Positions 1 to 64,000 of a stretch of 64,000 nucleotides of DNA are shown piece by piece. Origin of the DNA: an uncultured Clostridia bacterium (lineage in GTDB: Bacteria > Bacillota > Clostridia > TANB77 > CAG-508). The stretch's first letter is position 1, and every line of letters starts with the position of its first letter. Location: assembly GCA_947601495.1 (NCBI GenBank), contig CANQGE010000002.1, positions 124,001 to 188,000 of the forward strand, read 5' to 3'. The notes beneath the pieces were generated by a model. That model was not told the origin of the DNA and did not search any database. It worked only from the letters and a program-made list of their open reading frames with translations. The translations under genes and the position numbers were made by a program.

Positions 1-627
1 TTCTACGGTTTCTTTCTTAGTTTCTTTTTCTTCTTTCTTATCTTCTTTAGTTACTTTTTCTTCTTTATTTTCAGTTTTATTTTCCTTTTTGATTTCTATT
101 TCTTCTTTATCGCCTTCTTTAATTTCTAATACAACTGAATATAATGTGTAAAGGAAAATAATTAATGTTGGGAAAACTACTATAAATAAGAATCCCCATT
201 TTGATTCTATGAAAGATAAGAATCTTCCAACTTTAGGTACTACTGTTGCAGTAGATGTTTTTCCTATGTATGTAGAACTTGAAAGCCTATAGTCTCCTTC
301 AACTGTGTATGTGTATTCTTTATCTGTTACTCTTTCAGTATTTGTTACTTTAGCAAAGTAAATAGATGTTTCTCCCATTCTTGTTCTGTAGAAAAATATT
401 TTATCTCCAACTCTTACATCTGATAATTTGTTTCTTTTTACTAATAGTAAATCACCTAATGCATAGTCAGGCTTTAAATTATCATCTGTTATAGGAATAA
501 TTGAAGTTGTTCCCAAAACAGTAACTTTGTAATCGTTGTATGATAATAAACATATCGTTACAAAAATAACAACAATTACATATATGAATATTAGTAGATT
601 CTTCAAAAAATCCAATATTTTCTTCAC
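1..627 (-). CDS. Signal peptidase-like membrane protein (S26B/SipW type), 3' end cut by window edge
   Basis: The 209 visible residues start at a GTG with an AAAGGA ribosome binding site 9 bases upstream and run off the window edge. There is a membrane segment at about residues 11-30. It is followed by a TSIIP stretch (Ser42) where signal peptidases have S-M-x-P, a GDLLLVK motif at 59-65, VGDKIFF at 73-79, and a C-terminal VPKVGRFLSFI plus membrane helix (145-168) typical of the SipW/archaeal-type family. A Lys/Glu-rich cytoplasmic tail follows. No histidine occurs anywhere in the visible part, so the Ser-His dyad of this family cannot form, and the S-x-x-P to GD spacing is lengthened. I infer an inactive or atypical relative rather than a working leader peptidase. 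It is transcribed away from the acidic-protein gene that follows. Confidence 0.6.
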   Translation of the reverse strand, partial: MKKILDFLKNLLIFIYVIVVIFVTICLLSYNDYKVTVLGTTSIIPITDDNLKPDYALGDLLLVKRNKLSDVRVGDKIFFYRTRMGETSIYFAKVTNTERVTDKEYTYTVEGDYRLSSSTYIGKTSTATVVPKVGRFLSFIESKWGFLFIVVFPTLIIFLYTLYSVVLEIKEGDKEEIEIKKENKTENKEEKVTKEDKKEEKETKKETVE

Positions 628-842
628 TTTTCTATTTCCTTTACTAAATTTTTTAATGTATAAACATAGTTTTACATATTTTAAATTTTACCACTATTTC
701 TAGCTGTATTCAATGTAATTTGTGTTTCATTTTCTTATAGTTTATATTTCATTTTTTTATTTTGTGTAACAAAAAAATTTTTCTGTAATAAATTTGTTAC
801 AAAAAAGAAATATTTTTTTAGTCCATTTTGTTAAAAAATCCA

Positions 843-871
843 TTTACATTTTTTTTTCTTTATATTATAAT
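843..871 (+). promoter_or_regulatory. Sigma-A-type promoter for the large acidic protein
   Basis: TTTACA (843-848) and TATAAT (866-871) are separated by exactly 17 bases, about 55 bases before the start codon at 926. The rest of the divergent intergenic stretch (628-925) is A+T-rich and holds only a loose TTTGT/ACAAA inverted repeat. Confidence 0.6.
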
Positions 872-925
872 TCTTTGTATAAATGTAATGTATATTGATT
901 TATTTTGTCTATATGGAGGTTCAAA

Positions 926-3900
926 ATGTCAGTAAATTCAGGAAAAAACGTTGAAAAAGAAGTTGTTTCCATTGGAAATACAACTCCTAAAAAACGAGGT
1001 AGAAAACCTGGTAAAAAAGTGGAAAATTCTATAATAGTTTCAAACCAAAAAGAAAAAACTACTAAAAAAAGAACTATTAAGAATATTAGCGCAAAGTCTA
1101 GTTCCGTAAAAGAAGAAAAGACTAAAACTTTAGCTACCCCAAATAAAAAATCCAAGAGAACTTTACATTTAAATTTAAGTAATTTTACTAATGATAACTC
1201 TGAAATTACTGATATTACTAAAGAAGAAAATGGCAATAATATCGGTGTTATTTGTGATGCAGTTGAAACTATAGAAAATGCTGAAACAAATAACTTTAAT
1301 GATGTTGATAATTTAGTTAATAGTTACGATTTAGTTGTTGATGAAGATGTTCTTGATGATGCTAATGATGATGTAGTTAGCGAAGATGAAGAGGTTGTTG
1401 ATGGTGCTAATAATGATGTAGTTAGTGAAGATGAAGATGTTGTTGATAGTGCTAACGATGACGTAGCTAATGAAGACGAAAATGTCGTTGAAAATGTTGC
1501 TAAAGATGTTATTGAAGAAACTGTAGCTGAAAGTGCTGCAGATTCTAAAAATTCTGATATAGAATCTGTAAGTAAAATACTAAAAAATGCTTTTAATTCT
1601 CATGGCATTGATACTTCTATAAATCAAAACTCTCCTTTCTTCTATACCCCTTCTGTATTTGATAAATTTGATATAGATATAACATATACAGATAATTCTG
1701 AAGAAGATAATGGTGCAATGAGTGTTCCAGAAGGTGCTGAACAGACTTTTGATTCTGATGATAATTTTGAAATTACTAGAATTGAATTTAATGCAGGTAA
1801 CTACAGTGGAGTTGATGAAGAAATCAATGCAAATGATGATAACAGCAATCTTCAAGAATACATTGAAGACAATTTAGATGAAGGAAACGAAGAGTTCGAT
1901 ATTATTGGTGGTGTTGTAGAAGACTCAGAAGAATCTATTACTACTGATAATAATGAAAATATTGAAGAAGAAAATGGCGAATTTGATTTTGTAAGTTATG
2001 ATCAATTCGATATTTACGCTTCACAAGAAAATAATGTTGAAAATTTAAACAATGCTGATGGTTTAAATAGTAATGATGAAGAAAATAATTTAGGTGATTC
2101 ACACTATACTTTAGAACAATTAGATGAAATTTATGATTTAAATTATTTAGATGATGTAGCTACCCCTACTTCTGATGTAAATACTGAAAATATTAATGAA
2201 GAATCTAATATTGAAGGAACTAATGCTCAAGAAGTTAGTTTTGAAGAAAATGATTTTGAAGAAGCTAATGCTCAAGAAACCAATTTTAAAGAAGTTAATT
2301 TTGAAGAAACTAATACTCAAGAAAGCTCAATTGAACTTGAAGATTCTGATGATTTAGATGCTTTAGGTGATTTAGGTGAATTAAATTTAGATGATTTACT
2401 TACTTCAGATGATTTTGTTGATTTAGATGAATTAAGTGTTTCAGATAATCCAGAAATGTTAGATGATCAAGATAATGAGAATAATGAAGTTTCAGTTAAT
2501 CTTAGTGCCCTATTAGAAGATCAAGATGAATTAAATGCTTTAGAAAATTTAGACGATTTAGTTAATTTAGAAGACTTAACTGATTTTATTGGTAACGATA
2601 ATTATTCTGAATTAAATAATGAAGAAAATATTAATTTTGAAAATCAAGCTGAAGCTTCTGATGGAGCAGTTTCTAATGTAGAAGAAATTAATGGTTCTGA
2701 AGCTCCAGAAAATAATGAAGATTCAGCTGATGATGTAGCTCAAAATGATGAAGAAGTTAAAAATGAAGCTGAAGGCGAAAATAATGAAGTTGATAGTAGT
2801 GAAGAAAATTCTAAAGAGGCAAACCCTTCTATTCCAGAAGGTTCTGTTCAATTAGAAAATAATGAAAATTCAGAAAAAATTTCAAATATTACTTATAAAC
2901 TACTTAACAAAATTTTAGAAGTTGAAAGTGAAATAAAAAAAGAAGCCGCAGATAGTTCTAATGGCTCATCTGTATTTAAAGAATTTTCTTTTGATGATAC
3001 ATCTTCTGCTATATCTTCTGCTATTCAATCAAAAGAATTTCAAAATGAATTAGAAAAAATAATTTTAGGGCAATCAACTTTAGGAGCAAAACCTACTAAC
3101 TTTGCTGAGGCAAATATGAATTCTAATTCTGATTCTAATGCTGTTGCAAACTTAGAATCAGCACAAATGGTTCAAGAAAATATAGCACCTGCTGAAGCAA
3201 TTTTAAATGATAATTCTGGTAGTGAAGGTCAAGGTTATGATGTTGATTATTCACAAATATTAACTCCTTCTGCAGATGTCCAAGATTCTAATTTAGATGA
3301 AGTATTAAAAGATGATGAATATGATGATAATAACTTCTCTATTGAAAAATATTTTGGAATTAGCAAAGTTACTAGTAATTATGATGACAATAATAATGAT
3401 AACGAAGTTCAAGAAGAAAATAATTTAGAAGATAACTTAGAAAACAATCTTGAAAGTACCACTTTAGATGACATTCTACTTGAAAAAATATATGAAGAAG
3501 ATTTAAATAATCTTGATTTATCAGGCGATTCTTCTAATAATCCAGATGACCCTGCTTCTGATTTACTTGCTATCACAGAATCTCTATCTAAAGCAATTTC
3601 AGATTTGGAAAATACTCCAGATATGTCTTTTGACCCATTAGAAGAAGATAATAAATCATTTAATATTCTTATTAACAAAGACGATATCTTCTCTGTTTCT
3701 ATTTTAAATGAAACATATGATATAGTTGCTGATTTTGATGGTATATCTATTATTTCAGAAAGTATTCATATATCTACACCAAAAAATAACTTCTTTGTTA
3801 AAGCTGGAGAAGATAAATATATTGAAATACACAATAATGAAGATCATTTTGAAGTTTATACTAACTTTGAAAATATAGATTTTGCAAATGCTATTAATAA

Positions 3901-4468
3901 TGTTGAATTTTCTAAGAAAGATAATAGACTTGAACTTAACATTAAAGAAGCATTTAAATTAGCATCTGTAAAAAATAAACTTCAACTTTCAATGTTAAAT
4001 ACAGTAATTGCTGATATGACATCATCTGTTCCTTCTCCAGATAACATTGATGAAAATTCAATTTGTGATAATAGAACTCTTCTAATTTCAGAAGAAACAC
4101 AAAAAGTTTACTTACCTTATACTTTAGAAGAAGTTATGTTAAAACTAGGCAAAAATTCTGAATATAAAACTGCAAAAGAAGTTATCGATAAAGAATATAC
4201 TGTACCTCTTTCAACATTTAAGTTCCCTATTCTATCTAGATTTAAAGAGGCTTATAGATTTATGAGAATAAAAGAAAAATCTTCTGTATATGCAGCAATA
4301 GATTTAGCATTAGAGTTAATGTTTAATTCTAATTTAAATCCAGCAATAATTAGAGCTTGTAAAGATTTAAAAGAATTAAATATTTATCTAGATTGTTTAT
4401 ATGAAAACGAACTAGAAAAATTTGATTGTTTCAAAATAGTATATAAGGTATTACCAAAAGTTAAATAA
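926..4468 (+). CDS. Very large acidic, low-complexity protein with N-terminal AT-hook-like motif (1,180 aa)
   Basis: The start is set at ATG 926 because GGAGGT (915-920) lies 5 bases upstream; a longer reading from TTG 905 would contain that site. The first ~85 residues are Lys-rich and carry a KKRGRKPGKK stretch, an AT-hook-like DNA-binding motif. Most of residues 90-900 is Asp/Glu/Asn-rich and probably disordered. It has three 15-residue tandem repeats preceded by a shorter unit (bases 1343-1516), a run of five-residue NFEEx-type repeats (about 2205-2335) and LDDL-type acidic stretches. The last ~280 residues look folded, ending in an alpha-helical region of normal composition. There is no signal peptide and no membrane segment. 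I do not recognise the family. The layout of basic DNA-binding tip, long acidic linker and folded tail suggests a nucleoid-associated or scaffold protein, but that is inference. Confidence 0.75.
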   Translation: MSVNSGKNVEKEVVSIGNTTPKKRGRKPGKKVENSIIVSNQKEKTTKKRTIKNISAKSSSVKEEKTKTLATPNKKSKRTLHLNLSNFTNDNSEITDITKEENGNNIGVICDAVETIENAETNNFNDVDNLVNSYDLVVDEDVLDDANDDVVSEDEEVVDGANNDVVSEDEDVVDSANDDVANEDENVVENVAKDVIEETVAESAADSKNSDIESVSKILKNAFNSHGIDTSINQNSPFFYTPSVFDKFDIDITYTDNSEEDNGAMSVPEGAEQTFDSDDNFEITRIEFNAGNYSGVDEEINANDDNSNLQEYIEDNLDEGNEEFDIIGGVVEDSEESITTDNNENIEEENGEFDFVSYDQFDIYASQENNVENLNNADGLNSNDEENNLGDSHYTLEQLDEIYDLNYLDDVATPTSDVNTENINEESNIEGTNAQEVSFEENDFEEANAQETNFKEVNFEETNTQESSIELEDSDDLDALGDLGELNLDDLLTSDDFVDLDELSVSDNPEMLDDQDNENNEVSVNLSALLEDQDELNALENLDDLVNLEDLTDFIGNDNYSELNNEENINFENQAEASDGAVSNVEEINGSEAPENNEDSADDVAQNDEEVKNEAEGENNEVDSSEENSKEANPSIPEGSVQLENNENSEKISNITYKLLNKILEVESEIKKEAADSSNGSSVFKEFSFDDTSSAISSAIQSKEFQNELEKIILGQSTLGAKPTNFAEANMNSNSDSNAVANLESAQMVQENIAPAEAILNDNSGSEGQGYDVDYSQILTPSADVQDSNLDEVLKDDEYDDNNFSIEKYFGISKVTSNYDDNNNDNEVQEENNLEDNLENNLESTTLDDILLEKIYEEDLNNLDLSGDSSNNPDDPASDLLAITESLSKAISDLENTPDMSFDPLEEDNKSFNILINKDDIFSVSILNETYDIVADFDGISIISESIHISTPKNNFFVKAGEDKYIEIHNNEDHFEVYTNFENIDFANAINNVEFSKKDNRLELNIKEAFKLASVKNKLQLSMLNTVIADMTSSVPSPDNIDENSICDNRTLLISEETQKVYLPYTLEEVMLKLGKNSEYKTAKEVIDKEYTVPLSTFKFPILSRFKEAYRFMRIKEKSSVYAAIDLALELMFNSNLNPAIIRACKDLKELNIYLDCLYENELEKFDCFKIVYKVLPKVK
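1343..1516 (+). repeat. In-frame tandem repeat, 45-bp unit
   Basis: Three units begin GAAGA at 1382, 1427 and 1472, spaced exactly 45 bp, and encode variants of EDEEVVDGANNDVVS. A shortened 39-bp unit precedes them at 1343. The repeat lies within the acidic protein gene and preserves its frame. Confidence 0.7.
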
Positions 4469-4473
4469 AAGAT

Positions 4474-4505
4474 AAAAAAAAGAAGCTTGAAGCTTCTTTT
4501 TTTAT
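4474..4505 (+). terminator. Intrinsic terminator of the acidic protein gene
   Basis: An A-run and GAAGC pair with GCTTC and a T-run across a TTGAA loop, 6 bases after the stop codon. Confidence 0.8.
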
Positions 4506-4515
4506 TGCAAAATTT

Positions 4516-4566
4516 AAGTCCTTCATTATTGATAATTTTTATTTTATCTTAAGAAGGACTTTTTTA
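4516..4566. terminator. Second hairpin between convergent genes
   Basis: AAGTCCTTC (4516-4524) pairs with GAAGGACTT (4553-4561), followed on the + strand by a T-run. It lies between the ends of the acidic protein gene and clpB and may serve either strand. Confidence 0.5.
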
Positions 4567-4588
4567 ACCTTTATATAATTCTTTCAAT

Positions 4589-7264
4589 TTAATTTTCTTC
4601 ACTGTCGTTATTTTCATTTTTTGAAGTTTCACTACTACTTACTTTAGTAATGTTTTCTCTATCAATTTTAGGTCTTATGTTTAAGCCATGTATATTTTTA
4701 TCATAATATACTTCTATTCTATCTCCCTCAGTTACTTCATTTCCTATTAATTTTCTTGCAAGTAATGTTTCTACTTGAGATTGTACAATTCTTTTTAAAG
4801 GTCTTGCACCAAATTCCATATCATAGCCTTCTTCTATTAACCATCTAATAGAATTTTTTGTAAATGATAGCTCTATTCCCTTTTCTCTTACTCTTTCAAT
4901 AACTCCTTGCAAAATTAGTTCAACTATTCCAAATACAACTTCTTTATCTAGAGCTTTAAAACAAATAATTTCATCAAGTCTATTTAGAAATTCTGGTCTA
5001 AAATGTTGTTTTAAAATTTTATCTATTTGTTCTCTTGCGCCTTCTGTTATTTCTTTATTTTTAGCTATGCTATCTAATATAACATTTGAACCTAAATTAG
5101 AAGTTAATATTATTACTGTGTTTTTAAAATCTATAAGTCTTCCTTGAGAGTCTGTAACTCTACCATCATCTAATATTTGTAAGAAAATATTAAACACATC
5201 TGGATGAGCTTTTTCTACTTCATCAAATAAAACTACTGAATATGGTTTTCTTCTAACTGCTTCTGTAAGTTGTCCACCTTCTTCATATCCTACATATCCT
5301 GGAGGTGCACCAATTAATCTAGTAACACTAAATTTTTCCATATATTCAGACATATCTATTCTAACCATATTTTTTTCATCGTCAAAAAGTGTTGCAGCTA
5401 ATGTTTTTCCAAGTTCTGTTTTTCCAACACCTGTTGGACCTAAAAATAGGAACGATCCTATTGGTCTATTTGGATTTGCAATTCCTGCTCTTGCTCTTAA
5501 TATTGCCTCAGAAACTTTTTTTACAGCTTCATCTTGTCCTACTACTCTTTGATGTAAAATTTCTTCTAAGTGAAGTAATTTTTCTTTTTCTGCTTCTGCA
5601 AGTTTTGAAACAGGAATTCCTGTCCATTTTGAAACTACCTTTGCAATTTCTTCTTCTGTAACTTTATTTCTAAGTAAAGTATTTTTACCTTGTGTTTTTT
5701 CAATTTCTTTTTCTTCTTGCTCTAGAACTTTTTTCAAATTTGGAAGAGTTGAATATTTAAGTTCTGCAGCTTTGTTTAAGTCATAATTTCTTTCTGCTTT
5801 TTCTATTTCTGCATTTACTTCATCTATTTTCTCTTTTAATTTCTGTATTTTAGCAATATTTTTCTTTTCCTCTTCCCATTTTAATTTCATATCTTGAAAT
5901 ACTTGTCTTGATTTTGATAGTTCATTTCTAATTGCTTGTAAACGTTTTTGAGCATTTGGGTCATCTTCTTCTCTTTCCAAAGAACGCTCTTCTATTTCAT
6001 ATTGCATTATTTTTCTAGATATAACATCAAGTTCTGTTGGCATAGATTCTACTTCACTTCTTATCATTGCACAAGCTTCATCTATTAAATCTATTGCTTT
6101 ATCTGGAAGGAATCTATCTGTTATATATCTATTTGATAAGGTTGCTGCTGCAACTAATGCTGAGTCTTGAATTTTTACTCCGTGGAATATTTCAAATTTT
6201 TCTTGTATACCACGTAAAATTGTAATTGCATCTTCAACAGTTGGTTCATTAACTAATACTTGTTGAAAACGTCTAGTAAGTGCTGGGTCTTTTTCTATAT
6301 ATTCTCTATATTCATCTAAAGTAGTTGCACCAACACAATGAAGTTCTCCTCTAGCTAGTCTTGGCTTCAAAAGGTTACTTGCATCCATTGCACCATCTGA
6401 TTTTCCAGCTCCAACTAAATTATGAATTTCATCTATAAATAATATGATGTTTCCTTCACTTTTATCTATTTCTTTTAAAACACTTGTTAGTCTTTCTTCG
6501 AATTCTCCTTTATATTTTGCACCTGCAATTAATAGTCCTAAATCTAATTCGAAAATTGTTTTTCCTTTTAAACTTGTTGGCACATCTCCTCTTACTATTC
6601 TTTGTGCTAATCCTTCTACAATAGCGGTTTTACCAACACCTGGTTCACCAATTAAAACTGGGTTATTTTTTGTTTTACGAGATAGAATTCTTATTACATT
6701 TCTAATTTCATCATCTCTACCAATTACTGGATTTAGTTTATTTTGTTTTGCAAGGTCTGTAACATTTTTTCCAAATTTTTCTAAAACATTATAAGTATTT
6801 TCTGGAGTATCTGTATTTACTGAAACATTTCCTCTAATGTCTTTTAAAGCTACTAAAAATTTATTTTTATCTATTTTATAAGATTTTAAAATTTTTCTTA
6901 ATGCATCTGTTCCACATTCAAATATTCCAAGCATTAAGTGTTCTACTGAAATAAATTCATCTTTCATATTTTTAGCTTGTTTTTCTGCTTCATCTAAAAT
7001 CTTTTCAACTTCATTTGAAAATCTTAAAGCAACAGATCCAGTAACTTTAGGCATTTTTTCTATTTCAGAATTTATTGTTGTAGCTAATGAATTAATATTA
7101 ACATCTAATTTTTTTAAAAGCAAAGTTATAACTCCACTTCCATCCTCTAAAAAAGCAGCCATTAAATGGAAATCTGTAATTTCCGGATTATTATTGCCTG
7201 TTGTAATGTTGCTAGCTGATGTGATTATTTCTTTTGATTTTTCTGTAAAATTAGATACATTCAT
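4589..7264 (-). CDS. clpB: ATP-dependent disaggregase ClpB
   Basis: The hexameric AAA+ chaperone works with DnaK to pull apart protein aggregates in the cytoplasm. The 891-residue protein has the full family order. It has an N-terminal Clp repeat domain (1-145) and a first ATPase domain with Walker A GEPGVGKT (~208) and Walker B FIDEIHNL. A long charged coiled-coil M domain (~400-530) follows, which separates ClpB from ClpA/ClpC. The second ATPase domain has GPTGVGKT (~611) and the C-terminal GARPLKR region. A short acidic tail follows. ATG 7264 has AAGGAG upstream. The gene begins 29 bases after an envelope membrane-protein gene on the same strand, and I see no CIRCE-type heat-shock operator there, so it may be read from the upstream operon. 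Confidence 0.95.
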   Translation of the reverse strand: MNVSNFTEKSKEIITSASNITTGNNNPEITDFHLMAAFLEDGSGVITLLLKKLDVNINSLATTINSEIEKMPKVTGSVALRFSNEVEKILDEAEKQAKNMKDEFISVEHLMLGIFECGTDALRKILKSYKIDKNKFLVALKDIRGNVSVNTDTPENTYNVLEKFGKNVTDLAKQNKLNPVIGRDDEIRNVIRILSRKTKNNPVLIGEPGVGKTAIVEGLAQRIVRGDVPTSLKGKTIFELDLGLLIAGAKYKGEFEERLTSVLKEIDKSEGNIILFIDEIHNLVGAGKSDGAMDASNLLKPRLARGELHCVGATTLDEYREYIEKDPALTRRFQQVLVNEPTVEDAITILRGIQEKFEIFHGVKIQDSALVAAATLSNRYITDRFLPDKAIDLIDEACAMIRSEVESMPTELDVISRKIMQYEIEERSLEREEDDPNAQKRLQAIRNELSKSRQVFQDMKLKWEEEKKNIAKIQKLKEKIDEVNAEIEKAERNYDLNKAAELKYSTLPNLKKVLEQEEKEIEKTQGKNTLLRNKVTEEEIAKVVSKWTGIPVSKLAEAEKEKLLHLEEILHQRVVGQDEAVKKVSEAILRARAGIANPNRPIGSFLFLGPTGVGKTELGKTLAATLFDDEKNMVRIDMSEYMEKFSVTRLIGAPPGYVGYEEGGQLTEAVRRKPYSVVLFDEVEKAHPDVFNIFLQILDDGRVTDSQGRLIDFKNTVIILTSNLGSNVILDSIAKNKEITEGAREQIDKILKQHFRPEFLNRLDEIICFKALDKEVVFGIVELILQGVIERVREKGIELSFTKNSIRWLIEEGYDMEFGARPLKRIVQSQVETLLARKLIGNEVTEGDRIEVYYDKNIHGLNIRPKIDRENITKVSSSETSKNENNDSEEN

Positions 7265-7293
7265 TTGCTTTATAACTCCTTTTCAAAATAAAA

Positions 7294-8679
7294 TTACTTT
7301 TGTGTTAATAATACACACATAAGTACATTTGCATATTGTAGTATTCCTGCTATTTTAATTATTACTTCCATTCTTTTTAATATTTTTTTGTCATTTTTTT
7401 CTGTTTTTTTAGTAAATTCTTGCCAAATTAAAAATGTTACTATTATCATAGCAAATTCAAAAAATATTGTTGATCTTTCTGCAGAGCTAAATACTGTTGG
7501 TGAAAATCCTAATATAATTTTTGAGGCTAAACCTACTAAAAATACTAATATTGCTATATTATTTTTTAAGTTTTTAAATATTAATAATATTGATAATGCT
7601 AAACAAATAAAGTTTGTGCAAGCAAGTAAAAGTGGAACAACATTTAATAAGTTATTACAATTTGATGCTCCTAACATTACTCGTTCTTCTATAACAAATT
7701 TCCTTGTTGAGTTTAAAAAAGGAAACATTGCACTTGTTGTATTTTGGAAAATTCCTAAAACAGCAATAGTTAGAATTGGTATTATAGATACTACCCTATA
7801 AGTTTTTTCTTTATATGTTGACCACACATATACTGCTACCATTAAACTTAGAATTGTGTAAACAAGATTTCTTTTTTCAATAAGAATTCCCATAGTTGAA
7901 GTTAATCCTAAAGAAATTTTATCTAATACATTATACATTTCAAAATCTTTAAATAGTCTTGTAGCTTCTTCTGATTTTCTTACATAATTTCCAGGACAAG
8001 TTAATATAAACACTATGCTTGCTATTGCCAAAACTGTTTGAACTATCATATATGGATGTATTTTTTTATTTTTAATAATCATGAGAATTGTAAATAATAT
8101 GTATGTTCCTAATAAAATTGCTGATGTTTGTTCTTGATTTGCTGCAAAAATTAATGCTATTGAATATAATGGATATTCCCAAAACTTGATTTTTTCTTCA
8201 TCCCAAATTTTTCTAATTGGTATTAATGCAAAAAGACATGTTGCAAGTGGCCACATATAAACAATTGTAGTGGTAGCCCATCCAGAACCATTCATTGAAT
8301 TAAATGGATATAAAAGTAGCATAAATAAAAGCATAGCATTATTTTGAGCACGCTCTTCTTTTTTTATGAATAGTCTTGAAACTGAATATCCAGCAAGTGC
8401 AACCATCAAGCTCTCTATTAAAATCCATAGATATTTTGAAACTTTTAAAACAAAGCATTCTGTAATTTCAAGTAAAAGTCTTGAAGTCCAAGAAAAATAT
8501 CTTGAACCTGCAAATGCTAATATGCTTTGTCCAGAAGCTATTTGATCTATAAACCATTCATCATCATATCTGTTTGGAGTTATAAAAATAGTAACAATTA
8601 AATGTAAAACGAATAATGCAATTATTGCTCCTCTACCATTTTTAAAAAGGTTTTTTATTTTTTCTTTAAATTTTTCCAT
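7294..8679 (-). CDS. Polytopic membrane protein, DUF6056-like (461 aa)
   Basis: About eleven hydrophobic helices span this protein. A loop after the first helix carries a TPNRYDDEWF stretch, similar in placement to the acidic active-site loop of GT-C-fold glycosyltransferases and to the DUF6056 family of Gram-positive membrane proteins. Its ATG overlaps the stop codon of the preceding gene (TAATG), so the two are translationally coupled. A GtrB-like glycosyltransferase sits just upstream. A role in transferring a lipid-linked sugar on the outer membrane face fits the context but is inferred. Confidence 0.6.
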   Translation of the reverse strand: MEKFKEKIKNLFKNGRGAIIALFVLHLIVTIFITPNRYDDEWFIDQIASGQSILAFAGSRYFSWTSRLLLEITECFVLKVSKYLWILIESLMVALAGYSVSRLFIKKEERAQNNAMLLFMLLLYPFNSMNGSGWATTTIVYMWPLATCLFALIPIRKIWDEEKIKFWEYPLYSIALIFAANQEQTSAILLGTYILFTILMIIKNKKIHPYMIVQTVLAIASIVFILTCPGNYVRKSEEATRLFKDFEMYNVLDKISLGLTSTMGILIEKRNLVYTILSLMVAVYVWSTYKEKTYRVVSIIPILTIAVLGIFQNTTSAMFPFLNSTRKFVIEERVMLGASNCNNLLNVVPLLLACTNFICLALSILLIFKNLKNNIAILVFLVGLASKIILGFSPTVFSSAERSTIFFEFAMIIVTFLIWQEFTKKTEKNDKKILKRMEVIIKIAGILQYANVLMCVLLTQK

Positions 8680-9173
8680 TACTCTTCCCCTATCATTCTA
8701 CTAATCAAAGTAAATGCTAATATGTCTTCCCCATCATTTTGGTATAAAACATAAATATCATACATTCCTTTTGGTAGTCCAAAACGAAGGCATTGTGCAT
8801 GTAGTCCTGCAAGTTTTAATCCCTCTTCTTTAATATTTATATTTTCTTCCATTTGGGTTCTCATTAAATACATTTTTCCTGTTTCCTGATTTTTTAAAAC
8901 ATAGTTTGCATTTACTGTTCCCATTTCTTCTAAACCTTCTTTATATGCCCAACCTGCTATTTCAATTTTCTTTCCATCTGTTTCAAATAAATCTATGTGA
9001 GTGTTTATAACTCCTTCTTCATCTACAACAGTAGTATTAGGCCCTAAAGTATATGATTTAAATACCAAAAGCGAACTCATAGTAATTGCTAAAAACACAA
9101 TAACTATTGCTACTAAACAAATCAGTATTTTGATAAATAATTTTTCATTAATTTCTATATCTAAAAAATTCAT
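8679..9173 (-). CDS. Single-TM extracytoplasmic protein, unknown family (164 aa)
   Basis: The start is placed at ATG 9173, six bases after a GGAG. An ATG-less extension to 9185 would contain that site. One membrane helix at about residues 15-38 is followed by an external domain of ~125 residues with beta-type alternation (WAYKEGLEEMG, YVLYQNDGED). I do not recognise the fold. It lies between a GtrB-like transferase and a polytopic membrane protein and overlaps the latter by one base, so it is probably a component of the same envelope-sugar machinery. Confidence 0.6.
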   Translation of the reverse strand: MNFLDIEINEKLFIKILICLVAIVIVFLAITMSSLLVFKSYTLGPNTTVVDEEGVINTHIDLFETDGKKIEIAGWAYKEGLEEMGTVNANYVLKNQETGKMYLMRTQMEENINIKEEGLKLAGLHAQCLRFGLPKGMYDIYVLYQNDGEDILAFTLISRMIGEE

Positions 9174-9244
9174 TTTTTTCTCCACATTCTAAAAATATAA
9201 ATGTTATTTTATCACAAAAGAGCTTATTTTTCAATGCTTTAGAT

Positions 9245-10180
9245 TTAATCAATATTAATCTTTTTATCTATAATATAAATTGGTCTATTTTGTGACTCCT
9301 CATATATTCTAGCTATATATTCTGCTATTATCCATAAAGATAATAATTGTATTCCAGTAAAGAATGTAATTGTTACCATTATAGAAGTCCAACCAGCAGT
9401 TAAGTTATTTAGTTTATATATGTATGATATAAATGCATAAATTAAAATTGCTATTGATATTAATATTGAAAAACCACCTATCATTCCAACAAATTTTAAT
9501 GGTTTTGTTGAAAAACTAAATATTCCGTCTTTTGCAAGATTAAGCATTTTTCCTAATGGATATTTTGTTTTTCCAGCATATCTTTCATTTCTTTCATATT
9601 GCAATGGAGTTTGTTTAAATCCAACCCAACTAAATAAACCTCTTAAAAATTTATTGTGTTCTGGCATTGAATTAATTACATCAACAACCTTTCTATCTGC
9701 TAATCTGAAATCCCCTGTGTCTTTTGGTATTTCAACACTAGACAATCCATTTAAAATTTGATAGAAAAGTTTTGCACTAAGTAATTTAAAACATGACTCT
9801 CCTTTTCTTTTAGTTCTTTTTGCATAAATAACTTCATTTCCATTTTCCCAAAGCTCAATCATTTGCTTCATTAATTCTGGTGGATCTTGAAGGTCTGCAT
9901 CAATAATAACAACAGCATCTCCAGTTACAAATTTTAAACCAGCTTGTACAGCTGCTTGATGTCCAAAATTTCTTGAAAAAGAAATTATTTTTGCATTTTT
10001 ATCATTATTTGCTATTTTAGTAAGTATTTCTAAAGTTTTATCTTTACTGCCATCATCTACAAAAATAATTTCATATTCATAATTTTTTAGTTCTTCAAAA
10101 ACTTTTACTATTCTCTTATAACATTCTTCTGCTACCTCTTCTTCATAATACATTGGTACAACGATTGATATTTTCTTCAT
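9245..10180 (-). CDS. GT2 polyprenyl-phosphate glycosyltransferase, GtrB/DPM1-like (311 aa)
   Basis: The N-terminal GT-A domain shows SIVVPMYYEE, the FVDDGSKDKT nucleotide-sugar motif and DADLQDPPELM with the metal-binding Asp residues. Two C-terminal membrane helices follow (~230-255 and ~265-290). This is the pattern of GtrB/ArnC/DPM1-type enzymes that load a sugar onto undecaprenyl phosphate at the inner face of the membrane. It precedes the two membrane-protein genes likely to use the lipid-linked sugar and follows a GH3 glycosidase by 22 bases. The sugar cannot be told from sequence. Confidence 0.85.
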   Translation of the reverse strand: MKKISIVVPMYYEEEVAEECYKRIVKVFEELKNYEYEIIFVDDGSKDKTLEILTKIANNDKNAKIISFSRNFGHQAAVQAGLKFVTGDAVVIIDADLQDPPELMKQMIELWENGNEVIYAKRTKRKGESCFKLLSAKLFYQILNGLSSVEIPKDTGDFRLADRKVVDVINSMPEHNKFLRGLFSWVGFKQTPLQYERNERYAGKTKYPLGKMLNLAKDGIFSFSTKPLKFVGMIGGFSILISIAILIYAFISYIYKLNNLTAGWTSIMVTITFFTGIQLLSLWIIAEYIARIYEESQNRPIYIIDKKINID

Positions 10181-10202
10181 TTTAAAGCTTCCTTTTTTTA
10201 GA

Positions 10203-12575
10203 TTATTTTAAGAATTTTTTAAAGAATTCGCTGTTTTTTGGTTCTAAATCATTTTGCACTATATCTATGAATTCTTCTATCATTTCTTTAGTGTATTTAC
10301 TTCCTGTTCTTTCATAGAATTTCTTTAGTGGTTTTTGCAAATTCATCATAACTTTTATTGCTCTATTTGTATGTTGTTCTTTAAGAAGCCTGTCCATATA
10401 ATCCATTTGATTATCATAAACCATTTTTCCAACTCTTGTATGTCTTAATTGTTCTAATGTATTTTCTTCTGTTATAACTGATAAGTCTATGTTTCTATTT
10501 GGAATTTTAAAGCCCAGAAGCTCTTCAAAATTTCTATCACTTACGTTTTTTACATTTCCATTGTAATACACTTCTGGATATTTTTTAGTTATGTTTTTAT
10601 CTTCTGAAGTTACTTTTATTCTTTTACTAAGAACAATATCTCTACTTGATTTACCAACTAAAATTTTATATACTCCAGACTCTACAGCCCATTTTTTAGT
10701 TTCCACATTATAGTATTCAAAAGCATCTTTTGATAAAGTAATATGTACAGTTTTTTCTTCTCCAGGATTAAGTTCTATTTTTTCAAAGCCTTTAAGCTCT
10801 TTTACTGGTTTAAATATAGTAGGATTTTCTTGTGAAACATAAACTTGTGCTACTTCTTTTCCTTTTACTTTTCCAATGTTTTTAATTTTAAAGTATACTT
10901 CTACATTTTTATTTACATCTATTTTTAAACCAGAATATTTAAATTTTGTGTAGCTTAGGCCATATCCAAAAGGGAAAAGTACATCTAAATTATTTTTATC
11001 GTAATACCTATAGCCAACATAAATTCCTTCTTTATATTCTACACTTACCTCTGAACCTGGATAGTTATTATAACATGGTGTGTCTTCTAGTTTTAAAGGA
11101 TATGTTTCAGCTAGCTTTCCACTTGGATTTACTTTTCCAACTAAACAATTTATAACTCCTCTTTCTCCAGATTCTCCACCTAAGTATCCACACATTATTC
11201 CTTTAACTTTATCTTTCCATGGCATTACAACAGGTGCTCCGTTTGATAAAGAAACAATAACATTTTTATTTACCTTAGAAATTTCTGTTATTAATTTATT
11301 TTGATTTTCTGGAAGGAATAAATTTTTTCTATCTATTCCTTCTGACTCATAGTTTTCTGTTAGTCCTGCAAAAATTAGAACTACATCATTTCTTTTAGCT
11401 ACTTCTAAAGCTTCTTTTAGCAGTTCTTCATCTTTATCTGAAACTATTCTTTCATAGCCCTTTGCATAATCTATTTCATAACCATATTCAACTAAGCAGT
11501 CATAAGCACTTTCTAAATTATATGGATTTATTGTTGAACTTCCAGCTCCTTGATATCTTGGGTTCTTAGCTAAATCACCAATTAAAGCAAATTTTTTATT
11601 TTTTATTGGCAATATATTGTCATCATTTTTAAGAAGAACCATTGATTCTTCTGCAATTTTTAATGCAATGTCATGATGTTTTTCCATGTCATATTCATCT
11701 GGATTATCTTTTTCTAGAGTTTTAAATGCTATTTTTAAAATTCTATCTACTAATTCATTTAATGTTTCTTCACTTACTCTGCCTTCATTTACAGCATCTA
11801 TTATTTCTTGAACAGCACCTGTTCTTCCTCCTGGCATTTCTAATTCATTACCAGCAATAATTCCAGATACTCTATCATTATTTGCTCCCCAGTCTGTAAT
11901 AACTATTCCGTCAAATTTCCATTCTTTTTTTAGAATATCTAATAAAACTTTATTTTCACTGCAAAAATCTCCATTTACCTTGTTGTATGCACTCATTACT
12001 GCCCATGGTTTTGCTTCTTTAACAATCATTTCAAATGCTTTTAAATAAATTTCTCTTAAAGTTCTTTCATCTATTACAACATTTATAAATCGTCTTTTAT
12101 CTTCTTGATTATTTACTGCAAAGTGTTTTACACAAGCACCAACATTGTTTTTTTGCAAGCCCTTTACATATTCAATTCCTAATTTTCCAGCTAAATATGG
12201 GTCTTCAGCGAAATATTCAAAATTTCTACCACATAAAGGACTTCTTTTCATATTAATTGCAGGACCGAGTAGAATATTTACATTCCAGTGAATTGCTTCT
12301 TTTCCTAAAGCATCACCTAATTTATAAGCAACTTTTTTATTCCAACTGCTTGCTATTGTAGCAGAAGTTGGAAAAGAAGTTGCTATCTCACTTTTATTTA
12401 TTCCTAAGTTATCGGCTTTTAACTTTTGAATTCTTAAGCCATGTGGTCCATCGGACATAGTAATTTTTGGTATGTTTAATCTTTTTATTGCTGCAGTGTT
12501 CCAGTAATCTTTACCAACACACAGGCTAGCCTTTTCTTCAAGTGTCAGTTTATCTATTATTTCCCCATATTGCAT
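10203..12575 (-). CDS. Glycoside hydrolase family 3, beta-glucosidase-like (790 aa)
   Basis: The order is a GH3 N-terminal TIM-barrel domain (~1-300), the alpha/beta C-terminal domain (~320-560) and a fibronectin-III-like domain (~570-650), then an extra ~110-residue helical tail. The nucleophile is the Asp of VITDWGA (~227). KHFAVNNQE and GPAINMKRSPLCGRNFEYFAEDP are the conserved sugar-binding loops. There is no signal peptide, so it should act in the cytoplasm on imported glucosides or oligosaccharides. It has a normal ribosome binding site (AAAAGGAG). Substrate preference cannot be decided. Confidence 0.9.
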   Translation of the reverse strand: MQYGEIIDKLTLEEKASLCVGKDYWNTAAIKRLNIPKITMSDGPHGLRIQKLKADNLGINKSEIATSFPTSATIASSWNKKVAYKLGDALGKEAIHWNVNILLGPAINMKRSPLCGRNFEYFAEDPYLAGKLGIEYVKGLQKNNVGACVKHFAVNNQEDKRRFINVVIDERTLREIYLKAFEMIVKEAKPWAVMSAYNKVNGDFCSENKVLLDILKKEWKFDGIVITDWGANNDRVSGIIAGNELEMPGGRTGAVQEIIDAVNEGRVSEETLNELVDRILKIAFKTLEKDNPDEYDMEKHHDIALKIAEESMVLLKNDDNILPIKNKKFALIGDLAKNPRYQGAGSSTINPYNLESAYDCLVEYGYEIDYAKGYERIVSDKDEELLKEALEVAKRNDVVLIFAGLTENYESEGIDRKNLFLPENQNKLITEISKVNKNVIVSLSNGAPVVMPWKDKVKGIMCGYLGGESGERGVINCLVGKVNPSGKLAETYPLKLEDTPCYNNYPGSEVSVEYKEGIYVGYRYYDKNNLDVLFPFGYGLSYTKFKYSGLKIDVNKNVEVYFKIKNIGKVKGKEVAQVYVSQENPTIFKPVKELKGFEKIELNPGEEKTVHITLSKDAFEYYNVETKKWAVESGVYKILVGKSSRDIVLSKRIKVTSEDKNITKKYPEVYYNGNVKNVSDRNFEELLGFKIPNRNIDLSVITEENTLEQLRHTRVGKMVYDNQMDYMDRLLKEQHTNRAIKVMMNLQKPLKKFYERTGSKYTKEMIEEFIDIVQNDLEPKNSEFFKKFLK

Positions 12576-12686
12576 ATCTTTTGTACTACTCCTTTTTATA
12601 CTTGTATATTATATATCATAACTTTAGAATAATTTCAATTAAAAACTCCTAAAAACAAACATTTTTTTAGAAAATTTTTAAGTTTT

Positions 12687-13083
12687 TTATCTTTCAAATT
12701 CATTTAAATTTTTAAACTCATAACCCATGTTTTTAGCTTCTTTAATAATATCGTCTAAAATGTTTGCATTGTCTTTTGATGTTGCGTGAAGTAGCAAAAC
12801 AGCTCCACTATGCAAATTTTCTAATATTTTCTTTTTTCCATATTCTTCTCTATTTTGTTTTTCAGTATCCCAATCATCATAAGCCAAAGACCACATTACA
12901 GGAACATAGTTTAATTTGCTAATCGTATCTATAACTCTTCTACTGAATTCTCCTTTAGGTGGTCTAAAATATGTCATTTCATAACCAAATTTTTCATATA
13001 AGCTATTATGTAATTTCATAATTTCATCTTTTATTTCATCATCACTAATATTTGGCAAGCATTTATGATTAACAGTATGATTT
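12687..13083 (-). pseudogene. pdaA: pdaA, 3' part (C-terminal half of spore-cortex deacetylase), separated from its 5' part
   Basis: From the recombination core the frame reads H-T-V-N-H-K-C-L-P-N-I-S-D-D and continues through the PdaA C-terminal half, with YFRPPKGEFS, WSLAYDDW and LLLHATSKDNA all present. It corresponds residue for residue to the half missing from the fragment at 18192-18590. A TTG at 13058 gives a nominal 123-residue open frame, but no convincing ribosome binding site supports it as a separate gene. The fragment lacks the catalytic TFD motif, so alone it is unlikely to be active. See the 5' fragment and the intervening element. Confidence 0.9.
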
Positions 13084-13100
13084 TAAGTTATACGGATGAC
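13077..13100. other. Attachment site beside the recombinase (core plus element arm)
   Basis: On the + strand the core ATGATTT (13077-13083) is followed by the element arm TAAGTTATACGGATGAC (13084-13100). This arm matches, inverted, the arm at the other end of the element (GTCATC, two bases, TATA, one base, CTTA). Inverted arms around a short non-palindromic core are what a serine recombinase dimer pair binds. Confidence 0.8.
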
Positions 13101-13133
13101 TTTTTTTATTACTTGCTATTTATATTTTGACAT

Positions 13134-14738
13134 TCATTTTTTATTATTGGCTTGTGAAAAAGTTAATTCAACTGTAATTTTTTTATTACTATCGAATTCA
13201 ATTTTTTTTATTAGTTTTGAGTACATCTCTTTAGTAGGATTTTTCATTTGTAGTATGTCTTTTGCTAGCTTAATCATTTCTATATAATGTTTTTCTATAT
13301 CTTCTTTTTGTAATTTCATCATTTCTGTTTCTATTTGGTGAATTTGCATTAGCAGTTCTTTCTTTTCATTTTGCAATTTGTTATAAATTATAGTAAAGTC
13401 GTCTGTTGTTATAAGTTTATGTACTTTATCTTGATATACTTCTTGCATAATTTGCTCGTTTTCATCAATTTGTTTTTGTATATTTATTTTTTGCTTTCTT
13501 AATATATTAGTTTTACTTTGCACTTTTTCTCCAGCACTTTTATAAACATTCATTATTTCATCTTCTGTATAAGATATTTTTTCTATTTCTTCTTTAATTA
13601 CTTCTTGAACTTTGTTCTTTATTAATTCTTCTGTTATTGGCTTACATTTACAGCTCTTATTTTTGTTTTTATTTGAACACATAAAAGTTCTTTGTTCATA
13701 TATTTGTCCATTTTTTCTCTCGCTTCTTCTTACTTTGTAAGTTGCTTTTCCCCCACATTCTGCGCAAAATATATATTCCTTTAAAGGTACTTCATATCTT
13801 ATTGTTAATGAATTTCTATGTTTATTTAACTTATCTTGTGCTTTTTCCCAAGTTAGCTTGTCAATTATAGGCTCATGCATATTTTTTACAATAATATATT
13901 CATCTTTGCGTGTACTTCTTACTTTTTCCACCTTATGACTTACCTTTTGAAACTTTCTTCCAACTACACTACCTATATATACTTCATTTTTTAGCATTTT
14001 AGCTATTTGTTCACTGTGCCATATATAGCCTTCTGGATTTTTACTTTTTCTATTCATACATACTGGTATTTTTAAATATATTGCAGGAGCATCAATATTT
14101 TTTTCGTTTAACTTTTCTGCAATCTTTATTGTAGACATTCCCTTATATACATACATATCAAAAATTTCTTTTACTATATATCCTACGTTTTTATCTATTA
14201 CTAAATGATTTTTTACACTAGTATCCTTTTTATAACCATAAGGAGCTATTCCTCCTTGAAATTCACCTTTTTCAATCTTCCTTTTTTTTACACTTTTTAT
14301 TTTATTAGAAATATCTTGTGCATAATAATCATTAAAGCTCAATTTGAAGGTCAAAAATTGCAAGCCTTCTGGATTTATTGTATCAACATTATCTCCTATT
14401 GCTATATATCTAATATTATTTGCTGGCAAATATCTTTCTAAATAGTAACCTGTATCTATATGGTCTCTACCGAATCTCGATAAATCCTTTGTTATTATGC
14501 AATTTATTTTGCCTTCTTCTATATCTTGCAACATTTTTTTAAAGCCTGGCCTATTAAAATTTGTTCCTGTATAACCATCATCAGTATATTCTTCCACTGC
14601 CTCTAGTTCATTATGTTCTGTTATATAATTGTTTATTATATCTCTTTGATTTTCTATACTTTCGCTTTCTCGATTATCTCCATCATCTCTTGATAATCGC
14701 ATATATTTTGCTACTTTATAATTATCTATTCTTAGCAT
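13134..14738 (-). CDS. Large serine recombinase (534 aa)
   Basis: The resolvase domain (1-150) has the catalytic Ser16 in YMRLSRDDG, the conserved ENQR, DGYTGTNFNRPGF and ITKDLSRFGRD motifs and the YYAQDISNKIK segment. A recombinase DNA-binding domain follows (~170-300), then a zinc ribbon (CAECGG ... CSNKNKNKSCKC, ~325-365). A coiled coil (~390-480) comes next and a short tail. This is the TnpX/SpoIVCA-type layout that integrates and excises elements at short core sites. The gene ends 50 bases from the attachment core, the usual position for the element's own integrase. Its start overlaps the end of a 40-codon gene. Confidence 0.95.
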   Translation of the reverse strand: MLRIDNYKVAKYMRLSRDDGDNRESESIENQRDIINNYITEHNELEAVEEYTDDGYTGTNFNRPGFKKMLQDIEEGKINCIITKDLSRFGRDHIDTGYYLERYLPANNIRYIAIGDNVDTINPEGLQFLTFKLSFNDYYAQDISNKIKSVKKRKIEKGEFQGGIAPYGYKKDTSVKNHLVIDKNVGYIVKEIFDMYVYKGMSTIKIAEKLNEKNIDAPAIYLKIPVCMNRKSKNPEGYIWHSEQIAKMLKNEVYIGSVVGRKFQKVSHKVEKVRSTRKDEYIIVKNMHEPIIDKLTWEKAQDKLNKHRNSLTIRYEVPLKEYIFCAECGGKATYKVRRSERKNGQIYEQRTFMCSNKNKNKSCKCKPITEELIKNKVQEVIKEEIEKISYTEDEIMNVYKSAGEKVQSKTNILRKQKINIQKQIDENEQIMQEVYQDKVHKLITTDDFTIIYNKLQNEKKELLMQIHQIETEMMKLQKEDIEKHYIEMIKLAKDILQMKNPTKEMYSKLIKKIEFDSNKKITVELTFSQANNKK

Positions 14739-14854
14739 TTTCCATCCCTATTTTCCATTTTTTCAATAAAAGTTTTTTCTAATAAATTCGTTAATATTTC
14801 TTTCAGGTTTTCATTCCCATATATCTTTTTTACGCTATCTTTTAATTCTTTCAT
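14732..14854 (-). CDS. Small protein upstream of and overlapping the recombinase (40 aa)
   Basis: It starts at ATG 14854 with AGGAGG five bases upstream. The product begins MKELKDSVKK and is helical and charged. Its TGC-TAA end overlaps the recombinase ATG (ATGCTAA), so the two are translationally coupled. Function is unknown. The position suggests a partner or directionality factor of the recombinase, which is inference. Confidence 0.65.
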   Translation of the reverse strand: MKELKDSVKKIYGNENLKEILTNLLEKTFIEKMENRDGKC

Positions 14855-14898
14855 AATTTCCTCCTAATTTTTATATTAAAAGGTATTTTTGAAATTTC

Positions 14899-14907
14899 TA
14901 TTTTATG
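14899..14907 (-). promoter_or_regulatory. Possible mother-cell sigma factor -10 element before the recombinase operon
   Basis: CATAAAATA fits the CATAnnnTA -10 pattern of sigma-K promoters and nearly fits that of sigma-E. It is 45-53 bases upstream of the 40-aa gene start. I find no good -35 match at the right distance, and such A+T-rich words arise by chance here. Confidence 0.2.
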
Positions 14908-14940
14908 AATAAAATTTTAAAATTACATATTTTTTAACGC

Positions 14941-14975
14941 AAAAAAAGAGTTAGTATTAATCTAAAAATACTAAC
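14941..14975 (-). terminator. Terminator of the element's cargo operon
   Basis: GTTAGTATT pairs with AATACTAAC across an eight-base loop, followed on the - strand by CTCTTTTTTT. It separates the cargo operon from the recombinase operon. Confidence 0.85.
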
Positions 14976-15000
14976 CCAAATATTTATATAAAACTTTTTA

Positions 15001-15150
15001 TTATTCTTTTGCTAACAATTTCTTTATTTCTTCTTTTGTTTTTCCTTGTTCTAAATACATTTTTATTAGTTTTTGATTTTTTTCATATTCTTCTTTCTTC
15101 TCTTCTGGTATCCTTACCAATTTTCCATCATATGACTTTACTGTAATCAT
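15001..15150 (-). CDS. Small charged protein of the element cargo operon (49 aa)
   Basis: It starts at ATG 15150 behind a strong AAGGAGG site. The product begins MITVKSYDGKLVRIPEEKKE, a short beta-type start followed by a Lys/Glu-rich helix ending LLAKE. The gene lies 20 bases downstream of the 145-aa gene and just before the terminator. The family is not recognised. Confidence 0.65.
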   Translation of the reverse strand: MITVKSYDGKLVRIPEEKKEEYEKNQKLIKMYLEQGKTKEEIKKLLAKE

Positions 15151-15170
15151 TTATTTTTCCTCCTTAATCT

Positions 15171-15608
15171 TTATGTGTTTTTTAAAAAACTTTCTATCTT
15201 TTTTATTATCTTTGCAATTATATTTTCTTTTTTTGTGGTAAGAACTTTTGTAGTTTCTTCTTTTTCTTCATCTTGTATTTTTTTCTTAAATATATCATTA
15301 TAACTATATTTTTCTTCTTTTCTTTTATTTATTCTATTTCTTTCTTCTTGTTGCATTTTTATTATTTTTTCTTTTTGTTCATCAGTACATAAATAATCTC
15401 TAAATAAATTAAACAAAATTGCTCTCGTTTCTTTTAATAATTTTTGTTTTCTCAGTTCTACATTTTCATCATATATAAAAACATATTCTTTATTTTTAGA
15501 TTTTTCTATTGTTTCTATTACTTCTTTCGGAATTTTTTTATATTCTTCCATATTTAAATGGCTTAATATTGTAGAAACTTCTGTACATGCTTCATTATAA
15601 TTATTCAT
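15171..15608 (-). CDS. Small helical protein of the element cargo, paralogous to the gene at 49967-50644 (145 aa)
   Basis: Its ATG overlaps the stop region of the 826-aa gene by 8 bases, indicating coupling. The first ~100 residues follow the pattern E-V-x-x-I-L-x-H-L-N ... Y-K-K-I-P, then a second helical block with C-T-D-E-Q-K-E-K-I. A lysine-rich linker and a short amphipathic C-terminal helix (IIAKIIKKIESFLKN) follow. The same order of motifs appears in the chromosomal 225-aa protein (EIDYIINHMNE ... NKVPEK ... CEDEKRKQELY ... IKEKIMSLFKK). I infer they are one family. No function is known to me. Confidence 0.6.
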   Translation of the reverse strand: MNNYNEACTEVSTILSHLNMEEYKKIPKEVIETIEKSKNKEYVFIYDENVELRKQKLLKETRAILFNLFRDYLCTDEQKEKIIKMQQEERNRINKRKEEKYSYNDIFKKKIQDEEKEETTKVLTTKKENIIAKIIKKIESFLKNT

Positions 15609-18081
15609 CTGTTACTTCCTCATTTCCTTTTGTGGTATCTTTGCTTTGTCCCTTCATGTTTTTATCTACTTCATCACACATTTCAACACTAGATTCCAAT
15701 CCTGCCATTCCTATAGCTTGTCCTGTCAAATCTCTTTTTCCTAACTCGTCAAATTTCTTTCTTACTTCTATTAAATCTCCCAAATCAGAGTCTCTTCCAA
15801 TTATTTGCAAGTTTCCTAAATTTGTTATTTGTGCATTTCCAAAAGTAGCTCTTTCACCTATACTTTGTAGATTTCCTAAACTTGTTACTTTTGAGTCAGT
15901 AAAATAAGCATCTCTACCTATACTTTGTAAATTTCCTAAATCTGTTATTTGTGAATTTCTAAATTTAGCATCTCTTCCTATGCTTTGTAAATTTCCTAAA
16001 TTTGTTACTTGTGAATCTGAAAAATCTCCATCTGCTCCTATACTTTGTAGGTTTCCTAAACTTGTTATTTTAGAGCCATGAAATGAAGCACTTCCTCCTA
16101 TGCTTTTCAAATTTCCTAAGTCTCTTACTTTACCGAAAAAAATAGCATCTCCACCTATCATTTGTAGCTTTTCTAGGTCTGTTATTTCTGAAAGTAAAAA
16201 ATCAGCTTTTCCAAATATGGCTACATATGGATTTTTTGTTAACTTTGCAAGATTTGCATCTCCTATACAAATTTCTTCTTCTGTGCATTGATAATATTCT
16301 GCTATTAATCCTTTTATTTTTTTCAAACTTTCTTTTAGTTGTTTTTTATTTGAATTTTCTCCGCCTTCATGAGTTGTAAAATCTTTTTTAAAACAATATT
16401 CTATAAGATTTGGTATATCTTCTAAAGTTATTTTTCCGTCATCTATTTTTTTCTTATATTCTATTAAACTTTTATTCCATTTCTCTCGTTCTAACCACTC
16501 TTTTCCATTTGCATTTCTATTGTTCTCTAAAAATGATATAGCTACTTCTTCATATTCTTCTTCCATTTCTTGAGCGTCTCCATTTTTTATTCCTCTTACT
16601 TCAGCTATTTCCTCTCCTTCCATTCTTACTGCTATATGTGGTTTTCCTTCATTATCTACAAATACATAAAAATCTCCTTCTGCTAGTTGTAATGATGCAA
16701 ATTGTTTTGTACACCATGGTGTATCTTGTACTAGTGCTGCTAATTTTTTTGCTCCTTCTAGATAATCTTCTTTTTTTGTGCCTTTCTCTTCTGCTTCTCT
16801 TTCTTCTGTTTCTTTACTTTTAAATTTTATCCATTTTCCCTTTCCATATGTATCCACTCCTTTTAAATCTATTCCTCTACTACCTGCTACTTTTCTTTTA
16901 TATGTTTCTATTACTTTAAAATATATATCTGCAAAATTGGAGTTCTTTAGTAGCTCTTCTAAACCTTCAATATCTTCTAAATTTACTTCAATTTTAGTAT
17001 TTGCTGTATTTGCTGTACTTTCTGCATTTTCTACATTTTGTACATTTTCTATATTTTCTATTTTTTTTGAAATTTCATATATATATTTTAATATTTCTTC
17101 ATTTAATATCATATGACTCGCTATAGTTTTATGCAAGTCCCTGCTTTTTACTATTGTTACTGCATCTTTTGATTTTTTATCTTCATCTATTTTTCTGTAT
17201 ACCTTTTTTAATGTTTCTCGAAGCATCATACATTTAAAGGCTGGATCATCTATTTCAGATTTTTTTATTACATCTACTATTTGTCTATATTCAGCATATA
17301 ATTGCTTACTTATTCTTTCTGCTATTTTTTTACATTTTTTCTCTTTTTCAGTTTCACTTTCCAAGTTTGGATCGTATTCTCCTTTTGCTTTTAATGCCTT
17401 TATATCATTATCATATTCTCTTTTCACTTCTTCACTTGTTGGATCTATTTGCATTTCTGTTTCTTGTAATTCGCATAATTTTTTTAAATATGCTTCTATG
17501 TCTGCCCTTATTTTTTCTCCTCTTTCTTTCCAATTTCCTTGTGGTTTTTTTCTCTTTTTCCCATCATAATAATTTTGTACAAATATTTTTTCCCATCTGC
17601 TTAATTCTTTTGTATTTCTTAGATTTGCATCTATACTTAAATTTAAATATCTTTTTTCTTCTAGTCCTTTTTCTATCTCTCCTAAAAATTCTTCTCCTAT
17701 TTTTAATCCTTTGTCATATTCAAAACTTAAGTTATTTACCATCATATCTATTGCTATTTCATTATCTAATACTCCTTTTGCTATTTCCTCTTCTGAATAT
17801 ATTCCAAAATATCTTAACTCATAATCTTTTCTTATTTCTTCAAGCTCATCTTTATGTTCTTCTAATAAACGTGTTTTTATTTTTTCAAATTCTGGAGTAT
17901 TTTCAAAAAAATGTAATAATTCATGTTTATTTGTTTTTTCATAATCTTGGTCTATACTTTCATTTATATAGATAGTTCTTCCTAATGCATATCCTAATAT
18001 ACTTTCATCTCTTATAAATTCTGTTTTTATTCCAAATCTATTATTAAATTCTATTATTCTTTGTTTTATTTCTTCGTTCAT
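15601..18081 (-). CDS. Multidomain cargo protein: zincin-like head, PcfJ-like middle, 20-residue solenoid repeats (826 aa)
   Basis: Residues 53-57 are HELLH, a zinc-metalloprotease HExxH motif, in a small N-terminal domain. The middle is charged and helical. Around residues 450-510 is DTPWCTK ... GDFYVFVDNEGKPHIAVRM ... IAEVRGIKN, which resembles PcfJ-like proteins of plasmids and integrative elements. Residues ~631-768 form seven 20-residue repeats of the type LGNLQSIGRDAxFxxSxITx, a leucine-rich solenoid. There is no signal peptide or membrane helix. It is the main cargo of the element in pdaA. The domain similarities are from motif reading only. A role in defence, toxin delivery or element maintenance is possible but unproven. 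Confidence 0.7.
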   Translation of the reverse strand: MNEEIKQRIIEFNNRFGIKTEFIRDESILGYALGRTIYINESIDQDYEKTNKHELLHFFENTPEFEKIKTRLLEEHKDELEEIRKDYELRYFGIYSEEEIAKGVLDNEIAIDMMVNNLSFEYDKGLKIGEEFLGEIEKGLEEKRYLNLSIDANLRNTKELSRWEKIFVQNYYDGKKRKKPQGNWKERGEKIRADIEAYLKKLCELQETEMQIDPTSEEVKREYDNDIKALKAKGEYDPNLESETEKEKKCKKIAERISKQLYAEYRQIVDVIKKSEIDDPAFKCMMLRETLKKVYRKIDEDKKSKDAVTIVKSRDLHKTIASHMILNEEILKYIYEISKKIENIENVQNVENAESTANTANTKIEVNLEDIEGLEELLKNSNFADIYFKVIETYKRKVAGSRGIDLKGVDTYGKGKWIKFKSKETEEREAEEKGTKKEDYLEGAKKLAALVQDTPWCTKQFASLQLAEGDFYVFVDNEGKPHIAVRMEGEEIAEVRGIKNGDAQEMEEEYEEVAISFLENNRNANGKEWLEREKWNKSLIEYKKKIDDGKITLEDIPNLIEYCFKKDFTTHEGGENSNKKQLKESLKKIKGLIAEYYQCTEEEICIGDANLAKLTKNPYVAIFGKADFLLSEITDLEKLQMIGGDAIFFGKVRDLGNLKSIGGSASFHGSKITSLGNLQSIGADGDFSDSQVTNLGNLQSIGRDAKFRNSQITDLGNLQSIGRDAYFTDSKVTSLGNLQSIGERATFGNAQITNLGNLQIIGRDSDLGDLIEVRKKFDELGKRDLTGQAIGMAGLESSVEMCDEVDKNMKGQSKDTTKGNEEVTDE

Positions 18082-18177
18082 TTTTATTTTTCCTCTTTTT
18101 TCCCTATTCTTTATTTAATAGAAGTTTACTATACCTAAAATTTATTTTCAATATGTTTATATATATTTTATTTTCAA

Positions 18178-18204
18178 GTCATCTCTATATCTTAAAAATG
18201 ATTT
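18178..18204. other. Attachment site at the cargo end (element arm plus core)
   Basis: The element arm at 18178-18197 starts GTCATC and is followed by the core ATGATTT (18198-18204), after which the pdaA 5' part begins. The arm is the inverted match of the arm at 13084-13100. In the excised circle the two arms would flank one core copy in a 44-bp imperfect palindrome whose centre falls on TG within the shared core. Confidence 0.8.
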
Positions 18205-18590
18205 CCAACAATGTGACCTTCTTCTATCATTCTTTTAACTATATCACTTGCAGAATTTAAGTAATGACCTGTTATAAAAAAACTTGCTTTAACATTATTT
18301 TGGGATAAAACATCTAAAATTTTTTCTGTGTACCCGCATTCATATCCGCAATCAAAAGTTAAATATATTTTTTTTGATTCTTTATTTCCCATGGAAATGC
18401 CATTATAATCTTGTATTACTTTATTAGAATTTGCATCTAAAATTGCTTGCTCGTGATTTTTTCCTCTTTTAAATCCCCATGCTAAAAGTTTATTATCTAA
18501 AGTATCTGCATTAGAATATAAACAAAATTGAAAAATGCATATAATTAATAAGAAAAACGCCAATAGGTGTTTTATTATTTTTTCTTTCAT
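18192..18590 (-). CDS. pdaA: pdaA, 5' part (N-terminal half of delta-lactam-forming peptidoglycan de-N-acetylase)
   Basis: PdaA removes acetyl groups from N-acetylmuramic acid on the way to muramic delta-lactam in the spore cortex. This fragment has a signal peptide (1-28), the PdaA-specific WGFKRGKNHE segment and the NodB motif 1 in IYLTFDCGYECGYT. It then runs through SFFITGHYL to EGHIVGNH, where one element-derived codon and a stop follow. The missing half lies at 12687-13083. Joined at the AAATCAT core, the product would be 260 residues, the usual PdaA length, with no gap or overlap. The split falls inside motif 2 (H-S/T-x-x-H), which binds the metal, so the fragment should be inactive. 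A good AGGAGG precedes the ATG. Confidence 0.92.
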   Translation of the reverse strand: MKEKIIKHLLAFFLLIICIFQFCLYSNADTLDNKLLAWGFKRGKNHEQAILDANSNKVIQDYNGISMGNKESKKIYLTFDCGYECGYTEKILDVLSQNNVKASFFITGHYLNSASDIVKRMIEEGHIVGNHF

Positions 18591-18638
18591 ATAAGCCTCC
18601 TATTTTTAAAGTTACTAAAATTTATTCCTTATTAATTT

Positions 18639-18667
18639 TTATATGCATTTAAATTTTTTATATATTC
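18639..18667 (-). promoter_or_regulatory. Candidate sigma-G-type promoter of pdaA
   Basis: GAATA (18663-18667) and CATATAA (18639-18645) are 17 bases apart, about 50 bases upstream of the pdaA start. The first matches the sigma-G -35 pattern gHATR in full, the second matches CATnHTA at six of seven positions. pdaA is a forespore sigma-G gene in Bacillus subtilis. Chance matches are possible in this A+T-rich DNA. Confidence 0.4.
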
Positions 18668-18690
18668 AATTGTTTAAAATTTTTAAATAT

Positions 18691-19368
18691 CTAATTTTCT
18701 AGTATTTTCCAACTGCCCACTTTTTCAGGATAATATTCAAAAGTCATTTCTTCTTTTTTAGTTGGATGAATAAAGCTTAAATAGTATGCCCAAAGTGCAA
18801 GCTGTTTTCCTCTTCCTCGCGTTCCATATTTTTGGTCTCCACTTAAGCTATGTCCTCTTGAAGCAAATTGAACTCTTATTTGATGATGTCTGCCAGTATG
18901 TAAATCCACTTTAACAACTGATAAGTTAATTTCTTCGTTGTATTTAATTACTTCATAATCTAAAACTGCTTCTTTTGCATTTTTTGTTTTTTCGTCTACA
19001 ACTTTACTTGTATTTGTTTTCTCATTTTTCAAAAGATAATCTTTAAAAGTTCCTTTTTCGTTTTCTAATTTTCCATCTACTATGCATAAATATTTTTTAT
19101 GCATTTTTTTGTCTCTTACTTGCTCACTTAATCTTGAAGCAGATTTAGAGGTTTTAGCGAATACCATAACTCCACCAGTTGGTCTATCTAGCCTATGAAC
19201 TAGTCCTAAATAAACATCGCCTGGTTTATTATATTTTTCTTTTAAATATTTTTTTATTATTGTAAGCATATCTTCATCACCAGTTTTATCTGCTTGTGAA
19301 GGTATGTTAACAGGCTTTACAACAACAATTATATGATTATCTTCATATAATACATTTAATGGTTCCAC
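18691..19368 (-). CDS. RluA-family RNA pseudouridine synthase (225 aa)
   Basis: A short RluA-type catalytic domain without an S4 domain. VLYEDNHIIVVVKPVNIPSQ opens the fold. YLGLVHRLDRPTGGVMVFAKT (~55-75) holds the catalytic Asp in HRLDRPTGG, and VDLHTGRHHQIRVQFAS (~165) is the second conserved motif. It converts specific uridines in RNA to pseudouridine. The target site cannot be told. It starts 24 bases after the methyltransferase gene upstream, so the two rRNA-modification-type genes probably form an operon. Confidence 0.9.
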   Translation of the reverse strand: MEPLNVLYEDNHIIVVVKPVNIPSQADKTGDEDMLTIIKKYLKEKYNKPGDVYLGLVHRLDRPTGGVMVFAKTSKSASRLSEQVRDKKMHKKYLCIVDGKLENEKGTFKDYLLKNEKTNTSKVVDEKTKNAKEAVLDYEVIKYNEEINLSVVKVDLHTGRHHQIRVQFASRGHSLSGDQKYGTRGRGKQLALWAYYLSFIHPTKKEEMTFEYYPEKVGSWKILEN

Positions 19369-19392
19369 TTTAAATTTTCCTTTCTTTAAGTT

Positions 19393-20256
19393 TTAGTTTT
19401 CCCATCTTCCATATATTCCACAAGGAAGTACTAAGATAGAATTTTTCATTGGAATTCCTATTTCTCCTGAAGATAATTTTCCTGTTTTCATTTTTAATTT
19501 TATACTTAATATATTTTCTAATACTTTTGAAGATATTCCTGTTGTGTAAGAATTAATTAAGAAAAATAATGGATTATCTGATAAAACAGCTGAACATAAT
19601 TCCACTAAATCTGAAATATTGTTTTCAAATTGCCATACTTCTCCATTTTTTCCTCTTCCATAAGATGGTGGGTCCATAATGATGGCATCATATTTATTGC
19701 CCCTTCTTATTTCTCTTTGAACAAATTTTGTAACATCATCAACTATAAATCTTACTGGTCTATTTTCAAGTCCAGATGATGCCACATTTTCTTTTGCCCA
19801 AGAAACCATACCTTTTGAGCTATCTACATGGCAAACTTGAGCACCTGCATAACTACAAGCAACTGTTGCGCCACCAGTATATGCAAAAAGATTTAATACT
19901 TTTACATCTTTTCTTTTTGAACTCTTTATTTTATTTATCATCCAATCCCAATTAACAGCCTGCTCTGGAAACAATCCTGTGTGTTTAAATCCCATTGGTT
20001 TTATATTAAAAGTTAAATCTTTATAATGAACTTGCCAGCTTTCTGGAATTTTCTTTTTATATTGCCAAGCACCGCCACCAGTGTTGCTTCTGCTATATTT
20101 TGCAAAAGCTGAATTCCATTTCTCTGGAAATGATTTTTCTTTCCAAATTATTTGTGGATCTGGTCTAATTAAAATAATGTTGCTCCAAGATTCAAGCTTC
20201 TCTCCATTTGCCATATCTAATATTTCATAATCTTTCCAATCTCTTGCTATTTCCAT
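19393..20256 (-). CDS. Class I SAM-dependent methyltransferase, RlmI/RlmK-like (287 aa)
   Basis: VLNLFAYTGGATVACSYAGAQVCHVDSSKG (~125-155) is the SAM-binding motif I-II region. FIVDDVTKFV and DAIIMDPPSYGRGKNGEVW carry the DPPSYG motif of the group containing 23S rRNA methyltransferases RlmI and RlmK. The N-terminal part lacks an obvious PUA domain but has a WQYKKKIPESW segment. The enzyme most likely methylates a base in rRNA. The exact position is unknown. It lies directly upstream of an RNA pseudouridine synthase. Confidence 0.85.
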   Translation of the reverse strand: MEIARDWKDYEILDMANGEKLESWSNIILIRPDPQIIWKEKSFPEKWNSAFAKYSRSNTGGGAWQYKKKIPESWQVHYKDLTFNIKPMGFKHTGLFPEQAVNWDWMINKIKSSKRKDVKVLNLFAYTGGATVACSYAGAQVCHVDSSKGMVSWAKENVASSGLENRPVRFIVDDVTKFVQREIRRGNKYDAIIMDPPSYGRGKNGEVWQFENNISDLVELCSAVLSDNPLFFLINSYTTGISSKVLENILSIKLKMKTGKLSSGEIGIPMKNSILVLPCGIYGRWEN

Positions 20257-20354
20257 ACATTAATCCTCTTTTAATTGTTTATATTCTTTTTATAATTATT
20301 TTTTATATTTTATTTTTATATTTATCCTTATTTTTTCAAGTTTTGATATTTTAA

Positions 20355-21209
20355 CTAATTAACGGTTTCTAATTTATTTTTAACTTCTTCCACAATTTCT
20401 GGTGGTGTAGATGCTCCTGCCATAATTCCTACTTTATCTGTAGGGCTAAAATCTAGCACTTTTATCTCTTCTGCTGTTTCTATGCAACATGAGTTTTCAC
20501 AATTTTCTTTTGCAATTTTAAAAAGTTCACTTGTATTTGAACTATGTTTTCCACCAATTATTATCATTTTGTTTACTTCTTGTGCAATTTTTCTAGTTTC
20601 TGCTTGCCTTATTTCTGTAGTAGGACAAACATTTTTATCTAATATAACTTCTGTTTCAATAAAATTCTTTTCAATTTCATCCATTAGGAAATCACAATAT
20701 GAACTAGATATTGTTGTTTGTGTTGTAACATATACTTTAGATGAATCTGTTTTTTCAAATTCTTTATATGCATCTAGAATGTCATCTTCTGTTTCTACAA
20801 CAAAGCTGTTTTCTCCAGCAAATCCTTTTGTTCCAATTGTTTCTGGATGCTTTTTCTTTCCTAAAATTATAATAAAAGAATCTTCTTTTGCTTTCTTTGC
20901 TTTTTCATGTATTAATTTTACTTTTTCACAAGTTAAATCTACTACTTCTTGATTTTTTTGTTTAGCAAGTTCATATACTTCTTCTGCTTCTCCATGAGCT
21001 CTAAACATAACAGTTTCTCCATTTGGAACTTCATCTAAGCTATTTACTGTTGTCATTCCTTTTGATTCTAATTTTTTAATAACTTGGTCATTATGGACTA
21101 TTTCTCCCAAGCAATATGCTTTTTTACCATCTAAAGTTTCTTCTGCTTTTTTTATTGCTCTTTTAACTCCCATGCAAAATCCACTTGTTTTTCCAACAAT
21201 TATTTCCAT
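20355..21209 (-). CDS. ispH: 4-hydroxy-3-methylbut-2-enyl diphosphate reductase IspH
   Basis: IspH is the last step of the methylerythritol phosphate route to isoprenoids, using a [4Fe-4S] cluster. The 284-residue protein has the three cluster cysteines in GKTSGFCMGVKRA (Cys12), DLTCEKVKLIHEKA (~95) and DKNVCPTTEIRQAET (~197). It also has the substrate-binding His and Thr segments EIVHNDQV, FRAHGEAEE, KKKHPETIG and TTQTT, and KHSSNTSEL. The length is that of the short, unfused form. A 34-codon membrane-protein gene lies about 40 bases upstream on the same strand. Confidence 0.95.
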   Translation of the reverse strand: MEIIVGKTSGFCMGVKRAIKKAEETLDGKKAYCLGEIVHNDQVIKKLESKGMTTVNSLDEVPNGETVMFRAHGEAEEVYELAKQKNQEVVDLTCEKVKLIHEKAKKAKEDSFIIILGKKKHPETIGTKGFAGENSFVVETEDDILDAYKEFEKTDSSKVYVTTQTTISSSYCDFLMDEIEKNFIETEVILDKNVCPTTEIRQAETRKIAQEVNKMIIIGGKHSSNTSELFKIAKENCENSCCIETAEEIKVLDFSPTDKVGIMAGASTPPEIVEEVKNKLETVN

Positions 21210-21252
21210 TTTTACTCCTTTTATTTTAAAATTACATTTTTAATCTTTAAAA

Positions 21253-21357
21253 TTACATACTTTGAAGTATTGTGACAAAAGTATATAATAAAACGCTTAA
21301 AACTCCAAAACTAATGCTTGTCCCTATTAACAATATTCCTATAAAAATCTTTTTCAT
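21253..21357 (-). CDS. Tiny membrane protein (34 aa)
   Basis: ATG 21357 has AAGGAG six bases upstream. The product (MKKIFIGILLIGTSISFGVL...) is two lysines followed by one continuous hydrophobic helix. No family is recognised. The good ribosome binding site and position before ispH support it as a real gene. Confidence 0.5.
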   Translation of the reverse strand: MKKIFIGILLIGTSISFGVLSVLLYTFVTILQSM

Positions 21358-21452
21358 AAAAACTCCTTTTTCACCTATATATTTTTTATAAAAAATATAT
21401 ATGCGGAAAAAGAAATTTTATGACTAGATTTATAAAATTTTCATATTTAGTA

Positions 21453-21541
21453 TTAATAAATTATATATTATTCACTAAATTTTTTCCGTTCAAGCTAATT
21501 CTCAAATCCAAAAATTTATTTCATAATATATAATTTATTAA
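21453..21541. repeat. Perfect 19-bp inverted repeat in the uvrC-downstream gap
   Basis: TTAATAAATTATATATTAT (21453-21471) is exactly complementary to 21523-21541, with about 51 bases between. It could form a long hairpin in the transcript after uvrC. No T-run follows, so it is not a standard terminator. The rest of the gap (21358-21610) is plain A+T-rich DNA. Confidence 0.6.
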
Positions 21542-21610
21542 TTGAAAAATGTGCAAATATTTATAAAATATAAATCTATAATATTCTAAATTAAAAATAT
21601 TAACACACTT

Positions 21611-23395
21611 TTAAAGTTCTTCTTTTAATTTTTTTGCCAAGTTTTCGTTTATTCCTTTAACTTTAACTAATTCTTCAATTTCTGCTTCTTTTATTTTCTT
21701 TACACTTCCAAATTTTTTAAGAAGTTCTGTTCTTTTCTTTTCTCCTATTCCTTCAATGTAGTCTAATTTTGATTTTGTCATTTCTTTATCTCTAATTTTT
21801 CTATGATATTCTATTGCTGTTTTATGAACTTCATCTTGCAAATTTGTAATAAAATTAAATAAATTTTCTGAAATTTCAAATTCTTCTCTTTCTTCATTTA
21901 TTAATGCTCTAGTTGAATGTTTATCATCTTTAACCATTCCGAAAACAGGAATTTCCACACCTATTTCATCTAAAGCATTTTTAATTGCTCTTATTTGTGT
22001 AATTCCACCATCTGCTAAAATTAAATCTGGCAATGTTCCAAAACCACCTTTTGGATTTTCTATTGAATGTTTTAATCTTCTTGTTACAACTTCTTGCATA
22101 CATCTAGGATCATCTTGTCCAAAAACAGTTTTTATTTTAAATCTTCTAGATAAGTTTCTTTTTATTACACCATTTTGAGCAACACACATTCCAGCTACTA
22201 TAAAATTGCCAGAAATATTTGATATATCAAAACTTTCAATTTTAAGTGGAAGTCTGTCTAACTCTAAAACATCTCTTAATTCAGTTAAAATTTCTGTTTT
22301 ATCTTTTACTTTATTTTCTAATGTTATTTTGCTGTTAAGCTCTGCCATCTCAACAAATCTTAATTTTTCACCTTTTTGAGGATTCTTTATTTCAACTTTT
22401 CTATTTGCATTATTTGAAAGCCAATGTTCTAGAAGTTCTTTTTCTTCTAGCTCATATCTAATCATAATTTTACTTGGAAAATCTTTTTTATCTAAATAAT
22501 ATTGCTTAATAAATCCTGAAACAATTTCATCTTCGTTCATATCTTTAAGCTCATCAAAAAAGTAATGCTCTCTTCCTATCATTTTGCTATTTCTTATGAA
22601 AAATATTTCAATGCAAACAGTAACTTCATTTTTATATAAACCAATAACATCAATATTATTTTCAGAAATATTTGATACTTTTTGCTTTTCTGATACTCGT
22701 TCAATTGCTAAAATTCTATCTCTTATTTCTGCTGCTTTTTCGAATTCTAAATTTTCTGAAAAAGTGTTCATATCACTTTCCAATTCTTTTATTATAGTAT
22801 CTATTTTTCCATCTAAAAGCATAGAAATTTGATTTATTTGTTTCATATATTCTTCTCTTGAAACATAACCCATACATGGTGCTAAACATTTTTTTATATG
22901 ATAATTTAAACAAGCTCTATCTTGATTTTTAAAATTTTTGCATTGTCTTATTTTAAATTTTTCTTTAATAAAGCTTATCATTTCTTTTGCAGCAGAAACA
23001 TTTGGATATGGTCCAAAATATTTTGCTCCATCATTTAAAATACGCCTTGTCATAAATACGCCCGGGTAATCTGATTTCATGTCTATTTTTATGTATGGAT
23101 ATGTTTTGTCATCTTTTAATAGAACATTAAATTTTGGCCTATATTTTTTTATTAAATTACATTCAAGAATTAATGCTTCATCTTCACTTCCAACAACTAT
23201 ATATTCAAAATGGTCTATTAATGAAACCATTTTTTCTATTCTTGGTGTTTTATTTGTTTTTCTAAAATAAGATCTTACTCTGTTTTTTAAAACAACAGCT
23301 TTTCCAACATAAATAATGTTATCATCTTTGTCATACATTAAGTAAACACCTGGTTTTTCTGGAAGTTTTTTTAATTCTTCTTCGATATTAAACAT
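21611..23395 (-). CDS. uvrC: Excinuclease ABC subunit C (UvrC)
   Basis: UvrC makes the two incisions flanking DNA damage in nucleotide excision repair. The 594-residue protein has the GIY-YIG nuclease domain (PGVYLMYDKDDNIIYVGKA ~14-35), a Cys cluster (CKNFKNQDRACLNYHIKKCLAPC), a UVR domain binding UvrB (~200-235), the RNase H-like endonuclease domain with FDISNISG and ILADGG (~390-530), and C-terminal helix-hairpin-helix motifs (IEGIGEKKRTELLKKFGSV). It starts 23 bases after hpt and is probably cotranscribed with it. Confidence 0.96.
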   Translation of the reverse strand: MFNIEEELKKLPEKPGVYLMYDKDDNIIYVGKAVVLKNRVRSYFRKTNKTPRIEKMVSLIDHFEYIVVGSEDEALILECNLIKKYRPKFNVLLKDDKTYPYIKIDMKSDYPGVFMTRRILNDGAKYFGPYPNVSAAKEMISFIKEKFKIRQCKNFKNQDRACLNYHIKKCLAPCMGYVSREEYMKQINQISMLLDGKIDTIIKELESDMNTFSENLEFEKAAEIRDRILAIERVSEKQKVSNISENNIDVIGLYKNEVTVCIEIFFIRNSKMIGREHYFFDELKDMNEDEIVSGFIKQYYLDKKDFPSKIMIRYELEEKELLEHWLSNNANRKVEIKNPQKGEKLRFVEMAELNSKITLENKVKDKTEILTELRDVLELDRLPLKIESFDISNISGNFIVAGMCVAQNGVIKRNLSRRFKIKTVFGQDDPRCMQEVVTRRLKHSIENPKGGFGTLPDLILADGGITQIRAIKNALDEIGVEIPVFGMVKDDKHSTRALINEEREEFEISENLFNFITNLQDEVHKTAIEYHRKIRDKEMTKSKLDYIEGIGEKKRTELLKKFGSVKKIKEAEIEELVKVKGINENLAKKLKEEL

Positions 23396-23418
23396 TTATT
23401 TAATCTCCGTAAAAATTA

Positions 23419-23943
23419 TTATTCTAGATAACCTATAAATGGAATATTTCTTCCTCTTTCGTCTACATCAAAGCCATAACCTACAACAAATTTATTTTCT
23501 ATTTCAAAGCAAGTATAATCTACTTTAACATCAATTTTTCTTCTTTCTTTTTTATCTGCTAAAACTGCTATTTTTATGCTGTTTGGGTTTAATGATTGTA
23601 AGTATTCTTTTAAATATTTAAGAGTATAACCTGTATCTATTATGTCTTCTACAATTAACACATCTTTTCCTGAAATATCTGAATCTAATCCTTTTTTCAT
23701 TATAATATTTCCTGTACTTTGTGTTCCTTCATAGCTTGAAACTTGTATTGTTTCTAGCATTATTGGGGTTTTCATTTTCATTACTAAATCTACTGTAAAA
23801 AATATGGCTCCTTTTAAAACTGAAATAACAAGAACTTCTTTTCCTTTATAGTCTTTATCAATTTCATTTGCAATTTCTTGTATTCTTTTTTGAATTTCAT
23901 CTTTTTCATATAGAACTTTTAATTTTTCTTTTAAATTATCCAT
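23419..23943 (-). CDS. hpt: Hypoxanthine phosphoribosyltransferase
   Basis: It salvages hypoxanthine and guanine with PRPP to IMP and GMP in the cytoplasm. The 174-residue protein has the PRPP motif VLIVEDIIDTGYTL (~93-107), an early VLKGAIFF loop, the flexible SSYEGTQSTG loop and the C-terminal KFVVGYGFDVDERGRNIPFIGYL signature. It is first in an operon with uvrC and is read from a promoter facing away from glmS. Confidence 0.96.
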   Translation of the reverse strand: MDNLKEKLKVLYEKDEIQKRIQEIANEIDKDYKGKEVLVISVLKGAIFFTVDLVMKMKTPIMLETIQVSSYEGTQSTGNIIMKKGLDSDISGKDVLIVEDIIDTGYTLKYLKEYLQSLNPNSIKIAVLADKKERRKIDVKVDYTCFEIENKFVVGYGFDVDERGRNIPFIGYLE

Positions 23944-23974
23944 ATTTTCCCCCTTATACTTGAATTATAGTTGT

Positions 23975-24003
23975 ATTATAGCATTTTAAGGTTTTTTTTA
24001 CAA
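23975..24003 (-). promoter_or_regulatory. Promoter of hpt-uvrC
   Basis: TTGTAA (23998-24003) and TATAAT (23975-23980) are 17 bases apart, with a TG one base before the -10 (extended -10), about 32 bases upstream of hpt. Confidence 0.7.
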
Positions 24004-24036
24004 TAGTAGTAAAATTTTTGTTCACAAAAATTTCAT

Positions 24037-24065
24037 TTGACATTTGCATATAATTTTCATATTAT
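24037..24065 (+). promoter_or_regulatory. Promoter of the glmS ribozyme-glmS transcript
   Basis: A perfect TTGACA (24037-24042) is followed after 17 bases by TATTAT (24060-24065), about 65 bases before the ribozyme cleavage site. Confidence 0.75.
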
Positions 24066-24130
24066 ATTATAGAAATAGGAATTTTGTAATTACATTTATT
24101 TTAGAAAGGAGATTATTTAAAACAAAGGTT

Positions 24131-24325
24131 AGCGCCTGGACTATTTTTTAGTTGACGAGGTCTAGAGTTATCGAAATATTCGGCGGATGCTCTAGTGGTA
24201 TAATTACTACCACAGATTAAATTAAAAACTAGTAGTAATACTAAAACAGAGATTTAATCAGTAATTTTACTTATCCTATTTTAAAACTGAACTTTGGAGA
24301 AATGTCCTTAAATTTATATTCAGTT
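24131..24325 (+). ncRNA. glmS ribozyme: glmS ribozyme/riboswitch
   Basis: The sequence AGCGCCtgga at 24131 and the core GTTGACGAGG (24151-24160), followed by TTATCGAAATATTCGGCGGATG, are the diagnostic conserved strands of the glmS ribozyme. Cleavage is expected between A24131 and G24132. The class uses glucosamine-6-phosphate as cofactor to cut its own mRNA and so turns down the enzyme encoded just downstream. The 3' boundary, with the CTGAA/TTCAG helix near 24285-24325, is approximate. Confidence 0.95.
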
Positions 24326-24344
24326 TTCAAGAAAGGAATTTTTT

Positions 24345-26180
24345 ATGTGTGGAATAGTTGGTTATGTTGGAGAAAAACAAGCAAAACCAATATTAATTAA
24401 CGGTCTATTAAGACTTGAATATCGTGGATACGATTCAGCAGGAATTGCTACTATAGAAAAAGCTGGAATCAAATGTGTTAAAAATAAAGGTAGAGTTTCT
24501 GATTTAAATAACATTAGTAGTATAAATTCTTTAGAAGGAACTATTGGAATTGGTCATACTAGATGGGCAACTCATGGAAAACCTTCTAGCACAAATTCTC
24601 ACCCACATTTAGATAATAGTGGTAACTTTGCAGTTGTTCATAATGGAATTATAGAAAACTATGCAGATTTAAGAGATTTTTTAAAATCTCATCATTATAA
24701 TTTTTTATCAGAAACAGATACAGAAGTTATACCTAATTTAATTCATTTTTACTATGAATCTGGAAAAGGTTCTTCTCAAAAAAGATTTTTAAAAGCAGTT
24801 ATAGATGCTTGCAAAATGCTTAAAGGAAGTTATGCAATAGAAGTTTTATCTTCATACTATCCTGATAACATGATTGTTGTGCGTAAAGATAGCCCTCTTG
24901 TTATAGGAAAAGGCGAAAATGAAAATTATATTAGTTCAGATATTCCAGCAATATTATCTTTTACAAAAGATTTCTATCTTTTAAATGATAAAGAATTTGC
25001 ATTTATTTCTAGAAATTCAATAGAATTTTATGATGAAAATAATAGACCAATAGAAAAACAAGCTAAAAGTATTACTTGGGATGCTGGATCAGCTGAAAAA
25101 AATGGATTTGCAGACTTTATGCTTAAAGAAATTAACGAACAACCAAAATCTATTAGAGAAACTATTGGTTCAAGAATTTCTGCAAATTCAGAATCGATTT
25201 TACCAGATTTAAATTTAACTAAATCATTCTTAAAATCTATAAATAAAATTTCTATTATAGCTTGTGGAACAGCTATGCATGCTGGTTTAGCTGGAAAATT
25301 CATTTTTGAAAATTTATGTGAAATTCCAGTAGAAGTTGAAGCAGCATCAGAATTTAGATATAGAAATCCTATTATAAACGAAAAAACTTTATGCTTATTT
25401 ATAACTCAATCAGGTGAAACTGCAGATACCATTGCAGCTTTAAAACTTGCAAAATCTAAAGGTGCAAAAACTATTGCAATTTCAAATGTTGTTGGCTCTT
25501 CTATTTCTAGAGAGGCAGATTACACACTTTATACTCATGCAGGGCCAGAAATTGCTGTTGCTTCTACAAAAGCTTATACATCTCAAATTGTTTTGCTTGC
25601 AATAATTGCAATTAATTTTGCTGAAAAATTAGAAAAGAATAATCAAAAAATAGATGAACTTAAAAAAGATATTTTACTTCTTCCTTCTCAAGTAGAAGAA
25701 GTTCTAAAAAGCAGTGATAAAATAAAAGATTTTGCTAAAAGAATTTATAAAGAAAAAGATGTATTTTTCATAGGTAGAGGAATTGACTATACTACTTCTT
25801 TAGAAGGATCTCTAAAGCTTAAAGAAATTTCTTATATTCATTCAGAAGCATATCCTTCAGGAGAGTTAAAACATGGACCAATTGCTTTAATTGAAAATAA
25901 TGTAACAGTAGTTTCTATCTTAACAAATAGACTATTAGTTGAAAAATCTATTAGTAATATTCAAGAAGTAGTAACTCGTGGTGCAAAAACTTTCATAGTT
26001 ACTAATCAAGAGTTAAATTATGATTTTGATGAAGTAATTAAAATACCTAAAACAAATTCACTTATCTCTCCTATTCTTTCTATAATACCTCTTCAGCTCC
26101 TTGCTTATTACATTTCAAAAGAAAAAGGATTAGATGTAGATAAACCTAGAAATCTTGCAAAATCTGTTACAGTTGAATAA
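24345..26180 (+). CDS. glmS: Glutamine-fructose-6-phosphate aminotransferase GlmS
   Basis: GlmS makes glucosamine-6-phosphate from fructose-6-phosphate and glutamine, the first committed step to cell-wall amino sugars. The 611-residue protein has Cys2 as N-terminal nucleophile after Met removal (MCGIVGYVG) and a class II glutamine amidotransferase domain (1-~220; RYRGYDSAG-like LEYRGYDSAGIAT, TRWATHGKPS). Two SIS isomerase domains follow (~285-420 and ~455-595), ending in DKPRNLAKSVTVE. It sits directly behind its ribozyme and has a terminator, so it is a single-gene unit. Confidence 0.97.
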   Translation: MCGIVGYVGEKQAKPILINGLLRLEYRGYDSAGIATIEKAGIKCVKNKGRVSDLNNISSINSLEGTIGIGHTRWATHGKPSSTNSHPHLDNSGNFAVVHNGIIENYADLRDFLKSHHYNFLSETDTEVIPNLIHFYYESGKGSSQKRFLKAVIDACKMLKGSYAIEVLSSYYPDNMIVVRKDSPLVIGKGENENYISSDIPAILSFTKDFYLLNDKEFAFISRNSIEFYDENNRPIEKQAKSITWDAGSAEKNGFADFMLKEINEQPKSIRETIGSRISANSESILPDLNLTKSFLKSINKISIIACGTAMHAGLAGKFIFENLCEIPVEVEAASEFRYRNPIINEKTLCLFITQSGETADTIAALKLAKSKGAKTIAISNVVGSSISREADYTLYTHAGPEIAVASTKAYTSQIVLLAIIAINFAEKLEKNNQKIDELKKDILLLPSQVEEVLKSSDKIKDFAKRIYKEKDVFFIGRGIDYTTSLEGSLKLKEISYIHSEAYPSGELKHGPIALIENNVTVVSILTNRLLVEKSISNIQEVVTRGAKTFIVTNQELNYDFDEVIKIPKTNSLISPILSIIPLQLLAYYISKEKGLDVDKPRNLAKSVTVE

Positions 26181-26187
26181 AAAATTA

Positions 26188-26224
26188 AGCTCTAAACTTT
26201 TATATAAGTTTAGAGCTTTTATTA
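26188..26224 (+). terminator. Terminator of glmS
   Basis: AGCTCTAAACTT pairs perfectly with AAGTTTAGAGCT across a short loop, followed by TTTTATTAG, seven bases after the stop codon. Confidence 0.9.
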
Positions 26225-26274
26225 GTTATTTTTATTTTAAAATATTTTTAGCTTTATCTTTTATTTAAGCTTTT

Positions 26275-26511
26275 TTATAGAATTTTTAAATTTTTCTTTT
26301 TTGCCTGTTTTATAAGATAATTATACTTTGCCTCTTCTGCCTTTATTTGATAAGTATAATAATCTATTAATTCACTATCTGCAAATTGCAAGTTATTATA
26401 CATATTGCTCAAAGTGTTTTTTACACTTTTTATACTTTCTATGAGCTCTTCATCTTTTTCAAATTCGTCCTTATCAATTATTGGAAACTCTTTAACAAAT
26501 TCACTATACAT
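26275..26511 (-). CDS. DUF2508-like small protein (78 aa)
   Basis: A short, all-helical acidic protein. The pattern ELIESIKSVKNTL ... FADSELIDYYTYQIKAEEAKYNYLIKQAKK matches the DUF2508 (YaaL-like) family of small cytoplasmic proteins in Firmicutes, whose function is unknown. It stands alone between the glmS terminator and the hairpin-repeat region. Confidence 0.65.
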   Translation of the reverse strand: MYSEFVKEFPIIDKDEFEKDEELIESIKSVKNTLSNMYNNLQFADSELIDYYTYQIKAEEAKYNYLIKQAKKKNLKIL

Positions 26512-26610
26512 AAATATCTCCCTAAAAATAGTTTTTATATATATTTATGCATATTAGGAAAAAATATTCACAGTTTTATAAATTGCATAAAATCTACAAA
26601 ATTTATAAAA

Positions 26611-26696
26611 TAAAATATTTAATATAGCATTTAATATTTATAAAATATTTAATATAACATTTAATATTTATAAAATATTTAATATAACATTTAAGA
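26611..26696. repeat. Tandem repeat, 30-bp unit, about three copies
   Basis: Units starting TAAAATATTTAATATA begin at 26611, 26641 and 26671, differing at one base. The third runs into the outer stem of hairpin repeat A. The repeat is direct, with no unique spacers, so it is not a CRISPR. Confidence 0.85.
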
Positions 26697-26820
26697 GTAG
26701 AGAAGTATTTTCTTAAAAACTGACTTGCTGTCGCAATTTTCAATTGCTCCAATCGCACTGCGCATGCTCTCCGTTTGGTCGCTGCGCGTCAGTTATAAGA
26801 ATATACATCTCTACTCTTAA
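26691..26820 (-). repeat. Hairpin repeat A (possible structured RNA or miniature element)
   Basis: Read on the - strand, a G+C-rich core (GCGCAGCGACCAAACGG ... GCGATTGGAGCAATT ... AATTGCGACAGCAAG) is closed by an outer stem of about 33 bp (26691-26724 with 26788-26820). The outer stem is A+T-rich and unlike that of the other copies. The core is nearly identical to copy D (51241-51370). It lies in the gap between the DUF2508-like gene and engB, 60 bases from copy B in opposite orientation. Confidence 0.85.
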
Positions 26821-26879
26821 ATTATTTTTATTAGATTGCTTTTAAATTTTTTTTATTTATTTTCATTAACTCATTTTGC

Positions 26880-27039
26880 GATATTATTGTAATTATATGT
26901 TGTTTTATAAAATGCCGCGTAAGCGATCAACCGAAGCGCAAGCGAAGGGCGATTGGAGCAATCTTCATATTATATTTTTTTAAAATGAAGATTGCGACAC
27001 CAAGGCATTTATAAAATAACATATAATTGCAATAATATC
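26880..27039 (+). repeat. Hairpin repeat B (possible structured RNA or miniature element)
   Basis: The core begins GCGTAAGCGATCAACCG and contains GGGCGATTGGAGCAATCTTC paired with GAAGATTGCGACACCAAG across an A+T loop. A 36-37-bp outer stem closes it (26880-26916 with 27004-27039) and ends 13 bases before the engB stop codon. GCGTAAGCG can form a small hairpin with a GNRA-type loop. The core is of the same subtype as copy C. Confidence 0.88.
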
Positions 27040-27052
27040 TTTCAAATATGAA

Positions 27053-27634
27053 TTAAAAAACATACTTTTCAATCTCATCCCACACTTTTTCAGTATATAC
27101 TTTTCTTTCAGAAGAAAATGGAAGTATTGTGCTAAATGAAATTCCTAAATCTTGTTTTATTTTTTCTATTTCTTCATTAACTTTTGTAACAGCTATTTTA
27201 TCAGCTTTATTTGTTAAAACTATGAAAGGTAAATTACTTTTTAAAATGTAATCATACATTAATTTATCATCTTCTGTTGGTTTATGCCTTATATCTACCA
27301 AAAATATAATTAATCTTACATTTGGTCCTTTTTCTAAATATTCTTCTATATATTTTCCAGAAACAATTTGCTCTTTTTTAGACATTTTACTATATCCATA
27401 TCCTGGTAAATCTACAAAGTAAAATTTATTATCCATATTGTAAAAGTTTATTTGACGCGTTTTTCCTGGAACATTGCTTGTTCTGGCTAGATTCTTTCTA
27501 CAAACCATAGTATTTATAAAAGATGATTTTCCAACATTAGATTTTCCTACTAAAACTATTTCTGGTAAATCTCCTTTTGGATATTGATTTTTGCTTACTG
27601 CTGATATTTCAAATTTTGGATTTTTTATTATCAT
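27053..27634 (-). CDS. engB: Ribosome biogenesis GTP-binding protein EngB/YsxC
   Basis: An essential small GTPase involved in assembly of the large ribosomal subunit. The 193-residue protein has G1 VGKSNVGKSSF (~31-41), G2-region RTSNVPGKTRQINFY, G3 VDLPGYG (~75-81), G4 LTNKADK and a SSERK G5-like segment. The start ATG has GGAG upstream. Its transcript runs directly into hairpin repeat B. On its other side lies the compositionally foreign purA locus. Confidence 0.95.
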   Translation of the reverse strand: MIIKNPKFEISAVSKNQYPKGDLPEIVLVGKSNVGKSSFINTMVCRKNLARTSNVPGKTRQINFYNMDNKFYFVDLPGYGYSKMSKKEQIVSGKYIEEYLEKGPNVRLIIFLVDIRHKPTEDDKLMYDYILKSNLPFIVLTNKADKIAVTKVNEEIEKIKQDLGISFSTILPFSSERKVYTEKVWDEIEKYVF

Positions 27635-27712
27635 AAATATTCTCCATCAAATTAATTTATTTTTTTAAATTATATTTCAGTATTATATTTTAATATTACG
27701 TTTTAATAGAAC

Positions 27713-27748
27713 GGGCTACGCGCAGTGCTTTTGGCACCACGCGAGCCC
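27713..27748. other. Strong G+C-rich hairpin downstream of purA
   Basis: GGGCTACGCGCAGTGC (27713-27728) pairs with GCACCACGCGAGCCC (27734-27748), allowing two wobbles and one bulge on the - strand. No T-run follows, so it is not a classic terminator, but it may end or stabilise the purA transcript. Bases 27749-27859 are transitional in composition and hold no gene I can support. Confidence 0.5.
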
Positions 27749-27859
27749 ACTTCTTGTAACCTGTAAGTGTGGTACTTTTGACTATAGAGTAGATTTTGGT
27801 TTTTGGATCTATAATGACTTTATGATTTTTGGATTTGCGTTTGCTTTTGCCAAGGTTTA

Positions 27860-29239
27860 TTAGGTCTTCACGATGATGTCGTCGTCCTTGGGTCCCACTC
27901 CAATATATTTTACTGGTACTTCCGAGAATTTCTCGATAATCTCGATGAACTTTTTCGCCTTCTCAGGCAGTTCATCATAGCTTCTCAAGTTGCTCGAGAT
28001 TTTCCAGCCCCCTTTCAGAGTTTTGTAAATTGGAGTCGGAACTTCCCCGGTGAGTTCCATGTCATCGGGATAGTAGTCTATCTTCTTCCCAAGATACTCG
28101 TATGCGACACATACCTTGACCTCGCCAAGCGCTTCTCCGATTTTTCCGATTGTGTCGAGATGGTTGATGCATTGAACATCTGCGCCTAATGCTTCGCCAG
28201 CGCACTTCAAAATAACAGCATCAGCCCAGCCAACACGTCTCGGACGCCCTGTTGAAACTCCGTACTCGTGCCCCAGTTCCCTGATTACATCACCAGCAAA
28301 CGGTTCCATATAGGGTAAAACCTTGTCGTTTGCTATGTGAGCCTCCAGTTCAGTGGGAAACGGACCGTTGCCAACACGAGATGCATATGCTTTTGAAACC
28401 ATTATGACTTCATCCATGTCTTTATGGTTCAAATGAGCTCCAATCATAGCTCCTGCTGTTACACAGTTACTAGACGTGACGTTTGGATAGTCACCGTAGT
28501 TCTTGTCCAAACGATATGCCTGAGCACCTTCAACAATGACCTTGTAGCCATTCTTGCGTGCCCATCGTGTAACGGTATCGCCATTGACAACCATAGAACT
28601 CAAAATACTTGCGTATTTGCTTGAGAGTTCCCTAGCCAGCTCCACAGGTTTGATGAGACTATCCTTCATATTGAATGCCTCAAAGAGGACGTTCAGTATT
28701 CTGGCTGCCACACTGATTTTGCCGGCAAGCTTCTCCTCGGGAAGAAGTAGGTCATAAACTCTGAGTCCAAACCGGTTGTCATAGTCAGAGTACGTGGGAC
28801 CAATGCCCCGTTTCGTTGTTCCTACGGGCTTGTCTTTTGCCCGCTCGTACAGCTCATCCATGTCCTTGTGATAAGGTAAAACAACGGGAGCTCTTCCCGA
28901 AATTTTAATCCTCCCTCTCACATCAGGAATGCCGTACTCCTCGAGTTCTTCAAGTTCCTTCAGAAACAGGATTGGGTCGAATGCGACGCCTTGCCCTATG
29001 AGGCAAATGGCATCCGGGCTGGTAATTCCTCCGGGAATCAGATGCAATCCGATTTTCTTCCCATTGTAAATCACAGTGTGCCCGGCGTTTGCGCCACCAG
29101 TTGCACGTATTACAAGCCGTGCATCTTTTGACGCGGATTCGGCAGAAGCAATCTTTCCCTTTCCTTCATCTCCCCACATTGCGCCAGCAACGTATGTGGC
29201 TATGGGAAGATAACCGCCTTCTACACTATTTGTTGCCAA
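27860..29239 (-). CDS. purA: Adenylosuccinate synthetase PurA, compositionally foreign (459 aa)
   Basis: PurA joins aspartate to IMP with GTP, the first step from IMP to AMP. Conserved parts are MWGDEGKGK with the catalytic Asp, GGANAGHT with the catalytic His (the His usually found two residues after GG is Ala), GTTKRGIGP, VEGAQ, VTSSN, STGRPRRVGWADAV and the C-terminal VPVKYIGVGP. I place the start at TTG 29239, which has AGGAG nine bases upstream. A GTG at 29296 is in frame but sits at the predicted transcript start. The protein is longer than the usual ~430 residues. Its DNA is roughly half G+C by eye, with C/G-ending codons, in contrast to every neighbour, which points to recent acquisition. 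No other purine synthesis genes adjoin it. Confidence 0.92.
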   Translation of the reverse strand: MATNSVEGGYLPIATYVAGAMWGDEGKGKIASAESASKDARLVIRATGGANAGHTVIYNGKKIGLHLIPGGITSPDAICLIGQGVAFDPILFLKELEELEEYGIPDVRGRIKISGRAPVVLPYHKDMDELYERAKDKPVGTTKRGIGPTYSDYDNRFGLRVYDLLLPEEKLAGKISVAARILNVLFEAFNMKDSLIKPVELARELSSKYASILSSMVVNGDTVTRWARKNGYKVIVEGAQAYRLDKNYGDYPNVTSSNCVTAGAMIGAHLNHKDMDEVIMVSKAYASRVGNGPFPTELEAHIANDKVLPYMEPFAGDVIRELGHEYGVSTGRPRRVGWADAVILKCAGEALGADVQCINHLDTIGKIGEALGEVKVCVAYEYLGKKIDYYPDDMELTGEVPTPIYKTLKGGWKISSNLRSYDELPEKAKKFIEIIEKFSEVPVKYIGVGPKDDDIIVKT

Positions 29240-29306
29240 AAGGTTCCACTCCTTTCTAAAGTTTACACACCCTAGAGCCAAAGTTACCATAATCACTTAC
29301 GGCAAA

Positions 29307-29335
29307 AGTATATCACATTTTTGGCTTTTGTGCAA
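29307..29335 (-). promoter_or_regulatory. Promoter of purA
   Basis: TTGCAC (29330-29335) and TATACT (29307-29312) are 17 bases apart. The predicted start lies near 29300, which favours TTG 29239 over GTG 29296 as the start codon. The -35 box abuts the serS terminator. Confidence 0.7.
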
Positions 29336-29369
29336 CAAAAAAGGCTTGCAAACACATATTTTGCAAACC
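29336..29369 (-). terminator. Terminator of the DUF951-serS operon
   Basis: On the - strand GGTTTGCAAA pairs with TTTGCAAGCC (one G-T wobble) and is followed by TTTTTTG. Confidence 0.85.
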
Positions 29370-29435
29370 TTTTTATTTTACTGCTATAATATTTTCTATT
29401 TTAATAGCATTTCTGTTTTTATTTACTTTTTCCTT

Positions 29436-30722
29436 CTATTTTTTAGGAGTTAAAATTTTTGTTCCACCCATATATGACCATAAAACTTCTGGAACTTTAA
29501 CGCTTCCATCTTCTTGATAATTATTTTCAAGTACTGCAATTAATCCTCTAGGACTTGCAACTACTGTGTTGTTTAATGTTGCAACTAAATAATTTCCTTT
29601 TTCTCCTTTTGCTCTTATTCCTAAACGTCTAGCTTGTGCATCTCCTAAAGTTGAACAGCTTCCTACTTCAAAATATTTTTGCTGACGAGGACTCCAAGCC
29701 TCAACATCACAAGATTTAACCTTTAAATCTGCTAAATCTCCACTACAACATTCTAGTGTTCTAACTGGTACATCTAGGCTTCTGAAAAATTCTACTGTAT
29801 AGCTCCACATTTTATTATACCAATCCATTTGCTCTTCTGGTTTGCAAAGTACTATCATTTCTTGTTTTTCAAATTGATGAACTCTGTATAAGCCTCTTTC
29901 TTCTAATCCGTGAGAACCTACTTCTTTTCTAAAGCAAGGAGAATATCCTGTAATTCTAATTGGTAGTTCTTCTTCTTTTACAATTTGACCTTTAAATTTT
30001 CCAATCATTGAGTGCTCACTAGTTCCTATTAAATATAAATCTTCTCCTTCTATTTTATACATCATAGCTTCTAGCTCTTCGAAACTCATAACTCCATTAA
30101 CAACATCTGATCTTATCATAAATGGTGGAATGCAATAAGTAAATCCTTTATTTATCATAAAATCTCTAGCATAAGCAAGCATTGCCTCATGAAGTCTAGC
30201 CACATCTCCTAATAAATAGTAGAAACCATTTCCACTAGTTCTTCCTGCACTATCTTTATCTAATCCATTTAATTTTTCTATTATATCTGCATGATAAGGT
30301 ATTTCATATTTTGGAACAACAGGTTCTCCAAATTTTTCTAATTCAACATTTTCACTATCGTCTTTTCCTATTGGTACAGAAGCATCCATAATATTTGGAA
30401 TTTTCATCATTCTTGATTTTATTTCTTCTTTTAAGCTTTCTTCTTTTCCTTCATTTTGAGCTAGTTTTTCATTTATTTCACTAACTTCTTTTTTCTTACT
30501 TTCTGCTTCTTCCTTTTTTCCTTGTGACATTAAAGTTCCAATTTCTTTACTTATAGAATTTCTTTTCATTCTAAGTTCGTCACACATTAAAGTTAGGTTT
30601 CTGCTTTCTTTGTCTAATTCAAGAACTTCATCTACTAAGCTTAGTTTTTGGTCTTGAAATTTTTTCTTAATATTTTCTTTTACCATTTCTGGATTTTCTC
30701 TTAAAATTTTAATATCTATCAT
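29436..30722 (-). CDS. serS: Seryl-tRNA synthetase
   Basis: It charges tRNA-Ser. The 428-residue protein has the N-terminal antiparallel coiled-coil arm that holds the tRNA (~25-105) and a class II catalytic core. The core carries the motif 2 region CFRKEVGSHGLEERGLYRVHQFEKQE (~270-295) and motif 3 with LNNTVVASPRGLIAVLENN (~385-403). It overlaps the upstream DUF951 gene by four bases (ATGA), so the two are translationally coupled, and it is followed by a terminator. I see no T-box in the leader. Confidence 0.97.
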   Translation of the reverse strand: MIDIKILRENPEMVKENIKKKFQDQKLSLVDEVLELDKESRNLTLMCDELRMKRNSISKEIGTLMSQGKKEEAESKKKEVSEINEKLAQNEGKEESLKEEIKSRMMKIPNIMDASVPIGKDDSENVELEKFGEPVVPKYEIPYHADIIEKLNGLDKDSAGRTSGNGFYYLLGDVARLHEAMLAYARDFMINKGFTYCIPPFMIRSDVVNGVMSFEELEAMMYKIEGEDLYLIGTSEHSMIGKFKGQIVKEEELPIRITGYSPCFRKEVGSHGLEERGLYRVHQFEKQEMIVLCKPEEQMDWYNKMWSYTVEFFRSLDVPVRTLECCSGDLADLKVKSCDVEAWSPRQQKYFEVGSCSTLGDAQARRLGIRAKGEKGNYLVATLNNTVVASPRGLIAVLENNYQEDGSVKVPEVLWSYMGGTKILTPKK

Positions 30723-30904
30723 TTGGCGTCCCTCACTTTTTTTACTATCATTTTCAAGGCTTTTTCTCTAGGAATCATAATAATATGTTCACATCCACAG
30801 CATTTCAATTTAAAGTCTACACCAACTCTTGTTATTTCCCACTCTTTGCTTCCACAAGGATGTGCTTTTTTAGTTATAACTATGTCTCCTACATTATATT
30901 CCAT
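30719..30904 (-). CDS. DUF951 family protein (61 aa)
   Basis: A small basic protein with the family pattern VGDIVITKKAHPCGSKEWEITRVGVDFKLKC-CGCEHIIMIPR. Conserved HPCG and CCGC cysteines suggest metal binding. The family often lies in Firmicute operons with translation or cell-division genes. Its function is not established. It overlaps serS by four bases. Confidence 0.85.
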   Translation of the reverse strand: MEYNVGDIVITKKAHPCGSKEWEITRVGVDFKLKCCGCEHIIMIPREKALKMIVKKVRDAK

Positions 30905-31001
30905 AACGTTTTCTCGTCTTTCTTTTAAATTTTTATCAGAATTGTTTTGATATAATTGAAAATAAAAATTCTTTTTAGTTATATCTTTTTAATATATCTT
31001 C

Positions 31002-32630
31002 TTAAATTCTTTTTAAGATACGTTCTTTTCCTAAAATTTTCAAAATTTCATAAAGATCTGGAGTGTTGCATCTTCCAGTAATTTTTACTCTTATTACTGT
31101 GCTTACATCTCCAACATGTCCTTTAAAGCCTTCTGGATTTGCTTTATATTCTTTTACTTCTCTAGCATATCCTAAGCTTTCGGATAAGTCTTTCATTTTG
31201 TTAAACCATGTTTCTTTGTCATCTGATTCATCATAATATTTTTCAAAATATAATTTAACAATTTTATCTATTTCATCTTTATCTGTAATTTTTTGATATT
31301 CAAATTCGCCATTTTTATCAAATTTGTCATCATACATATAAGAAATAATGTGCTTTACATCAGACCATTTGGCTATATCTTTTCTAGGTTTTGCATTTCC
31401 TCTTTCTATTCCTAATACTTTTAACGAATATTCTTTATTTTCAAGCATTTCTAAAAGTTCTTTATCATATTCTTTTGCCCAATTATAAGTTTCATTATAA
31501 ACTTCTTCAGCAGAAAATTTTGATATAACGTTTTTAGAAACATCTAGCATTTTAACCATATCAAACAATGCACCACTTACACTCATTTTCTTTATATCAA
31601 AATCAAATTCTTCCATTTTCTTATCTGGATTTTGTTTTCTCCATATTTCAAAATTTGAATTTGCAATATTCATTAAATATTCAAGAACAGATTCTTTAGG
31701 TATTCCCTCTTCTTTATAGTATGAAACTGCAGATTCTGGGTCTTTTCTTTTACTTAATTTACGTTTTCCTTCTCCATCTAATTTCATCATTGGAGCAATG
31801 TGTGCATATTTTGGTGCTTTGAAACCTGCTACGTAGAAAAGTTGTAAATGAAGTGGCACTGATGCAAGCCATTCATCTGCTCTAATTACCATATTTGTTC
31901 CCATTAAGTGGTCATCTACTAAATGTGCAAAGTGATATGTTGGAAGTCCATCTGATTTGATAATTACAATGTCTTGGTCGTTTTCTGGAAATTCAACACT
32001 TCCTTTTATAACATCTTTATGCTTAATTTTTTTATCTGGATTTCCTGGAGATTTAAATCTTACAATATATGGATCTCCATTTTTTATTTTTTCAATTGCC
32101 ATATCTATTGGCATATTTCTACATTTTGTCCATTTTCCATAGTATCCTGTTCTTTCTTTTGCTTTTTCTTGATTTTCTCTTATTTTGTCTAAATCTTCAG
32201 CTGAGCAGAAACAAGGATATGCATTTCCCTCTTCTAATAATTTTTTAGCATAGGATTGATAAATATCTTTTCTTAAGGATTGTTTGTATGGTCCATAATT
32301 TCCATGGTCTACATCATTTTCATCAATGTATTCATCTGGACATAAATTAAAATCTTTTAAAGCATCTAGTATTTGTTTTATTCCGCCTTCTACTTCTCTT
32401 TTTTGATCTGTGTCTTCTATTCTTACAAAAAATACTCCACCATTTTTTGCCATTACTTTTGCAATTAAACTTTGATATATTCCTCCAATATGAACGAATC
32501 CTGTTGGACTTGGTGCAAATCTTGTAACAATGGCATCTTCTGGTAAATTTCTTTTTGCATATTTTTCTTCATAATAAGTATAATCTTTCGCATTTGGAAA
32601 TATTAAATTTGCTAAATCTTTTCTATCCAT
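31002..32630 (-). CDS. gltX: Glutamyl-tRNA synthetase
   Basis: It charges tRNA-Glu and, in bacteria lacking GlnRS, also tRNA-Gln for the amidotransferase route. The 542-residue protein has the class I HIGH-type motif in TRFAPSPTGFVHIGGIYQSL (~37-56) and the KMSKS-type motif KRKLSKRKD (~295). The C-terminal anticodon-binding part is longer than in the standard ~485-residue enzyme. AAGGAG precedes the ATG. It is transcribed alone from its own upstream gap. Confidence 0.95.
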   Translation of the reverse strand: MDRKDLANLIFPNAKDYTYYEEKYAKRNLPEDAIVTRFAPSPTGFVHIGGIYQSLIAKVMAKNGGVFFVRIEDTDQKREVEGGIKQILDALKDFNLCPDEYIDENDVDHGNYGPYKQSLRKDIYQSYAKKLLEEGNAYPCFCSAEDLDKIRENQEKAKERTGYYGKWTKCRNMPIDMAIEKIKNGDPYIVRFKSPGNPDKKIKHKDVIKGSVEFPENDQDIVIIKSDGLPTYHFAHLVDDHLMGTNMVIRADEWLASVPLHLQLFYVAGFKAPKYAHIAPMMKLDGEGKRKLSKRKDPESAVSYYKEEGIPKESVLEYLMNIANSNFEIWRKQNPDKKMEEFDFDIKKMSVSGALFDMVKMLDVSKNVISKFSAEEVYNETYNWAKEYDKELLEMLENKEYSLKVLGIERGNAKPRKDIAKWSDVKHIISYMYDDKFDKNGEFEYQKITDKDEIDKIVKLYFEKYYDESDDKETWFNKMKDLSESLGYAREVKEYKANPEGFKGHVGDVSTVIRVKITGRCNTPDLYEILKILGKERILKRI

Positions 32631-32701
32631 ATAAACTCTCCTTATAATTTTAAACTTTTTTAATTATAACAAAATATATTGTTTTTTTCAACACATTTAT
32701 A

Positions 32702-32735
32702 GTTTAAAATGGTACTAGAAAAAATCTAGTACCAT
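32702..32735 (-). terminator. Terminator after the HAD phosphatase gene
   Basis: ATGGTACTAGA pairs perfectly with TCTAGTACCAT, followed by TTTTAAA on the - strand. It lies just past the stop codon of the HAD gene. Confidence 0.8.
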
Positions 32736-32741
32736 TTATTT

Positions 32742-33419
32742 TTAACTTATTATTTTTTCAAAATTTAATAACATATCTAAATTATTTATAATAGTATAAT
32801 TTTTGAGACTTAACTCTTTTTTATCTCTTTTTCCATTGTAGTCATACAAAATAGATTTCATTCCAACATTGTTTGCAGCTAAAATGTCTTTATCTTTTGT
32901 GTCGCCTATCATTACACATTCTTCTGGTAATGCTGTTATTTCCTTTAAAATTAATTCAAATGATTTTTTAAAAGGCTTGCAACCATATTCATCAGCACCA
33001 AAAACTTTTTTAAAATATTTTAAATATCCAATGTTTTTTAATCTATTTTTTTGAGTTTCTTGAAAATAATTTGTATATACATATAAATTATATTTTTTAG
33101 ACAATTTTTCAATTACTTCTTTTTTTAATATAACTCTTTTTGTCCAATATTTTTCAATAGATAAATTAAGCTCATCTATTAATTTCATTTCATAATTTGT
33201 GTTTAAAACTCTATTTACTGTTTCTAGCAATTCTTCTTTATTATAATATATATTTTCCTTTGTTTTTATAGCATCATATTCATCTATTGAGCAAAATATT
33301 TTATAATAATTTGTTTCATCATAACCACATTTTTTTAATGCTTCTTTATAATAAATGCTATCTTCTTCCTCATCTTTTATTATCGTGTTATCTAAGTCAA
33401 AAATTAAATTTTTTATCAT
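32742..33419 (-). CDS. HAD-superfamily hydrolase (225 aa)
   Basis: The start is placed at ATG 33419, which has GGAG six bases upstream; TTG 33431 would contain that site. Motif I is LIFDLDNTIIKD (Asp nucleophile), a helical cap follows, the motif II/III region is YTNYFQET ... EYGCKPFKKSFELIL, and motif IV is MIGDTKDKDILAANNVG. This is a phosphoglycolate-phosphatase-like HAD enzyme of subclass I. The substrate is unknown. It follows the LtaS-like gene almost without gap, so both are likely cotranscribed. Confidence 0.85.
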   Translation of the reverse strand: MIKNLIFDLDNTIIKDEEEDSIYYKEALKKCGYDETNYYKIFCSIDEYDAIKTKENIYYNKEELLETVNRVLNTNYEMKLIDELNLSIEKYWTKRVILKKEVIEKLSKKYNLYVYTNYFQETQKNRLKNIGYLKYFKKVFGADEYGCKPFKKSFELILKEITALPEECVMIGDTKDKDILAANNVGMKSILYDYNGKRDKKELSLKNYTIINNLDMLLNFEKIIS

Positions 33420-33431
33420 ATATTTCTCCAA

Positions 33432-35189
33432 TTATTTAATAATGTCTTCATTCATATAATAATATTCTATATAGTTGTATTTATTTATTAAATCATAATA
33501 TTTGCTAGATTTGTCATTTTTCTCATGCCAATTACCTTCCTTATCTTTATAGCCATTAGCAGTAATTACAGGTAATTCATTTCTTAAATTTTTCAAAAAG
33601 TTAAAATATGCCGGTGTTTTTATGTTTATTATGTCTGATAAAATTACTGGTAAATAATTTATGCTTGTTTCTTTTATGTTATATTCTCCAATATCATAAT
33701 TGCTCCATAAAGCATATGAAACACGATATTTATCTAAATTATTATTTGTTTTTATATTTTTATCTTTTATTTCTGGTTGATGATCTCCAAACATAAGTAT
33801 AACTACTTTTTCATCATAATTTTCAAAATATTTTACTAGTTCTTCAAAAGCTTCATCAGACATTTTTGCAAAATTTAGATATCCATTTAATTTTTCATTA
33901 TCCGTATAATATTCATTTGGAAGTTTTTTTTGAAATTCTTCTGCTATTTTTTTAACTTGTTCTGTTTCTAAAGTATAGCGGTTTAAATCAATATTATATG
34001 GCATATGATTTTGAATAGTTATGCAAAAGTTAAATAGTTTTTCATTTTCTTCTTTGTTTTCAAACATACTTATAATTTTTTCATAAACATTTTTGTCACA
34101 TTCTACCATTTTTTGTATATCTAAATTATATGCATTATCATCAAATATACTTTCATCAAAGCCCATATAATCATATATTTTTTCTCTATTATAACTAGTT
34201 GAAAAATATAAGTGCATTGCAGATGTTTTATAACCATTTTCCTTCATTATTCTAGGAAAGCAATATATATTATTTCTAATATACTGTTGATAAGGTACAT
34301 TTGCACCATAAAAAATTGTACTAATTCCGGTTAAAAATTCAAATTCTGAATTAGCGGTTCTGCCTGCATAAACAGATGAATATAAATCTGTGCCTCTTGA
34401 TAAGCTATTAGTAAAAGGTAAGTTATCTTTAAATCCTAAGTTATATGCAGAATTTAAGTCTGCTAATGATTCATTCATAATTACTATTACATTAGGTTTA
34501 TCATCATTTATTTCTTCTTCATTTATTTCATATTTTGATAAAATTTCTTCTGTTTTTTCTTTAGTATATCCTTTTGGTTTATCTATAAAAATGTCTTTAC
34601 TTGTTTTTAAAAATCTATATAATACCCCATATCTATTATCAGATAAATGTGTTTCAAAAAACATGTTAGGTGTTATAAAAAGCCATATAATAACTATTAT
34701 AACAATTCCAAATAGTGAATATCTTTTCTTTATTTTACTTTCAATTTCTCTATTAAATTTTAATTTGTAAATTAAAAATAAATTTACAAAAAAGTCTGCT
34801 AGTCCTAAGAAAAAATACCATTTAAAATTAACATCATATTTATCCGCCACATTTATTGCGGCTCTTATTACAAATAGATCTGAAAAGAATAGTGGCATTT
34901 GCCTTATCTCAACTAAAATATAGTCAATAATTGCTATAGTTAAAACTATAATATTAGTTATTAATAAAGATAATTTTACTTTTTTAGTAAAAGCCCCAAA
35001 TATGATGAATAACGAAGTTATTAAAAGAATATTAATAATAATACTGCCATATTTAATCATTAAAATGCCACCTGTTAATATCTGTCCACTAGCTAGAATA
35101 TTAATTAATATAATTACAAATATTACTATATTTTTAGTTTTTTCTTTATCATTTTTTAATTCTATATTTTTTTCTTCTTTAGATTTCAT
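33432..35189 (-). CDS. LtaS-like membrane sulfatase-fold phosphoglycerol transferase (585 aa)
   Basis: Five membrane helices (~20-180) precede an extracytoplasmic sulfatase domain. NVIVIMNESLADL binds the metal, and AGRTANSEFEFLTG (~275) carries the Thr nucleophile used by lipoteichoic acid synthases. YNREKIYDYMGFDESIFDD, FCITIQNHMPY and MFGDHQPE are the remaining conserved loops. The enzyme probably polymerises or transfers glycerol phosphate from phosphatidylglycerol to an envelope acceptor. It lacks an obvious signal-peptidase cleavage feature. It sits between RNase J and an HAD phosphatase on the same strand. Confidence 0.88.
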   Translation of the reverse strand: MKSKEEKNIELKNDKEKTKNIVIFVIILINILASGQILTGGILMIKYGSIIINILLITSLFIIFGAFTKKVKLSLLITNIIVLTIAIIDYILVEIRQMPLFFSDLFVIRAAINVADKYDVNFKWYFFLGLADFFVNLFLIYKLKFNREIESKIKKRYSLFGIVIIVIIWLFITPNMFFETHLSDNRYGVLYRFLKTSKDIFIDKPKGYTKEKTEEILSKYEINEEEINDDKPNVIVIMNESLADLNSAYNLGFKDNLPFTNSLSRGTDLYSSVYAGRTANSEFEFLTGISTIFYGANVPYQQYIRNNIYCFPRIMKENGYKTSAMHLYFSTSYNREKIYDYMGFDESIFDDNAYNLDIQKMVECDKNVYEKIISMFENKEENEKLFNFCITIQNHMPYNIDLNRYTLETEQVKKIAEEFQKKLPNEYYTDNEKLNGYLNFAKMSDEAFEELVKYFENYDEKVVILMFGDHQPEIKDKNIKTNNNLDKYRVSYALWSNYDIGEYNIKETSINYLPVILSDIINIKTPAYFNFLKNLRNELPVITANGYKDKEGNWHEKNDKSSKYYDLINKYNYIEYYYMNEDIIK

Positions 35190-35210
35190 TTTTTATTCCT
35201 TAATCTTTTA

Positions 35211-37079
35211 TTATAATTCCATAATAATTGGCAAAATCATTGGATTTCTCTTTGTTGCTTGCATTATATAATCTCTTAAAGAATCTCTTATTGTTGTTTT
35301 TATTGTTGACCAATCTGTTATATGATTATCTACACAATTCATCACTTCAATATTTACTAGTTGTTTAACTTCTTCCATTAAGTTTTCAGATTCTCTTACA
35401 TAAACAAAACCTCTTGAAATTACATCTGGTCCTGCTACTACATTTCCTTTTGAATCCATTGTTAAAACAACTACAATTAGTCCATCTTGTGATAAATGTT
35501 GTCTGTCTCTTAAAACAATATTTCCAACATCTCCAACGCCTAAACCATCAACAAATACTTTTCCAACTTGTACACTTCCAGTAAGTTTAGCTTCTTTCTC
35601 ATTTATTTCTAGCACTCTACCATTTTTTAATAAAATAATATTTTCATCTGGAATTCCCATTAATTTAGCTGTGTTTTTATGTGCTATTAATTGTCTATAT
35701 TCGCCATGAACTGGAACAAAGAATTTTGGTCTTACTAAAGATAGCATTAATTTTTGTTCTTCTTGACAAGCATGTCCTGAAACGTGAACATCAGCTAGTG
35801 CACTATATACAACCTCTGCTCCTATTTTCATTAAGTCATCTATAACTTTTGATACAAATTTTTCATTTCCTGGAATTGGTGTTGCAGAAATTATAACTAA
35901 GTCATTTGAGTTTATATTTACTTTTTTATGCTCACCATTTGCCATTCTAGTTAATGCAGACATTGGCTCACCTTGACTTCCTGTTGTAATTATAACTAAT
36001 TGGTCATCAGTGTAATTTTTAATCATATCTATATCTATAAATACATTTTTAGGTGCATTAACATATCCTAATTCAACAGAAGTTTGAATCATATTTATCA
36101 TACTTCTACCACAAATAGCAATTTTTCTATTGTTCGCTACTGCTGAATTAACTATTTGTTGAATTCTATGCATATTTGAAGCAAAAGTTGCTATTACTAT
36201 TCTTTTTTTACAATTAGCAAATAATCTATCAAATACTTCTCCAACTGTGCTCTCAGACATAGTATATCCTTTTCTTTCAGCATTTGTACTATCTGAAAGA
36301 AGTGCTAAAACTCCTCTATTTCCAAGTTCGGCAAGTCTTCCTAAATCTATTTTTTGATCATCTATTGGAGTATAGTCTATTTTAAAATCTCCTGTGTGAA
36401 CCACTGTTCCAACTGGTGTATGAATTGCTAAAGCTACTGAATCTGGAATGCTATGACAGCTTCTTATAAATTCTACTCTCATTTTTCCAAGTACAATAGT
36501 TTGACCTTGTTTTACTACATTAAGTTTTGCTGTATTTAATAATTTATGTTCTTCCAATTTGTTTGAAATTAATCCTATTGTTAACTTAGTAGCATAAATT
36601 GGAATATTTATTTGTTTTAATAAATATGCAATTGAACCTATATGATCTTCGTGACCATGTGTAATAACCAATCCTCTTATTTTCTCTTTATTTTTTTCAA
36701 GATAAGTAAAGTCTGGAATAACTAAATCTATTCCAAGCATATCATCTTCTGGAAATGCTACTCCACAATCTACTAATACTATGTCGTTTCCGTACTCAAA
36801 CACAGTAATATTTTTTCCGATTTCCTCAATTCCACCTAAAGGAATTATTTTTAAATTCTCTTTTTTAAAAGAAAATCCTTCTTTTACATCTAATGCTAAT
36901 TCTTTCTCTAAAATACTAACATTCTTTTTTACTATTTGCTTTTCTCTTTTTACTAAATCATTTTTACTTTTTATTTTGTTTGTGCTATTTTGATTCTCTT
37001 TTTTTATCACATTTTGCTTTCTTGGATATCTCTTTTTCTTTGCAATCCCTTTTTCTTTTGAAATATTATTGTTTTCCAT
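35211..37079 (-). CDS. rnjA: Ribonuclease J
   Basis: A metallo-beta-lactamase/beta-CASP ribonuclease acting in mRNA decay and 5' processing. The first ~70 residues are a Lys/Asn-rich extension, absent from many relatives. The core then begins at LKIIPLGGIEEIGKN, with metal motif ITHGHEDHIGS (~138-148), HTGDFKIDY, LLSDSTNAERKG, the beta-CASP domain, and the terminal HVSGHACQEEQKLML and PVHGEYRQL metal ligands. I place the start at ATG 37079 (622 aa). The Shine-Dalgarno at 37105-37110 is separated from it by a 17-base palindrome that, folded, leaves 8 bases of spacing. A GTG at 37106 would overlap the site itself. Confidence 0.93.
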   Translation of the reverse strand: MENNNISKEKGIAKKKRYPRKQNVIKKENQNSTNKIKSKNDLVKREKQIVKKNVSILEKELALDVKEGFSFKKENLKIIPLGGIEEIGKNITVFEYGNDIVLVDCGVAFPEDDMLGIDLVIPDFTYLEKNKEKIRGLVITHGHEDHIGSIAYLLKQINIPIYATKLTIGLISNKLEEHKLLNTAKLNVVKQGQTIVLGKMRVEFIRSCHSIPDSVALAIHTPVGTVVHTGDFKIDYTPIDDQKIDLGRLAELGNRGVLALLSDSTNAERKGYTMSESTVGEVFDRLFANCKKRIVIATFASNMHRIQQIVNSAVANNRKIAICGRSMINMIQTSVELGYVNAPKNVFIDIDMIKNYTDDQLVIITTGSQGEPMSALTRMANGEHKKVNINSNDLVIISATPIPGNEKFVSKVIDDLMKIGAEVVYSALADVHVSGHACQEEQKLMLSLVRPKFFVPVHGEYRQLIAHKNTAKLMGIPDENIILLKNGRVLEINEKEAKLTGSVQVGKVFVDGLGVGDVGNIVLRDRQHLSQDGLIVVVLTMDSKGNVVAGPDVISRGFVYVRESENLMEEVKQLVNIEVMNCVDNHITDWSTIKTTIRDSLRDYIMQATKRNPMILPIIMEL

Positions 37080-37087
37080 ATTTTTTT

Positions 37088-37110
37088 GTATATTAATAAT
37101 ATACACTCCT
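37088..37110 (-). promoter_or_regulatory. Shine-Dalgarno with looped-out spacer before RNase J
   Basis: AGGAGT (37105-37110) is followed directly by the palindrome GTATATTATTAATATAC (37088-37104) and then eight bases to ATG 37079. Folding the palindrome would bring the site to normal distance. The same stem could be a target for autoregulation. Both ideas are inference. Confidence 0.4.
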
Positions 37111-37466
37111 TTCTTTTTTACTTTTGTATCTTTTGAATTTATAAAGTTTAATTTTTTAAAGCAAACAAAAATTAGCCTATTTTTAATAGACTTTTAATTT
37201 AAAAAATATATTTAATTTTAATCCGTACACTTTTAATATTTTCTAAACTATTTAATTTTTTATAAATCTCATTAATACTGTTTAATATTATAATATTTTT
37301 TCTAGCTATTGTCAAGGTTTACAAGTTTTTATATAGCATTTTCGATTTACAAAAATCGACTTTTAAATATAATCTTATAAATAACATATTAAAAATTATA
37401 TGTTAAAATTTAGTGATTATATAGCATTGATTCTCTTTAAAATATAACTTTTAGCATTGCTTCTAT

Positions 37467-37634
37467 AACTCAAAAAAGTGTATGATTTAGTAATTATATA
37501 AAGTAACGCGTAAGCGACCAACCGAAGCGTAAGCGAAGGGCGATTGGAGCAATCTTCCTTTTGTTTATTTTAAAAAAAGAAGATTGCGACACCAAGTTAC
37601 TTTATATAATTACTAAATCATACACTTTTGAGTT
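37467..37634 (+). repeat. Hairpin repeat C (possible structured RNA or miniature element)
   Basis: Core: GCGTAAGCGACCAACCG, AAGCGTAAGCGAAGGGCG, then GATTGGAGCAATCTTC paired with GAAGATTGCGACACCAAG. A ~39-bp outer stem encloses it (37467-37507 with 37596-37634), of sequence unlike the other copies. It lies in a 745-base gap between the divergent rnj and toxin-module genes. The remainder of that gap is A+T-rich DNA with the tandem repeat that follows. Confidence 0.88.
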
Positions 37635-37636
37635 TT

Positions 37637-37745
37637 AATAATGAAAAAAATATATTTTTTAATAATAAAAAAATATATTTTTTAATAATGAAAAAATATG
37701 TTTTTTAATAATGAAAAAATATGTTTTTAATAATGAAAAAATATT
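37637..37745. repeat. Tandem repeat, 22-24-bp unit, about five copies
   Basis: Variants of AATAATGAAAAAATATGTTTTTT follow one another directly, starting three bases after hairpin repeat C. Like the 30-bp repeat beside copy A, it abuts the outer stem. Confidence 0.75.
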
Positions 37746-37824
37746 GAAATTTTTAAAAACCTATTTACTTGTTTAAAAATTTTCTATATGATATAATCAT
37801 CAAAAAAATATAAAAGGAATTTTT

Positions 37825-38034
37825 ATGGAAAATAATATATTATTTACTTTAATTAATGAAAAATTAAATAGAAGAATAGCTAAATTAAATATTTTAATTT
37901 CAAAAGATTCAGATAATATAAGTTTAAAAACTGAGCTTCAACAAGTTTTAGCAGATAAAAAATTATTATATAAAGGAAATACTGAAGATTTAGAAAAATT
38001 AAAAGAAAAATATGGAGAATTCATTAATGGATAA
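37825..38034 (+). CDS. Probable antitoxin of a zeta-type module (69 aa)
   Basis: A short helical protein with two heptad-rich segments (LINEKLNRRIAKLNILI and LKTELQQVLADKKLL), of the size of epsilon-type antitoxins and of the short antitoxins of PezT-like systems. AAAGGA lies seven bases before the ATG. Its last eight bases (ATGGATAA) contain the start of the zeta-toxin-like gene, the coupling typical of toxin-antitoxin pairs. No sequence family is recognised. The assignment rests on context. Confidence 0.55.
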   Translation: MENNILFTLINEKLNRRIAKLNILISKDSDNISLKTELQQVLADKKLLYKGNTEDLEKLKEKYGEFING

Positions 38035-39031
38035 TTTAGAAGATTTAACCTCAAAAGTAAAAGAAATTATAGAATCTGAAAAGTCTATCAACCATAATAT
38101 TAGGTACTTAAACGGTTCTCATGCTAAATTAATTAGTCAAATTATTACTAACTATAATTTAACAGAAGCCACAAATGCCCCTATTCCACCACAAGCACAA
38201 ATGATTTTTTTAGGAGCTCCTACTGGAGCTGGAAAAGATATTTTTGTTAAAAAAATTCTAACCGATAATCCTGATAAAAATTTTGTTCTTCTAAATATGG
38301 ATATGTTTAGACATTATCACAATATTATAGCAACTGATAATAAAGTTCTATCAGATAAATACTTTGCATCCACAACAAATCCTACTTCTTATGAACTTTA
38401 TTACATTATACAAGAAATAATTTTAAGACTATTTCATGGAACTAATGTTATTATAACTGGAACTATGAGAGATTTAGATTGGGTAAAAGAAATTGTTAAT
38501 CGTTATAAAAATACTCCAAAAACTCATTATCAAACTTCTTTATATACACTTGCTGTTCCAATTACTGAAAGTGCATTTTCTATTTTTGAAAGATATTTAA
38601 ATATGGTAAATAATAGAGGAAATCCAGATGAACCTTTAAGATATACAGATTTAAACTATTATGCAGATACAGCTTCTAAATTCTTATCTACAGTATCTTT
38701 CTTTGAAGATGATTATCATAAAAATCCACATTCTAGATTTTTTGATTCAATAAAAGTTTATCGCAGAAATACAAATATTTATGATTCTTCTGAAAATACT
38801 TTACTTTTTGATTCAGAAAGTTCTCCAGAAAATATTTCTGCTTCTGCTTGTATAAGTAGAATAATGCATTCTAAATTGCCAATAAGTCCTGAGAGAATGA
38901 ATAGATTATTAGATATCATAGATAGAAATAGTGATTACTTAAAATCACAAGGATTATATGAAAGTATATTAGTTGATTTAAAAAGTACACTACCAAGTTT
39001 ATATAAAACATCAGAAGAAATTGAAAAATAA
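38027..39031 (+). CDS. Zeta-toxin-family P-loop kinase (334 aa)
   Basis: Start at ATG 38027, nine bases after GGAG; a frame-extension to 38012 would overlap the site. Walker A is FLGAPTGAGKD (~65-75). It is followed by LLNMDMFRHYHN, where zeta toxins have the substrate-contacting D-x-F-R/K-x-x-H segment. VIITGTMRDLDWVKEI and LAVPITESAFSIFERYLNM match the zeta-family order closely. Zeta toxins phosphorylate UDP-N-acetylglucosamine and block peptidoglycan synthesis, or act on related nucleotides. The antitoxin candidate overlaps it upstream and a terminator follows, so the pair is a self-contained unit. The exact target is inferred from the family. Confidence 0.8.
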   Translation: MDNLEDLTSKVKEIIESEKSINHNIRYLNGSHAKLISQIITNYNLTEATNAPIPPQAQMIFLGAPTGAGKDIFVKKILTDNPDKNFVLLNMDMFRHYHNIIATDNKVLSDKYFASTTNPTSYELYYIIQEIILRLFHGTNVIITGTMRDLDWVKEIVNRYKNTPKTHYQTSLYTLAVPITESAFSIFERYLNMVNNRGNPDEPLRYTDLNYYADTASKFLSTVSFFEDDYHKNPHSRFFDSIKVYRRNTNIYDSSENTLLFDSESSPENISASACISRIMHSKLPISPERMNRLLDIIDRNSDYLKSQGLYESILVDLKSTLPSLYKTSEEIEK

Positions 39032-39039
39032 AATTTAAG

Positions 39040-39071
39040 AGAGCTTTGAAAAATTTTCAAAGCTCTTTTTT
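39040..39071 (+). terminator. Terminator of the zeta module
   Basis: AGAGCTTTGAA pairs with TTCAAAGCTCT over a short A/T loop, then a T-run. Confidence 0.9.
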
Positions 39072-39072
39072 A

Positions 39073-39972
39073 TTATAATGTTGCACCTATTATTCCAGCA
39101 TCATTTTTAAAATATGCTGTTGTTATTTTATGCTCTCCTCTATTAAAAGTTGAATTTGGTTTATTTATTTCTTCTATTAATTTATTTAACACAGGATGTC
39201 CTTCATAATATGAAAAACTGCCTCCAAAGCAAACTATTTCGGGTTCAAAAATATCTATTAAATTGCAAACTCCTATTTTTAAATAATCAATAAATTCATT
39301 TATATCATCTTGAACTTCATCATGATACTGAACCATAATTTGTTCTCTTAAGTATTGTCCTGAAATATCTGAGCCATCTATATGTAGAGTATTTGTTATT
39401 CTATTTTTTAAAGCTTTTATTGAACAATATCTTTCAAAACAACCTTTTTTTCCACAAGTACATTCTATACCATCTTTTACAAGGGTCATATGTCCAAATT
39501 CAAATCCAGAATATTTCTTTGGCTCTAGTAACTTTCCACCAAGAAATGCTGCTCCCCCTATTCCTGTTCCAATATTTATAAATACACAATCATCATAATC
39601 TTTCATTGAGCCATATATTTTTTCAACAAGAGCTGCACATTTTCCGTCATTTCTAATTTTTACATCTAAATTATATTTTTCTTTTAGTTTAGACTGTAAA
39701 TCAAAATTTTGTATTCCTAAATTCCAAGATGTAATTTTTCCATTTGTAACTGTTCCAGGAGAAGCTACTCCTATTTTTTCTATATTTTCTAATCTAATAT
39801 TATTTTTATTTAAAAGTTCATTTATTAGTTCATCTATATTTCTTAATATTGCATTTTCTATGTCTTTTCTATCTTCACTAGAAAAAAATTTATCAACTGT
39901 ATCTAATAAATTTTCATTTTCAACTAAGCCAATTCCTATATGGCTTCCGCCTAAATCAATTCCTATTTTCAT
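39073..39972 (-). CDS. ROK-family sugar kinase, glucokinase-like (299 aa)
   Basis: It begins with the phosphate-binding GIDLGGSHIGIGLV, has VASPGTVTNGKI and NIGTGIGGAAFLGG (~133-146), then the ROK zinc motif CTCGKKGCFERYCS (~172-185). It lacks a helix-turn-helix, so it is a kinase rather than a repressor. It most likely phosphorylates glucose or an amino sugar. It starts 17 bases after the pilC-like gene and may be read with the pilus operon, though no functional link is apparent. Confidence 0.9.
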   Translation of the reverse strand: MKIGIDLGGSHIGIGLVENENLLDTVDKFFSSEDRKDIENAILRNIDELINELLNKNNIRLENIEKIGVASPGTVTNGKITSWNLGIQNFDLQSKLKEKYNLDVKIRNDGKCAALVEKIYGSMKDYDDCVFINIGTGIGGAAFLGGKLLEPKKYSGFEFGHMTLVKDGIECTCGKKGCFERYCSIKALKNRITNTLHIDGSDISGQYLREQIMVQYHDEVQDDINEFIDYLKIGVCNLIDIFEPEIVCFGGSFSYYEGHPVLNKLIEEINKPNSTFNRGEHKITTAYFKNDAGIIGATL

Positions 39973-39989
39973 TTGTAGCCCTCCTAATT

Positions 39990-41300
39990 TTAAATAAATA
40001 GTAATCCGCCTAAATATAATTGTATACTTGGTATTAAGAATAATATTAAAAATAATATTAATGTAATTGCAATTAATATGTGTGAAATATTTGTTAATCT
40101 TTTTAATAAAATTTCTATGTGTATTTCTATTTCTTGGTCTAGATATTCTATTGTTTTACCAAGCATTTTTGATAAGTCGCCTTTTTCACTTTTTTTCATT
40201 ATTTCGATTGTTACAGAATTTAATTTCTTTGGTTCTTCAAAAGGCGGTATCCAAGATTTTCCTACATATAAGTTGTTAATAGCCTCTTCAACTTTAGATA
40301 TCATATATGTATTTGTAACCGTATTTTTACTAATTTCCAGAGCATCTTGTATTCTCATTTTGCTTTGTAAATTTAAAAATATGCTTTTAATAACTCTTGA
40401 AAATTCAATTAAATATGTGATTTTTCCAAATATTTTATTAGTATATTTGAAATGGTCAAATTTATATCTTCCATTTTCTGTATTTATATATCTTATAATT
40501 GCTCCCACTGAAATTGCTATTATTAATGCAAATATATACCAAAATTTTGCAATAAAATCTATAATTTTCATAAGAATAGTAGTAATTTTAGGAAACTCTA
40601 TCATTCTATAATTTGATTGTATTGCTTTTTCTAAAACCGGCACTCCAAAAATCATTGATAAAATTATTACTACTAAGGTTACAACAAGTGTTATACTGCT
40701 TGGAATTAAATCTGTTTTTACTTTTTCTTTTATTCTTTCCTCGTGCTCTAAGTAATTAACTGCATGTTTTAAGTATTCGCTTAAATTTCCTGTTAATTCA
40801 CCTGTTTTTATGAAATTAACATATACAGGAGAAAATATTTTAGGATATTCGTTCATTGTTTTGTACATTACATCGCCAGATTCAACACTTTTTAAAATTT
40901 TATTAATTGCTTCATTAAAATAAGCATTTTTTGTATTTTTTATTATAGCTATTAAAGCTTTTTTGTTTGAAAAATCTGACTTTTTTAAAAGATACAAATC
41001 TTGAGTAAATTTTCTAAGTTCTGTAATTGAAACTTTATTTTTAACTGATACATTAATGTCTTGATTTAAATCTATTTTTTTTCTTTTCTTTGTGTATATG
41101 TTTGAAGTTAATTTTCTTTTATTTCTAAGGTTTTTATCGAAATTCTCCAAAGAAGGAACTGAGAACTTTTGGTCTACACTTATTGGGGTCATACCATTTC
41201 TCTTAAGTTTTTTTATACAAGTTATTTTGTCATCTTCATACATTACAACTTTAGTTATTTGCCCTTGTGGTGTTCTTATTTTACAAATAAACTTACTCAT
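39990..41300 (-). CDS. pilC: Type IV pilus/type II secretion inner-membrane platform protein (PilC/GspF family)
   Basis: The platform protein anchors the assembly ATPase in pilus and pseudopilus machines. The 436-residue protein has a short N-terminal domain, then two T2SSF domains (~100-225 and ~310-430). Membrane helices lie at ~200-225, ~250-270 and ~410-432. ITELRKFTQDLYLLKKSDF and GELTGNLSEYLKHAVNYLEHEE are recognisable family motifs. It is the last pilus gene in the run of minus-strand genes from 45425. No PilB-type ATPase, PilT or prepilin peptidase gene lies in the window. Confidence 0.88.
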   Translation of the reverse strand: MSKFICKIRTPQGQITKVVMYEDDKITCIKKLKRNGMTPISVDQKFSVPSLENFDKNLRNKRKLTSNIYTKKRKKIDLNQDINVSVKNKVSITELRKFTQDLYLLKKSDFSNKKALIAIIKNTKNAYFNEAINKILKSVESGDVMYKTMNEYPKIFSPVYVNFIKTGELTGNLSEYLKHAVNYLEHEERIKEKVKTDLIPSSITLVVTLVVIILSMIFGVPVLEKAIQSNYRMIEFPKITTILMKIIDFIAKFWYIFALIIAISVGAIIRYINTENGRYKFDHFKYTNKIFGKITYLIEFSRVIKSIFLNLQSKMRIQDALEISKNTVTNTYMISKVEEAINNLYVGKSWIPPFEEPKKLNSVTIEIMKKSEKGDLSKMLGKTIEYLDQEIEIHIEILLKRLTNISHILIAITLILFLILFLIPSIQLYLGGLLFI

Positions 41301-41332
41301 ATTTCCTCCTTTCTTGAAAATTTTAAATTTAT

Positions 41333-42337
41333 TTAATAAATATTTATTGGTGCATATTTTGTATTATTAAAATTTTTATAGTATATATCTTCTTCGTCAC
41401 CTAATTTTTTCCAAACTCCAAATATTCCATCAAAACTACATTCATCTGATATGTTGGATATTTCTTCTCCTACCCTATTTAAATATAAATATTTATTATT
41501 CAAATATTGAAATTCCATTTTTATTGCTATTTTGCTTGTGCCATATCTAAAATATGTAATATCATCTTTTATTGAAAAATTTGGTATCCAAACATAAATA
41601 TAATTAGTTACATCTAATGTTACATTATCATAATTAACTGTGCTATTTATATTTCCATTTTCGTCTATAAACAAATCTTTTAAATTGTCTGCATCTCTTG
41701 AAAATATAAGAACTTTTGCCCATCTTTTTGATGAATAGTTATACCATTCAGGATCATTAGCATTAGTTGTTATAAAATGATTTACATTTTCAGCAAATTT
41801 TATTGGTATAATGTCATATTCATCATTATTAAATCCTAAATCTTGAAAATATGTATCTGTCATAACTGGATTGTTACATTCTTCTATATTTTCTCTTTCT
41901 AGCATTGAAGTAATTTCAAATTTTTCTTCCTGATTTAATACATTGTATTTTACAATTATTGATATTTCTTTTGCAATATCAAAATTTTCACTAGTTCTTG
42001 TTGCCGTGAAATCTACAATATATCCACTTGGAATTTCTGTTCCTAAAAAAGTTTCATTAAAATCATTTCCTACAATTACTATATTTTGACTACTTCCTAC
42101 AACTTTTTTAGTAATTCCTGTTCCTGCTATTGTTTGAATGTATTCATTAAAGCTATCATATGTTCTAAAGTTTATATTTTCTAATATATTTGTAGCAATT
42201 ATTGTAGCTTGAATATTTTTATTTGTGCTTTCAATTTTCTTGTTTAAGTCAAAACAAATGGCTGTAATAATAACTATTGTAATAGCTATTATTACGGCTG
42301 AAAAAGCTAATTCAATTTGTATGGTTCTATTTTTCAT
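41333..42337 (-). CDS. Pseudopilin-like or pilus-associated protein (334 aa)
   Basis: The N-terminus is MKNRTIQIELAFSAVIIAI, one hydrophobic helix with a Glu where pilins carry Glu5. It lacks the glycine-phenylalanine cleavage site of classical prepilins. The following ~300 residues are an extracytoplasmic region with several Trp/Tyr-rich beta stretches. Lying between pilus genes, it is probably a minor pilin or tip-type component, but the processing signal is atypical. Confidence 0.55.
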   Translation of the reverse strand: MKNRTIQIELAFSAVIIAITIVIITAICFDLNKKIESTNKNIQATIIATNILENINFRTYDSFNEYIQTIAGTGITKKVVGSSQNIVIVGNDFNETFLGTEIPSGYIVDFTATRTSENFDIAKEISIIVKYNVLNQEEKFEITSMLERENIEECNNPVMTDTYFQDLGFNNDEYDIIPIKFAENVNHFITTNANDPEWYNYSSKRWAKVLIFSRDADNLKDLFIDENGNINSTVNYDNVTLDVTNYIYVWIPNFSIKDDITYFRYGTSKIAIKMEFQYLNNKYLYLNRVGEEISNISDECSFDGIFGVWKKLGDEEDIYYKNFNNTKYAPINIY

Positions 42338-42410
42338 AGTCTTTTCCTAATTTATAGTAAATTAGGCATATACATAATTAATGCACATGCCCTTTTAATT
42401 TAAACTAAAT

Positions 42411-42593
42411 TTAATTTTCTTCTTCTGTTATTACTTCGGTTTGATTTTGAGTTTGACTAACCACATTTTCTTCAATTTGATCAACTATGCCATTATCTTG
42501 AAATACAACATATGCAGTAATTCCAGCTAAAAACATTAAGACAATTACTGTTATTTCTAGTTTAAGTCTAGCAAATCCTTTTTGTGATCTCAT
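42411..42593 (-). CDS. Small single-TM protein of the pilus operon (60 aa)
   Basis: MRSQKGFARLKLEITVIVLMFLAGITAYVVF gives a KGF junction, a charged stretch and one membrane helix, followed by a Gln/Glu-rich tail. KGF resembles a type III/IV prepilin cleavage site, but the Glu is further in than usual. It could be a small pilin subunit. It is placed between two other pilus-operon membrane proteins. Confidence 0.5.
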   Translation of the reverse strand: MRSQKGFARLKLEITVIVLMFLAGITAYVVFQDNGIVDQIEENVVSQTQNQTEVITEEEN

Positions 42594-42606
42594 TTAATAT
42601 CTCCTT

Positions 42607-43155
42607 TTATTTAGAATTTTTCTTTTCAAAATACTTTCCTGGTGTTGATGTGTTTGTAGTTTCTTTACTTTCAGTAGTTTTCACAGTGTTTGTATCATTT
42701 TTTGTTTCTTCTTGTTCTACTGGAGTAACACTTGGTACAGTAGTATTTTGAGTTCCTTCTGTATTTTCAGGAGTAGTAGCTATAATTTCATTTTTTGCTG
42801 TATTATCGCTTGTTATTGCTTCTATTATTGCTTCATCTGGAGAAGCTTCTTCAGAGAATGGATCTACTTTTCCACTTGAATAAGAATCGTCAGATTCATA
42901 AGCTGCCAAATCTACTTCACCAATGCTGTAAGACTTTAATACTTCATTTGAACTTTCTTCTGACATTCCGCTTTTACTATTTATTTCTTGTAATGCATTA
43001 CTTACTGGCTTACTTGTTTCATAGTTTACCGAGCTAATTGATGCATTTGTAACAGAAACACTATCATAAAATAAAATTATAAAAGCAAAAATTATTACTA
43101 TTAAAAGCATTAAAATAATAGCTATTTCTCTTAATATACCTGGTTTCATTTGCAC
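42607..43155 (-). CDS. PilP-position protein: single TM, Ser/Thr/Glu-rich (182 aa)
   Basis: One membrane helix (~10-30) precedes a low-complexity external region. SSGKVDPFSEEA around residues 93-104 recalls the DPF motif of PilP. The C-terminal half is a Thr/Asn/Glu-rich linker without predicted fold. Its place directly after pilO supports a PilP-like role, but the sequence match is only the short motif. Confidence 0.5.
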   Translation of the reverse strand: MQMKPGILREIAIILMLLIVIIFAFIILFYDSVSVTNASISSVNYETSKPVSNALQEINSKSGMSEESSNEVLKSYSIGEVDLAAYESDDSYSSGKVDPFSEEASPDEAIIEAITSDNTAKNEIIATTPENTEGTQNTTVPSVTPVEQEETKNDTNTVKTTESKETTNTSTPGKYFEKKNSK

Positions 43156-43200
43156 ATACCTCTCTTTTTATTATATATTTTCTTTTGTTTTATTCACAAT

Positions 43201-43815
43201 TTAGTTTTCAGTAGAAGATAAATTATTTTTTAATGATACTTCTTTTACTGTAAAAGTTGCTTGTAATTCTTCCCCATTTTCTTCTAATAAAAATTTACTT
43301 GTTTCAAAATTTAGTTCATCATCTTTTTCAAAGTTATACATAAAATCAGTTATTGCTCCATATTCACCTTTAATTGTGAAGTTTAAATCGCATATTGCAT
43401 ATTCTGGAGTTATTGCTGTTGCAGTTTCACTTTTAACAACATCAATTTGTAGTTTTACACCGTTTTCTGTTGCATAACCTCCAATTTTTTTCCATAAGTA
43501 ATCCATATCAAATAAATCCATTGAGTTATATAAATTTTGATTAGATATTTTTCCTTCGCTAACTAATTGATCATATTTAGCTTTTAATTCATTATATTTA
43601 TTAACTGTTGAATCTAAAGTAGTTTTTTTCTCTTCAAATTCTACATCGTTTTTGTTGCTTAATTCAGCAGATAAAGATTTTCTTTGATTTGATGCTTGAA
43701 TTATGCTTTTATAACTATTTAATTTAAATCCACCTATACTTATTCCTGCAAAAAATATTATGAAGAAAAGTATTGCTAAAATGATAGAAATAAGAATTAA
43801 TATATATTTTCTCAT
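43201..43815 (-). CDS. pilO: PilO-like pilus alignment protein (204 aa)
   Basis: One N-terminal membrane helix (~5-28), a coiled coil (~35-85; KSLSAELSNKNDVEFEEKK...) and a ferredoxin-like C-terminal domain (~110-195) give the PilO layout. PilO pairs with PilN and links the cytoplasmic PilM ring to the external pilus parts. Its ATG overlaps the stop of the PilM-PilN fusion (ATGA), so it is translationally coupled. Confidence 0.75.
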   Translation of the reverse strand: MRKYILILISIILAILFFIIFFAGISIGGFKLNSYKSIIQASNQRKSLSAELSNKNDVEFEEKKTTLDSTVNKYNELKAKYDQLVSEGKISNQNLYNSMDLFDMDYLWKKIGGYATENGVKLQIDVVKSETATAITPEYAICDLNFTIKGEYGAITDFMYNFEKDDELNFETSKFLLEENGEELQATFTVKEVSLKNNLSSTEN

Positions 43816-45425
43816 GGCAAATCTCCTTCTATTGTAATTTCAGTAACAGAATTATTTTTTATTCCATCTGTTGATTGAACATTTATTAACATTCCATCAT
43901 CTTTTATTGCAGTTACAAAATGACCTAATTGTTCATATTTTTCTGAAGATGCTTCTATTACTATGTGTTTATTTTCTGTATTTTCTATAGAAATAATTTT
44001 TACTTCTTGAGGTATTATAAACATTATTTTGTTTAATAAATTTGGTATAGCATCTTTTTCTATAGTTCTAGGTTTTTTTGCATTTATTACTGTTTCACTT
44101 GGTGAATCTACATTATTTATTATTGAAGAATAAGTATCTACATAGCTTTGTATTTGAGAAATTTGACTATCTACTGTACTTATTTGTTTATTTGTTTCTT
44201 CAAGTTTCTCATTAATTAAGCCTGTTGCTTTAGTAGCATTATTTACAATTACAGCTCCTATCAGGCAAAACAATATGATTGCCATAATAAATACTGCTAT
44301 TATTCTAGCAACTAATTTTTCTTGTATACTAAATGGTTCTTTCCAATTTATGTCTTTTAAATCTTCTTTTGAAATTTTAATATTTTCTATATCTATATTA
44401 TCAAACTTTGACACTGGAGCAAAATTCACCTCTTTATTTAAATCATTAATTCCTTCTAGTGCAAGCGCTATTGCTGAATTTACTTCTATATATTCTTTAG
44501 TTGGAACTTTTAAAGAAGTAGAGTCAATAAAAAATGGTTTTAATATTTCACAAGATATTGATTTAAAGTAGTCTTGGAAATATAAATCAATATTGCTTAT
44601 TGTGGCTCCCATTCCTGTTATATAGATTTTACTAATGTCTTTAGTAAAACTATTTAAAGTTCTTCTCATTTCTTGGCATATTTTATCTATTGCTGGCATT
44701 ACTATATCTATATATTCATTTTCGTTTTTATCTAAACTTGTTACATCTTGATTATAAATTATTATGTTTTTAAATACATCATAAGACTTTTTCCAAGATA
44801 GCTCCGATGAATTTATTTTTTCAACAATATCACCAAGTCCTGTGTTTAATATATCTACTCTTGTAATTTGTCCATCTATAATTGTTGTTATTTTTGTTTC
44901 ATTTTCAAGATTTACTATTATTACATTTTTATTTTCTTCATCATTTTCATCTGTTTCAATTAAATTTGTAATGCTTACAGACACTGGAGTCATTGAAGTT
45001 AATTTGTAATTAGATAGTATATCTAACTTTTGATTAATTTCTTTTTTATTTGCAGATATATATAATGCTTTATATTTCTCAAAATCTTCTTTGTTGTCCA
45101 TTAACAAATATCTTGATTCTAGCAAGCTTTTATCATATCTTTTACTATCACAAAGCATTTCGAATTCAATATCTAATGATTTAGTTATGTCTTTCTTCTC
45201 TAATATAGAAAATACATCAAAATAATTATAAAGCTCATTTGATATGTTAATGCTTATTGGAATTTTAGTACTACTTGTTTCTGTAATAACTCTTTTTAGT
45301 GCGGATTCAAGGTTTTCAAAAGTTTCAACATTAAATGCTTCTACTTTATAAATGTCTCTTTTTTTACTTAGTTTAGCATATTTTATTAAGTTTTTATCTA
45401 CATAAATTCCTAAACAACTTGACAT
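43812..45425 (-). CDS. PilM-PilN fusion (537 aa)
   Basis: Residues 1-~345 form an actin-like PilM/FtsA-type ATPase (CLGIYVDKNLIKYAKL start, IINVEN-like VIIVNLENETKI, ITGMGATISNIDLYFQ). Residues ~371-392 are a membrane helix (ARIIAVFIMAIILFCLIGAVI). The remainder is a PilN-type coiled coil (NEKLEETNKQISTVDSQISQIQSYV) plus a small external domain. In most bacteria PilM and PilN are separate proteins joined by a peptide contact. Here they are one chain. First gene of the pilus operon, with a GGAG before the ATG. Confidence 0.8.
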   Translation of the reverse strand: MSSCLGIYVDKNLIKYAKLSKKRDIYKVEAFNVETFENLESALKRVITETSSTKIPISINISNELYNYFDVFSILEKKDITKSLDIEFEMLCDSKRYDKSLLESRYLLMDNKEDFEKYKALYISANKKEINQKLDILSNYKLTSMTPVSVSITNLIETDENDEENKNVIIVNLENETKITTIIDGQITRVDILNTGLGDIVEKINSSELSWKKSYDVFKNIIIYNQDVTSLDKNENEYIDIVMPAIDKICQEMRRTLNSFTKDISKIYITGMGATISNIDLYFQDYFKSISCEILKPFFIDSTSLKVPTKEYIEVNSAIALALEGINDLNKEVNFAPVSKFDNIDIENIKISKEDLKDINWKEPFSIQEKLVARIIAVFIMAIILFCLIGAVIVNNATKATGLINEKLEETNKQISTVDSQISQIQSYVDTYSSIINNVDSPSETVINAKKPRTIEKDAIPNLLNKIMFIIPQEVKIISIENTENKHIVIEASSEKYEQLGHFVTAIKDDGMLINVQSTDGIKNNSVTEITIEGDLP

Positions 45426-45708
45426 TTGTACTTCTCCTTTGTTATATATAAACGCAAATTTTTTTAAGCATAATAATTACAAATTATATATATTTATATG
45501 TTATTTATATATGTTTTTATAAAAAAAGTCAATATTTTAAAGGGTTTTATTCAAAAAAGTAACAAGAATGTAACATTTATTTTTTAGCTAAAATTTATTA
45601 CTTTATATTTTCAAATTTTATCATTAAATTTATTCTTTTTATTATGAATAAAAAAAGAAATTTCTGTAAAAATAAATATATATATTTTAATTTTAAGGAG
45701 ATGATTTT
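45426..45708. other. Divergent intergenic region between pilus and spoVA operons
   Basis: 283 bases, strongly A+T-rich, carrying the promoters for the two divergent operons. I see GAATA- and GAATG-type words that could be sporulation -35 boxes before spoVAC, but no good CATnnTA partner. A ribosome binding site AAGGAG is present at its right end. No gene can be supported. Confidence 0.5.
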
Positions 45709-46173
45709 TTGAAACCTATTCAAAGTAAAGAAGATTATCAATCATATGTTGATGAAAAAACACCTAACTCACCTATTCTAAAAAATTGTTTTAATGCTTT
45801 TTGGGTTGGTGGACTTATTTGTGCAATTGGTCAAATAATTTTTGGACTTTGCAGATTACGTGGTATTGATGAAACAAATTCTTATACAATTGTTTCTATG
45901 ACTCTTGTTTTTGCTAGTGCTTTTCTAACCGGTCTTAATGTTTTTAATAAAGTTGGAAAATTTGCAGGTGCTGGCTCTTTAATTCCAATAACAGGTTTTG
46001 CAAATTCCATTGTTTCACCTGCTATGGAATATAAGTCAGAAGGTTATGTTATGGGTGTTGGTGCAAAAATGTTCACTGTTGCAGGTCCAGTGCTTGTATA
46101 TGGAATTTCAACAAGTATTGTTGTTGGTTTAATTTATATTTTGCTTAATACTCAAAGTTTAGTTTTAATTTAA
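45709..46173 (+). CDS. spoVAC: Stage V sporulation protein AC
   Basis: SpoVAC is part of the inner-membrane channel that takes dipicolinic acid into the forespore and releases it in germination. The 154-residue protein has four membrane helices and the family features NCFNAFWVGGLICAIGQ, GAGSLIPITGFANSIVSPAMEYKSEG and a final hydrophobic segment. Start at TTG 45709 with AAGGAG eight bases upstream. First of three spoVA genes in the clostridial order C-D-E. Confidence 0.95.
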   Translation: MKPIQSKEDYQSYVDEKTPNSPILKNCFNAFWVGGLICAIGQIIFGLCRLRGIDETNSYTIVSMTLVFASAFLTGLNVFNKVGKFAGAGSLIPITGFANSIVSPAMEYKSEGYVMGVGAKMFTVAGPVLVYGISTSIVVGLIYILLNTQSLVLI

Positions 46174-46269
46174 ACTATATTTAATTATTTTTAATTTACT
46201 TAACTTTCATTTTAGGCTATTAAATTTTTTATTTAAGTATGTAATTTTTATTTTAAGGAGATTTAAATT

Positions 46270-47277
46270 ATGAAAAAAGTTGGAAATCAAAGCTATATCT
46301 TAAACAAGCCTGTAAATATTGCTGCAACCGCATCTATTGTTGGTCCGAAAGAAAAAGAAGGACCTCTTCATCAATTTTTTGATCAATGCTTAGAAGATGA
46401 GTTTTGGGGAGAATCTAGTTGGGAAAAAGCTGAAAGTAAGCTAGTAAAAGAAGCTGTTAGTATGGCAATTTCAAAATCTGGAATTGCTTCTTCAAACATA
46501 GATTTCTGCTTTGCAGGTGATTTATTAAACCAGTGCATAGCATCTTCTTTTGGTTTAAGAGAAACTAACATTCCTTTTATTGGGTTATTCGGAGCTTGTT
46601 CTACATTTGTTGAGTCTATGATAATGGCATCTGCTCTTATAGATGGAGATTTTGCCACAAATACAATTTGTACAGCATCAAGTCATTTTTGTAGTGCTGA
46701 AAAACAATTTAGATTTCCATTAGAACTTGGAAATCAAAGGCCACCTTCTAGTCAATGGACTGTTACTGGTTCTGGTGCTGCTATCCTAACAAAAGACGGA
46801 ACAGGCCCTTTTATAACAAGTTTTACTCCTGGAAAAATTGTTGATATGGGAATAAAAGATGCTAACAACATGGGAGCTGCAATGGCAGGAGCTGCTGAAG
46901 ATACTCTTGTAAGACATCTAACAGATACTGGAAGAGAGCCTAACTATTATGATGTAATTTTAACAGGAGATTTAGGATATATTGGAAAAGATATTTTAAT
47001 AGATTTAGTTAGTTCTAAAGGTTACAACATAAAAGATATTTATAATGATTGTGGAGTTTTAATGTTTTATAAAGAAAAACAAGATACACATTCAGGTGGC
47101 TCTGGATGTGGCTGTATTGCTACTGTTTTTTCTGGTTTTGTTTATCAAATGCTTCAAGAGAAAAAATATAAAAAAGTTTTAATGATAGCAACAGGCGCAC
47201 TAATGAATTCAACAAGTACTCAACAAGGTGAATCAATTCCTGGAATAGCTCACGCTATCAGCATTGAAGTTTTATAG
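46270..47277 (+). CDS. spoVAD: Stage V sporulation protein AD
   Basis: SpoVAD is the thiolase-fold protein that binds dipicolinic acid at the outer face of the spore inner membrane. The 335-residue protein has the family segments AATASIVGPKEKEGPL, FCFAGDLLNQCIASSFGLR, FGACSTFVESMIMAS, CTASSHFCSAEKQFRFP and HSGGSGCGCIATVFSG. It lies 96 bases after spoVAC with its own AAGGAG. Confidence 0.97.
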   Translation: MKKVGNQSYILNKPVNIAATASIVGPKEKEGPLHQFFDQCLEDEFWGESSWEKAESKLVKEAVSMAISKSGIASSNIDFCFAGDLLNQCIASSFGLRETNIPFIGLFGACSTFVESMIMASALIDGDFATNTICTASSHFCSAEKQFRFPLELGNQRPPSSQWTVTGSGAAILTKDGTGPFITSFTPGKIVDMGIKDANNMGAAMAGAAEDTLVRHLTDTGREPNYYDVILTGDLGYIGKDILIDLVSSKGYNIKDIYNDCGVLMFYKEKQDTHSGGSGCGCIATVFSGFVYQMLQEKKYKKVLMIATGALMNSTSTQQGESIPGIAHAISIEVL

Positions 47278-47315
47278 ATTTTGAAAAATCTAAATAATTT
47301 TTAAGGATTTATTTT

Positions 47316-47684
47316 ATGGATTGGATGATGATTTTAAAGGCCTTTGTAGTAGGAGGCGCAATTTGTGTAATAGGACAAATTTTAATAGATAAAACAAAAC
47401 TTACTCCAGCTAGAATTTTAGTTGCATATGTTACTATTGGAGCAATATTGGGTGGATTAGGTTTATATAAGTATTTAATCGACTTTGCAGGATGTGGAGC
47501 CACAGTTCCACTTACTGGTTTTGGAAGTTTACTTGCAAAAGGAACAATATCTGAAGTGCAAACAACAGGATTTATAGGAGCGTTTACAGGCGGAATTAAG
47601 GCTGCTGCTGGAGGTATTTCTGCTGCAATATTTTTTGGATATATCGCCTCTTTAGTTTCAAAGCCAAAAATAAAAAAACAATAA
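47316..47684 (+). CDS. spoVAE: Stage V sporulation protein AE
   Basis: Small membrane partner of SpoVAC and SpoVAD in dipicolinic acid transport. The 122-residue protein has about four helices with FVVGGAICVIGQILID, FAGCGATVPLTGFGSLLAKG and GGIKAAAGGISAAIFFGYI. It ends the spoVA run. No spoVAA, AB or AF is present here. Confidence 0.95.
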   Translation: MDWMMILKAFVVGGAICVIGQILIDKTKLTPARILVAYVTIGAILGGLGLYKYLIDFAGCGATVPLTGFGSLLAKGTISEVQTTGFIGAFTGGIKAAAGGISAAIFFGYIASLVSKPKIKKQ

Positions 47685-47776
47685 TTTTATTCTAAATTTT
47701 TTTGTTGATATTTCCTTGCTTTTTCAAACTTTAAAAAAATATTTTTAAATTACCGAACATTTTTTTGTAAAAACTA

Positions 47777-47805
47777 TTGACATTTTTATTTTAAATATGT
47801 AAAAT
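47777..47805 (+). promoter_or_regulatory. Promoter of the YgjP-like metalloprotease gene
   Basis: TTGACA (47777-47782), 17 bases, TAAAAT (47800-47805), about 50 bases before the start codon. Confidence 0.65.
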
Positions 47806-47854
47806 AAAACAAACAAAGATTTTACGAACATTTATTTTGTTGGAGGGTTTAAAA

Positions 47855-48430
47855 ATGAATATTATAAAAAGAATAAAAAGCAGTAATATCAACAGAAAAG
47901 CTAATTTAGATAACAATAGTTTCATACTTGGAAAAGATGAATCTTTAAAACCAAAATTCACAACTATATTCGATAAAAATTATTCTGTTAATGTTTATTA
48001 TTTAAGAATATCTTCTCCAGAATTAAATCTTGAAAAAAATTCTATTAATATAAACTTACCTATGAATTATAGAAAAAATAATAATCAAGATTTATTAAAT
48101 GTTATATTATTGAAAATGTATAAAAAAATAGCAGAAAATGAAATTGAAAATATTATGGAAGAAGCAAGACACATTTTTGGATTTGCTCCAGAAAACTATG
48201 AAATTAAAAAAATAGCAGGAGCTCTTGCTTATTGCAATACAGATTTACAATCTTTTATTATAAATCCATATATTGTAATGTATTCTAAAGAAATAGTAAA
48301 ATATATTGTTTTTCATGAATTCTGCCATTTAAAATATAAAAGTCATGGAAAAAAATTTTATGAAATGCTTCAAAAATATGTTCCTAATTATGAAAAAATT
48401 TCAAAACAAATTCCTAATTTAAAATACTAA
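47855..48430 (+). CDS. YgjP-like (DUF45/M48-type) zinc metallopeptidase (191 aa)
   Basis: Start set at ATG 47855, which has GGAGG seven bases upstream; the longer TTG reading would contain that site. The zinc site is in YIVFHEFCHLKYKSHGKKFYEML (~155-175), HExxH with a third His after K-S-H-G, as in the DUF45/YgjP family. IKKIAGALAYCNTDLQSFIINPYIVMYS is the preceding family strand region. It is cytoplasmic with no signal peptide. The substrate of this family is unknown. It is read alone from its own promoter and ends toward the rplT terminator. Confidence 0.85.
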   Translation: MNIIKRIKSSNINRKANLDNNSFILGKDESLKPKFTTIFDKNYSVNVYYLRISSPELNLEKNSININLPMNYRKNNNQDLLNVILLKMYKKIAENEIENIMEEARHIFGFAPENYEIKKIAGALAYCNTDLQSFIINPYIVMYSKEIVKYIVFHEFCHLKYKSHGKKFYEMLQKYVPNYEKISKQIPNLKY

Positions 48431-48521
48431 TATTTAGCTCTAACCTATTTATGCTTAAATCTAATTTATTTTAGATTTATAATTTAATTTGTTCTAGAAC
48501 TAGTTTATACAAACTTTAGCA

Positions 48522-48554
48522 AAAAAATAAGGACTTTTAAAAGTCCTTATTTTC
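48522..48554. terminator. Bidirectional terminator between the metallopeptidase and rplT
   Basis: AAATAAGGACTTTT and AAAAGTCCTTATTT form a perfect palindromic hairpin flanked by A- and T-runs, serving both converging transcripts. Confidence 0.85.
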
Positions 48555-48572
48555 TTTAACTTACTTATTTAT

Positions 48573-48923
48573 TTAAGCTTTTTTAGCAATTTCAGCTAAT
48601 TCTGCAAATGCTTTTTCATCAGATACAGCTAATTCTGCTAACATTTTTCTATTTATAGTAACTCCTGCTTTCTTTAATCCTGAAATCATTTTGCTATATG
48701 TTAATCCATTCATTCTTGCTCCAGCATTAATTCTTACTATCCATAATTTTCTAAAATCTGATTTTTTGTCTTTTCTTCCTACATATGCATACATTCCAGA
48801 TTTCATAACTGCTTGTTTAGCATTTCTATATCTATAATGTTTTGCTCCATAGTATCCTTTTGCTAGTTTTAATACTTTTTTATGTCTTGCTCTAGTTGTT
48901 CTTGCTGTTTTTACTCTTGCCAT
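48573..48923 (-). CDS. rplT: Ribosomal protein L20
   Basis: Large-subunit assembly protein that in Firmicutes also represses its own operon by binding the leader. The 116-residue protein is basic and matches the family throughout ([51 protein letters not shown]). Last gene of infC-rpmI-rplT. Confidence 0.98.
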
Positions 48924-48954
48924 TTATATTCACTCCTTTTACCTACAATTTATT

Positions 48955-49158
48955 CTAATTACCATAAGGTAATAATCTTTTAATTCCTGCTACAACAGTT
49001 TTATCTGCATATGCATCTTGAATTTTTCCAGACTTTTTCTGTCTAGTAGTTTTTGTTGCTAAACGATGTCTTCTATTAGCTTTTGTTCTTTTTACTTTTT
49101 CTGTAGCTGTATAAGAATATCTTTTCTTTGCAGCTTTATTTGTTTTTAATTTTGGCAT
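48955..49158 (-). CDS. rpmI: Ribosomal protein L35
   Basis: A 67-residue basic protein of the large subunit (MPKLKTNKAAKKRY ... RRHRLATKTTRQKK ... IKRLLPYGN). The start is ATG 49158, in keeping with the family N-terminus and the GGGAG upstream. A longer frame reading to 49176 is not used. Middle gene of the IF-3 operon. Confidence 0.97.
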   Translation of the reverse strand: MPKLKTNKAAKKRYSYTATEKVKRTKANRRHRLATKTTRQKKSGKIQDAYADKTVVAGIKRLLPYGN

Positions 49159-49179
49159 TTTGAAATCTCCCTTCATATT

Positions 49180-49689
49180 TTATATTTTTTTGGTTAAAAT
49201 TATAAACATTGTTTTGCCTTCCAAAATTGGCTTCTTTTCTATTGTTGAAATTTCAGCTAAATTTTCTGCGAACTTATTTAAAACTAGTTCTCCAGCTTTA
49301 ACATTATTTAGTTCTCTACCTCTAAATCTAACTGTAAATTTAACCTTATTACCAGCCTCCAAAAAAGCTCTAGCATTTTTGCATTTGAATCCAAAGTCAT
49401 GTTCACCAATATTTGGTGTAACTCTTATTTCTTTTAATTCAACAGCCTTTTGGTTTTTTCTAGACTCTTTTTCTTTTTTTGCTTGTTCAAATTTGTATTT
49501 TCCATAGTTCATTAATTTACAAACCACTGGCTTATTGTTTGGAGCTACTAGAACTAAATCTAGATTTTTTTCTTCGGCATATTCTAATGCTTTTTCAATA
49601 GAAACTACTCCGATTTTTTCTCCTTCTGCTCCAATTAATTGAACTTCTTTTTCTTTAATTTGTCTATTTATTGGTAATTCTTGTTTTAT
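49180..49689 (-). CDS. infC: Translation initiation factor IF-3, non-AUG (ATA) start
   Basis: IF-3 checks start-codon pairing on the 30S subunit. Reading from ATA 49687-49689, the 169-residue protein begins IKQELPINRQIKEKEVQLIG, has the N-domain and linker VVCKLMNYGKYKFEQAKKEKESRK, and the C-domain RVTPNIGEHDFGFKCKNARAFLEAGNKVKFTVRFRGRE. GGAGGT lies eight bases before the ATA, no ATG, GTG or TTG is available at that place, and IF-3 genes are known for rare start codons (AUU, AUC, AUA) that let the factor limit its own synthesis. An internal ATG would remove the whole N-domain. Confidence 0.92.
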   Translation of the reverse strand: MKQELPINRQIKEKEVQLIGAEGEKIGVVSIEKALEYAEEKNLDLVLVAPNNKPVVCKLMNYGKYKFEQAKKEKESRKNQKAVELKEIRVTPNIGEHDFGFKCKNARAFLEAGNKVKFTVRFRGRELNNVKAGELVLNKFAENLAEISTIEKKPILEGKTMFIILTKKI

Positions 49690-49697
49690 TGTAAAAC

Positions 49698-49835
49698 ACC
49701 TCCAAAAAAAAAATTTGACTTATTTTAAAAAGTCAAATCCACATAATAATTTTATAAAATAAAATTTATTGATTTCTAACCTTATGCTTTTATTTAAGAT
49801 AAGGTGAGAAGTGGATGCTTCTTCTTAAAACAATA
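49698..49835 (-). promoter_or_regulatory. L20-type leader with attenuator terminator before infC
   Basis: Directly before the infC ribosome binding site a hairpin (TTTGACTT/AAGTCAAA, 49714-49737) followed by ten U's forms an intrinsic terminator within the leader. Upstream, ATCCAC (49811-49816) is complementary to GTGGAT (49737-49742) at the base of that hairpin, and CACCTTAT pairs with ATAAGGT. This is the arrangement of the Firmicute L20 leader, where L20 binding decides between antiterminator and terminator. Details of the fold are inferred. Confidence 0.75.
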
Positions 49836-49966
49836 AATATTTTACTACTTTTTTCTAGATATGTCAAGTTTTATAAATAAATTTTCAAAAAATCGCTAAA
49901 ATTTATGTATAAAATTTATATTTTAATTAAAAAACTCTAATAAATTAATTTCGTAAAGTGATTTTT

Positions 49967-50644
49967 TTAATTAGCTTTTTTCTTAAATAAAGACATTATT
50001 TTTTCTTTAATTTGAGCAAAAAATCCAACTTTTTCTGTTTTACTTTCTAATAATGCAGTATCTTCATCATCTTCTGCGTCATTATCTTCTACATCATTTT
50101 TTGCAGTATTTTCTTCTGCAATGTTTTCATCACTATCATCATGAGTTATATCATCAGTATCAGAAATGCCTTCATTTTCTTCATAATCTGTATAGTCTTT
50201 TATATCTTCATTATTTTTTGCATATATATCATATTTTTGTATTACTCTTGGTCTTGAATAGTCTTCTTCCTCTTCGTTTTCTTCTTTCACAGTGAAATTC
50301 TCATCAAATATTTCATCAATATCTATTTTTTCTTTAATATGAGATTCTAATTTTTCTTCATTTTCTATCATCATTTCATATAGTTCTTGTTTTCTTTTTT
50401 CATCTTCACACCAATATCTTAGATGTAACAAAGCTATAATTTCTAAAGTATATGTTTGTAATCCTTGATTCTCAAGTGGAACATAAGGATTAATTTTTAC
50501 TTCATAAGTTGGGTCCTTAAATTTAGAAAAAAATATTCTAATTTTTTCAGGTACTTTGTTTATATATTTCTCATTCATATGATTAATAATATAATCAATT
50601 TCTGCATAAGCTTTTATATCATCTAAAGTAATTACAGTATTCAT
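49967..50644 (-). CDS. Acidic helical protein, family shared with the element cargo gene (225 aa)
   Basis: Residues 1-~115 form a helical domain (EIDYIINHMNEKYINKVPEKIRIFF, LHLRYWCEDEKRKQELYEMM). A long Asp/Glu-rich linker follows (~125-200), then an amphipathic Lys-rich C-terminal helix (FFAQIKEKIMSLFKKK). The same arrangement, shorter, is seen in the 145-aa protein of the pdaA element. Proteins of this type seem to be common in gut Clostridia, but I know no function. The C-terminal helix could bind membrane. Confidence 0.65.
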   Translation of the reverse strand: MNTVITLDDIKAYAEIDYIINHMNEKYINKVPEKIRIFFSKFKDPTYEVKINPYVPLENQGLQTYTLEIIALLHLRYWCEDEKRKQELYEMMIENEEKLESHIKEKIDIDEIFDENFTVKEENEEEEDYSRPRVIQKYDIYAKNNEDIKDYTDYEENEGISDTDDITHDDSDENIAEENTAKNDVEDNDAEDDEDTALLESKTEKVGFFAQIKEKIMSLFKKKAN

Positions 50645-50686
50645 TTGTAATCTCCTTCCAAAATCTTTTGTAACTTATTTTATATT

Positions 50687-51118
50687 TTATTCTCTCTCTA
50701 TATCTTTTTGTGATCCAATTTCTGTTTGTCCGTTTTTTAAAACATCACTTACAATTTGCTCAGCAGTTCTGTTATCTTTTTCTAAAGCTCTTAATTGAGT
50801 AACAATTTTTTGTCCTGCTTGCATAGTTGAATTAACTTTAGCTTGTTTGGCTGTATCTAAAGTAGCATTATAGAAAGCTTCTTCTATAGGGTTCATCATT
50901 ACTTCTTGTTCATATTTTGCTACTAACATAATATTTTCTTGAACAGATTCTAATTTTTCTTCATTTGTCCATCCAATAAAAGTATATTTAATTTGGTTTT
51001 CTGGAGCTTTCTCAGGAGTTTTTCCTTTATATTCTACCCTATCACCTTTATTTACCAATTGTTTATCTAGAACAGTTTCCTCGTCGTCATCTAAAAAAAT
51101 TACTTCATATTGATCCAC
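50687..51118 (-). CDS. Protein with InlB/Listeria-Bacteroides-type beta repeat and helical tail (143 aa)
   Basis: Start placed at GTG 51118, seven bases after AGGAGG; the ATG at 51139 would put that site inside the gene. Residues ~1-65 match one InlB B-type repeat (YEVIFLDDDEETVLDKQLVNKGDRVEYKGKTPEK ... YTFIGWTNEE). Such repeats normally occur in secreted surface proteins, but no signal peptide is present here. Residues 75-140 are helical (AFYNATLDTAKQAKVNSTMQAG). Function unknown. It lies 42 bases upstream of the acidic helical-protein gene and is probably cotranscribed. Confidence 0.6.
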   Translation of the reverse strand: MDQYEVIFLDDDEETVLDKQLVNKGDRVEYKGKTPEKAPENQIKYTFIGWTNEEKLESVQENIMLVAKYEQEVMMNPIEEAFYNATLDTAKQAKVNSTMQAGQKIVTQLRALEKDNRTAEQIVSDVLKNGQTEIGSQKDIERE

Positions 51119-51240
51119 CACTATTCCTCCTTTGTACATTTAGATATATACATTATATTTATAATAAAAATTTTTTTCAAGTACTTTTAGTAAATATTGT
51201 TTTGCCCATGCGACTTTTAAATTTTATTTATTTTTATTTA

Positions 51241-51370
51241 TATTTTTAAACAATAATATAATTATATAAGTAGCGCGCAGCGACCAAACGGAGCAAAGCG
51301 GAGTGCGATTGGAGCAATTGAAAATTGCGACAGCAAGCTACTGTTATAATTATATTATGTTTAAAAATTA
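51241..51370 (+). repeat. Hairpin repeat D (possible structured RNA or miniature element)
   Basis: Core GCGCAGCGACCAAACGG, then GTGCGATTGGAGCAATT paired with AATTGCGACAGCAAG, closed by a ~33-bp A+T-rich outer stem (51241-51274 with 51337-51370). The core nearly equals that of copy A (26691-26820) while the outer stem does not. It lies between the InlB-type gene and the HU terminator. Confidence 0.88.
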
Positions 51371-51412
51371 AATATAATATAAAGTAATGTAAAGTAGAAA
51401 TTCCAAAAAGCA

Positions 51413-51443
51413 TAAAAAAAGATACGTAGTTTGTACGTATCTT
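51413..51443 (-). terminator. Terminator of the HU gene
   Basis: AAGATACGTA pairs perfectly with TACGTATCTT, followed by TTTTTTATG on the - strand. Confidence 0.88.
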
Positions 51444-51474
51444 TCTATGAATTCATATATGTTTATATAAAATT

Positions 51475-51753
51475 CTATTTTTTATTTACTAAATCTTTTA
51501 ATGCTTTTCCAGCTTTAAATACTGGAGCTTTTGATGCAGGTATTTTGATTTCTTCTTTAGTTTGTGGGTTTCTTCCTTTTCTAGCTGCTCTTTTTCTTAC
51601 TTCAAAAGATCCAAATCCAACTAATTGAACTTTTTCACCTTTTTCTAAAGATTCTGTTACTGTGCTAACAAAAGCGTTTACAGATTCTTCTGCAGCTTTC
51701 TTTGTGTTTCCTGTTTTTGCAGCTATTGCTGCGATTAATTCAGCTTTGTTCAT
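51475..51753 (-). CDS. hup: HU-type nucleoid DNA-binding protein
   Basis: A dimeric histone-like DNA-bending protein. The 92-residue protein matches HU throughout ([78 protein letters not shown]). AGGAGG precedes the ATG and a strong terminator follows, so it is a single-gene unit. Confidence 0.98.
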
Positions 51754-51785
51754 TTTAAAATTACCTCCTAAGATTTTAGTTTTTA

Positions 51786-51806
51786 TGTAGAATATTTTGT
51801 TCTACA
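51786..51806. promoter_or_regulatory. Inverted repeat in the HU promoter region
   Basis: TGTAGAA and TTCTACA are perfect inverted repeats separated by seven bases, 33 bases upstream of the HU start. This could be an operator or a 5'-UTR hairpin. Nothing identifies a regulator. Confidence 0.35.
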
Positions 51807-51891
51807 ATATTTCTATTCGCCAAAATATGCTTAAATCCTTCTTTTTTTTTATTTTTTCCTTATTTTTAAACTTTTTTCTTAAATCGTTTTT

Positions 51892-53478
51892 CTAAAATGC
51901 AGTATTTTCAATGCTTTCAAGAAATTGATTTTTATTTAACATTTTTGTTACAAAACCACATATAACGTATATAATTATAGCTATTAGAATGCTAATTAAA
52001 GTACTAATTTTATTGTTTACATTATTAATAATTAAAAAATTATATAAATTTAAAGAAACTATTATCATTATAATACTAGATAAAATAGGTTTAAAAAACA
52101 TCTTTATTAAATCTATTTTTATATTTATCACATTCTTTAAAGTAATTAATACAACTGTAAAAGAAGCTATTGAAGATAAAATATTTCCTATTACTGCTCC
52201 CTTTTCATATATTCCATTTATAGGTATAAGCATTATATTGCAAATTATTTTTATAATTATACCCAATAGAGAAGCATAAACTGGAATCTTGTTTTTCCCT
52301 AAGCCTTGAAGTATTCCATTTATTGTTTGTGTTAGTAAGGAAAAAACTATTCCTAAAGAAGCAAGTTTTAATAATTCACTACCATTTTGTGCATTTGGAA
52401 ATAGTAAATAAAATATTTGACTAGAATATGCAAACATTCCTGCAGTTGCTGGAATTGCTATCATAATAGTTATAAATATAGAAAATTTTATTTTTTTAAT
52501 TATACCGTTTAAATCATTCTGTACTTTTCTTCTAGAAATTTCTGGAATTAGTGCTGTTGCTATTGCTATATTAAAAGAAAGTGGCAATACCATTATTATA
52601 TCTACTTTGGAGCTTAATATACCATATTTTATAATTGCCTCTTCTTCAGTAATATATTTTTTTAAAATTCTTACAACAGTTACTGAATCTATATTTTTTC
52701 CTAATGTTCCCAAAATAGCTGTTGCTGTCATTGGAATAGATATTTTTAATATTTTCTTTATTATATTTATTATTCTCTCATTTTGATAATAATTTCCATC
52801 TAAATTTATTTTCTTTCCTTTTATTATTAAATACTTATGTACTATGTAAATAAAACTTAAAAATGTTGCTACTGTAGTTGCAAAATTTGCAATTGCTGCC
52901 ATTTTTTCAGTAGAATTATTAGGAGTTTTAGATATTATTTCTACAAATAATATTGTAAAAAATGTTTTTAAAACTTGCTCTATAAATTGAGATTTTGCAG
53001 TTATTGATATTTTATTTTCCCCATTACAAAAACCTCTTATAACTGATGTTATAGAAACAAAGAAAATAGCTGGTGATAGCACCATTAAACTTAGCTTTGC
53101 CTCAGGAATTTCTAAAACTTTTTCTGCTATAAATTTAGAGCTTGCAAATAAAAATATACATCCTAAAAATCCTACAATTGAAAATAAAAATATTGCTGTT
53201 TTTACAGTTTTTTCAAGGTTTCTATAATCTTTTGTGGAATTTTTTTCTGATATAATTTTAGATATTGCATTTGGAATTCCTATAGAAGATATTGTAAGAA
53301 GTAATGCATATATTTGATATCCACTCATATATATTGCATTTCCTTCATCTCCAAAGCCAGATTTATTAGTCATATATATGCTATACATAGCTCCAAATAT
53401 TTTTATTAAAATTTGTGAACTTACTAAAGAAATTATGCCTTGTATGAAGTTAGAAAAGACTTTTTTCACTTTTTTCAC
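51892..53478 (-). CDS. SpoVB/MurJ-like polysaccharide flippase (528 aa)
   Basis: Fourteen membrane helices and the segments GFGDEGNAIYMSGYQIYALLLTISSIGIPNAISKIISE, RGFCNGENKISITAKSQFIEQV and LTQTINGILQGLGKNKIPVYASLLG match the stage V sporulation protein B group of the MATE/MOP flippase superfamily. Members move lipid-linked peptidoglycan or polysaccharide precursors across the membrane. SpoVB is needed for spore cortex in Bacillus, but the group also includes vegetative flippases, so the sporulation role is likely rather than proven. Confidence 0.85.
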   Translation of the reverse strand: MKKVKKVFSNFIQGIISLVSSQILIKIFGAMYSIYMTNKSGFGDEGNAIYMSGYQIYALLLTISSIGIPNAISKIISEKNSTKDYRNLEKTVKTAIFLFSIVGFLGCIFLFASSKFIAEKVLEIPEAKLSLMVLSPAIFFVSITSVIRGFCNGENKISITAKSQFIEQVLKTFFTILFVEIISKTPNNSTEKMAAIANFATTVATFLSFIYIVHKYLIIKGKKINLDGNYYQNERIINIIKKILKISIPMTATAILGTLGKNIDSVTVVRILKKYITEEEAIIKYGILSSKVDIIMVLPLSFNIAIATALIPEISRRKVQNDLNGIIKKIKFSIFITIMIAIPATAGMFAYSSQIFYLLFPNAQNGSELLKLASLGIVFSLLTQTINGILQGLGKNKIPVYASLLGIIIKIICNIMLIPINGIYEKGAVIGNILSSIASFTVVLITLKNVINIKIDLIKMFFKPILSSIIMIIVSLNLYNFLIINNVNNKISTLISILIAIIIYVICGFVTKMLNKNQFLESIENTAF

Positions 53479-53640
53479 TCACTTTCATAATAATTTTATT
53501 AATATTTGTTTTTTATATTCATTAAATTTGTCTTTTTTTCCCTTTAAATGCTTATTTTTTACGCAAAAAGCTTGATTTTTTTTCATTTTTGTTAGATAAT
53601 ATATATGTATAGTTTTAAAAAATAAAAAAGGATAGAAAAG

Positions 53641-55983
53641 ATGAAATATATAGATAAATTTTTAAAGTTATTAAAAACGGATAGGAATACATTCGTAACA
53701 TACATACTAACTTTGCTTACAATATACATATGTATTGATAGAATTTCAGAAGTACTACTTATTATGTTTTCTGGTTTATCTGTTTCATATTGGGGGCCAA
53801 TAAAATATACACTTGCTATTGCTTGTCCAGTATTTGCATTTTACTTCTCGCCTGCTTCAAAATTTGCAACAGATAAATATACAAAAGAAACTTTCTTTCA
53901 TATGTATGCTGTTGCTTTATATGTAGTAGTATGTTCAATGGTTGTTCAATGGATAAATCATATTGGTTGGCTTTTATTATTCTCTGTTCCTAATTATTCT
54001 TACATTGTTACTACTTTTATGGATTTAATTAAGCCAGCTTTTTCATCTTTTGCTTGGTACATTCCAGTTTGCTCATTCTATCCACTATTTAAATGGTTAT
54101 ATACAGTTGTTAACGATACTCTATATATTAGAGAATCTATTTGGGATTATGGCGGAATAGATTTATCAGATAAATCTATTGGTATGGGACCATATACTTG
54201 TGAAATGTTTATAGCTAAAGATAGAGAAACTGGTAAATCAATTAAAACTCCTGAAAATAGAAGATTTGAATCTACTTTAATCGTTGGTGTTTCTGGTTCA
54301 GGAAAAACTTCTATGGTATTTGAACCAATGATTGCTAGAGATATAGAAAAGAAATTTTTCTTTAGAGAAACTTCAAAGGAATTGGGATATACGGCAATAA
54401 AAACTCATATAGCAACTTTAAACTGTCCTTATTCTAATGGTTATATAAATGAAAACTTTACTTTAAATATGCTTACACCAGTTCCTACTAAAGAAGCTGT
54501 CTTTAAAACATATTTTTCTAAACTTATTTATAATTATGATGGTAAAAACACAATTTATAAAAACTTGGGTATAACATATATGGCACCAGATTACGAATCA
54601 ATATCACATATTAGAGAAGTTGCCGAAAACTTTGGTATAAAATATAACATTATAGATCCTAATGATAGTGAACATTCAATAGGATTAAATCCTTTCACAT
54701 ATGAAGATCCTATTAAAACATCTATTGCTATATCTTCAATATTGAAAAGAATGTATGCATCTGAAGAAGTTCCTAACTTTGGAAATCATGATGAAGCATT
54801 CATGCAAAACATAGTTACTCAAGCAATTGAAAATTTAGTTTTAGTATTAAAAGAATTTTATCCAAAACTTCATGAAGGATCTATTCCTACATTAGAAGAC
54901 TTACTAGAATTATTAAATGATTTTGATAAAATAGAAGAAATGTCAGAGCAAATAAAAGAATATCCAGAACTTGCTGAACAATATAAAATTCAACTAGGAT
55001 ACTTTAAGAAAACATTTTATAAAACAGCATATAATAGAGAAGAAACTGCAAAATACTTACAAGCTTCTGCTGCACAACTTGAAAACTTACTAAGATATCC
55101 AGGAGTTAGAAGCATTTTATGTAATAGATCAAATAATTTAAATTATGACCATGCACTTTCTGATGGTGATGTTACTCTAGTTTGTACAAGACGTGGAGAT
55201 TTAGGTGCTAGTGTTCATAAAGCCTTTGGATTGTTCTTCATATTATTAATGCAACAATCTGTTTTATCTAGACCTGGAAATGAAAAAACTAGAATTCCTC
55301 ACTTCTTATATATAGATGAATTTCCACCTTTTGTTTGTAAAGCTACAGAAGACATTTTCACACTATATAGAAAATATAGAGTTGGAACTATAATATCTTC
55401 TCAAAACTTATCACAATTTGGTATTAAAAATGATTATAACTTTAGACAAACATTACTTGCTAACTGTACAACTAAAATAGTATTTGGTAACAACACACCA
55501 GAAGATAATGAATGGTGGGAAAAAGAATTTGGAGATAAGAGACGTTGGGTATTCTCACATGATTATAAAACAGATCAAGGTCAATATGACCCAACTTATA
55601 AAGGAATTAAGTGGCAATGGATTCCATGGTATAAAGCAGGAAAAGTTCAGTCTTTAAAATTCAAAACAATTATTTATAAAACAAAAGACTTAAAAGGTAA
55701 GACTTTAGTAGGTCAAGCTAAAATAGACTTCCTTGAATCTAAATATAAAGAAAAACAAAAAATAAAAACGTATAATTTTGAAAAGTTTGTTAATTTAAAT
55801 AGTAGTTCTTCTGTTACAGATACTTCATCTCGAAAGAAACCATCATTTGATTTGAAAAATATAAATTCTGACTTAGATAGATCTGAAGAAATTGACCCAA
55901 TTCAAAAAAATAATTCTGACATAAATTATCATTTCGATGATGAAGATCCAATTGCACCATTCAATCCAAAAAGAACTAATTAA
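53641..55983 (+). CDS. Orphan VirD4/TraG-like membrane ATPase (780 aa)
   Basis: About four membrane helices (residues ~18-150) precede a cytoplasmic RecA-like motor. Walker A is LIVGVSGSGKTSMVFEP (~213-229) and Walker B is HFLYIDEFPPF (~552), followed by GTIISSQNLSQFG, the arrangement of type IV secretion coupling proteins (VirD4/TraG). The C-terminal ~80 residues are Asp/Ser/Asn-rich. Coupling proteins pump DNA or protein substrates into a secretion channel. However, no relaxase, VirB4-type ATPase or channel gene lies within the window. The convergent neighbour encodes a winged-helix protein of the type found with such elements. It is a single-gene transcript with a strong terminator. Confidence 0.8.
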   Translation: MKYIDKFLKLLKTDRNTFVTYILTLLTIYICIDRISEVLLIMFSGLSVSYWGPIKYTLAIACPVFAFYFSPASKFATDKYTKETFFHMYAVALYVVVCSMVVQWINHIGWLLLFSVPNYSYIVTTFMDLIKPAFSSFAWYIPVCSFYPLFKWLYTVVNDTLYIRESIWDYGGIDLSDKSIGMGPYTCEMFIAKDRETGKSIKTPENRRFESTLIVGVSGSGKTSMVFEPMIARDIEKKFFFRETSKELGYTAIKTHIATLNCPYSNGYINENFTLNMLTPVPTKEAVFKTYFSKLIYNYDGKNTIYKNLGITYMAPDYESISHIREVAENFGIKYNIIDPNDSEHSIGLNPFTYEDPIKTSIAISSILKRMYASEEVPNFGNHDEAFMQNIVTQAIENLVLVLKEFYPKLHEGSIPTLEDLLELLNDFDKIEEMSEQIKEYPELAEQYKIQLGYFKKTFYKTAYNREETAKYLQASAAQLENLLRYPGVRSILCNRSNNLNYDHALSDGDVTLVCTRRGDLGASVHKAFGLFFILLMQQSVLSRPGNEKTRIPHFLYIDEFPPFVCKATEDIFTLYRKYRVGTIISSQNLSQFGIKNDYNFRQTLLANCTTKIVFGNNTPEDNEWWEKEFGDKRRWVFSHDYKTDQGQYDPTYKGIKWQWIPWYKAGKVQSLKFKTIIYKTKDLKGKTLVGQAKIDFLESKYKEKQKIKTYNFEKFVNLNSSSSVTDTSSRKKPSFDLKNINSDLDRSEEIDPIQKNNSDINYHFDDEDPIAPFNPKRTN

Positions 55984-55997
55984 TAAAAATAAAAATT

Positions 55998-56029
55998 GCT
56001 CTGTGGTAATAAAACCACAGAGCTTTTTT
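55998..56029. terminator. Bidirectional terminator between the VirD4-like gene and the winged-helix gene
   Basis: GCTCTGTGGT pairs with ACCACAGAGC, with T-runs on both strands. Confidence 0.9.
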
Positions 56030-56052
56030 ATTATTTTAAATTATGCATATGC

Positions 56053-56988
56053 CTACTCTAATATTTTAAATTCAACATTATGTGCTGAAAACTTTCCAGT
56101 ATCTTCGTTTTTCACAAATTCTGTTAAAGATTTTTCTAAAGATTCTGAATTTTGTTTTAAATCTGTTGTAAAATATAATTTTGTTTTTTCAATTTCCAAA
56201 CTATTTTTTACTATTACTTTAAATGTTTCTACCATATGTTTATCATCTTCACAAACTAAAATTAATTGTGGTTTTGCTTCATATCCAGAATCAAATGGAA
56301 CAAAGTTTTCTAAGAAATCTTTATATAATCTCATTCTTTCAGCAATTTTTTCTTCCCAGTCTTCTTCTCTTCTAACACATTCAAAGATTAAACTTAAAGA
56401 TTTTCCAGATTTTGCTATTTTAACTTCTCCATGTCCTTTAAATGTTTTTCCATTCATTTTAGCTGTAATTGAAGTTTTTACTTTATAATTATTAAAGTTT
56501 TTAGCTTTTCTCATATATGCAATTATAACTTGGTTTCCTGCTAATCTTTTCTTAATTAAAGCAACTGGTTTTGTATTGTCTGTAGGTTGCCATTTACATT
56601 CTACTTCTTTAGAGTTAAGCAAATATTTGCCCATTTTTTCCATACAATAAACTCTATAGATTCCTTTTCCCTCTTCTGATGTAAAATAGTATCTTGTTAA
56701 TATTTTTGTTTTAATTAATTGCTCTAGTTTAGTATTTAATTTATCTTGTGATTTTATTTCTACTCCCTTATATTTAAGTATTTGAAAAATTTGTCTTGAT
56801 GTTAGAAATTCAAATTCATTTACTAAATCTAGTATTTTGAAATGCACATCTGTTATATGGCCTAAGTTTATTTTATGGATAATCTGATTAACAGATACAT
56901 ATCCATCCTTGCCATCAAATGTTTTTATTTCTCCCTCTCTAATAGCGAATGGAGAAACGGTAGTTTTAATTTCTTGATCCTCTACCAT
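56053..56988 (-). CDS. Winged-helix protein resembling replication-relaxation (Replic_Relax) proteins (311 aa)
   Basis: Residues ~40-120 form a winged-helix domain (ITDVHFKILDLVNEFEFLTSRQIFQILKYKG ... KLNTKLEQLIKTKILTRYYF). Residues ~170-300 resemble a nuclease-like alpha/beta fold (GEVKIAKSGKSLSLIFECVRREEDWEEKIAERMRLYKDFLENF). Proteins of this layout accompany VirD4-type ATPases on Gram-positive conjugative elements and act in plasmid DNA relaxation or transcription control. The gene faces the orphan VirD4-like gene tail to tail. The family match is from pattern reading and moderate. Confidence 0.55.
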   Translation of the reverse strand: MVEDQEIKTTVSPFAIREGEIKTFDGKDGYVSVNQIIHKINLGHITDVHFKILDLVNEFEFLTSRQIFQILKYKGVEIKSQDKLNTKLEQLIKTKILTRYYFTSEEGKGIYRVYCMEKMGKYLLNSKEVECKWQPTDNTKPVALIKKRLAGNQVIIAYMRKAKNFNNYKVKTSITAKMNGKTFKGHGEVKIAKSGKSLSLIFECVRREEDWEEKIAERMRLYKDFLENFVPFDSGYEAKPQLILVCEDDKHMVETFKVIVKNSLEIEKTKLYFTTDLKQNSESLEKSLTEFVKNEDTGKFSAHNVEFKILE

Positions 56989-57003
56989 TTTCTAATAACC
57001 TCC

Positions 57004-57808
57004 TTAAACAATTAAAAGTTTAATTTTTTTTCTGTCTTTTATTATTTTTTTAATATAGACATTTACTTTCTGTCCATATTCAAGACCTTCTTTATATTCA
57101 GCCAAGCCAACTAAATTTGGCTTAAGCTCAATAAAAATTCCATTTTTATATTTGTCTGTTTCTTTCACTATTCCTTCTACAATTGTTTTTTCATTATATT
57201 CTTCAATATTTTCTTCCCAATTTCCCAAAAGTTCTTTATATGATAAAACAATTTTATCATTATCAGTGTCTATTGATTTTATCATAACATTGATTTTTTG
57301 TCCAATATAAAAACGTTCTTCTGGAGATTTTATTCTAGAAATAGAAATATCTTCTATATGAAGAAGTCCAACTATTCCGCCTCCTATTTCAACAAATGCT
57401 CCAAATTTTCTCATATTTCTTACAATGCCGATTAACTACCATTCCTGGTTTTAATTCGTTTTTTACCCATTCTAAAGCTTGTTTTTGAACGTTCTTTCTA
57501 GATAGAAGTACATTTTTATCATTATATATTTCTTTTATTTTAAATTGAACAAAATTGTTTACTTTATTTCTGCAAATACTAGGACTACAAAATCCAAATT
57601 CATCTGTATTAATTTCTTCTAATTCATTTCTAGGTATTATACCTTTTATATTATTTCCTAAGTCTATATGTAAGTTATAGTTTGAATCGCAATTGTTTAC
57701 ATATCCTTGCAGAATATCTCCGCTTAAAAAGGCTTTATTTAATAAATTATTATCTAATTCGTCTTTTGTTTCATTCCAGCCTTCTGGAATAAATCTTTGG
57801 TATTCCAT
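57004..57808 (-). pseudogene. Triple S1-domain RNA-binding protein, broken by one-base frameshift
   Basis: The two overlapping open frames are halves of one gene. The upstream half reads ...LKPGMVVN and then runs into an unrelated short tail and stop. Dropping the single C (complement of G57430) gives V-V-N-G-I-V-R-N-M-R-K-F-G-A-F-V-E-I, the expected second S1 domain. Corrected, the product is 267 residues with three S1 OB-folds (~30-110, ~120-195, ~205-265), similar to the short ribosomal S1-like proteins of Clostridia. It binds RNA, probably as a translation or decay factor. Whether the extra base is a true mutation, an assembly error or a programmed shift is not decided. No slippery run is evident at the site. 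Confidence 0.85.
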
Positions 57809-57856
57809 ATTTTTCTCCTCATTTGTGAATTTTTTTAAAAATATTTATTTTTAAAA

Positions 57857-58579
57857 TTACTTTAGTATGCTTTCTATTTCTTCTTTAGTTAAATATCTCC
57901 ATTTACCTATTTTCAAGTCTTTTACATCAATGTTTCCTATTTTTGCTCTATGCAAAGCTAAAACTTTTTTTCCTATTGCCTCACACATTTTTCTTACTTC
58001 TCTATTTTTTCCTTCATGTATTGTTATTTCTACTCTAGAAGTATTATTTTCTTCGTCTATTTTCAAAATCTTAACTTTTGCTTCTCTTGTTATATAAGAA
58101 TTATCTATCATAACGCCTTTTTGAAGTTTTTCTACATCTTCTTTTGAAATAATTCCCTTAACTGTTGCATTATAAACTTTATTTATTTCATGTTTTGGAT
58201 GTGTAACCTTATATATAAAATCGCCATCATCTGTTAAAATTAAAGCTCCTGATGTATACATATCTAGTCTTCCTACTGGCAGAATTCGTTTTTCTTTTAT
58301 ATTTATTAGATCTATAACTGTTTGTCTATTAAATTGGTCATCAACAGTTGTTACAACTCCAATAGGTTTATTTAATAAAATATATGTATATTCTTTATTT
58401 TTATTTTTTATTATTTTTCCATTATATTCTACTTTATCTTTTTCTGGATCTACTTTTGCACCTATTTGCGCAATTAAACCATTAACTTTTATTTCACCAT
58501 TAATAATAAGTTCTTCACATTTTCTTCTAGAAGCTACATCATTTTCAGCTAAAAATTTTTGAAGTCTAATTTTTTCCAT
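57857..58579 (-). CDS. RsuA/RluB-family pseudouridine synthase (240 aa)
   Basis: An S4 RNA-binding domain (1-~60; IRLQKFLAENDVASRRKCEELIINGEIKVNG) is followed by the catalytic domain with LLNKPIGVVTTVDDQFNRQTVIDL, the catalytic Asp in VGRLDMYTSGALILTDDG (~100-117) and HEGKNREVRKMCEAIGKKVLALHRAKIG. It modifies uridines in rRNA, probably 23S as in RluB. It is the second pseudouridine synthase of a minus-strand run with an RluD-type enzyme. Confidence 0.93.
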   Translation of the reverse strand: MEKIRLQKFLAENDVASRRKCEELIINGEIKVNGLIAQIGAKVDPEKDKVEYNGKIIKNKNKEYTYILLNKPIGVVTTVDDQFNRQTVIDLINIKEKRILPVGRLDMYTSGALILTDDGDFIYKVTHPKHEINKVYNATVKGIISKEDVEKLQKGVMIDNSYITREAKVKILKIDEENNTSRVEITIHEGKNREVRKMCEAIGKKVLALHRAKIGNIDVKDLKIGKWRYLTKEEIESILK

Positions 58580-58607
58580 TTTCTCTCCTATAAAATTTTA
58601 GTACTTA

Positions 58608-59531
58608 TTAAATTTTCTCTTCTTTTCTTAAAGTTTCTAATACTTTTTCAAAGTATTCTGGCAAATCTGCTTTTAAATTCATTTTCTTACCAGTAGTTGG
58701 ATGAACAAATTCTAGTTTCATACTATGAAGCATTTGTCCTTCAACTCCAAATGGATTTTTTCCATTTGAGTAAACATAGTCACCAACTATTGGATAGCCT
58801 ATTTGAGATAAATGAACTCTAATTTGATGAGTTCTACCAGTTTCTATGTTAACTTCTAGTAATGTATAATTTTTAAATCTTTCTATTACTTTTATGTGTG
58901 TTACTGCACTTTTTCCTGTTTTTGATACCGCCATTTTAGTTCTATCTTTTGTGCTTCTAGCAATTGGCATATCTATTGTTGCTTCATTTTCTTTTAAATA
59001 TCCTCTTACTAGAGCAATATATGTTTTTTTCACTTCATGATTTTTTATTTGATTACTAATATTTATATGTGATTTATCATTTTTAGCAACAATTAAAAGT
59101 CCTGATGTGTCTTTATCTATTCTATGAACTATTCCTGGTCTAATTTCTCCACCAATACCAGAAAGGCTGTCTTTACATCTTGCCATAATAGCATTTACTA
59201 AAGTACCATCAGGATTTCCATTTCCTGGGTGAACAACTAAACCTTTTTGCTTATTTACAACAAGTATGTCATTATCTTCATAAACAACATCTAATGGTAT
59301 ATTTTCTGGTTTAATTTCCACTTCTTTTGGTTCTTCTTTTATAATTGTAATTATATCATTTAAATTTAATTTATAAGAAGACTTAGCTTTCTTACCATTT
59401 ACAAAAATTTTTTCTTCATCTATTAATCTCTGAATTGTCATTCTAGAAAAATCTGTATTTCTTTTACTTATTGCTTTATCTAGTCTTATTCCTGCTAAAT
59501 CTTCACTAACTTTATATTCTTCTTTTTCCAA
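58608..59531 (-). CDS. rluD: RluD-family 23S rRNA pseudouridine synthase (307 aa)
   Basis: Starts at TTG 59531 with GAGGAAG upstream. An N-terminal S4 domain (~10-70; IRLDKAISKRNTDFSRMTIQRLIDEEKIFVNG) precedes the RluA-type catalytic domain with GIVHRIDKDTSGLLIVAKND (~135-155) and NIETGRTHQIRVHLSQIGYPIVGD. RluD enzymes modify helix 69 of 23S rRNA. Located between the TagA-like gene and the RsuA-family gene. lspA-rluD adjacency, here with one gene between, is common in Firmicutes. Confidence 0.93.
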   Translation of the reverse strand: MEKEEYKVSEDLAGIRLDKAISKRNTDFSRMTIQRLIDEEKIFVNGKKAKSSYKLNLNDIITIIKEEPKEVEIKPENIPLDVVYEDNDILVVNKQKGLVVHPGNGNPDGTLVNAIMARCKDSLSGIGGEIRPGIVHRIDKDTSGLLIVAKNDKSHINISNQIKNHEVKKTYIALVRGYLKENEATIDMPIARSTKDRTKMAVSKTGKSAVTHIKVIERFKNYTLLEVNIETGRTHQIRVHLSQIGYPIVGDYVYSNGKNPFGVEGQMLHSMKLEFVHPTTGKKMNLKADLPEYFEKVLETLRKEEKI

Positions 59532-59542
59532 TTTTACTTCCT

Positions 59543-60298
59543 CTATTTATCAAAACTTCCTTTAGTTATATCTTTTGTGAATACAATTTTGAATAGATAA
59601 ACAGGTAATGCTATCATTCTTTTTATTCTTTTTGGTTGCAAAATAAGTCTCCATAACCATTCAATACCTAATTTTTGAGCAATTTTAGGAGCTCTTTTTA
59701 TTTTTCCTGATTCATAGTCAAAAGTTCCACCTTGTCCAGCTGAAATGTCAACTTGTAACTCATTTTTGTGTTTTGCCATCCATTTTTCTTGTAGTGGAGC
59801 ACCCATTGCAACAAACAAAACATTTGGCTTTAAAGAATTTATTTCTTTTATAACTGTTTCTTCTGAATCCTCTTTAAAAAAGCCTTCATGATATCCTACT
59901 ATTTTTAACTTAGGATAGTCTTTTTTAATGTGTTCTACAGTAAGTTTTGGCACGTCTCCTTCTCCACCTAGCAAATAAAAAGTCCAGCCTTCTTTTTCCC
60001 CTATTTCTAAAATTTTTCTAAAGTATGCTTGTCCCGGGATTCTTTGCTTGAATGGCTTTTTTTGTAATTTTCCACCAATCATTACTCCTACACTATCTGG
60101 TGTTGCCAAGTCTGCACTTCTTAAAATGTCGTAGAATTCTTTATCTTTTTGTGCCATCATAATAAATTCTGTGTTTGGTGCTACTACTAATTTGCAACTT
60201 TTATTACTATTTTCAATTAAATCTTTTGTTATGTTTCCTGCCTCGTCGATATCAATATTATCTATATCGATTCCCAGTATTCTAACTGTATTACGCAA
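59543..60298 (-). CDS. WecG/TagA/CpsF-family glycosyltransferase (251 aa)
   Basis: The start is set at TTG 60298, five bases after AGAGGTG; a longer frame to 60355 would overlap lspA by 55 bases. VRILGIDIDNIDIDEAGN, LVVAPNTEFIMMAQKDKEFYDILRSADLATPDSVGVMIGGKL, VFVAMGAPLQEKWM and SAGQGGTFDYESGKIKRAPKIAQKLGIEWLWRL are the family blocks of GT26. Such enzymes add N-acetylmannosamine or a related sugar to a lipid-linked acceptor in wall teichoic acid or polysaccharide synthesis. The gene almost abuts lspA. Confidence 0.9.
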   Translation of the reverse strand: MRNTVRILGIDIDNIDIDEAGNITKDLIENSNKSCKLVVAPNTEFIMMAQKDKEFYDILRSADLATPDSVGVMIGGKLQKKPFKQRIPGQAYFRKILEIGEKEGWTFYLLGGEGDVPKLTVEHIKKDYPKLKIVGYHEGFFKEDSEETVIKEINSLKPNVLFVAMGAPLQEKWMAKHKNELQVDISAGQGGTFDYESGKIKRAPKIAQKLGIEWLWRLILQPKRIKRMIALPVYLFKIVFTKDITKGSFDK

Positions 60299-60300
60299 AA

Positions 60301-60753
60301 TTACACCTCTATTTTTCTTGAAAAATCTATTAAAAATATTACTATTAAAATCCAACCTATTATTATTGAAAAATCTGCAAAATTGAAGTTTGGTATTTTA
60401 TAGATTTTTATAAAGTCTAAAACACTACTCCTAAAAAATCTATCTAGAAGATTGCCTATTGCTCCTCCTAAAACTAAAGCAATTGCAACTGCTGTTTTTT
60501 TATCTATTCTTTCTATTTGACTTATAATAAATCTAATTATTATTGCTAAAATAAATATTGTTATAATAATATTGCTAACATTTCCTTTATTAAAGCCAAA
60601 TGCCATTCCAGTGTTTGTTACAATTTCTATTTTAAAATATTCATTCCCTATAGGTTCTTTTACAAAATTAGAAACTAATATTTTGCTTACTTGGTCTATT
60701 AATATTATTATAATTGATATTATAATAATTATTTTTACAATTTTATTTTTCAA
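60301..60753 (-). CDS. lspA: Lipoprotein signal peptidase (signal peptidase II)
   Basis: Cleaves the signal peptide of prolipoproteins after lipid attachment. The 150-residue protein has four membrane helices, an early DQVSKILV with the conserved Asp, NTGMAFGF, GGAIGNLLDRFFRSSVLDFIKIY and NFADFSIIIGW with the two catalytic Asp residues. It shares an operon with the TagA-like and rRNA-modification genes downstream. Confidence 0.95.
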   Translation of the reverse strand: MKNKIVKIIIIISIIIILIDQVSKILVSNFVKEPIGNEYFKIEIVTNTGMAFGFNKGNVSNIIITIFILAIIIRFIISQIERIDKKTAVAIALVLGGAIGNLLDRFFRSSVLDFIKIYKIPNFNFADFSIIIGWILIVIFLIDFSRKIEV

Positions 60754-60768
60754 AATAAGACCTCCAAA

Positions 60769-62493
60769 TTACTCTTTGTTTTCTGTTTGTTCTTGCTGAG
60801 CAGATAGTCTTTCAAATATTTTGAAATTTCCTTTATAATATATTCTCTTATAATTTGAGTCTTTTTCTAAAAGCATAGCAAGTTTTGTATTTTGATATAA
60901 AATAATATGTGTTACATTATATTCTTTAAATTTTGCTTCATAATTGTTAACAATTCCTGCCATATTTAATGCATCTGAGAAAATGTCTCTACCATCATAT
61001 TTTTTAGTTTCTTTATTGTATGTTCCATTAAATTCTGGTGAATATAAATCGCATCTAGAATCTATAAATACTGGTATTCCTCTATATAGAAGATAACTTC
61101 CATAATTATATTCATTAAACAATCTTATATTTTTTACATCTAAGTTTTCTAAAATCCAATCTGAAGCTTCTACTGGATATGAAGATGTATCTATATAGTC
61201 TACATTCATTACTGGTTTTACTAGATTTGTGCTCCAAATAATAAACAAGCAAATTATAACAATTGTGCCAAACCAACCAGAAACAAATCGTTCAATTTTT
61301 AATATAGTTTCTTTATCGTATTTATTGAAAACATAAGAAACCATAGAAGCAAGTATTGGTCCACAAAGGATAGCAAACATTGAAACTTGTCTTCTAGTTT
61401 TAAATGCTAGAAAAGTTATTCCTCCAAGCATAAATACATCTGGTAATTTTAATTTTGTATCTGTAAATATTAAGAATAATAAGAAAATTACTACAGTATA
61501 AGAAAATTCTGTGTTATCAATTAAAGTAAGTGGAAGATGCTCATTAATTGAGTTTGTAGTATTTCCTTTCATTATTTTGTAAAGATAAGTAAATGCACCA
61601 TTTCCTGCTGGATTTAAAAATCCTGTAAAAACTGCTATACCCATTATTGCAATAAGTAATAGTACTGTATGATTTTTTTCTACTTTTACTCTATATGGAT
61701 TTTCTCTTAATTTTTTTACTTTTTCATTTCTTATATCTTTATTTTTTGTAATTTGTTTTATTTTTTCATCAATTTTTAATTTCTTTTCTTCTTTTTTAGT
61801 TAATTTTTTTCTTAAATTTAAAAATAGTTTTCTAATTCTAAACCATATATTGAAATCTTCTAAAGATACAAGCAAATATTCTGCTATATATGGCAAAAAT
61901 AAAACAAAATAGAATGGCCATACAGCGCAGTGCAAATTCGCAATTAATAATGGTATTAAAATTAGTGCAAGAGCATATCTTTTCTTTTTAGTTTCTAAGA
62001 ATCCTTCTATTGCAAAAACTGTCCATACAAACAATATAAATGTTACAAGTTGAGCTCTAGCTGCTATAAACGATTTTACTAAATACATAGCTCCTATAGT
62101 TACAGCAAAAGAAACAACTTTATTTTTGGATTTTTTATTACAAAGTGCATATACAGAAATTCCAAGTATTGCACTTAAAATCATTGTTGAAGCATATATT
62201 CCTGGTTGACCGAAATTATGATAAACTATATACATTCCCAAGTCATAAAGCCAATGTGGATAAGTATATGGTAGATCATGTATAGAATATAAATCTTTAG
62301 TTAAATCTGAGCAACCATTTTCAAAAATATATTTTCCTATTGTTATTGTATAAAAAGTGTCATTTTGTAGTTTTTTAGGTGATATTGCAGCACAAAATAA
62401 AGAAATACAAATAATAGCTACTATATGAAAAATAATTGCTTTAATTTTTATTTTTTTTGCGTTACTTTTTTCTTGAGTATCAGTATTCATCAT
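60769..62493 (-). CDS. Polytopic membrane protein, GT-C glycosyltransferase-like (574 aa)
   Basis: About twelve membrane helices with a long Lys-rich cytoplasmic loop (~225-270) and a ~110-residue external C-terminal part containing SRCDLYSPEFN. The first external loop has NDTFYTITIGKYIFENGC ... YTYPHWLYDLGMYIVYHNFG, and AARAQLVTFILFVW and NLHCAVWPFY follow. This resembles GT-C-fold sugar transferases that use lipid-linked donors. The assignment is by layout only. It directly precedes lspA. Confidence 0.6.
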   Translation of the reverse strand: MMNTDTQEKSNAKKIKIKAIIFHIVAIICISLFCAAISPKKLQNDTFYTITIGKYIFENGCSDLTKDLYSIHDLPYTYPHWLYDLGMYIVYHNFGQPGIYASTMILSAILGISVYALCNKKSKNKVVSFAVTIGAMYLVKSFIAARAQLVTFILFVWTVFAIEGFLETKKKRYALALILIPLLIANLHCAVWPFYFVLFLPYIAEYLLVSLEDFNIWFRIRKLFLNLRKKLTKKEEKKLKIDEKIKQITKNKDIRNEKVKKLRENPYRVKVEKNHTVLLLIAIMGIAVFTGFLNPAGNGAFTYLYKIMKGNTTNSINEHLPLTLIDNTEFSYTVVIFLLFLIFTDTKLKLPDVFMLGGITFLAFKTRRQVSMFAILCGPILASMVSYVFNKYDKETILKIERFVSGWFGTIVIICLFIIWSTNLVKPVMNVDYIDTSSYPVEASDWILENLDVKNIRLFNEYNYGSYLLYRGIPVFIDSRCDLYSPEFNGTYNKETKKYDGRDIFSDALNMAGIVNNYEAKFKEYNVTHIILYQNTKLAMLLEKDSNYKRIYYKGNFKIFERLSAQQEQTENKE

Positions 62494-62581
62494 AATCTCC
62501 TTTATATCATAAATTTATCAAATTATATCAAATAAGTTGAAAAAAATATATACTTTTATAAAAAAATTAATAGACAATTTT

Positions 62582-62628
62582 CTTATAAAAAAGAAAACGC
62601 CCACATACTAACTTTTGTTAGCACATGG
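62582..62628 (-). terminator. Terminator of the SSB gene
   Basis: On the - strand CCATGTGCTAAC pairs with GTTAGTATGTGG (three wobbles), then GCGTTTTCTTTTTTAT. Confidence 0.8.
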
Positions 62629-62681
62629 ACATTACATAATTTGCTAAAATTTATATAATTTAAAATTATATACTTAATTTA

Positions 62682-63350
62682 TTAAACAACTGCTTCTGAT
62701 TCAGTTTCTTGATCTTCTTTATTTACAACTTCCATACTTGCAATTGAAACTTCATAAGCTACTCTAGTTTCAGATGTTCCATCTTCAAATTTTTTCTCAT
62801 AAGTTCTAGATTGAACTCTACCAGTAATTTTTACTTCAGTTCCAACTTCCATATTTTGACAAAATCTTGCATTTCTTCCCCAAGCAATACTTGGTATGTA
62901 ATCTGATTTGTTATATGCTCTGTTAACTGCTAGTAAAACATCTGCTATTTCTCTTCCAAATGGAGTTTGTCTGTATATAGGCTTTTTGCAAACATAACCT
63001 ACTAAAACAACTTCATTTGTTACTTGGTCTTTTTCTTCTTCTTCATTTTCAATTTCTTTAATTTCTTTTGCAAATACTGTTAAAACTAATCTGTTCTTAT
63101 CATTTTCATAATTATTGTAAGATCTAAATTGACCTTCTACAGTAACTTTTTTACCTATTTCAATATCTAAAGTTGTTAATAATCTTTCTGATATTGTAAT
63201 TGGTATAATGTCTACTGTTGAGCTTAGTCTAACGACTTCTAGATTAAACACATAAAATTTTTCGCCATAAATTTCATGACTGTAACTTTTTTCACTTACT
63301 ATTTTTCCTATTAATACTAAGTGATTGTTTTCTGAATAATTTGTATTCAA
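62682..63350 (-). CDS. Single-stranded DNA-binding protein with two OB folds (222 aa)
   Basis: Start set at TTG 63350, eight bases after AGGAGG; the longer frame to 63485 runs through the promoter. OB fold one (~8-100; NHLVLIGKIVSEKSYSHEIYGEKFYVFNLEVVRL ... GKKVTVEGQF) and OB fold two (~112-205; NEVVLVGYVCKKPIYRQTPFGREIADVLLAVNRAYNKSDYIPSIAWGRNARF ... GTEVKITGRVQSR) each resemble an SSB core. The tail (ETESEAVV) is acidic but lacks the DDDIPF tip by which bacterial SSBs recruit partners. This tandem type is known in Clostridia beside a normal SSB. Its exact role is unclear. Confidence 0.85.
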   Translation of the reverse strand: MNTNYSENNHLVLIGKIVSEKSYSHEIYGEKFYVFNLEVVRLSSTVDIIPITISERLLTTLDIEIGKKVTVEGQFRSYNNYENDKNRLVLTVFAKEIKEIENEEEEKDQVTNEVVLVGYVCKKPIYRQTPFGREIADVLLAVNRAYNKSDYIPSIAWGRNARFCQNMEVGTEVKITGRVQSRTYEKKFEDGTSETRVAYEVSIASMEVVNKEDQETESEAVV

Positions 63351-63434
63351 TTTTAATTCCTCCTTAAAATTTATCTGCTGTATTCTACATATAATGTGTA
63401 TACTAATAATCGTTTTTTGCCTAAAAACAATTAT

Positions 63435-63463
63435 ATTATAGCACAATTTTCTTCTTTTGTCTA
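63435..63463 (-). promoter_or_regulatory. Promoter of the SSB gene
   Basis: TAGACA (63458-63463), 17 bases, and TATAAT (63435-63440) with TG one base upstream (extended -10). It lies about 90 bases before TTG 63350 and inside the longer reading frame, which supports the later start. Confidence 0.75.
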
Positions 63464-63615
63464 CATAAAATTGGATATTTTTCATATTTTTTACATTTTT
63501 TATTAATATTTTTATTAATTTTATGGCTTTTTATATAGAATTATTTGTAAACTTATTATTTGTAAACCTATTTTAGTTTATGTTAATTCGCGTAAATTTG
63601 TTCCTATTTTTCTTT

Positions 63616-64000
63616 TTAATTCTCTTTTACATACTTTTTAAATAGATTTCCTCTTTCTTCAAAATTCTTAAAATATCCATAACTTGCAGCAGCTGGAGAT
63701 AGCATACAAACACTATTTTTCTTTGTAACTTTTTTTGCAATTTTTACTGCCTCTTCTAAGCTTTCTACATAAATTACATTTTTAGATGAGCCAGATAATC
63801 CATTTTTTATATATTCACCTGTTTTAGGTAAGCATATTATATTTTCAACTTCACTTGTTTTTAAAAATTCAATTAAATTGTTTAAATTAACTCCCCTATC
63901 TTTTCCACCAATTATAATTGTGTTTATATTTTTAATTGCATTTATTCCATTAATTGTTGCTTCTGGTATTGTGGCTATAGAATCGTTATAATAATCAATA
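63616..64000 (-). CDS. murD: UDP-N-acetylmuramoylalanine-D-glutamate ligase MurD, C-terminal part (cut by window edge)
   Basis: The 127 visible residues are the C-terminal domain: DYYNDSIATIPEATINGINAI, IIIGGKDRGVNLNNL and MLSPAAASYGYFKNFEERGNLFKKYVKEN, all family signatures. MurD adds D-glutamate to UDP-MurNAc-L-Ala in peptidoglycan synthesis. The N-terminal and ATP-binding domains lie beyond the window. Confidence 0.93.
   Translation of the reverse strand, partial: IDYYNDSIATIPEATINGINAIKNINTIIIGGKDRGVNLNNLIEFLKTSEVENIICLPKTGEYIKNGLSGSSKNVIYVESLEEAVKIAKKVTKKNSVCMLSPAAASYGYFKNFEERGNLFKKYVKEN

Follow-up and report, generated by a model that had tools for sequence, protein, structure and literature searches.

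What splits pdaA in this uncultured Clostridia bacterium, and could the split be repaired during development as a skin element's is? The window analyzed here is a 64,000-nucleotide stretch (G000:C2:124001-188000) of a 1.67 Mb genome assembled in 32 contigs. Within it, a 5,121-bp element divides the minus-strand pdaA gene at a CA dinucleotide that falls within the metal-binding motif of PdaA (GNH|TVNH), between two histidines of the metal site. The 5' part ends with ...GHIVGNH followed by F and a stop, and the 3' part restarts with ...NHTVNHKCLP and runs to position 12687, with an in-frame stop just upstream. NCBIfam TIGR02884 (spore_pdaA), from which we take the sporulation-only role of PdaA, is the best-matching family for both parts, covering model positions 2-95 in the 5' part (E 1.3e-35) and 98-223 in the 3' part (E 3.2e-39). 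Each match falls below the family's whole-protein cut-off (298 bits) because each part is half a protein.

The two junctions share the repeat AAATCAT (ATGATTT on the plus strand), and joining the parts by arithmetic gives 390 + 2 + 391 = 783 nt, or 260 codons plus a stop. A preliminary description of this DNA had reported the split gene, the shared repeat and a 260-residue joined frame, all of which hold; the interval that it assigned to the element (12687..18590) covers the split gene as well, the element proper being 13078-18198. The crossover dinucleotide (TG on the plus strand) lies at 13078-13079 and 18199-18200. Around it the two ends of the element are imperfect inverted repeats, resembling a serine-integrase attP, and match at 18 of 22 positions – a score reached by 0 of 20,000 random window pairs. 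Since the ends of both the window element and a second element (L068, with perfect inverted repeats over ten bases on each side) are inverted repeats around CA, CA can be assigned as the crossover dinucleotide, and it is found there in all verified junctions. The locus thus has the attL and attR sites, with an attP-type inverted repeat around a central dinucleotide, of an element integrated by a serine integrase.

A close relative, G032, has the site empty. The flanks of the window element align to the corresponding G032 locus (L013) with 97.5% identity over 1,782 bp and 94.9% over 1,573 bp, with 1 gap and 0 gaps in the respective aligned bases. Aligned separately, the flanks meet, with window position 13073 corresponding to L013 position 1878 and window position 18199 to L013 position 1883. 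All 4 bases between them belong to the pdaA core (sequence in L013, GGAAACCACACAGTTAATCAT), and the empty site thus carries no footprint. The repeat, the 783-nt frame and this empty site uphold the earlier proposal that excision would restore pdaA exactly, and the suggested comparison with related genomes yields an uninterrupted pdaA at the site in G032. A second intact pdaA, which together with a lack of excised junctions had been named as evidence for a random insertion, was not found in G000, where the two parts are the sole TIGR02884 matches; as the genome is 72.7% complete, a second copy could be missed.

Table 1. Features of the split pdaA locus and of the element within it, in window coordinates.
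Feature	Coordinates	Strand	Remarks
pdaA 3' part	12687..13079	-	HTVNH to stop; no start codon ahead of the motif
attR	13065..13103	-	
Inserted element	13078..18198	-	5,121 bp; GC about 0.26; missing from G032
Large serine recombinase, 534 aa	13134..14738	-	Resolvase, Recombinase and Zn_ribbon_recom domains
40-aa ORF	14732..14854	-	overlaps recombinase start; candidate directionality factor
-10-like motif TTCATAAAATAG	14898..14909	-	before small-ORF/recombinase operon; no ATA-spaced -35 part
Terminator-like hairpin	14948..14977	-	between cargo and recombinase operon
49-aa ORF	15001..15150	-	
Cargo ORF, 145 aa	15171..15608	-	no match above a cut-off
Cargo ORF, 826 aa	15601..18081	-	HELLHFF; LGNLQSIG-type repeats
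attL	18176..18208	-	
pdaA 5' part	18199..18590	-	signal sequence, motif TFD, as far as GNH; open to crossover
Promoter-like CATA-N14-GAATA	18623..18645	-	upstream of pdaA; also found ahead of spoIVA in the genus

The earlier identification of a serine-recombinase element holds: beyond its domains, the recombinase matches the PHROG 95 integrase (E 2e-98), and its nearest solved sequences are TnpX and SPbeta YokA. Its viral relatives reach 34% identity or less (11 loci). The 40-aa ORF just upstream has no Pfam match, and its relatives have none above a cut-off; small ORFs of about this size with a common YG-x-ENLK-x-IL core (YG..NLK..L) precede many recombinases of the same clade, making the small ORF a candidate directionality factor. 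The largest cargo ORF contains HELLHFF, which we take to be a zincin-like motif, and has no Pfam or PADLOC family and a weak match to a PHROG 8745 tail fibre (E 2.5e-4). Among the 826-, 145- and 534-aa ORFs the only strong PHROG match is the recombinase, with no phage structural genes found, and no relaxase or transfer families were found among the element ORFs scanned. The region holds two terminator-like hairpins on both strands, against 0.7 expected. With an interrupted sporulation gene, a frame-restoring direct repeat and an encoded serine recombinase, the element has three of the features by which skin-type elements are recognized.

The insertion is precise and recurs widely in the family. 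In a species-level set of 390 family genomes from 39 genera, drawn evenly from a larger group, at least 66 genomes (17%) in 20 genera carry an element at the same CA of pdaA; both halves lie on one contig in 23, and the rest were recognized by the 5' junction (32) or by the 3' junction only (11). A first scan, in which many best pdaA scores were half-size, had led to an estimate of about 100 split genomes, which proved too high when 104 candidates were re-searched and 66 had a sequenced element junction. Twenty-two fetched candidates (L044-L063, L118, L119) have a +1 frameshift at CGG instead of an element. The figure of 66 omits G239, whose contigs break at the crossover, and is a lower bound since 15 more of the 104 candidates gave no assignment. 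Within the window genus, two half-matches meet at the cut in 3 of 53 genomes (G000, G007, G034). Outside the family, none of the matches listed (154 of 157 class-wide genomes) has the signature of a 3' half (start 90-97, end 223).

The half-genes are well preserved. Fifty-three of 55 5' parts are open to the junction, the exceptions (L103, L106) carrying a +1 frameshift at CGG, and all 47 3' parts measure 91-93 codons between RPP and the stop (L070, which has no 3' part, was left out). Across eight pairs of element-bearing species, pdaA parts have dN/dS values of 0.04-0.28, measured over branches that may partly predate the insertions. We considered whether pdaA, which the assembly shows as two pieces, is a pseudogene in decay or encodes halves that act as separate proteins. 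This seems highly improbable: the 102 parts show no decay save the two CGG frameshifts, the 3' part in the window has no start before the motif, and the cut separates two histidines of the metal site.

The elements themselves are diverse. The 22 measured span 2.6-10.5 kb and differ in cargo, the recombinase being the last gene before attR in 19 of the 22 (exceptions L033, L067, L082). At the same pdaA site, G156 carries an element of about 63 kb with two relaxases (PF03432), a TraG-type ATPase and ParB, which by its gene content is conjugative-element-like; a recombinase close to that of the window adjoins the pdaA 3' part there (L148). Although all 22 elements have the recombinase on the same strand as pdaA, we did not adopt read-through from the pdaA promoter as the way in which the recombinase is expressed, because the asymmetric core fixes orientation and a terminator-like hairpin precedes the window operon.

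We next consider how far the recombinase and its target are linked. A scan of named genomes confirmed 309 recombinase relatives; among the best 80, which we kept, 38 of 44 at 50-84% best-segment identity adjoin a pdaA part, as do 0 of 36 at 42% or less. The other six of the 44 (L146, L156, L163, L168, L173, L184) are unplaced, mostly on short or cut contigs; around L168, flanks of 5.9 kb and 7 kb contain no pdaA. A midpoint-rooted tree groups 73 pdaA-located rows, in which certain genomes appear twice, with five unplaced ones in a single clade (support 0.99), and 46 other recombinases fall outside it. L070, labelled as pdaA-located yet outside the clade, is a second recombinase within the G156 element. 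The preliminary description had held that an empty site in related strains, with the element at unrelated loci, would favour random insertion; the empty site exists in G032, and 38 of the 44 close relatives lie beside pdaA rather than at unrelated loci.

Descent of the element does not follow that of its host gene. Recombinase identity and pdaA identity are unrelated (Spearman 0.03, 630 pairs), and the 38-base left end of the G156 element is identical in seven genomes of five genera, G156 included. In eight pairs, recombinase dS lies below pdaA dS in six, is about equal in G083/G255 and is above it in G146/G176. Four same-genus pairs have element and flank blocks that align in the same order; despite this collinearity, vertical inheritance of the element is unsupported given the lower recombinase dS in 6 of 8 pairs, which suggests element turnover and means that many insertions may be too recent to show decay. 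Judged by these comparisons, the element is one member of a horizontally mobile family whose attB is pdaA in at least 20 genera. The earlier label of a pdaA-intervening element accordingly keeps its skin-like architecture and loses any implication of descent with one pdaA gene.

Such mobility is also what an ordinary integrative element would show – one whose attB happens to be pdaA, with PdaA lost until a chance excision, no developmental control, and a cost that the lineage bears since recent insertions spread faster than they are purged. Horizontal spread, the shared 38-base end, the relaxase and TraG-type ATPase genes of the 63-kb element at the same site, variable cargo and the low recombinase dS in six of eight pairs all favour this explanation, as does the window operon's lack of a full mother-cell motif. 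We nonetheless regard it as rather unlikely: 17% of sampled family genomes are carriers, yet their 102 half-genes are undecayed save for two CGG frameshifts; mother-cell-type motifs occur at pdaA and many recombinase operons; and the same genome keeps a split sigK.

The host encodes SASP, SpoIVA and CwlD. Its sigK gene too is divided, at the skin-type place, with its pieces at the ends of contigs C5 and C29 (the 5' piece reads ...CIENAILTY-stop and the 3' piece ...ANEILMYLR...). In G035 the stretch between the sigK pieces is about 6 kb long and includes a distant relative of the recombinase (30% identity). Because sigK is split in both genomes, this lineage probably makes use of skin-type excision. 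The earlier comparison with skin thus gains from the host as well as from the architecture of the element – spore genes are present, and sigK too is split.

A skin-like function makes a specific demand on pdaA. In C. difficile, CwlD is a mother-cell product and PdaA a forespore product, pdaA being a sigma-G gene, according to the available part of PMC3789822. The skin-like model requires that pdaA instead be a mother-cell gene here. We compared upstream regions because PdaA made in the forespore, as in C. difficile, would make excision heritable. Of 95 pdaA upstream rows, 32 with a misplaced start were dropped; a count over all 95 with a looser pattern had given 29. A form found in the window genus, CATA-N13-15-GAATA, precedes 19 of its 34 pdaA genes (shuffled mean 0.15) and 12 of 30 copies of its mother-cell gene spoIVA (0.14). 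Upstream of the forespore gene ssp it occurs in 0 of 21 (0.23; 21 of 30 loci gave a row, and 230 nt were used for genus-form patterns). At pdaA it is present in the window and absent from the other two element-bearing genomes of the genus (G007, G034), giving 1 of 20 across all element-bearing rows, and it was found in 0 of 29 pdaA rows of other genera. Recombinases showed no enrichment for this form (3/46 against 3.35 expected; 5/46 against 7.2 in an earlier count).

A second form, ATA-N15-17-CATANNAT, is the classical sigma-E pattern, backed only by the consensus, whereas the genus form is backed by spoIVA. It precedes pdaA in 9 of 29 rows of other genera (0.4 expected) and in 7 of 20 element-bearing genomes (0.28 expected). 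It also precedes 18 of 43 clade recombinase operons (1.6 expected, maximum 6), which are the 46 less L070, L130 and the duplicate L182 (uncleaned, 19/46 against 2.0). These enrichments are exploratory, since the classical pattern was tried after the genus form had failed at recombinases, and counts at recombinases are not independent because the sequences are related. Non-pdaA recombinases carry the pattern in 6 of 34 cases (1.2 expected, maximum 5). Its spoIVA and ssp controls come from the window genus: spoIVA has it in 2 of 30 (0.42 expected), so that the classical pattern fails on this sigma-E control, and ssp in 0 of 21 rows that cover 110 nt, the ssp promoter seeming to lie further up. 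The pdaA genes of the window genus have it in 1 of 34 (0.46 expected). No ATA-spaced pattern was found at the recombinase operon of the window, which has the -10-like part TTCATAAAATAG only. The looser TCATA[AGT][AGT]AT occurs at 26 of 46 clade recombinases (24/43 cleaned), 4 of 34 non-pdaA recombinases (1.9 expected), 2 of 30 spoIVA and 1 of 21 ssp rows. Two mother-cell-type motif forms, the genus and the classical, thus appear to be involved, and they fit a shift of pdaA to the mother cell.

These motifs also bear on a third possibility, in which the element is excised in the forespore and reintegrates after germination, as in active lysogeny. Serine integrases can reintegrate, and the G239 contigs stop precisely at CA on either side, the pattern expected from a mixed population; pdaA is moreover a sigma-G forespore gene in C. 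difficile, as far as the available part of PMC3789822 goes. Such germ-line switching is nevertheless improbable in our estimation, as pdaA of the genus has the spoIVA motif (19/34 and 12/30) that ssp lacks (0/21), and the classical sigma-E pattern lies upstream of pdaA in other genera (9/29).

We therefore lean, with some reserve, towards a mobile element that works like skin, its excision in the mother cell restoring pdaA. The element would be integrated into pdaA by the large serine recombinase that it encodes (attP x attB). During sporulation, a factor of the sigma-E type would transcribe both pdaA and the small-ORF/recombinase operon in the mother cell, and the recombinase, with the 40-aa protein as a probable directionality factor, would excise the element at CA. 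Whole PdaA could then be made in the mother cell and, with CwlD, form the muramic delta-lactam of the cortex. The forespore chromosome would retain the element, which would thus be inherited. A 25-base pattern for the junction of the excised circle had 0 matches in viral contigs, and three attP patterns had 0 matches across all loci examined.

Like the sigK skin elements of B. subtilis and C. difficile, the window element is a serine-recombinase element in a late sporulation gene that excision would restore exactly. Unlike them, its target, pdaA, is not a sigma factor, its family spreads horizontally (22 measured elements, 2.6-10.5 kb), and a small ORF lies directly ahead of its recombinase. 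In C. difficile skin, the recombinase is constitutive and the 53-aa CD1234 gives direction (available parts of PMC5025042 and PMC10747680); directionality factors known or proposed in the latter have 53 and 72 aa, sizes near that of the 40-aa candidate. The gin element in gerE of B. cereus resembles the window element in being an intervening element without phage genes and in having a serine recombinase and a candidate extra factor (GirX in gin, which has a 9-bp common core). It differs in its size of 28.6 kb, its three recombinases, its target and its proved excision (all from the available part of PMC5595907). The elements vfbin (spoVFB), SPbeta (spsM) and yin (yabG) likewise lie within sporulation genes; in the available part of PMC10747680 they are prophages or prophage-like, and none is in pdaA.

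In domain layout and nearest solved catalytic domain (structure 2mhc), the recombinase resembles the TnpX type; TnpX we take to be the recombinase of mobilizable transposons (Tn4451). Unlike that type, the pdaA family uses a fixed attB in one conserved gene and has inverted-repeat element ends.

A search of the open PMC literature found no element in pdaA. To the targets already named there – sigK, spsM, spoVFB, gerE and yabG – pdaA adds, going by its family, a cortex enzyme needed for germination. In pdaA, skin-type elements have a new target, and the form seen here, horizontally mobile and spread across the family, is new as well. We give close to an even chance to a broader reading, in which the recombinase clade has specialized on one spore gene of this family of gut Clostridia, and pdaA – a safe harbour because, if we are right, it is under mother-cell control – receives elements as small as 2.6-kb cassettes and as large as a 63-kb conjugative one, which cross genera and are excised only in the doomed mother cell by the type of sigma factor that serves pdaA. 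The finding also predicts a change of compartment for pdaA in this lineage. Since a single dinucleotide of a single gene is occupied in at least 66 of 390 genomes, comparative tests can address how element, target and cell compartment are connected. The clade also offers a serine integrase family with a known natural attB, and automatic annotation would probably label such pdaA genes as broken or lost.

Many pdaA and recombinase genes in this family of gut Clostridia carry a single extra C, which creates a CGG ahead of a glycine codon (C-GGN) and leaves the two reading frames otherwise intact. In all 20 of the fetched loci in which pdaA is split without an element (L044-L063), CGG lies at the break, as it does in the pdaA of L036 and L039-L042; in L035, L037 and L038 pdaA is interrupted at the residue at which it breaks in L036. 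CGG was likewise present in 27/27 recombinase joins read, drawn from 25 recombinase loci. Some genes, among pdaA and recombinases taken together, contain two such frameshifts. From the sequences, this pattern looks like +1 decoding at CGG – whether tolerated or programmed – in hosts and mobile elements alike. The titles and abstracts listed by a literature search held nothing on such +1 decoding at CGG.

Within the window, CGG is a rare codon (5 of 17,552), and four of the five instances fall in one atypical ORF of 476 amino acids. The stretch that holds this ORF (28001-29000) has a GC content of ~48%, versus 27% for the window, and the ORF is probably a recent foreign gene.

Features and loci discussed in this section
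Feature	Location	Content
476-aa ORF	window 27862-29290	four CGG codons
Cargo protein of the window element, 826 aa	window 15601-18081	HELLHFF and repeated LGNLQSIG units
sigK pieces of G000, the window's own genome	G000:C5:30-374 and G000:C29:64-420	
Recombinase loci with CGG joins (n=25)	L033, L034, L066, L067, L069, L071-L080, L083, L117, L120, L123, L130, L131, L133, L136, L137, L141	

The cargo protein was without a family match in family searches.

Two contigs of genome G239 (L307, L308) terminate exactly at the CA crossover of pdaA, one finishing ...GGTAATCA and the other beginning CATACTG. Such an assembly break is what would be expected of a sample that holds both the integrated and the empty form, or of a mixture of strains.

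A larger element, of 63 kb and with two relaxases (loci L070, L295-L297), occupies pdaA in genome G156. Near its far end lies a second, distant recombinase of 693 amino acids, and the whole is possibly one conjugative element nested inside another.

In the window's own genome the sigK gene, too, is split into two pieces, the cut lying at the skin-type site. Genome G035 (locus L301) has sigK similarly divided, and sigK matches of half length also occur in G016, G020, G022, G027 and G043.
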